Of a DNA stretch of 21,506 nucleotides, positions 1 through 21,506 are shown piece after piece (position 1 is the stretch's first letter; the number at the start of each line of letters is the position of its first letter). This DNA comes from a virus. The stretch spans positions 1 to 21,506 of IMG/VR virus record IMGVR_UViG_3300030333_004592. One strand, 5' to 3'. The notes beneath the pieces were generated by a model, which had not been told where the DNA came from, ran no database searches, and was given only the letters and a program-made list of their open reading frames with translations. Both the position numbers and the translations under genes were made by a program.

Positions 1-256
1 TATTTTGAATCCATACCTTTGGTACTAATTTCTTTAACGCTTTCCATGCGATGTCTTTTGCCATTCGATACGTTGGGGCGCAATAGAAAAATGTTTCACC
101 TGGCTTTGCTATCGCTCCACGAAGAAGTTCAATACAACTTAAATATGATTTCCCGAATCTTCGGCCTGCTACTAAAACCCTAAAGCGTTTTTCACTGTTA
201 AATACTTGACCCTGTGCCCATCTTAAATTTATTTCTGGGGCTGTTTTTACACTCAT
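1..256 (-). CDS. terL: Terminase large subunit, N-terminal part (runs off left edge)
   Basis: The packaging motor ATPase/nuclease that drives DNA into the prohead. Only the first 85 residues are in the window. Translation from the ATG at 256 shows an adenine-binding region around RWAQGQVF (residues 12-19), then a Walker A loop VAGRRFGKS (about 29-37), the usual terminase form GRRFGKS/T. Further on comes FYCAPTYRMAKDIAWK, the typical strand and helix after the P-loop. A GGAG Shine-Dalgarno at 261-264 lies 4 bases before the ATG, which supports this start. It is divergent from the small-terminase-like gene at 300, with only about 43 bases between. The Walker B and nuclease domain lie outside the window. 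Confidence 0.93.
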   Translation of the reverse strand, partial: MSVKTAPEINLRWAQGQVFNSEKRFRVLVAGRRFGKSYLSCIELLRGAIAKPGETFFYCAPTYRMAKDIAWKALKKLVPKVWIQN

Positions 257-275
257 AAGACTCCGTTTTAAAAGT

Positions 276-283
276 TTTTTATA
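276..283 (-). promoter_or_regulatory. Possible late-type promoter for terL
   Basis: The minus strand reads TATAAAAA here, 19 bases before the terL ATG. It matches the T4-like late promoter TATAAATA at 7 of 8 positions and would also serve as a -10 box. No clear -35 is seen. This is a weak call based on one short match. Confidence 0.3.
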
Positions 284-299
284 CCCGACCCCCCTCAAA

Positions 300-803
300 T
301 TGAGGATTGAAGGTTATTATCTTATTAATAGTTTATTGAATAAGTCCGTGACTGATTCATGTTTTGAAAATATTGGTGGTTTTAACGAGCCAATAGCTGA
401 TGTTTTACCTAAAAAGAAGGTTCTTGGTAATAAAGAAAGTAAGGCCAGTTACGTTGAAGCAAGACAACAAAGACTTTATACCAGACAATTAGATGGCTTA
501 CCTGTTAGACAGCTCGTTTTAGATCATGCAAAAAGAGAAGGGGTTTGTAAAGCAACGGCTTGGAAAGATTGGCATCAAGTAAAACTTTGGACACAAGAAG
601 ATTGGGAAAAAGATCGGGAAAATATGCTCTCTCGTTTACAAGCTGCTCGATTAAGACTTTTTGAAAAGGCTGTTCGTAAAGGTCAACTTCAAACTGCTGC
701 TCAAGTTTTGGATTCTATAGGAAAGGTTATTGGTGAAAGTATTGAACATGTCAGTATTCAGGCTCCTGAACTTTCTATCAAGGTTGAAGGTAAATTAGAC
801 TAA
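300..803 (+). CDS. HTH protein, probable terminase small subunit
   Basis: 167 codons if read from the TTG at 300; the next in-frame starts are TTG (residue 13) and GTG (residue 17). There is no ATG until residue 109, so the true start is uncertain. Residues about 69-97 (VRQLVLDHAKREG...KATAWKDW) look like a helix-turn-helix. They are followed by an amphipathic helix pair (about 105-145) of the kind that follows the HTH in phage small terminases. It lies next to terL but on the opposite strand, which is less common than the usual terS-terL order. Role by inference: recognition of the packaging site. It could instead be an early transcription regulator. Confidence 0.55.
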   Translation: MRIEGYYLINSLLNKSVTDSCFENIGGFNEPIADVLPKKKVLGNKESKASYVEARQQRLYTRQLDGLPVRQLVLDHAKREGVCKATAWKDWHQVKLWTQEDWEKDRENMLSRLQAARLRLFEKAVRKGQLQTAAQVLDSIGKVIGESIEHVSIQAPELSIKVEGKLD

Positions 804-811
804 CCTATTAT
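784..811 (+). promoter_or_regulatory. Candidate promoter, TTGAAG-16-TATTAT
   Basis: The -35 is TTGAAG at 784-789 and the -10 is TATTAT at 806-811, 16 bases apart, inside the 3' end of the preceding gene. The -10 begins the 13-mer TATTATCCTATTA (806-818), which recurs exactly in reverse at 8087-8099. It would start a transcript with a roughly 400-base leader into the gene at 1219. Confidence 0.5.
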
Positions 812-1218
812 CCTATTAACTTTAAAAGCAATATATATTTAGGTTCAGAGGGAACCGCAACGGCTACTCGTTAATTGCTACCCGTCCCCCTAATATCTAC
901 TAGGCAATAGTTGCTTAATAGGCTAATAGCTAATAGGTATTAGTTAACAGGACGACTCTAAGTAGTAGACGTTATCAGTAAAATATTAATCTAATAAAAT
1001 TACCCTAACTGTTTTTCGCTACTTGTTAGTATTAGAATAATATGGTAGATTGGACTAGGTGGAAGTCCTCTAAGAAGTAGACCAACTTAAGATATTTCTC
1101 TTTTGTTCTCTCGCTTCTCTTCCTTCTGTCTTCCCATAGTTCGGACAACTTGCTACTACCTCAGCCAGTCCAGACTATAAATAAAAACTATCCTCTAATT
1201 CTCTAATTAATTAATCCT
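804..1218 (+). other. Long non-coding leader with small hairpins and repeats
   Basis: No credible gene on either strand. Visible structure: hairpin GGTTC/GAACC at 842-856; several TAATAG/CTATTA words at 915-945; hairpin GGACT/AGTCC at 1052-1068; a 13-base TATTAGAATAATA at 1030-1042; an almost pure pyrimidine tract at about 1090-1137. A promoter at 784-811 and a terminator at 1514-1544 suggest it is the 5' part of one transcript with the gene at 1219. It may be a regulatory leader, an independent small RNA, or simply unconstrained sequence. Confidence 0.45.
956..1082 (+). repeat. Imperfect 15-base direct repeat, 112 bases apart
   Basis: CTCTAAGTAGTAGAC at 956-970 and CTCTAAGAAGTAGAC at 1068-1082 differ at one base and lie 112 bases apart. 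That is close to the unit length of the hairpin array at 6346-7211, though the sequences are not otherwise alike. Confidence 0.55.
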
Positions 1219-1485
1219 ATGGAGTACACCAGCCAGACCACCAAAAGATACAAGGTCACCAAAAGAGATTCTGTATCTGTCCAGATCTTCCAAACAAGAG
1301 AAGAGCCGAAGGTGCGAATCACTATCTCGTCAGAAGAGAAAGACACAACCTCAGCAATCTTAGGAGGAGAGAATCTTGTAATTGAGATGACAAAAGAAGA
1401 TTACATTTTATCTTTCCTAGAAGATAACGAACTAGCAAAAGATAAAAAGTTAAACAGTGAGTTAATAAACTTTCCGATCAAATGA
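1219..1485 (+). CDS. Small unknown phage protein
   Basis: 88 residues from ATG 1219. Lys/Glu-rich; the first half alternates polar and hydrophobic residues like a beta sheet (KVRITISSEEKD), the second half is likely helical. There is no signal peptide or membrane segment and no family is recognised. It stands alone between a 415-base leader and a clean rho-independent terminator, so it is probably its own transcription unit, expressed early. No good Shine-Dalgarno is visible. Confidence 0.6.
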   Translation: MEYTSQTTKRYKVTKRDSVSVQIFQTREEPKVRITISSEEKDTTSAILGGENLVIEMTKEDYILSFLEDNELAKDKKLNSELINFPIK

Positions 1486-1513
1486 ACAAAAGTCATCTAG
1501 TAAACAAGATCGT

Positions 1514-1544
1514 AAAGAGAGAGTTTAAACACTCTCTTTTTTTT
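1514..1544 (+). terminator. Rho-independent terminator
   Basis: 8-bp stem AAAGAGAG (1514-1521) / CTCTCTTT (1532-1539), 10-base loop that is itself the palindrome-bearing AGTTTAAACA, then a run of T to 1544. It ends the transcript of the gene at 1219. Confidence 0.85.
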
Positions 1545-1546
1545 GC

Positions 1547-1575
1547 TTGCTTTAGTATATGTGATATGATATTAT
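1547..1575 (+). promoter_or_regulatory. Promoter, TTGCTT-17-TATTAT
   Basis: TTGCTT (1547-1552), 17-base spacer, TATTAT (1570-1575); start expected near 1582, about 19 bases before the ATG at 1601. The -10 lies in the palindrome TATTA-TTC-TAATA (1570-1582), whose exact reverse complement occurs at 1030-1042. It directly follows a terminator, so it likely drives the small-gene run 1601-4170. Confidence 0.65.
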
Positions 1576-1600
1576 TCTAATAGATACACAAAGATTTCAA

Positions 1601-1942
1601 ATGACTCTATTTGCTCTCACTGGTCCAGGTTCTCTTTCATCTTCTGGCAGTTGGTCAGAAGCTGAAATAATAGAACTAGATAAAAAATTATTTGATAGTT
1701 TAAAACCTAATCAAATTATTTTTATTCATTATCAATCTTCATACAGTGGGGAGACAGTGCGCCAAGTAAAAGTTGGAAGGCGTACACATTCAAAAAAATA
1801 CAATCTAAACAAAATAAAACTTGAGCCTGTAACCGATCCAAAAGATATTAAGCAATGCCCATATTATCTATATGACAGACAAGGAAAGATAAGCGCAGCG
1901 CATGGAGACTTAAGCATCATTATTACAAGGGTTAGAAAATGA
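1601..1942 (+). CDS. Unknown phage protein, first gene of early operon
   Basis: 113 residues. The N-terminus is Ser/Gly-rich (LTGPGSLSSSGSWSEAE), then mixed alpha/beta with a basic stretch VGRRTHSKK (about 78-86). No family recognised, no membrane segment. The stop overlaps the next ATG (ATGA, 1939-1942), which indicates translational coupling with the gene at 1939. It is the first gene after the promoter at 1547-1575. Confidence 0.65.
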   Translation: MTLFALTGPGSLSSSGSWSEAEIIELDKKLFDSLKPNQIIFIHYQSSYSGETVRQVKVGRRTHSKKYNLNKIKLEPVTDPKDIKQCPYYLYDRQGKISAAHGDLSIIITRVRK

Positions 1943-2220
1943 ACGCACCAAACACAAAGCACACCTCAAATAAACATTATCTAACAGCGGCACAACTTAG
2001 AAAAGTTTGGGCCGCTAGAGATACAGCAAGTGAATTAACAAGTCAAATAGAAAACCTTCCTTGTTGGATTTTAGAAAAGGAAGAATGGGGTTTAATTCTT
2101 GATTCAATGGATAAAGTAAGAACCCTTTTAAATACTTCTAAAGAGGTTATTCATTTGCAGCAAAGTTCACCATATAAAACATTTAAAATTATAGACGCTC
2201 CACAACTACCAACTTTTTAA
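1939..2220 (+). CDS. Unknown phage protein, helical
   Basis: 93 residues, mostly helical (LTAAQLRKVWAARDTASEL...). It starts in an ATGA overlap with the previous gene and ends one base before the ATG at 2222. No domain recognised. The tight packing with both neighbours supports it as a real gene of the same operon. Confidence 0.65.
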   Translation: MNAPNTKHTSNKHYLTAAQLRKVWAARDTASELTSQIENLPCWILEKEEWGLILDSMDKVRTLLNTSKEVIHLQQSSPYKTFKIIDAPQLPTF

Positions 2221-2221
2221 A

Positions 2222-2413
2222 ATGAAATTCAAAATAGAGATTGATGTTGAAAATGCTGCTTTTGAAGATAACGGTGAAGGCCGCGAAGTCTCTCAAATCC
2301 TTTATAGAATCATCAATAAAATTGAACCTATTGATGAATTTGAAATAGGAGAAAAAGGATTTACTAGAGATATGAACGGAAATACTGTGGGATTTTGGGA
2401 AATTACAGAATGA
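2222..2413 (+). CDS. Small conserved phage protein (NAAFE...NGN type)
   Basis: 63 residues. The pattern IDVENAAFEDN at the start, a helix SQILYRIINKIE, and a C-terminal DMNGNTVGFWEI match a small protein common in phage early regions (NAAF..., a RIL-type helix, then D-NGN-VG). Its biochemical role is not known to me. The stop is embedded in an ATGA overlap with the next gene (2410). Confidence 0.7.
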   Translation: MKFKIEIDVENAAFEDNGEGREVSQILYRIINKIEPIDEFEIGEKGFTRDMNGNTVGFWEITE

Positions 2414-2742
2414 ATAAATATGAAGAGAATGAAGACGAAATTAAAGCTTTTATTGCTGAAGCTTCAGGAGATGATTTAAAAAAAGTTGAAATTGCAGAAG
2501 AATTAGAAAAAACTTTTAATATTAGCAATGCAACAGCTTATAGATGGCTAAGAAAAGCAGAATATGAGGAGCAAACTCCTGATGCTTTTAAAGTTAGAGA
2601 GTTAATAGACGAATTTAAATTAGACGCTATTGAATCATCGAAAAAAGCCTTGCAAAGTATTCATAATAAAGGCGATCCAATGGAAATATTACTGGCTACA
2701 GAAAAAGTAGCCTCTATCCTTCAAAAAATTAAAAAGCCATGA
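2410..2742 (+). CDS. HTH protein, second terminase-small-subunit-like candidate
   Basis: 110 residues from ATG 2410; this start overlaps the previous stop as ATGA and is preferred over the upstream TTG at 2395. Residues 25-50 (KVEIAEELEKTFNISNATAY, then RWLRKA) form a clear helix-turn-helix. A helical region at 66-107 follows, like the C-terminal part of the HTH protein at 300-803. The shared plan (HTH, then paired helices) suggests the two may be functional relatives. Either could be the small terminase; the other may regulate transcription. Confidence 0.6.
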   Translation: MNKYEENEDEIKAFIAEASGDDLKKVEIAEELEKTFNISNATAYRWLRKAEYEEQTPDAFKVRELIDEFKLDAIESSKKALQSIHNKGDPMEILLATEKVASILQKIKKP

Positions 2743-2753
2743 GAATTTCTCAT
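2739..2753. promoter_or_regulatory. 15-base palindrome across a stop/start junction
   Basis: ATGAGAA-T-TTCTCAT is a perfect 7-1-7 inverted repeat. It covers the stop of the gene ending at 2742 and the first bases of the ATG at 2752. It could be a short mRNA hairpin masking that start, or chance. Confidence 0.35.
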
Positions 2754-3057
2754 GCGAATCACATCTTATTCACTAATTAAAATGTCACTTCTTAAAAATC
2801 TACCAGTCGCATTTTCTGAACGGCTCGGCCTTGATTACGTTCCAACATTAGATCAATTTAAGATCTATAAAAATTGGCTATTCTTTAAAAATGAGGAGTA
2901 CCCTGATGAAATTGAAATCTATCAATTACCGATGCCAGTTTGTTTAGAGTGTTATGACGAGTGTTCTTTTGAAGAGTCACCCTTTAAACCTGAAAATGAC
3001 AATATCGTTAATAAGCTTATTTCTAAATTAAATCACTCTTTAAACGAGGCTTATTGA
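2752..3057 (+). CDS. Unknown phage protein
   Basis: 101 residues from ATG 2752, or 91 from the in-frame ATG at 2782. The later start avoids the palindrome at 2739-2753 and may be the real one. Acidic C-terminal half with a cysteine cluster CLECYDEC (about 64-71), which could bind metal, but there is no recognised zinc-finger spacing. Function unknown. Confidence 0.55.
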   Translation: MRITSYSLIKMSLLKNLPVAFSERLGLDYVPTLDQFKIYKNWLFFKNEEYPDEIEIYQLPMPVCLECYDECSFEESPFKPENDNIVNKLISKLNHSLNEAY

Positions 3058-3058
3058 T

Positions 3059-3196
3059 ATGGGTTTCACAATAGTAGAAAAAGGAAACTGGCAACTAGCT
3101 ATAAACCCTGTAGACACTCTCAAAAAAGCAGAGAGAGAACTTAAAAAACTTAAAAAAGCACACCCTAAAAAAACTTATTGGATAGGAAAACTATGA
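3059..3196 (+). CDS. 45-residue basic protein
   Basis: Reads MGFTIVEKGNWQLAINP, then a Lys-rich helix with repeated KKL (residues about 22-34), ending YWIGKL. It begins 1 base after the preceding stop (TTGATATG arrangement) and ends 10 bases before the next gene, exactly filling the gap, which is the main evidence that it is real. The strongly basic helix suggests nucleic-acid or protein binding; nothing more can be said. Confidence 0.5.
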   Translation: MGFTIVEKGNWQLAINPVDTLKKAERELKKLKKAHPKKTYWIGKL

Positions 3197-3206
3197 ACTT
3201 ACCAAC

Positions 3207-3575
3207 ATGAAAAACATCTCTTTCAAAAGTGTAGACACACTTCCCACACCTAAAAATATAGATGCTCCTATGATTTTTTTATTAGATTTTCATCCTATCT
3301 ATGGAGGAGATCCAAACGGGGCAATTAGATTTTTAAGTAAAGGTGGTAATCCTATTAATTATTCTTTTACACCTATGACTGATAGAAAAACGATTCAGTG
3401 GAAAAACTGGGTAACAAGTGACGGATATGAGGATTGTGAATTTGGATATGGAACTGTATCTGCTTTTTACGTTCCAACAAATACTACATACTCATGGAAA
3501 GTGAGTTTTGAGCATGATGGAGATCGAACTAAAGAATTTTGGGGCGGTAAATTTGAATTAATGGAGGCTAAATGA
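3207..3575 (+). CDS. Unknown phage protein
   Basis: 122 residues, rich in aromatic residues and Gly/Asp (FHPIYGGDPNG; EFWGGKFELM), predicted mostly beta. No signal peptide or membrane segment. The stop overlaps the ATG of the next gene (ATGATG at 3572). The aromatic, beta-rich character would fit a small carbohydrate- or protein-binding domain, but no family is recognised. Confidence 0.6.
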   Translation: MKNISFKSVDTLPTPKNIDAPMIFLLDFHPIYGGDPNGAIRFLSKGGNPINYSFTPMTDRKTIQWKNWVTSDGYEDCEFGYGTVSAFYVPTNTTYSWKVSFEHDGDRTKEFWGGKFELMEAK

Positions 3576-3970
3576 TGAAAACATTTACCGAACAAGAGTA
3601 TCAAGAGCATGGAGAAATTCTTTTTAATATTGGAAAATCTGATGCTTTTAAATCTGTATTAAAAACCGAAGTAGTTTGGTCCGTAAGAATGCCTCAAAAA
3701 GATTGGAATTTAGACACTATTATTATTGGAGATGGAACATTGAAAAATATTTGTTTGGTAAAAACTGTTTTATCAGATGCAAAAGATTCAAAAGGTAATT
3801 TTATAAAAGAATATATATTCACTGAAGCTAAAGACGGAACTGTAAAAGAAGTTTGGTTGGCTGCTGATAGAGCCTATAAAAAAGCAGTGAAACTCTATGA
3901 CGATTGGCATTATTTCTTAGAAATAGTAGAACTAAGGAATAATAATATTTGTACTTTCTATGGTTCTTAA
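3572..3970 (+). CDS. Unknown phage protein
   Basis: 132 residues from ATG 3572 (a second ATG follows at 3575). Alternating strands and Lys/Asp-rich turns, with VWSVRMPQKDWNLDTIII near the middle. It is coupled to the previous gene by overlap. No recognised family, no membrane segment. Confidence 0.6.
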   Translation: MMKTFTEQEYQEHGEILFNIGKSDAFKSVLKTEVVWSVRMPQKDWNLDTIIIGDGTLKNICLVKTVLSDAKDSKGNFIKEYIFTEAKDGTVKEVWLAADRAYKKAVKLYDDWHYFLEIVELRNNNICTFYGS

Positions 3971-3978
3971 TTTAGAAA

Positions 3979-4170
3979 ATGACTGAAAACGATCCAAACT
4001 ATCTAATGAAAAAAGCTGCCCTGGATGATGCTTTTATGCATCACCAGATCACCGATGAATTTTATCTTAGATCTTTGGCTCAACTTGAAGCACCGAAATT
4101 AGTTGACGATCCAGTAACTCATATAAATAAAATGAGAGAAAAAAGACTTATTAAATGGAACCTAAAGTAA
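3979..4170 (+). CDS. Small unknown phage protein, last gene of the run
   Basis: 63 residues, helical; DDAFMHHQITDEFYLRSLA resembles the short charged-helix repeats of many small phage proteins. Its end overlaps the end of the convergent exonuclease gene by 9 bases, so this marks the end of the plus-strand run. No terminator hairpin is seen at the junction. Confidence 0.55.
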   Translation: MTENDPNYLMKKAALDDAFMHHQITDEFYLRSLAQLEAPKLVDDPVTHINKMREKRLIKWNLK

Positions 4171-4971
4171 TTCTTCCTTAAATTGATTCAGTCTTTCTTC
4201 GAATAATAATCTTCCGCCAGCTAACTCTAAAAGACTCATAGAAATCTCTTGAGTCCAATTCTCTCCAGCTATAACAATCATTCCCATAGCAGGTTTTACT
4301 CCCGTTTGATGCTCTAATCCCCACGCATAACTTGATAGCTGTAAACGATAATCATCACACCATTCTTCAGGTTTTGGTTTTTTCGATCCACTTGTCTTGA
4401 AATCTAATATACATAAATTTCCACTCCTCTTGTAATCAATTAACGCATCCGATTGGCCAGCAAATCCTAATGGATGATGAATGGAAAATTCTGATGCATG
4501 AATGGCCGCTACATTCTCTTCTAACCAATGGGCCAAATTTGACGCATATTTTCTAGCTGTCCAATGGACCTTACTCGCTCTTTCCTTTGCCGTCTTGATG
4601 CACTTTGTTGTGATCGCCTTTGGTCCACGAGCCAAGCCATCTTCGTAAAACTTCCAGCAATTTCTAGCATTGCAGATATTCCGGTTGATCTTTGACCCAA
4701 CTTTAAGTACATACTCACAATGTTCGTGGCTAATTGTTCCCCTATTACAAGCGATCTCTAGTTCTTCAGAACTCCCTGGACGGGCTTTCCATTTCTCTAA
4801 AGACCTGCGCTTTGTTTCAGGAACAGTATTACTCAATATTGTAGTGACGCTGTAATACTCATTGCCTTCTGTATCTTTATATGTCCGATATGCTTTTGAA
4901 TCATCACGTTCCAATGCACTCTCTCGTAATGAAGCCAGTAGATCTTGGCGTTCCTCTACTACTGGTTTCAT
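4162..4971 (-). CDS. PD-(D/E)XK exonuclease, RecB/Cas4-like
   Basis: 269 residues. The RecB-type nuclease fold is visible in order: NRGTISHEH (about 77-84, helix motif with conserved His), E161 in ASEFSIHHPLGFAGQSDALI (about 159-178) with the catalytic Asp175, then CILDFKTSG (about 187-195) giving the D-x-K pair Asp190/Lys192, and DDYRLQLSSYAWGLE (206-220), the QxxxY motif. A phage enzyme of this type degrades or trims DNA ends during recombination and replication. No [4Fe-4S] cysteine cluster like that of Cas4 is evident. It is divergent from the RAMP-like gene at 5115, sharing a 143-base control region. Confidence 0.85.
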   Translation of the reverse strand: MKPVVEERQDLLASLRESALERDDSKAYRTYKDTEGNEYYSVTTILSNTVPETKRRSLEKWKARPGSSEELEIACNRGTISHEHCEYVLKVGSKINRNICNARNCWKFYEDGLARGPKAITTKCIKTAKERASKVHWTARKYASNLAHWLEENVAAIHASEFSIHHPLGFAGQSDALIDYKRSGNLCILDFKTSGSKKPKPEEWCDDYRLQLSSYAWGLEHQTGVKPAMGMIVIAGENWTQEISMSLLELAGGRLLFEERLNQFKEELL

Positions 4972-5000
4972 TAGTTATTATTTCCCATAATTAAGATACC

Positions 5001-5036
5001 ATGAATGGCGATTTCAGCCTATGAATGGCCGATTTC
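5001..5036. repeat. Direct repeats in divergent control region
   Basis: ATGAATGGCGATTTC at 5001-5015 and ATGAATGGCCGATTTC at 5021-5036, a 20-base period with one base inserted in the second copy; a third partial ATGAATG lies at 5066-5072. They abut the -35 box at 5037, so they are well placed to be binding sites for a regulator of one or both divergent genes. Confidence 0.6.
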
Positions 5037-5065
5037 TTGACACCTCTATTATATGATATTATTGT
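5037..5065 (+). promoter_or_regulatory. Promoter, TTGACA-17-TATTGT
   Basis: Perfect -35 TTGACA (5037-5042), 17 bases, TATTGT (5060-5065); TATTAT also occurs 3 bases earlier. It drives the RAMP-like gene and probably the whole unit to the terminator at 7216-7246, including the hairpin array. Confidence 0.7.
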
Positions 5066-5071
5066 ATGAAT

Positions 5072-5106
5072 GTCCGTTAAGGACTTTATCTCTACACCGT
5101 TAAGGT
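5072..5106 (+). promoter_or_regulatory. Two CCGTTAAGG leader hairpins overlapping the RBS
   Basis: GTCC-GTTAA-GGAC (5072-5084) and ACC-GTTAA-GGT (5096-5106) share the 9-mer CCGTTAAGG, 23 bases apart, with different outer pairs that remain complementary. The second copy includes the AAGG that serves as ribosome binding site for ATG 5115. A protein bound here as RNA could shut off translation; as DNA it could be an operator just downstream of the promoter. Confidence 0.5.
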
Positions 5107-5114
5107 AACTAATT

Positions 5115-5756
5115 ATGGCTTTAAAAGGCTTTCAAGTAACAGTAGAAGGTACTTCACCTCTTCTCTGTTCAAATGTTGCTAGTTCCGATCCACTAGGAGA
5201 AGGTTCTAAGCAAAAAGCTTTCTTTCACAGTAAAAGAAAGAAAAATGATGAAGATCATAGAGCTTTAAGAACTCTTGATTGGATCTTTTCTGGTTATTGG
5301 GGATCTCAAGGTGAAATCTCTGTTGATGAAACTGAAAATACCGTTGATTTTGAAGGATTTTCTAAACCAACTCTCCCAGGAGCTAACTTCCAACGCTGCT
5401 TAAGAAATGCTGCTACAAAATGGAAATTAGGTAAAGACGTTCTTCGTTCAGTTGTCGTCTCTAACGATCCAGAGATTGAATACGATGGGCCAAAAGATGC
5501 CGTTGAAATGTTTAATTCAAGAACTCCTAAATTTCAAATGGCTGCTTTCACCTCAAGAGGTGTATGGGTTAATCGTTTAATGTTTCCTCTTTGGAAAGCT
5601 ACTTATCGTTTAACTGTTGATGATGAAATCCTTAGTGTTTCTCAGCTTAAACAGATAATTACAATGGCTGGTAAAGCCGAAGGTTTAGGTACTTGGAGAC
5701 CTAGACATGGAAGATTTACTGCTGGTGAATTGATGGAGGTTGGTTTCGATGCCTGA
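5115..5756 (+). CDS. RAMP/Cas7-like conserved phage protein
   Basis: 213 residues. It starts with a strand GFQVTVEGTSPLLCSN (about 5-20), as in a family of phage proteins beginning V-x-G-x-SPLL. In the middle is a helix GANFQRCLRNAATKW (89-103). The C-terminal glycine-rich loop GLGTWRPRHGRFTAGE (191-206) resembles the G-rich loop of RAMP (repeat-associated) RNA-binding folds such as Cas7. That fold assignment is my inference from pattern alone. It has its own strong promoter and paired leader hairpins, it is divergent from a RecB-like nuclease, and its operon runs into the hairpin array, so nucleic-acid binding is plausible. No catalytic site is evident. The stop overlaps the next start by 8 bases. 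Confidence 0.6.
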   Translation: MALKGFQVTVEGTSPLLCSNVASSDPLGEGSKQKAFFHSKRKKNDEDHRALRTLDWIFSGYWGSQGEISVDETENTVDFEGFSKPTLPGANFQRCLRNAATKWKLGKDVLRSVVVSNDPEIEYDGPKDAVEMFNSRTPKFQMAAFTSRGVWVNRLMFPLWKATYRLTVDDEILSVSQLKQIITMAGKAEGLGTWRPRHGRFTAGELMEVGFDA

Positions 5757-6252
5757 TCCAAATATTCATCCACTTGATATAAAAAACCTTGAAAAAGGTT
5801 CTTCTATCTCTAAAGAACAGATTCTTGAGTTCTGGAAATATCATTTTCCAGATAAAGAATGGAATGAATTTTCTTTGATGGAAATTAAGGAAAAAATTCA
5901 AAAAATAAGATCTGAATTAAACGCTCCAATTGTTATCAAACAGGTAAAAGTTGGTGGGGATTTCAGTTTCAAAATTCTTTTAGATGAAGAAGCTCCTGAC
6001 TATTTGGCAAGTCAAGCAACTGCTGGTATTAGAAAGCAGCGTAGAAATGCAAGACGATTGTTGACTGACATTGATGTTAACAATCTTGATGAAGCACAAA
6101 AACGTAGCTTGGAAACTAAACAGGTTCATCATGCGTTTATTGCTTCTGCTGCTGATGGAGCGAGAAAACACTCTCTTCAAATGCAAAGGAAAGGTCAGTC
6201 GTTACCTAAGTCTTTGATAAATAAATCAAAGCTTATTCCTCCTGACGCTTAA
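5749..6252 (+). CDS. Unknown basic phage protein, coupled to RAMP-like gene
   Basis: 167 residues from ATG 5749. This start has a GGAGG at 5735-5739 with 9-base spacing, one of the best ribosome sites in the window, and is preferred over the TTG at 5740. The N-terminal third is acidic/aromatic (EFWKYHFPDKEW). The C-terminal half is basic and helical (GIRKQRRNARRLL, then QMQRKGQSLPKSLINKSK), suggesting nucleic-acid binding. No family recognised. It overlaps the upstream gene by 8 bases and is directly followed by the hairpin array with no terminator between. Confidence 0.65.
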   Translation: MPDPNIHPLDIKNLEKGSSISKEQILEFWKYHFPDKEWNEFSLMEIKEKIQKIRSELNAPIVIKQVKVGGDFSFKILLDEEAPDYLASQATAGIRKQRRNARRLLTDIDVNNLDEAQKRSLETKQVHHAFIASAADGARKHSLQMQRKGQSLPKSLINKSKLIPPDA

Positions 6253-6345
6253 CAACGCTACTCGTTTCCGCTCGATTCCATTCCCTTCGATTCGCATCTC
6301 CTCTCGACTATTCATCTCCACTCGACTCGCCTCATCGCTCCGCTA
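6253..6345 (+). other. Pyrimidine-rich lead-in to the hairpin array
   Basis: 93 bases rich in C and T on the plus strand, with recurring words CGATTC and CGACTC. The same words recur in the linkers between hairpins (for example 6528-6535, 6618-6625, 6750-6757). GACTCGCCTCA occurs at 6323-6333 and again at 6549-6559. No gene seen. Confidence 0.5.
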
Positions 6346-6353
6346 TCGCTTCT

Positions 6354-6374
6354 CAATTCTACGATTAAGAATTG
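6354..6374 (+). repeat. Array hairpin 1 (CAATTC stem)
   Basis: CAATTC (6354-6359), loop TACGATTAA, GAATTG (6369-6374). The first and last loop bases can also pair. The second-hairpin arm is degenerate here (TTAATA facing TCTTAG at 6391-6396); TCGCT (6346-6350) pairs with AGCGA (6395-6399). Confidence 0.8.
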
Positions 6375-6465
6375 TACTTTTAATAATTTGTCTTAGCGAC
6401 TCTATTCACAACGCCTCATTTTGATGCTTCTCTGCTCCTAGCAACGCTCCTCCTCGCAATCGCTC

Positions 6466-6486
6466 ACGATCCACGAACAAGATCGT
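6466..6486 (+). repeat. Array hairpin 2 (ACGATC stem)
   Basis: ACGATC (6466-6471), variant loop CACGAACAA, GATCGT (6481-6486). It is followed by a perfect second hairpin CTAAGA (6492-6497), loop TTTTG, TCTTAG (6503-6508). Confidence 0.8.
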
Positions 6487-6567
6487 AACTCCTAAGATTT
6501 TGTCTTAGCTATGTTTTGCTCCGCTATTCGACTCTTTGCAAGTCCAACCGACTCGCCTCACTCGCTA

Positions 6568-6588
6568 CCGTTCCACGATTAAGAACGG
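6568..6588 (+). repeat. Array hairpin 3 (CCGTTC stem)
   Basis: CCGTTC (6568-6573), loop CACGATTAA, GAACGG (6583-6588). It is followed by a perfect second hairpin CTAAGA (6594-6599), loop ATTTG, TCTTAG (6605-6610). Confidence 0.8.
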
Positions 6589-6682
6589 ACCTTCTAAGAA
6601 TTTGTCTTAGCGGCTCTTTTCGACTCGGTGCTTTCCATCGTCTTCTCCGCTCGCTTCCCCTCAATTCACATCAATCGCTTCT

Positions 6683-6703
6683 CAATTCTACGATTAAGAA
6701 TTG
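6683..6703 (+). repeat. Array hairpin 4 (CAATTC stem)
   Basis: Same stem and loop as hairpin 1, extended by one T-A pair (6682/6704). The enclosing pairing AATCGCT (6673-6679) with AGCGATT (6724-6730) is a perfect 7 bp here. The second hairpin keeps only CTAA/TTAG. Confidence 0.8.
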
Positions 6704-6794
6704 AACCCCTAAATTTTTGTCTTAGCGATTCTGCCCATTTCCATTCTCCTCGACTCTTTCCGAATCCCTTCGGCTCTTCTCTCTGCTATCGCTA

Positions 6795-6815
6795 CCGTTC
6801 CACGATTAAGAACGG
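6795..6815 (+). repeat. Array hairpin 5 (CCGTTC stem)
   Basis: Same stem and loop as hairpin 3. Its downstream box is displaced: a variant, AATTTGCCTTAGC, is found only after the small gene, at 7086-7098. Confidence 0.75.
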
Positions 6816-6855
6816 AACTTCTCTTCCCTCCCGTAAAATTTTAAATCAAAATACT

Positions 6856-7074
6856 ATGTCCGATCACCCTTGGATTCCTCTAAGTATAAAGAAACCAACC
6901 GCTAAACATGCCAACAACGATGGTCAAGTTCTCTTCAGAATGAAAGGCTATTCAATGTCACTGCATTGGAATCATCCACCTGATGAAGCAACGTATTGGC
7001 AAATGATGGTTGACTCACCGCCAGATACCGTTCCTTGTTGGGAAGAGATAGTAAAAAGAGGAACACAGGAGTAA
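6856..7074 (+). CDS. Small protein encoded inside the array, DUF551-like
   Basis: 72 residues from ATG 6856; longer readings into the upstream array are rejected because that stretch is repeat sequence. HPWIPLSIKKP near the start, QVLFRMKG in the middle and ATYWQMMVDSPPD (about 46-58) resemble the W-I-(x)n-P ... V-L ... W-x-x-x-x-x-P layout of DUF551, a small phage family of unknown function. The match is loose. It sits between hairpin 5 and the displaced TTTGCCTTAGC box, so about 285 bases have been added inside one array unit. Base composition switches sharply from pyrimidine-rich to normal coding at the ATG. Confidence 0.65.
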   Translation: MSDHPWIPLSIKKPTAKHANNDGQVLFRMKGYSMSLHWNHPPDEATYWQMMVDSPPDTVPCWEEIVKRGTQE

Positions 7075-7191
7075 CAAACTTTAAAAATTTGCCTTAGCTC
7101 CGCAATTTTCCGCCACTCCCCTCATTTCAGCTCTGGTCTCTACAGCTCTGATCTGCTCAGTACGGCTCAATTTTCCGCACTGCTATCGCTC

Positions 7192-7212
7192 ACGATCCAC
7201 GATTAAGATCGC
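7192..7212 (+). repeat. Array hairpin 6 (CGATC stem)
   Basis: CGATC (7193-7197), loop CACGATTAA, GATCG (7207-7211); the outermost pair of hairpin 2 (A-T) is here an A/C mismatch. It runs straight into the terminator, which takes the place of the usual downstream box. Confidence 0.75.
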
Positions 7213-7215
7213 ATT

Positions 7216-7246
7216 AAAAAACCCCCTTTGATTAGGGGGCTTTTTA
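7216..7246. terminator. Bidirectional rho-independent terminator
   Basis: CCCCCT (7222-7227) / AGGGGG (7234-7239), loop TTGATT, with a run of A before and TTTTT after, so it works for both strands. It ends the array transcript (plus) and the SSB-like gene (minus, stop at 7262). Confidence 0.92.
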
Positions 7247-7261
7247 TTATCTTTTTTTTAT

Positions 7262-7921
7262 TTAACCTTCGGAATTAAAGGGATCTCCGTTATCTATCAA
7301 AACATTAATATTAAAACCATCATCCTCTAACTGCTCCCAGGCTTTCTCTATTCCTGAAATATCTAAATCTTCATCTCTATCAATAATATTAAAAGTATAT
7401 TTTGTAAATCCTTCTTTTACTTTATGAAGAGTACAACTGAAATCTGAATCTAATCCAATACCCTTACGGTATTTTTTTAATCCAGTTTCCTTTTTAATCT
7501 GCTTAAAGATACTAGGCTGACTGACTTCAAATACTTGAACAGTCTTTTGCTCTAAATTCCAAATAGGCCATACATAACAATGTGATGCTGGACTATCAGA
7601 TATGTTCGCTTTTAAACCTAGCTTTTCATTATCATATTGAACTTTTGTTCTACGATAATTTCCACCAAGTTCTTTCAAAATGTCTTCATCTGAAGGAGCT
7701 TCCCCTACAAGTGGAAACCTGAATGGCCTTTTTGTTCCGTCACTAATATTTTCTGCGAAAACTTGCCAGTACTCAAGAGGATCTTCTTCTAGAAAGATAA
7801 ACTCTACTTCCTGATTGTTTTCAATTTGATTTGGGCGGAAATACCTGTCACCACTAGAAACCTTCTCAGGTTCTTCTAATGCTTTCTTGTACTCATTGTC
7901 GGCAACTGTTGAAAATTTCAT
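7262..7921 (-). CDS. Candidate phage single-stranded DNA-binding protein
   Basis: 219 residues. YFRPNQIE...EVEFIFLEEDPLEYW (about 27-52) and the core VWPIWNLEQKTVQVFEVSQP (about 117-136) followed by IFKQIKK resemble phage SSB proteins of the gp32/OB-fold kind, where a W-N-x-x-x-x-x-V-Q-V/I-L/F-E-x-x-Q segment is typical. The C-terminus is acidic and ends near DNGDPFNSEG, similar to the acidic D-x-P-F tails that SSBs use to recruit partners. It is divergent from the primase-helicase, a natural partner. The family call is by pattern only. It is probably driven by the minus-strand promoter at 8094-8122, with a leader of about 165 bases. Confidence 0.5.
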   Translation of the reverse strand: MKFSTVADNEYKKALEEPEKVSSGDRYFRPNQIENNQEVEFIFLEEDPLEYWQVFAENISDGTKRPFRFPLVGEAPSDEDILKELGGNYRRTKVQYDNEKLGLKANISDSPASHCYVWPIWNLEQKTVQVFEVSQPSIFKQIKKETGLKKYRKGIGLDSDFSCTLHKVKEGFTKYTFNIIDRDEDLDISGIEKAWEQLEDDGFNINVLIDNGDPFNSEG

Positions 7922-7966
7922 AGTTAAAATTCGCTGTTAAAAATTAAAAGTTAGATTTGAAGTTAA

Positions 7967-7986
7967 TGCAAAAATTAAATTTTGCA
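7967..7986. promoter_or_regulatory. Inverted repeat in divergent replication control region
   Basis: TGCAAAA (7967-7973), 6 bases, TTTTGCA (7980-7986): a perfect 7-bp inverted repeat in the 179-base gap between the SSB-like and primase-helicase genes. Operator-like, with no known binder. Confidence 0.4.
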
Positions 7987-8004
7987 CAATATTATCCTAT
8001 ACCA

Positions 8005-8035
8005 TTGACACAGAAAGCGCAACCATGCTTAAAAT
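8005..8035 (+). promoter_or_regulatory. Candidate promoter for primase-helicase
   Basis: Perfect TTGACA at 8005-8010; TTAAAA (8029-8034, spacer 18) or TAAAAT (8030-8035, spacer 19) as -10. The transcript would contain a stem AATGCC (8040-8045) / GGCATT (8068-8073) enclosing CTAA-GGTC-TTAG. Confidence 0.45.
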
Positions 8036-8082
8036 GAAAAATGCCCTCGACCTCCTCTAAGGTCTTAGGCATTAATTAAGTA

Positions 8083-8095
8083 ATCCTAATAGGAT
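8083..8095. promoter_or_regulatory. Palindrome ATCCTA-A-TAGGAT before the primase-helicase start
   Basis: A perfect 6-1-6 inverted repeat ending 5 bases before ATG 8101. It overlaps the minus-strand -10 box and supplies the AGGA used as ribosome site. Well placed as an operator controlling both divergent genes. Confidence 0.45.
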
Positions 8096-8122
8096 AATAC
8101 ATGAATACTGAAGACTTCGCAA
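8094..8122 (-). promoter_or_regulatory. Candidate minus-strand promoter, TTGCGA-17-TATTAT
   Basis: On the minus strand TTGCGA (8122-8117), 17 bases, TATTAT (8099-8094). The 13-mer from the -10 onward is identical to that of the promoter at 806-818. It would transcribe the SSB-like gene. Confidence 0.45.
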
Positions 8123-10305
8123 ATGCTCTTATAGAGGGACTCGTTTACGCTCCTATCTACAAGAAAAACGCTCCAATGAAATCGGGGCGTAAAGCTACGG
8201 GTAAAAATCCTCTTGAAGAAAGTTATGACAGAGATTTTGGTCCTGCTGATGTAGCTCTAGCTCTTAGAAGAAATCCTGACCTTCAAGCTGTTGGCCTCTA
8301 TACCGGAATTAGAGGAAAAGGTATTTGTATTCTTGATGTAGATAAAAACCTCTCAAGACTTCAAAAAATCTGGGGTTCTTCCTTAGACGGTGCTCCAAAA
8401 ATTACCAGCACTAAAAAGAACGCTGCAAAATATCTATTCCGTATCCCTGAAAATATATGGGGTGAGGTTAAAGGGCATGGTTTAAGAAAAGAAGACGGTG
8501 GTGAATATGAAATCCTTTGGGGTCGAAGACAAGGTGTAATTATTGGTGCTTATCCAGGTGGACGCTATAGCAAACCAGGCGAATACACTTTGAATGGCAG
8601 TCTTGAAAATATACCTTTCGCTCCTGATTGGTTAATTGCAGAAATGAAAGCCCCTCCAAAGGCTCTTCAAAACCGCAAGGATTTGGACTTCAGTGATCGC
8701 TCAGAAGATGAAATCATTCAAATCATTGGAGACTGCCTAAACGTTATTACTCATAAAGGAGCAGGTTCTAGGGACCAATGGATTCAAATCGGTATGGCGA
8801 TCCACTCAGCCCTGCCTACAGATATGGGTTTGAATCTTTGGTCGCATTGGAGTTCTCAAGATGCTGATTACGCTGATGAATGGGAAAATTGTGATGATAA
8901 TGAAACTCCCTGCACAACTGCTTGGTATTCCTTTAAAGGTTCAGGCGTTGGTCTAGGAACTTTAATTTGGCTTGCAGATAGAGAAGATCCAGATAGACAT
9001 AGGTTTCAACCTGATATCGCTGAAATTGTTAAAAAAGCTGAAGCCAAACAAGTCCAAGAAATAAGGCAAACAGTTCTTAGTTTTGACGAAGTTGTTAAAC
9101 GTGCCAAAGCTATTCTTGGTCTTGATAATCCCGCAGAAGTTAATTACAAACTTAATTCTTTAGCTCTACAAGCTGGATATAGAGATCAAGCAGCAATAGA
9201 AAAAATTATTGTCGATCAGCTTGCTTATGAAAATCAGAAAGGTGTATTTAATGCAGAACAGTTAATGGCAATGGACATTAAACGTGAATATTTAATTCCT
9301 GATGTACTACCTAATCCTTCTGTTGTCTTGATCTATGGAGCTGGTGGTGACGGTAAATCCATGAGTGCCTGGACTATCGCTAAACATGTGGCTGGTGGTA
9401 TCCCTTTTGTTGTTAGAGGAAATCTTGTTCCAGTTAAAAAAGGTGGTGTTCTAATCCTGAATGGAGATCAACCCTTAACTTCGCTCCAAGAGCAATTAGA
9501 AGAAGTTGATTATCCAATAGACGGTAATACCAGAATCCTTACGGATTGGCAGTTACAACGCTATGCACAGTTTGTTCAACTAATGAATGACTACAAACCT
9601 AGCCTTGTGGTTATCGACTCTTTAATCGGCTGTAGCGGAGGGAAGGCTTTTGATGAAAATAAATCTGACTTTGCAACTCCTCTTTATTGGCTTACTAGAA
9701 ATAATGGCAATCTTTTCCCTAAAACTACGGTTCTAATTATTCATCACGCTAATAAGCAAGGTGGATTTAGAGGAACTTCAAGTATTAGAGATGCTGTTGA
9801 CGAAACATGGTCATTATCTAAACCAACAGAAGAACAAATCCATACAGTTGGACAATCCAGCCGTTTAATCACGATTGAAAAATCCAGGCAAGGAAGATCA
9901 GGTACTCAATTAATCATGCAAATGCAAGATGACTTGAGTTTCACTGTTGCAGATCACACTCCTGAAGTTGATAACGATCCAACACCTGCATCTGTTACAG
10001 GTCGTGTACTTCAAAAGTTAAGAGTCGTTTACCCAGAAGCACGTTCCACTGCATCCTTAGTCCATGATCCTCTCTTGAATGGCAAACCTGCTGCTATTAG
10101 AAAGTCGATCCAAAGACTCTTTAAGAGAGGCTTGATTGAGGTAGAAGAAAACGAACCAAGAGTTACATATAAAGCTGTTCTCGCGCGGGGAGAGGTTGCA
10201 AATGATGTCCCAAACACACTAAAAAGCAGTGATGGAACGGGATCTGGCATGGGACACATGGATGGGACAAAAGAAAAGTGTCCCATTGGTTCGCTGGAAA
10301 AATAA
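8101..10305 (+). CDS. Primase-polymerase / RepA-like helicase fusion
   Basis: 734 residues, the likely replication initiator and helicase. Residues about 1-185 are a bifunctional prim-pol (AEP) domain: GLYTGIRGKGICILDVDK carries the metal-binding Asp79 and Asp81, TSTKKNAAKYLFRIP (103-116) and QGVIIGAYPGGRY (144-156) are the usual later motifs. Residues about 205-295 look like a PriCT-2 primase C-terminal domain (SRDQWIQIGMAIHSALP). Residues about 390-600 are a RecA-like ATPase: Walker A GAGGDGKS (413-420), Walker B LVVIDS (502-507), and TVLIIHHANKQGGFRGTSS (543-561) as in RepA/AAA_25 helicases. A winged-helix-like tail (about 630-695) precedes a low-complexity end. AGGA lies 6 bases before the ATG. 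The last 35 codons lie within the TGTCCCA cluster. Confidence 0.9.
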   Translation: MNTEDFANALIEGLVYAPIYKKNAPMKSGRKATGKNPLEESYDRDFGPADVALALRRNPDLQAVGLYTGIRGKGICILDVDKNLSRLQKIWGSSLDGAPKITSTKKNAAKYLFRIPENIWGEVKGHGLRKEDGGEYEILWGRRQGVIIGAYPGGRYSKPGEYTLNGSLENIPFAPDWLIAEMKAPPKALQNRKDLDFSDRSEDEIIQIIGDCLNVITHKGAGSRDQWIQIGMAIHSALPTDMGLNLWSHWSSQDADYADEWENCDDNETPCTTAWYSFKGSGVGLGTLIWLADREDPDRHRFQPDIAEIVKKAEAKQVQEIRQTVLSFDEVVKRAKAILGLDNPAEVNYKLNSLALQAGYRDQAAIEKIIVDQLAYENQKGVFNAEQLMAMDIKREYLIPDVLPNPSVVLIYGAGGDGKSMSAWTIAKHVAGGIPFVVRGNLVPVKKGGVLILNGDQPLTSLQEQLEEVDYPIDGNTRILTDWQLQRYAQFVQLMNDYKPSLVVIDSLIGCSGGKAFDENKSDFATPLYWLTRNNGNLFPKTTVLIIHHANKQGGFRGTSSIRDAVDETWSLSKPTEEQIHTVGQSSRLITIEKSRQGRSGTQLIMQMQDDLSFTVADHTPEVDNDPTPASVTGRVLQKLRVVYPEARSTASLVHDPLLNGKPAAIRKSIQRLFKRGLIEVEENEPRVTYKAVLARGEVANDVPNTLKSSDGTGSGMGHMDGTKEKCPIGSLEK

Positions 10306-10389
10306 AAAAGTGGGACAAAAAGGAAGTGTCCCATAGGGGTGTCCCATAGGAAAAAGCAGTGATGGAACGGGATTTACCCTTTTGGGACA
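10206..10389. repeat. Cluster of eight TGTCCCA heptamers (possible origin)
   Basis: TGTCCCA starts at 10206, 10279, 10327 and 10340; its reverse TGGGACA starts at 10250, 10263, 10311 and 10383. Two pairs make matching 23-base hairpins, TGGGACA-9 bases-TGTCCCA, at 10263-10285 and 10311-10333, both with purine-only loops. About 0.02 occurrences would be expected by chance in 184 bases; elsewhere in the window I noticed only scattered single copies. A repeat cluster at the end of a replication initiator gene is typical of iteron-type origins. It is followed by the palindrome CACGCGCGTG (10406-10415) and by AT-rich DNA. Confidence 0.7.
10221..10373 (+). repeat. 23-base direct repeat, 130 bases apart
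   Basis: The sequence starting AAAAAGCAGTGATGGAACGG at 10221-10243 (inside the primase-helicase gene) is repeated exactly at 10351-10373 (after its stop). The block between holds most of the heptamers, so a segment of the gene end was duplicated, leaving one copy coding and one non-coding. Confidence 0.85.
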
Positions 10390-10405
10390 TGAATGGACAT
10401 ATCCC

Positions 10406-10433
10406 CACGCGCGTGAGTTGACTAGTTACTAGT
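10406..10433. promoter_or_regulatory. Two palindromes beside the heptamer cluster
   Basis: CACGCGCGTG (10406-10415) is a perfect 10-base palindrome and locally GC-rich; ACTAGT-T-ACTAGT (10421-10433) is a 6-1-6 repeat. They lie between the heptamer cluster and the next promoter, overlapping its -35. Confidence 0.4.
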
Positions 10434-10446
10434 AATAAGCTATTAT
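10418..10446 (+). promoter_or_regulatory. Promoter, TTGACT-17-TATTAT
   Basis: TTGACT (10418-10423), 17 bases, TATTAT (10441-10446), continuing as TATTATCTTATTA, one base from the 13-mer at 806-818. The start is expected near 10453, before the GTG at 10470. It likely drives 10470-11494. Confidence 0.65.
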
Positions 10447-10469
10447 CTTATTAGTTAACAAAACTGTAA

Positions 10470-10730
10470 GTGTCTGAAGTTTACGAAATTTACTCCTTCG
10501 ATCACAGTCCTGAAAAGGGAACTGTTTACGTTGAAGCTGAAGTAGCAGATTCTGTCTTGGCTTATCACGCCACTCAATATGAACCAGAATGTTGGACTCA
10601 TGGAAGATGTTCTACAGAAATCATTTGGGAAGAAGACGATGGATACGGACCTTGTACTGAAAAAGCTTTATTAGAACACCTAAATAATCATGTTATTGAT
10701 TGGTTCTTAATTCCTTTTGATGATTTATAA
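10470..10730 (+). CDS. Unknown acidic phage protein
   Basis: 86 residues from GTG 10470 (no ATG is available near the start). Strongly acidic, with one Cys-His-Cys stretch CWTHGRC (about 41-47) and a further Cys in GYGPCTE. It could bind metal, but the spacing matches no finger I know. First gene after the promoter at 10418-10446. Function unknown. Confidence 0.6.
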   Translation: MSEVYEIYSFDHSPEKGTVYVEAEVADSVLAYHATQYEPECWTHGRCSTEIIWEEDDGYGPCTEKALLEHLNNHVIDWFLIPFDDL

Positions 10731-10747
10731 GAATCGGATAATATAAT
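10717..10747 (+). promoter_or_regulatory. Weak promoter candidate before RHH-like gene
   Basis: Perfect TATAAT at 10742-10747 in a run of AT; the best -35 is TTGATG (10717-10722) at a long 19-base spacing. The region also contains TATTATTAG at 10750-10758. Confidence 0.35.
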
Positions 10748-10771
10748 AATATTATTAGAAATAAAAGATCA

Positions 10772-11047
10772 ATGAGTGACAAGAAAAAAGGTCATGGAAC
10801 CCGCAAGCATCTTCAAATCCTCCTCTCTGAGCATAGAGGGAAGCTTTTTATTCAACTAATGAAAGAACAAGGTATTAAACCAACCAACTGGCTTAGAGAT
10901 GCTGTTTATAAATTCCTTGAAGAAAACGCTCCTCAAGAACTCTATTTAGAAGCTAAAAATAAAGACGATGCTGAATGGCAAAAAGTTGTCCAAAACAGAC
11001 TAGAAGGCAGGGCTTTATCTAAACTTCTTAATACCATACGGAAATAA
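10772..11047 (+). CDS. Ribbon-helix-helix-like small DNA-binding protein
   Basis: 91 residues. After a basic start (SDKKKGHGTRKHL), residues about 13-50 read as strand HLQILLS, helix RGKLFIQLMKEQGIK, turn, helix PTNWLRDAVYKFLEE, which fits the ribbon-helix-helix plan of Arc/CopG-type regulators. A charged helical tail follows. Likely a small transcription regulator of the phage, by inference. It stands 41 bases after the previous gene, with AT-rich DNA between. Confidence 0.5.
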   Translation: MSDKKKGHGTRKHLQILLSEHRGKLFIQLMKEQGIKPTNWLRDAVYKFLEENAPQELYLEAKNKDDAEWQKVVQNRLEGRALSKLLNTIRK

Positions 11048-11100
11048 GCACTCAATTCTTTCCTTGGATACCATAAGAGAAATCCAGAGTAGAAAAGTGA

Positions 11101-11310
11101 ATGAAGATTCTTGACTTTATTGGATCGTTTTTTGTTTATAAAAGCCCATTCCCCGAAGAGGGTTTTATCAATTTCCTTAAAAAAGTCCCAAATCGTCATT
11201 TAAAAGTCTTGGCAGGGACTAATTCCAACTACAGTAAAAAACGCCTTATACAGATGTACTTAGAGAAAAAAGCAAATGAGAACAAGAATTTCACACGTCC
11301 ATTGCCCTAA
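11101..11310 (+). CDS. Small unknown phage protein
   Basis: 69 residues, basic. The core PNRHLKVLAGTNSNYSKKRL (about 30-49) resembles a short helix-turn-helix-like segment (L-A-G-x-x-x-x-Y-S-K-x-x-L-I) that I associate with small cyanobacterial and cyanophage proteins; the link to DNA binding is inference. Its 3' end overlaps the next gene by 35 bases. Confidence 0.55.
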   Translation: MKILDFIGSFFVYKSPFPEEGFINFLKKVPNRHLKVLAGTNSNYSKKRLIQMYLEKKANENKNFTRPLP

Positions 11311-11494
11311 ATGCAAGATCTACTCAACACAAGAAGTTGTTACTTCCAGAAGAGATCTAGAAGGAAGAATTTTTAGAAGAAGACACTGTATTGAATGCGG
11401 TCATAGATGGTATACGCTCCAATATCCAGAAATATCCTTACAAGACTCTAACCCTTCAGAACTCTTTCCCAAAAAGAAGGAGAAGGTTGCTTAA
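11276..11494 (+). CDS. NrdR-like zinc-ribbon protein
   Basis: 72 residues. CPKC (10-13), VVTSRRDLEGRIFRRRHC (21-38) and CIECGHRW (38-45) reproduce the zinc ribbon at the N-terminus of NrdR, the repressor of ribonucleotide reductase genes: four cysteines, then S-R and R-R-R before the second pair. The ATP-cone that follows in NrdR is absent, so it is a stand-alone ribbon. It may bind promoter DNA as a phage or host-directed regulator. Last plus-strand early gene; its end overlaps a convergent gene by 47 bases. Confidence 0.65.
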   Translation: MRTRISHVHCPKCKIYSTQEVVTSRRDLEGRIFRRRHCIECGHRWYTLQYPEISLQDSNPSELFPKKKEKVA

Positions 11495-11735
11495 CGGGAT
11501 TTTCTAAACACGCAATTTTAGCTTTACATCTAGCTAATTCAGTCATGCAATTTGCAATGAACTGGGCTTGACTAAAATGTTGTCTTTCAAGAGCTGTGCA
11601 ATGTTGTTTTAATTGTTCAATCGTTGCACTTTCATTGAACCATCTAATCCTTTTTTCCAAGCCTAATTCTTCTTCAATTGTTGGTGGTTCCATTAATGCG
11701 TCAAGCAGCAGAAATTGTTCCTCCAAGTTCTCCAT
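11448..11735 (-). CDS. Conserved cyanophage-type small protein
   Basis: 95 residues, helical and rich in Gln/Glu. IRWFNESATIEQLKQHCTAL (about 30-49) then RQHFSQAQFIANCMTELARC resembles a small protein common in marine cyanophages; no biochemical role is known to me. A coiled coil is likely. The 3' end runs under the zinc-ribbon gene by 47 bases and its start overlaps the next minus-strand gene by 35 bases. Confidence 0.65.
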   Translation of the reverse strand: MENLEEQFLLLDALMEPPTIEEELGLEKRIRWFNESATIEQLKQHCTALERQHFSQAQFIANCMTELARCKAKIACLENPVKQPSPSFWERVLKG

Positions 11736-11883
11736 CTAGTTCTTTCCCTTTCGCTACTAACCCAGTATATAAGCCATGCAAGGGATGGTCAGGTCTATGA
11801 CGACCATCAAGGATGTACCAGCGTTGCATATCACTCACTCTTTTCTTATCTTCTTCGATCCATTCGGGTTTGTATTGCATCAT
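11701..11883 (-). CDS. Small cyanophage-type protein (KPEWIEEDK)
   Basis: 60 residues from ATG 11883 (or the ATG at 11880). QYKPEWIEEDKKRVSDMQRW then DHPLHGLYTGL is a pattern I recognise from short cyanophage proteins of unknown function. The start overlaps the stop of the upstream minus gene (11880-11883), so the three minus-strand genes here form one unit. Confidence 0.65.
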   Translation of the reverse strand: MMQYKPEWIEEDKKRVSDMQRWYILDGRHRPDHPLHGLYTGLVAKGKELDGELGGTISAA

Positions 11884-12065
11884 TGAAGTTTCGTTGTTGT
11901 AGAAGGAAACAGTCTAGCTTCAATGTAAGAAACAGCTTCATCATCTAAAGAATTTGAAGTCTGTTTTGCTGCTGATTTCAAAAGAAAAATGAGTGCTTTC
12001 TTTCCCTCTTCACTTTTTAAATAAGCGTAAAGAATTGGAAGGAAAGGCTTAAGTAGTTTTCTCAT
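11880..12065 (-). CDS. Small membrane-associated protein, possible lysis role
   Basis: 61 residues from ATG 12065; a TTG at 12086 would add 7 residues but is less likely. The N-terminus RKLLKPFLPILYAYLKS is hydrophobic with flanking positive charges, then LIFLLKSAAK. Too short for a typical two-helix holin. The hydrophobic, basic character would fit a peripheral membrane or lysis accessory protein; this is inference. Confidence 0.5.
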   Translation of the reverse strand: MRKLLKPFLPILYAYLKSEEGKKALIFLLKSAAKQTSNSLDDEAVSYIEARLFPSTTTKLQ

Positions 12066-12093
12066 AAATAGACTAACTCTTCCCAACTGTATA

Positions 12094-12175
12094 TATAATT
12101 GCTAAATTTTGCTTGCAGAGAGTTCCCCGGCCTGCACTTCAGAACCTCCCAAGACCAGGGCAACGGCGGGAGGTT
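12094..12175 (+). promoter_or_regulatory. TATAAT box and GC-rich two-hairpin leader or terminator
   Basis: TATAAT at 12094-12099 (no good -35 at 17 bases). Then hairpin TGCAG (12114-12118) / CTGCA (12132-12136), and hairpin AACCTCCC (12143-12150) / GGGAGGTT (12168-12175), 17-base loop, followed by TTGTTGTTTC. The local GC is much higher than its surroundings. The second hairpin can be a plus-strand terminator or attenuator upstream of the gene at 12205. Confidence 0.5.
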
Positions 12176-12204
12176 TTGTTGTTTCTAGCAATCTCACTTC
12201 CGAA

Positions 12205-12339
12205 ATGACAATAGAGCTTCCTATTTGCTATTGCTCCCATTGTGTAGAACTGCGTAAACAACAAGCAAGAGCCGCAAAATTACGAAAAATCAAGTCTTCT
12301 TCTGTTGCCAATGCTTTATTAAAAGTTCTAGCTCCCTAA
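12205..12339 (+). CDS. 44-residue protein with CxxC
   Basis: Reads from ATG 12205, after the hairpin; upstream in-frame TTG starts run through the hairpin and are rejected. CYCSHC (about 9-14) gives a CxC-xx-C cluster that could bind metal, then a basic helix RKQQARAAKLRKIKSS. No family recognised. It shares the region with a short antisense reading frame, so confidence is moderate. Confidence 0.45.
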   Translation: MTIELPICYCSHCVELRKQQARAAKLRKIKSSSVANALLKVLAP

Positions 12340-12357
12340 TACGTTTCCGAGCCATTT

Positions 12358-12543
12358 CTATACGTTCCTCCATGCGTTTGGATCTCTTCTAGCTCCTTCT
12401 ATTCTTGCAGTAGATTTCTCTAAAGCGTTAATTCGATTAAATAATTCACGAATATCACGTTCTCGTCTATTGGATATATTTGCAAGAACCATCAAGAAGG
12501 CAGATATGGCAGCACCTATGAGCGCAGCATAAACTTCAGGCAT
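12358..12543 (-). CDS. Small membrane protein with cytosolic helix
   Basis: 61 residues: one membrane segment VYAALIGAAISAFLMVLANI (4-23), then a charged helix NRRERDIRELFNRINALEKS with coiled-coil spacing. The layout matches small cyanophage inner-membrane proteins encoded near the lysis region, possibly a holin partner or i-spanin-like protein. There is no evidence for enzymatic function. It is divergent from the gene at 12590. Confidence 0.6.
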   Translation of the reverse strand: MPEVYAALIGAAISAFLMVLANISNRRERDIRELFNRINALEKSTARIEGARRDPNAWRNV

Positions 12544-12589
12544 TTCTACTGATTTATGATTACTCTTAGAATATCGTTCCTTATTCTTT

Positions 12590-13048
12590 ATGGCGGATAA
12601 AAAAGCTCCCGATGCAAAACCTGTAAAAATTGAAGAAGAAGATGATAAGCCTGATTACCAAGAAAAAATTATGTTCTTGGTCTCAACTACTGCCCAAGCA
12701 GCCATTTTAACTTGGTGTTTAATCGTCTTGTCGTTAGGGTATATAAAATTGCCATCAAGAATGTTTGGCGTTGACATCCCAGACCAGCCAAGGGTGGATA
12801 GCACTTTTGCGGCGGGATTATTGGGAAATATCCTTGCAGGATGGGGCGTATCTGTGGGTGCGGCAACTGGAGCGAAGAAGAAAAAGAAAGAAGGTGAAGC
12901 TAACGGACCAAACGGTAATGGTGGAGGGGGAGGATATCAAACCATAGTTATCAAACAACCTATAGAATTAATTACCAAACAACCCACGGCTGAAAGGGTT
13001 GATCCTATTACTAACCGCCCTATTGGTCCTGATGGAAAACTATCATGA
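12590..13048 (+). CDS. Two-helix membrane protein, possible holin
   Basis: 152 residues. Acidic cytosolic start, membrane segment about 28-52 (IMFLVSTTAQAAILTWCLIV), second about 71-94 (STFAAGLLGNILAGWGVSVG), then KKKKK and a Gly/Asn-rich linker (102-115) ahead of a conserved-looking tail with PTAERVDPITNRPIGPDG. Two helices with a charged end fit a class II holin; the long Gly-rich tail is unusual for one. It is coupled to the next gene by ATGA overlap at 13045. Confidence 0.6.
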   Translation: MADKKAPDAKPVKIEEEDDKPDYQEKIMFLVSTTAQAAILTWCLIVLSLGYIKLPSRMFGVDIPDQPRVDSTFAAGLLGNILAGWGVSVGAATGAKKKKKEGEANGPNGNGGGGGYQTIVIKQPIELITKQPTAERVDPITNRPIGPDGKLS

Positions 13049-13545
13049 AAAAACTAATCCTCTTGCTATTACTGTTTTCCCCTGCTGCTAAAGCAGACTT
13101 GAGCCATAGCATCACTACGAGTACTCAGCTCACAGTTAATGGAGCTTACACAGATGCTAAACGTATAGGCAGTACCTATGCAGTCTCAGGTTCCAATATT
13201 AAAGTTGCAACTGACCAACACTTCGGAAAATTAACTGCTGGAACTGCTACTACAGCAGCCACTTTGGACGTTGGAGCTTACGATATCAATACAGTTGGCT
13301 CGGCGTTCTCATTTTCTGAGACATGGACTCAAGGGGATGCTACTGCTGCAATAGGAGCTGGAGTTGACGTTACCTCTGGAGTCGTGGCAGATATGCCAGC
13401 CTACGGAGAAACTTTAACAATGTCGGGCGGTGTGGCAGGTTCACTCGCAGGTACGATTTTAAGTTCTGGAATTTCCACTATAACAGCCGGAGGTGCTGGC
13501 ACTTCGGCAATTGGCTCTGTAGTGACAAACATAACTGTTAAGTAA
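13045..13545 (+). CDS. Secreted beta-rich protein (cyanophage type) 1
   Basis: 166 residues. Signal peptide KKLILLLLLFSPAAKA with cleavage after residue 17 (AKA|D). The mature part is Ser/Thr/Gly/Ala-rich, likely a beta structure (SITTSTQLTVNGAYTDAKRI, then VSGSNIKV). It resembles signal-peptide proteins found as a set in marine cyanomyoviruses, thought to be virion- or envelope-associated. It ends in a TAATG overlap with the next gene. Confidence 0.65.
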   Translation: MKKLILLLLLFSPAAKADLSHSITTSTQLTVNGAYTDAKRIGSTYAVSGSNIKVATDQHFGKLTAGTATTAATLDVGAYDINTVGSAFSFSETWTQGDATAAIGAGVDVTSGVVADMPAYGETLTMSGGVAGSLAGTILSSGISTITAGGAGTSAIGSVVTNITVK

Positions 13546-13970
13546 TGAAGCGGTTTTTACTGCTGTTTTTATTATCTTTTTCCCCTGCTTATGCTGTACC
13601 TGTCGTACCAAACTTCTCGTCAGGAACCATGTCCGCAACAACGAGAACCACACAAAATATCACTGAAAGTATTGTCTCTACTGATTACAACACTGGGCAT
13701 ACTTATACGATTAACGGGACAAATATTTCTATTGACGGCTCAACTATTTCACCTCCTCCCTCTGCAACCTCACAAACAATTAACGGAGTAAGTTATACAT
13801 GGACGGGAGCAGATTTAAGCAGCAAACCAAATGCCACAATAACCAATCCTGGTCAAGCATTTCAATATGCAGAATCTTATATTGGACCCGGACTTTCAAA
13901 TATCACCACAATAAATCGTACCAGTGTAATAGAAAGTGTTACAGAAACTACGTCAGTATTCTCACAATAA
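13545..13970 (+). CDS. Secreted beta-rich protein (cyanophage type) 2
   Basis: 141 residues. Signal peptide KRFLLLFLLSFSPAYA, cleavage after residue 17 (AYA|V). The mature part is Thr/Ser/Asn-rich with YTINGTNISIDGSTISPPP and a later NATITNPGQAFQYAESYIG. Its last third resembles the middle of the previous protein (AFSFSETW vs AFQYAESY), suggesting related domains. Expression is coupled to genes on both sides. Confidence 0.65.
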   Translation: MKRFLLLFLLSFSPAYAVPVVPNFSSGTMSATTRTTQNITESIVSTDYNTGHTYTINGTNISIDGSTISPPPSATSQTINGVSYTWTGADLSSKPNATITNPGQAFQYAESYIGPGLSNITTINRTSVIESVTETTSVFSQ

Positions 13971-14590
13971 TTGGCCTTATATTTTCTCCTAAAGTATTAG
14001 CAAATACCTCCCAAACCGCAGCCCCAGTAGCGAATACTTCAGCTTCGTTAACCAATATGGCTATACAGACGCTCCAAGGTAACCTTATTCAGAATCAGTA
14101 CGGGAATGGAGTTGTTTGCCAGGGACCAATGTTAACTTTCTCTCCCTTCGTTACAGACTCACATACATTCCAAAAACCTAGAGAGTATTGGTACGAAACA
14201 CCTGTTTACAATGACGAAGGAGATGTTATTTACAATCAATTAAATCGTTCAGGACAGAAAGATAATTATTCATTAAATGTGGGAGCAAGTTTAACTTTTT
14301 CCATGCCATTAGATAGAAGATTTCAAGAGACTTGCTTGAAAAATGCAAAATTACAGGGAGTAAAAGTAGAACAAGCTTTAAAGGATAGTCAACTTAACTG
14401 GCATATCGCTCGTCTTCGTGAATGCGGAAAATTGAAGTTACAAGGAATTGAGTTTGCTACTGATTCTCCTTATTACGGACTTTGCCAAGATGTTGTAATT
14501 AGACCAAAGCCAGGCCAAGTCTTACCTCACCGTCATCTTATTTCTTCACCTTCAAAGGAGGTAAACCCTTCTTCTCCCGATAAGCGTTAG
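13958..14590 (+). CDS. Secreted cyanophage-type protein 3, unusual start
   Basis: Open in frame from before 13799, but residues read upstream of about 13955 are a shadow of the previous gene (Cys/His/Asn-rich). The coherent protein begins with ILTIIGLIFSPKVLA, a short signal peptide cleaved at VLA|N. The only start near it is ATT at 13958; no ATG, GTG or TTG is present. The mature part has NMAIQTLQGNLIQNQYGNG, CQGPMLTFSPFVT and two further Cys, like a protein that follows the two above in marine cyanophages. The 3' end overlaps a convergent gene by 53 bases. Confidence 0.6.
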   Translation: MLTIIGLIFSPKVLANTSQTAAPVANTSASLTNMAIQTLQGNLIQNQYGNGVVCQGPMLTFSPFVTDSHTFQKPREYWYETPVYNDEGDVIYNQLNRSGQKDNYSLNVGASLTFSMPLDRRFQETCLKNAKLQGVKVEQALKDSQLNWHIARLRECGKLKLQGIEFATDSPYYGLCQDVVIRPKPGQVLPHRHLISSPSKEVNPSSPDKR

Positions 14591-15266
14591 TCCTTTTCTG
14601 AGACAAGCTCAAAGCCTTCTCCTCTTTACCTAATATCTTTTTTACACGTTTAACAATTTGCTGGATAATTGGTTTAACGGCTCTCAATAGTATTGGAGTA
14701 GAAAGTGCTGCTGTAGTTGCTACGAGGGTTATCGACCCAGTTTTTATCACCTGCGGGACTGTAGGAATTGCATCCACAATTTGTTGCTTAATTGTCAATT
14801 CTTTGTAACGAGTTACACATCTATTCCCAACTAATTCATACTTAATTATCTCCCTTTTACCTTCCTCTACCTTTGTCCCAACCTTTGCGGCTCCGTCAGG
14901 AGGACAAGTTTCAGGCTGTGCTTCTGGTACTTCTGCTGCTGGAGGTATTTCTGGCTGTTCGTATCTTTGTTGCGACTCTTCTTTAACAGGAACTATTTGT
15001 AACGGGTCATAATTCATAGGCTCAAACGCAGGTACTCCCGCTGGACACAAGATCACATTTCCACCTGGATCGTTATCAATTAAGGCATCATTTTCTAACG
15101 GAGATTTCCTAGTCTTTACGCATGGCATTTCAATAATCGGAAAGCCAATAGGAACATTTACAGGTACACCAGGAGCATTAATTTGAGGTGGATTTATAAC
15201 GTATGTATTAACAGGAGTTATCCCAATCGAAGGGATTTCAACTTTAGGAATCTTTTCAACAGTCAC
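14538..15266 (-). CDS. Pro-rich cyanophage structural protein
   Basis: 242 residues. N-terminus Pro/Val-rich (VEIPSIGITPVNTYVINPPQ; VPIGFPIIEMPCV), then DNDPGGNVILCPAGVPAFEP, a pattern familiar from marine cyanophage virion proteins. A Pro/Glu linker (about 95-120) and a hydrophobic segment TGSITLVATTAALSTPILL (about 176-194) precede a basic tail. Probably virion-associated, with a membrane-active segment; its exact role is unknown. It starts in an 11-base overlap with the upstream minus gene. Confidence 0.65.
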   Translation of the reverse strand: MTVEKIPKVEIPSIGITPVNTYVINPPQINAPGVPVNVPIGFPIIEMPCVKTRKSPLENDALIDNDPGGNVILCPAGVPAFEPMNYDPLQIVPVKEESQQRYEQPEIPPAAEVPEAQPETCPPDGAAKVGTKVEEGKREIIKYELVGNRCVTRYKELTIKQQIVDAIPTVPQVIKTGSITLVATTAALSTPILLRAVKPIIQQIVKRVKKILGKEEKALSLSQKRTNAYREKKGLPPLKVKK

Positions 15267-15807
15267 TAAAATCAGCCGCCATGCTTCTTCCTATTTTGCC
15301 CCCTTCCCTTTGCGCTGTATTAGTGGCAAAACCAGAAAGGAACCAACCAACAATCGGAACACCTGCAAGTCTAGTAACAAGGCCAGTGCCAGTGGCTACT
15401 GACGTTCCAATCAGTTGACCTGTTTGTTGTCCTTTGGCTCTTTCTTCAATACAAGCAATCGTCTTAGCATCTAATTTCCCATCAGGAGCAACAATTACAT
15501 TTTGACCTGCTACAACTTCATTTGATCTATTCACTGTTGCTTTACCAGCCCCTAAGAAACCTGCTGGCCTTTTACTAACCTCCATTGAATGAAGGATCTT
15601 TGGATCGTGCATCCTATGACTCAACTTATATCCTTCTAAAGTTGCTTCTATGTCATAAGCCGAATACGTTCCAACAGGAAGATTAAACATAGGTAGTCCT
15701 GACCTTTTATTTAATAAGCTCAACGCATAAAAGTTAGAGGCGATTAAACTCCCGCCAAGACAAACAGCTACAAACTTTAAAAAGCTGTTCGATTCTTTTT
15801 TATACAT
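15256..15807 (-). CDS. Membrane protein, cyanophage type
   Basis: 183 residues. Membrane segment about 10-30 (FLKFVAVCLGGSLIASNFYA); a central domain with PDGKLDAKTIACIEERAKGQ; Gly/Ala-rich hydrophobic stretch about 129-165 (LIGTSVATGTGLVTRLAGVP...). The neighbourhood and sequence feel match conserved cyanophage proteins encoded next to the Pro-rich virion protein, so a structural or entry role is inferred. It begins one base before the stop region of the upstream minus gene. Confidence 0.6.
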   Translation of the reverse strand: MYKKESNSFLKFVAVCLGGSLIASNFYALSLLNKRSGLPMFNLPVGTYSAYDIEATLEGYKLSHRMHDPKILHSMEVSKRPAGFLGAGKATVNRSNEVVAGQNVIVAPDGKLDAKTIACIEERAKGQQTGQLIGTSVATGTGLVTRLAGVPIVGWFLSGFATNTAQREGGKIGRSMAADFSDC

Positions 15808-15808
15808 A

Positions 15809-16072
15809 TCAGAAAGGATTAAAAGGTACGCCCGATGCTTTTCCTTTCTCCGCTTTTTCTTGTTGAGGTGTTAATGGACCTGTCGGTAAAGCTGGTCCAG
15901 ATAAAGAAGGAATTGGAATCGCTCCTTTAACTTGTTCCATAACTTTTTGTTTGATTTCTTCCTGATTTTTCTCATTGGTAATCCATAAATAACCATAGAG
16001 CGAACCCCCTGCCAGAGAAGCACTTAGCAGAAATGCTAGTACACTTAAGGCATTACAGGCTTTTTGAAACAT
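15809..16072 (-). CDS. Small membrane-anchored cyanophage protein
   Basis: 87 residues from ATG 16072. Membrane segment about 8-32 (ALSVLAFLLSASLAGGSLYG), ITNEKNQEEIKQKVMEQVKG, then a Pro-rich tail GAIPIPSLSGPALPTGPLTP. This sequence type is common in marine cyanomyoviruses next to the two proteins downstream. The reading frame stays open upstream of the ATG, but homologs I recall start at MFQKA. Confidence 0.65.
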   Translation of the reverse strand: MFQKACNALSVLAFLLSASLAGGSLYGYLWITNEKNQEEIKQKVMEQVKGAIPIPSLSGPALPTGPLTPQQEKAEKGKASGVPFNPF

Positions 16073-16089
16073 GGATAATATTTGGCGAG

Positions 16090-16107
16090 GTGCTTTATTG
16101 AAAGCAC
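16090..16107 (-). other. Small hairpin between two minus-strand genes
   Basis: GTGCTTT-ATTG-AAAGCAC, a 7-bp stem with 4-base loop, in the 71-base gap. There is no T-run on either side, so it is not a standard terminator; it may protect or process mRNA. Confidence 0.4.
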
Positions 16108-16143
16108 TTACACCAATTAGTCTAATGGTTCTAGTTTTGGCGG

Positions 16144-16395
16144 CTACTCTTGCCCCTCTATGGGTTGTTGGTCAATCTCACATTCAGACGATGGAGCGTC
16201 TTCATTCTCACTAGATGCAAGTTTAGCAATAGCATCTTTTACTCCAATTAATGCACCTTCTAAACGATCAATATTTCTAGCAGCTTCTACTTTTACATTT
16301 TCTGCTTGTTGTAAACGTTGTTTTTCAACAAGGATTTTTGCTTGATATCCTTCAACAAGTGAATCAAGAATGGTACTGTCCAATGTGTTTGCCAT
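16144..16395 (-). CDS. Coiled-coil tail-region protein
   Basis: 83 residues. Residues about 8-60 form a long helix with heptad pattern (LVEGYQAKILVEKQRLQQAE), then an acidic tail. Likely a small tail or fibre-associated protein from its position after the tail genes; no enzymatic motif. Start and upstream stop share position 16395 (TAATG-type junction). Confidence 0.6.
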   Translation of the reverse strand: MANTLDSTILDSLVEGYQAKILVEKQRLQQAENVKVEAARNIDRLEGALIGVKDAIAKLASSENEDAPSSECEIDQQPIEGQE

Positions 16396-16940
16396 TATTC
16401 GTTAGGGTCTTTAGGCCATAGTGTAATACCTGCTATTCTTTTGCCATCTTCGTTATAAGTTCCATCTATTAATGTCTTTAATTCTGCTACATCACTACAA
16501 GCTTTTATCTCAGTTTCTCTTGTTTCACATACTGTCCTAACTTCATCTCTATAAGTAGAAATCGCTGAAGGAATAGCAGTACCTTTTTCAGCTTTTCGAG
16601 TGACGTACCAGTCATATTTAGAAAGATAGGCACTTGCATCTTTCTTCTGACGAGCTATCCATTGTGTTTTTAAACCTATCTCAACGACTTGATTGCCATC
16701 AGCATCTTTCAATAAATTCCCATCGTCATCCTTAGCATTAATATCCTCAATTTCTTTTGGCTTATCTACTCCCCAGTAAAAAGCTTGGTCATAAGTAGGT
16801 TCATCAGCTACTTCAGTAATACCAATAGCTTTCTTTTCATCAAGAGTAGTTAGTCTCAGCCAATTAGCTGGATAATTAATTCCATTCGATGTGAAAGGAA
16901 CATCAATAGGAAGTGTTTTGCTGTCTAATTTAAATGCCAT
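16395..16940 (-). CDS. Tail-fibre-associated conserved phage protein
   Basis: 181 residues. GINYPANWLRLTTLDEKKAI, then FYWGVDKP, and KYDWYVTRKAEKGTAIPSAI (about 118-137) followed by YRDEVR. The D-W-Y-x-x-R-x-x-E-x-G-x-x-I-P-x-x-I motif is widespread in small phage proteins next to tail fibres (tail assembly chaperone-like, DUF4376-like). It likely helps fold or attach the fibre; the call is by pattern and position. 9 bases separate it from the large tail protein upstream. Confidence 0.6.
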   Translation of the reverse strand: MAFKLDSKTLPIDVPFTSNGINYPANWLRLTTLDEKKAIGITEVADEPTYDQAFYWGVDKPKEIEDINAKDDDGNLLKDADGNQVVEIGLKTQWIARQKKDASAYLSKYDWYVTRKAEKGTAIPSAISTYRDEVRTVCETRETEIKACSDVAELKTLIDGTYNEDGKRIAGITLWPKDPNE

Positions 16941-16949
16941 AGTTTCATT

Positions 16950-19346
16950 TTACTTCGCATTAGCGTATTTGAAAGGATTTCTAGCCATTGCTAGGTAAAT
17001 ATATGTATCTGAGAGGTTAATCATATTATGACCCCAACGGAATTTAATTCCATTTGAATTAATATCTAAATCTCTATCAGTTAGTTCTACACCATTATTA
17101 TAGTTACTTGTACTGATATAAGCGTAATTATCACCACCATTTACAGCTCTTACATCATCATAAATTGCCCAGGTTTCATTATCATTAGTATTTTTTACTA
17201 AAAAGAATGCAGGTCTAAAACCTAGATATAGGAAAAATCCATTGTTACTACCATTTCCTATATATTGACCTACTTTAGAAAAACCGTTAACACTAGACCA
17301 AAGATAAGTTATATAATCCTGCCCACTTCCGTTGGTACCATTATTATCTCCTAATGTAAAGACAGAGGAAGTTGGTCGAGTACCTGAATAATAACTTTTA
17401 AAATTATCATCATCATCTACTGAATTAAGCATCATATATTCATCAGCATCCATATTCTTATGATAAACAACCCAAGGATCACTATTAGTACGTCTTTTAG
17501 TAATCATCATCTCTGGTATAACACCTAATGAATGACTTACAGACCTGCCATCATTTCCATCTCCTGAATAACCAACAATATCAAAACCTGCTGTCGCAGA
17601 TTCTTTCCAAGCCCAATAAACAAAAGGTTTAGTATCTTGGTTTACGGTATTATTGTCTCCCAAAGTAAATCCATCAGAATCAAATGACATGACCCTATCA
17701 GTACTAGTACTTTCTGCTGCTAATTCATTCCAGTGCATAGTTTTATTTGCACCTCTTACAGCGTCATAAGTTTGAAATGATTTATCTGCAACATTTCTAA
17801 CTTTTATAACTACTTTATCTGGTTGAAAACCTACTCCAGTCATAGCTCTTGATGCATTACCATTTCCTGTATAAATTCCAGTATTGAAATATTCACTAGA
17901 TTTTTTAATAGTAGGTTCAGGTAAATTAGCCGTACATAATGCTTGGAAACCTGCTGGTGGTGTATAACTGAATCCTTGCGCTCCAAAATTAGCCCTTATT
18001 ACCTTCCCGTTATATCCACTACAAGCAAATTCAAAACCATCTTCTTTACGAGAAGTTAGTACACCTCCAGAATATAAAGGATTTGTACCATTAGCCGGAT
18101 CTTGTGTCCCTGATCCGTTAGTAAACCAAGTGCCATTTACTGATGCAAAAAATTTATCATTATCTAAATCCAATGCAATGCCTACAACGTCATCGTTCTC
18201 AAACGTTGTCCCACCACTTGTTTGTTCTGTACCTACTAAATAAGTTTTCCCATTACTTCCATAATTTACTGATGTCGCATCATTAGTATCTTCATACCAA
18301 AGGGCATCGGTATCAGCGTGTTTACGTCCAGCATTTGCAGTAATAATACCGTGTCGTATAGTTCCATCAGTCGTTTCGTATCCTGATATACCTGTAAATT
18401 CAACATACCACTTACCAGAATTCATATACATAGTTGCGGATGATCGCAGATGTTTATTACCGCTGGGACAGGTATATTGTAAGTTTGCTTGTTGATAAGT
18501 TACGACATTATCAGGATTGATATTTATAGGATTAAACGTACAATAATTATTTGTTGGTGTATCTTCAACGGAGTCATTACCTATACCTGCTGCAACTGAG
18601 AAATTATGAGGAGTCCAATTATTACCTTGACCAGAAGAATCTTTCCCTAATGTTGTAGCTGTTGTTCCTGAATTATCAGAGAAATCTAAGTAAAAACCAT
18701 TCGTACCATAATTGCCACCTGTATATTCTTTAGGTATCCATTGCCCTGTATCATCATCAAATTCTCCAAAATGGCTAGCATCTAAAGATTGCCCATCTAA
18801 GAAATGTACCTCTGCTAAATAACCATCAAAATTATCTCCATGACCAGCTCTTCCAAGACGATGTTCACTAGTTTCATTAACCTCATATTGATAATCTTGT
18901 TGTAATCCATTGTAGTTATTCCATACATCCTCAACGCCATTTATATACAACCTCATCCTATTAGATTGAGTTGATTGAGTTGTATCTATTCTTAGAACAA
19001 TATGGTACCAAGCTGCTGGATCTCGCATTTTACCAGCACTTTCAGATGCTAAATTCTGGGGACCATAAGCTTCATAAAAATAAGGTTGTAAGTGGCCATC
19101 AGTATTAAAATAAAGAAAAAACCAATCACCACCTGCTGTAGTACCTCTACTGAAAATATGAGTTGCGGCACTTCCTGAAACGTCACCTCTTTTAACCCAG
19201 CAACTAAATGTCCATGTTCTTCTATCACCACCTGAACTTGGTGTTCGAGTTAAATAAGCACTATCACTATCATTAATTTTTAAAGCCTTTTCAATGGTAT
19301 AGCCAGAGGGTTGACTGGCTCCCAATCTTGTTAATGCATCAAACAT
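16950..19346 (-). CDS. Large tail protein with LamG-like and SPRY-like domains
   Basis: 798 residues. After a short virion-attachment start, residues about 20-215 form a LamG/concanavalin-like domain (RRTWTFSCWVKRGD; WYHIVLRIDTTQ; RMRLYINGVEDVW; DGYLAEVHFLDG). Residues about 300-455 form a SPRY-like domain (GKWYVEFTGISGYE; DDVVGIALDLDNDKFFASVN). The rest (about 475-795) is a repeated beta region found in marine phage tail proteins (GFQPDKVVIKVRN, GVIPEMMITKRRTN and GFRPAFFLVKNTND are three related segments). It probably binds host surface glycans. Tight TAATG junction with the upstream gene. Confidence 0.85.
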   Translation of the reverse strand: MFDALTRLGASQPSGYTIEKALKINDSDSAYLTRTPSSGGDRRTWTFSCWVKRGDVSGSAATHIFSRGTTAGGDWFFLYFNTDGHLQPYFYEAYGPQNLASESAGKMRDPAAWYHIVLRIDTTQSTQSNRMRLYINGVEDVWNNYNGLQQDYQYEVNETSEHRLGRAGHGDNFDGYLAEVHFLDGQSLDASHFGEFDDDTGQWIPKEYTGGNYGTNGFYLDFSDNSGTTATTLGKDSSGQGNNWTPHNFSVAAGIGNDSVEDTPTNNYCTFNPININPDNVVTYQQANLQYTCPSGNKHLRSSATMYMNSGKWYVEFTGISGYETTDGTIRHGIITANAGRKHADTDALWYEDTNDATSVNYGSNGKTYLVGTEQTSGGTTFENDDVVGIALDLDNDKFFASVNGTWFTNGSGTQDPANGTNPLYSGGVLTSRKEDGFEFACSGYNGKVIRANFGAQGFSYTPPAGFQALCTANLPEPTIKKSSEYFNTGIYTGNGNASRAMTGVGFQPDKVVIKVRNVADKSFQTYDAVRGANKTMHWNELAAESTSTDRVMSFDSDGFTLGDNNTVNQDTKPFVYWAWKESATAGFDIVGYSGDGNDGRSVSHSLGVIPEMMITKRRTNSDPWVVYHKNMDADEYMMLNSVDDDDNFKSYYSGTRPTSSVFTLGDNNGTNGSGQDYITYLWSSVNGFSKVGQYIGNGSNNGFFLYLGFRPAFFLVKNTNDNETWAIYDDVRAVNGGDNYAYISTSNYNNGVELTDRDLDINSNGIKFRWGHNMINLSDTYIYLAMARNPFKYANAK

Positions 19347-19990
19347 TAAGCAACAGCCAAGCTAGCTACACAATGAATAGTATCAGCAGCCACAACGACA
19401 TAATCAATACGATCAACCGCTGCCGCTGTTGTACTCAGAGTTGGTGCGGTACCTCCAACCCATTTGAATTGATTTGACCAGGCACAAGTTCTCGATCCAG
19501 TGCCATCTTGCGTAATTACTATCGACCCACTCTGCCCGACAGATTCTGTTGTAGGGTTTTGAACAGTAACGTTCCCAGTAAGTGTCATCGTTATATAGTT
19601 AGCAATACTAAAGTCAAAGGTAGGATTACTATTGACATTACCTAAAGCATTAACAGCACATTCGGAATGTCCATTAAGTTTTACGCCACCTGATTTTGTT
19701 TCAAACTCTTTAGTAGCATCATAAAATAACTCTACTGATCCGTTTGCATTACAGTTGATTGCTTCTTCTGTATCGTTGCTTCGTATATAAACACTGTCTC
19801 CTTTTAATTGAAAATTGCCTGTACCTGTAGCGTGAATATAACTATGGCTACCATCGTGGAAAAGCTCTAAATCATTCCCTGTTCCCAGACGAATCTTTTC
19901 GTTATCTGCTAAATCTACAGGTTTAGCTAATTTGCCAGCAGTAACAGCATCATCTTTAAGACCATCTGTACCAGTTTGAGTAAGTCCCAT
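19346..19990 (-). CDS. Tail-fibre protein
   Basis: 214 residues. LADNEKIRLGTGNDLELFHD (about 27-46) and SVELFYDATKEFETKSGGVK (about 85-104) are hallmark repeats of cyanophage fibre proteins (K-I-x-x-G-x-x-x-D-L-x-I/L-x-H-D-G). The C-terminal domain (about 115-214) is Thr-rich beta, ending in a compact strand-rich cap. It contributes to host recognition or fibre trimerisation. It starts in a one-base TAATG overlap with the 56-residue gene upstream. Confidence 0.8.
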   Translation of the reverse strand: MGLTQTGTDGLKDDAVTAGKLAKPVDLADNEKIRLGTGNDLELFHDGSHSYIHATGTGNFQLKGDSVYIRSNDTEEAINCNANGSVELFYDATKEFETKSGGVKLNGHSECAVNALGNVNSNPTFDFSIANYITMTLTGNVTVQNPTTESVGQSGSIVITQDGTGSRTCAWSNQFKWVGGTAPTLSTTAAAVDRIDYVVVAADTIHCVASLAVA

Positions 19991-20160
19991 TAGTCTGCTG
20001 CCTCCGGTGTGTTACCTGCTGCTACCCATTCTAGATAGGCTTGATAATCTCTATTGTCTGGATCCAAAGGGATACAAGCACCATCTTCTTTTCTTATAAT
20101 TGAAGATTCTTTATTTCCATATTTAGCTTCAGTTGGGCTTTTTTTGTAGGTGTAAATCAT
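19990..20160 (-). CDS. 56-residue tail-fibre-assembly-like protein
   Basis: Reads MIYTYKKSPTEAKYG at the start and NRDYQAYLEWVAAGNTPEAA near the end (about 36-55). The segment YLEWVAAGNTPEAAD matches the motif Y-x-x-W-x-A-x-G-N-x-P-x-x-A/x-D common in phage tail-fibre assembly proteins. The start overlaps the stop of the upstream fibre gene (20157-20160), and the stop overlaps the next ATG, so it is a genuine operon member. Confidence 0.75.
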   Translation of the reverse strand: MIYTYKKSPTEAKYGNKESSIIRKEDGACIPLDPDNRDYQAYLEWVAAGNTPEAAD

Positions 20161-21314
20161 AGTTCTGCGTCCGCTGCTAAGTATGCTGTTGTGGCATTAA
20201 GCCCTACGTTCACTGGTGTTCCAGCTCCAAAACCAGCAGTGTTAGTAGTCATACGTATTTGTCCTCCATCTTTTAATACATGAGTGTCGATAAAAGCTGT
20301 TACATCTTGACTAGACGTTGTTTCTGAGTCTACATACATACCACTTCCAGACATAGTAGGTACTGCTCGCATCGTTACAGGAAACTGAATATATCCTCTG
20401 CATTGTGTTGTACTAGACATTATACCCACTAACGCATGAGACCATTGAGTACCTCCCTTCCTAAAATAATAACGTTGGCAGCGAGCCAGCTCATCACCAT
20501 ACGACCTAAATTCATACGAACTTGCATAATCGCCTACTTCTAACTGAAAGCCCGTAAATTCTAATGTTGAATCATTTGTTGTGTACCAAGTAGAAGTTTG
20601 ATCTGGAGTAACTGTAGACGAGCTATATTCTTCCCAAGTATTTAAATTTGTACCAGAAGCTGTGTAATCTCCACCTAAAAAAGCTGTAAAAGCAATCCTT
20701 AACCCTTCCCCATTATCATTATCAAATTGTATATTTGAGTTACCAGGAATTGTTTTAGTTATTTTTGTCCAAGTATCTGCAGATAACGAACCAGTTTCAA
20801 AACCATACCGTTGATTAGTACCATCTCTACTTCGTAAATACCCGTAAAAATTCTGTGCTACACTTGATTTTATCCAAAAAGATAATGTTATATAGCTAGA
20901 GGCTGATGTATAATCCCAACCACTTTGAGCTATATTTTGAGCCTCTATTCTGTGCTGAACATCCAAGTAATCAGCAGATCCAGCTCCGCTACTTTGATTA
21001 CCATTAGTTATATGATAAGAGTATCTAAATCCTTTTTCCCAAGGGCCAGTGTCACTAGAAGTTAAAGCGTGTTGTGCTTGAGTAGGGTTTTCATCTAAAC
21101 CACCACCACCGTATTGCCATCTATCTACAGTTTTAAGCCCTTGAGCTGTTGACGATGTACCTCTTTGAGCAAACTGCATCGCTCCATTGATTATCAAGTT
21201 TCTATTACTTAGATTATTAGTAATCTTGGCGGTTGCTGTTCCGTCAGAAGCAAGCGTAATCGAATCGGAGGTAGCCGATGTGTTTCTTATTGCGTTGACT
21301 TTTAATTGGCTCAT
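20157..21314 (-). CDS. Tail-fibre protein, marine phage type
   Basis: 385 residues. N-terminus SQLKVNAIRNTSATSDSITL, as in fibres whose first strand docks on the baseplate; then NRNLIINGAMQFAQRGTSS (about 37-55) and DRW, a frequent opening in fibre proteins of marine phages. A carbohydrate-binding-like beta-sandwich fills about 80-260, closing with FTGFQLEVGDYASSYEFRSY and ELARCQRYYFRKGG. A final small beta domain ends in AYLAADAEL. Receptor binding is the likely job. The ATGA overlap with the upstream gene places it in the same late operon. Confidence 0.85.
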   Translation of the reverse strand: MSQLKVNAIRNTSATSDSITLASDGTATAKITNNLSNRNLIINGAMQFAQRGTSSTAQGLKTVDRWQYGGGGLDENPTQAQHALTSSDTGPWEKGFRYSYHITNGNQSSGAGSADYLDVQHRIEAQNIAQSGWDYTSASSYITLSFWIKSSVAQNFYGYLRSRDGTNQRYGFETGSLSADTWTKITKTIPGNSNIQFDNDNGEGLRIAFTAFLGGDYTASGTNLNTWEEYSSSTVTPDQTSTWYTTNDSTLEFTGFQLEVGDYASSYEFRSYGDELARCQRYYFRKGGTQWSHALVGIMSSTTQCRGYIQFPVTMRAVPTMSGSGMYVDSETTSSQDVTAFIDTHVLKDGGQIRMTTNTAGFGAGTPVNVGLNATTAYLAADAEL

Positions 21315-21506
21315 GGTTTTGGATTGTCAGCTTTAACTTTGTCAATGGCTTCGACCCACTTATTAGTACCATTCTTTTTGTCCCAATAGAGCTGATCTAA
21401 TTGTTCGGCAATTGGATCGTAAGCAGTTGCTCTATCTCTTTTATATTTTTCTGCATTATAAGCATTTAGTAATTCAGTATATTTAGCATTAATAGCTGAT
21501 TCACTA
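21311..21506 (-). CDS. Tail-fibre-assembly-like protein, C-terminal part
   Basis: Partial: the gene enters from the right edge and the last 64 residues are seen. RDRATAYDPIAEQLDQLYWD then NKWVEAIDKVKADNPKP matches the small phage family with the motif R-x-x-x-Y-x-x-I-x-x-Q-L-D-x-L-Y (XkdW/tail-fibre-assembly-like). The stop overlaps the next ATG (21311-21314). Confidence 0.75.
   Translation of the reverse strand, partial: SESAINAKYTELLNAYNAEKYKRDRATAYDPIAEQLDQLYWDKKNGTNKWVEAIDKVKADNPKP

What the first reader, a model, noticed from the sequence alone, without database searches (positions are those of the whole stretch)
6346..7211. Array of six hairpins with constant loop and compensating stem changes
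Six hairpins share loop YACGATTAA (one variant) and a TC/GA stem base, while the outer four base pairs are CAAT/ATTG, ACGA/TCGT or CCGT/ACGG. Each stem type occurs twice (order A B C A C B). Unit length is about 102-115 bases, with TCGCT before each hairpin and a TTTGTCTTAGC-type box after. In some units the flanking boxes pair too (7 bp in unit 4), and two units have a perfect second hairpin CTAAGA/TCTTAG, giving a three-way-junction look. Stem change with pairing kept is what selection on a folded RNA or single-stranded DNA produces. I know of no named family with this loop. Roles to consider: multi-copy phage small RNA, sites for a phage RNA-binding protein, or folded initiation signals for the primase-polymerase. 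Caution: identical pairs of stem types may reflect duplication, so independent events are fewer than six.
Basis: partly seen in the sequence, partly recalled or inferred. Interest (0 to 1): 0.9.

Follow-up and report, generated by a model that had tools for sequence, protein, structure and literature searches.

The report
Phage VIPR guide-RNA array, new code
The six hairpins are the 3' ends of six guide RNAs of a VIPR system, a virus-encoded relative of CRISPR described in a 2026 preprint; a group of uncultivated phages carries a version whose guides are written with a different fixed triplet from the published one.

Summary
The six hairpins are real. Homologous hairpins occur in more than 60 uncultivated viral contigs with strong stem covariation; 257 Gb of bacterial and archaeal genomes gave only chance look-alikes. 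They are not free-standing. In all 32 loci with enough upstream sequence they lie downstream, on the same strand, of two genes. The first (window 5115-5756) is a homologue of the RAMP protein Vipr (profile match to solved SUSP1 Vipr, E = 8.7e-22; predicted Cas7/Csm3-like fold). The 'spacers' before each hairpin are pentamer tracts in fixed phase with the hairpin: a constrained triplet Y-K-C alternating with two hypervariable bases (window z = 9.4). This is the VIPR anatomy: vipr, accessory gene, and an array of ~100-nt vrRNAs, each a pentamer guide tract plus a structured 3' tail. The hairpins are the tails. What differs is the fixed triplet (YKC, not GGY), the tail sequence, and an accessory protein not detectably related to SUSP1's. 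One guide conserved in nine related loci matches tRNA-Leu(CAA) genes at all 20 guide bases under the published 1-nt-skip rule; five other guides, four of them the window's own, gave only background. Expression, binding and the window's targets are untested. Verdict: new variant of a known kind.

The parts
5115..5756 (+). vipr: RAMP-family protein, 213 aa
   Evidence: profile hit to PDB 36pp SUSP1 Vipr E=8.7e-22; 28.5% identity to phiSUSP1; Cas7/Csm3-like predicted fold
5749..6252 (+). accessory gene (vap-like), 167 aa, overlaps the end of vipr; basic, helical, weak winged-helix resemblance
   Evidence: conserved next to vipr in 32/32 judgeable loci; fold and homology inconclusive
5037..5065 (+). 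candidate sigma-70-like promoter upstream of vipr (TTGACA-17-TATTGT)
   Evidence: consensus match only; number of such sites in the region no higher than in shuffles
6262..6345 (+). vrRNA 1 guide tract, about 17 NN-YKC pentamers (5' limit uncertain)
6346..6397 (+). vrRNA 1 tail: TCGCT box, hairpin 6354-6374 (CAATTC/GAATTG, loop TACGATTAA), TTTGTCTTAGC 6387-6397; outer TCGCT/AGCGA pairing predicted
6398..6459 (+). vrRNA 2 guide tract, about 12 pentamers
6460..6509 (+). vrRNA 2 tail: hairpin 6466-6486 (ACGATC/GATCGT, loop CACGAACAA), second hairpin CTAAGA 6492-6497 / TCTTAG 6503-6508
6510..6561 (+). vrRNA 3 guide tract, about 10 pentamers
6562..6611 (+). vrRNA 3 tail: hairpin 6568-6588 (CCGTTC/GAACGG), second hairpin CTAAGA 6594-6599 / TCTTAG 6605-6610
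6612..6674 (+). vrRNA 4 guide tract, about 12 pentamers with one 6-nt unit (atCGTC)
   Evidence: read by comparison with L051
6675..6726 (+). vrRNA 4 tail: hairpin 6683-6703 (CAATTC/GAATTG), box 6716-6726; outer TCGCT/AGCGA pairing predicted
6727..6788 (+). vrRNA 5 guide tract, about 12 pentamers
6789..6815 (+). vrRNA 5 tail: hairpin 6795-6815 (CCGTTC/GAACGG); no second hairpin, followed by a small ORF at 6856-7074
7088..7185 (+). TTTGCCTTAGC box (7088-7098) and vrRNA 6 guide tract, about 17 pentamers; dinucleotides nearly identical in L005 and L006
7186..7212 (+). vrRNA 6 tail: hairpin 7193-7211 (CGATC/GATCG, loop CACGATTAA)
7222..7245 (+). intrinsic terminator closing the array

Best explanation
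A phage-encoded VIPR locus. vipr (5115-5756) and an accessory gene (5749-6252) are followed by an array of six vrRNAs, probably transcribed from the same strand and ended by the terminator at 7222-7245. Several copies of the Vipr RAMP protein would coat the tract, holding the YKC triplets and exposing the NN dinucleotides, which pair with double-stranded DNA with one target base skipped between dinucleotides. Binding would silence genes of competing mobile elements or of the host. Shown here: Vipr homology and predicted fold, gene-array linkage, periodicity, tail covariation. Inferred from SUSP1 (PMC13142463): expression, RNP formation, the 1-nt skip rule and silencing. The tail probably closes as a pseudoknot (box ATCG with loop CGAT), inferred from complementarity.
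For: Profile of 27 homologues hits PDB 36pp 'SUSP1 Vipr protein' at E=8.7e-22, the only hit. tblastn 28.5% identity over 98% to phiSUSP1, whose neighbour gene and downstream array have the same layout. Predicted fold matches Csm3, Cas7 and other RAMPs. All 32 loci with >=2 kb upstream carry both genes before the array. Tracts keep a 5-nt phase anchored to the tail: 174 tracts of other loci score 23.5/30 in phase vs 10.9-16.4 when slid; window 150/180 vs shuffled 94 +/- 6. Tail stem covariation. Unit lengths of 102-115 nt match the ~100-nt SUSP1 vrRNAs. One guide conserved in nine loci matches tRNA-Leu(CAA) at 20/20 guide bases with the 1-nt skip; the perfect viral matches that lie in called genes are all tRNA-Leu.
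Against: No transcript, RNP or silencing data. No target found for any window guide tried (units 1, 2, 5, 6), nor for a second conserved guide. The literal GGY motif is absent. The accessory protein is not detectably related to SUSP1 vap1. Conservation of NN over YKC among related guides is only weakly supported (p = 0.33 against a uniform expectation, 0.027 against a diversity-weighted one).
Confidence: 0.92

Rival explanations
1. The locus descends from VIPR but now works in cis: Vipr binds the tail hairpins in its own 3' UTR to regulate or protect the operon mRNA, and the tracts are only spacers.
For: The array lies directly downstream of the two genes on the same strand and ends in a terminator; no targets were found for window guides.
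Against: The tracts keep a strict 5-nt phase and hypervariable NN over 174 units in other loci, which a spacer would not need; guide C1 matches tRNA-Leu genes perfectly.
Confidence: 0.05
2. Folded initiation or assembly signals for the phage primase-helicase or replication.
For: A PriCT_2/AAA primase-helicase-like gene lies about 850 nt downstream in the window.
Against: Linkage in all judgeable loci is to vipr and its accessory gene; the tract periodicity and its match to the VIPR anatomy are unexplained by this.
Confidence: 0.01
3. A CRISPR array or a CRISPR-repeat mimic (anti-CRISPR RNA).
For: RAMP-family protein next to a regularly spaced hairpin array.
Against: The two genes next to the array are vipr and the accessory gene, with no recognised cas gene; the variable part is a pentamer code rather than a free spacer; the only sequence relative among solved structures is Vipr, not a Cas protein.
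Confidence: 0.02

Closest known systems
VIPR of Escherichia phage SUSP1 (type II; PMC13142463; KT454805)
   Same: Phage-encoded vipr followed by a small accessory gene and an array of ~100-nt units; each unit is a pentamer tract with hypervariable NN and then a structured 3' tail with box-loop complementarity (SUSP1: GTGG/CCAC, GTAG/CTAC, AAGG/CCTT as read from L111; here ATCG/CGAT).
   Different: Fixed triplet YKC, not GGY; another tail sequence and several kinds of second hairpin; Vipr only ~28% identical; accessory protein without detectable homology; no unit seen upstream of vipr in the window.
VIPR-like loci of Gordonia phages MakoManhole and Trine and Mycobacterium phage LittleE
   Same: Closest Vipr homologues in cultured phages (30-36% identity); MakoManhole and LittleE have pentamer arrays downstream of two genes.
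   Different: Those two use GGY-type triplets (by eye) and have tRNA-like tails; Trine's downstream region was not read.
Class 1 CRISPR RAMPs (Csm3, Cas7, Csf2, type VII Cas7)
   Same: Predicted fold and a glycine-rich loop (EGLGTWRPRxGRF).
   Different: No sequence-level match, no recognised cas genes next to the array, no contiguous spacers.

Membership tests
VIPR system | Vipr: small RAMP homologue with G-loop | tested here: met
VIPR system | Minimal locus: vipr plus an accessory (vap) gene | tested here: met
   32/32 judgeable loci
VIPR system | Accessory gene belongs to vap1-6 | tested here: inconclusive
   hhalign to SUSP1 vap1 E=0.1; fold search not significant, weak winged-helix hits; the other vaps were not at hand
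VIPR system | vrRNA tract of 5-nt repeats: fixed triplet alternating with hypervariable NN, 9-16 repeats | tested here: met
   10-12 repeats in units 2-5, about 17 in units 1 and 6
VIPR system | Fixed triplet is GGY | tested here: not met
   The triplet is Y-K-C. The authors define the system by GGY 'or a related consensus' (fig. S17, not readable here), so this marks a variant rather than exclusion
VIPR system | Conserved structured 3' tail after the tract | tested here: met
   covariation 0.50 vs 0.17 shuffled
VIPR system | NN bases pair with dsDNA with a 1-nt skip | tested here: inconclusive
   one of six guides has a perfect 20/20 target, tRNA-Leu(CAA); five gave only background
VIPR system | vrRNAs are expressed and co-purify with Vipr | not testable with these tools
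   needs small-RNA sequencing and pull-down
CRISPR-Cas | identical repeats with contiguous spacers next to cas genes | tested here: not met
   stems differ in sequence; the variable part is a pentamer code; the two adjacent conserved genes have no Pfam match

The most novel reading that the evidence does not exclude
A group of uncultivated (probably marine) phages carries a distinct VIPR type that reads its guides through a YKC/NN code, so the fixed triplet of vrRNAs is not universal and must have co-evolved with Vipr; at least one widely kept guide is aimed at the tRNA-Leu(CAA) gene, a common kind of integration site, which would make VIPR a guard of an attachment site or a silencer of a tRNA gene.
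Probability: 0.5. Interest if true: 0.88.

Novelty: new variant of a known kind. Interest (0 to 1): 0.78.

Why it matters
VIPR is proposed as the ancestor of CRISPR RAMP effectors and was defined by GGY/NN guides. A clade with a YKC/NN code would show that the fixed triplet can change while the pentamer geometry, the tail architecture and the RAMP scaffold stay, separating what is essential from what is lineage-specific. It gives more than 100 further natural guides for testing the pairing rule, and a second code to solve structurally. The tRNA-Leu match suggests a new class of target.

Tried and rejected
Rfam: no match. tRNA/tmRNA: none in the window. Mobile hairpin or REP-like element: considered because the hairpin abuts different genes; rejected because of the fixed linkage to vipr and its accessory gene. 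blastn of the array against phages: nothing useful; the hairpin alone gave chance hits. Host identification through primase and terminase homologues: inconclusive. Targets inside about 0.9 Mb of fetched loci with skips 0-3: no excess for skip 0, 1 or 2; skip 3 only found the same or shared guides in arrays. IMG/VR scans with 16-18 guide bases for window units 1, 2, 5, 6 and a second conserved guide: extensions at background level. Guides against the tRNA set at hand: circular for guide C1, because the set had been fetched with it, so used only for the shuffled background (best 17 of 20 in 2,180 shuffles). NN-versus-YKC conservation test: underpowered. The supplement of the VIPR preprint (fig. 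S17, related consensus motifs; vap list) could not be read, so whether a YKC type is already listed there is unknown.

Full report
What was reported and what is there. All six are present with the stated stems and order. A pattern that fixes only TCGCT, the loop and the two innermost pairs found 67 IMG/VR contigs and 40 bacterial or archaeal contigs. In the viral set, window included, 97 of 99 matches pair 3-7 further positions; in the cellular set the further pairing is 0-2. So the cellular hits are chance and the viral hairpins are real. Among 31 distinct hairpins the six freely varying pairs all show changes on both sides, and the covariation score is 0.50 against 0.17 +/- 0.03 in shuffles. 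Two of the 31 (L009, L038) are non-pairing chance matches that were kept in the count.

The neighbourhood. Orienting the contigs by the hairpin shows the same two genes upstream every time. Of 63 loci with tails, 32 hold at least 2 kb upstream of the first tail, and all 32 have both genes. In the window these are 5115-5756 (213 aa, phrog_4652 of unknown function) and 5749-6252 (167 aa, no family).

The first gene is Vipr. A profile of 27 homologues has a single PDB hit, 36pp 'SUSP1 Vipr protein', E = 8.7e-22. tblastn finds phiSUSP1 at 28.5% identity over 98% of the query, and hhalign gives 99.4% probability. The predicted structure (pLDDT 89) matches Csm3, type VII and type IV RAMP subunits. 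The preprint PMC13142463 describes VIPR: a phage RAMP protein, an accessory gene, and vrRNAs made of 9-16 pentamers (GGY/NN) followed by a structured 3' tail; the NN bases pair with dsDNA with one base skipped.

The spacers are guide tracts. Anchored at the hairpin, the sequence upstream in 182 distinct units has a 5-nt period: one position is C in about 70%, the two after it are close to uniform, the next is mostly C or T, the next T (about 60%) or G (about 25%). Written as NN-YKC, the six window tracts score 150 of 180 against 94 +/- 6 in shuffles (z = 9.4), and 60-116 when slid by 1-4 nt; 174 tracts from other loci score 23.5 of 30 in phase and 10.9-16.4 when slid. The window units hold about 17, 12, 10, 12, 12 and 17 pentamers.

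Differences from the published system. In SUSP1 (L111), Gordonia phage MakoManhole and Mycobacterium phage LittleE the fixed triplet is GGY by eye; here it is YKC. The base before NN is a pyrimidine in both. The accessory protein shows no significant similarity to SUSP1 vap1, no Pfam match and only weak winged-helix fold hits. The preprint allows 'a related consensus' in a supplementary figure that could not be read, so the YKC form may or may not be listed there.

Tail structure. Hairpin 1 is followed by CTAAGA/TCTTAG in window units 2 and 3, or closed by TCGCT/AGCGA in units 1 and 4; other contigs have other second hairpins. All 120 hairpins collected by loop and stem alone carry TCG just upstream (115 as TCGYT, 5 as TCGTCC), complementary to CGA in the loop. 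SUSP1 tails have the same topology with varying sequences (GTGG/CCAC, GTAG/CTAC, AAGG/CCTT; read from L111). A pseudoknot is therefore likely but inferred.

Targets. Within fetched loci no skip rule gave an excess. In IMG/VR, the guide shared by nine loci (NN: TT AG CG GC CG CT CC AT CC CC; e.g. L061, L041, L025) was searched with its eight central dinucleotides; 64 of the 88 matches also fit both outer dinucleotides. Of these, 45 lie in called tRNA-Leu(CAA) genes, 2 in genes called tRNA-Leu(UAA), and 17 in uncalled copies of the same or a closely similar sequence. Fifteen lie within 200 nt of a contig end, several at exactly 50 nt, as expected of proviruses integrated in that tRNA gene. In 399 genomes of one phylum 23 have a perfect match and none match the reversed pattern; the matched letters are the same tRNA-Leu stretch, but these loci were not checked by tRNA calling. 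Five other guides, four of them the window's own, gave only background. So there is one candidate target class, and none yet for the window. No formal probability was computed for the tRNA match; with 16-base seeds giving tens of chance matches each, a perfect extension by four more bases has roughly a few per cent chance per guide, and falling in one conserved gene makes it less likely to be chance, but this reasoning was made after the fact.

Limits. NN bases change less than expected relative to the triplet among related guides only at p = 0.027 (diversity-weighted expectation), and not against a uniform expectation (p = 0.33).

Verdict. A VIPR locus of a variant kind, with the change of code as the main novelty.

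Noticed in passing
L112 (Gordonia phage MakoManhole) about 2970-3145; L114 (Mycobacterium phage LittleE) about 3700-3920: The units after the GGY tracts look like tRNA 3' halves: a T-arm-like GGGGTTCGACTCCCC or GTTCGATTCGCC closed by an acceptor-like CTCGG...CCGAG stem. vrRNA tails in actinophages may derive from tRNAs.
   Followed up: no
window 6856-7074: A 72-aa ORF without family match sits inside the array between units 5 and 6; L051 and L007 also have ORFs next to or within the array, so arrays seem to take up small genes.
   Followed up: no
L061, L041, L025, L026, L040, L064 and others, a unit upstream of the last tail: A guide conserved in nine loci fits tRNA-Leu(CAA) genes at 20 of 20 guide bases with a 1-nt skip; 15 of 64 perfect viral matches lie within 200 nt of a contig end, as at proviral attachment sites.
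   Followed up: partly
L048 near 2764, L031 near 8084, L014, L016, L049: A variant tail (TCGTCCGCCGGT-[AC]ACGAYTAA-ACCGGC); in L048 and L031 it lies just upstream of vipr, like the upstream vrRNA of SUSP1.
   Followed up: no
window 5001-5076: Near-repeats ATGAATGGCGATTTC / ATGAATGGCCGATTTC / ATGAATGTCCG around a TTGACA site just before vipr; possibly operator sites.
   Followed up: no
window 11276-11494: A 72-aa protein with an NrdR-like zinc-ribbon domain (Pfam PF22811, E 2.2e-8), encoded by the phage.
   Followed up: no
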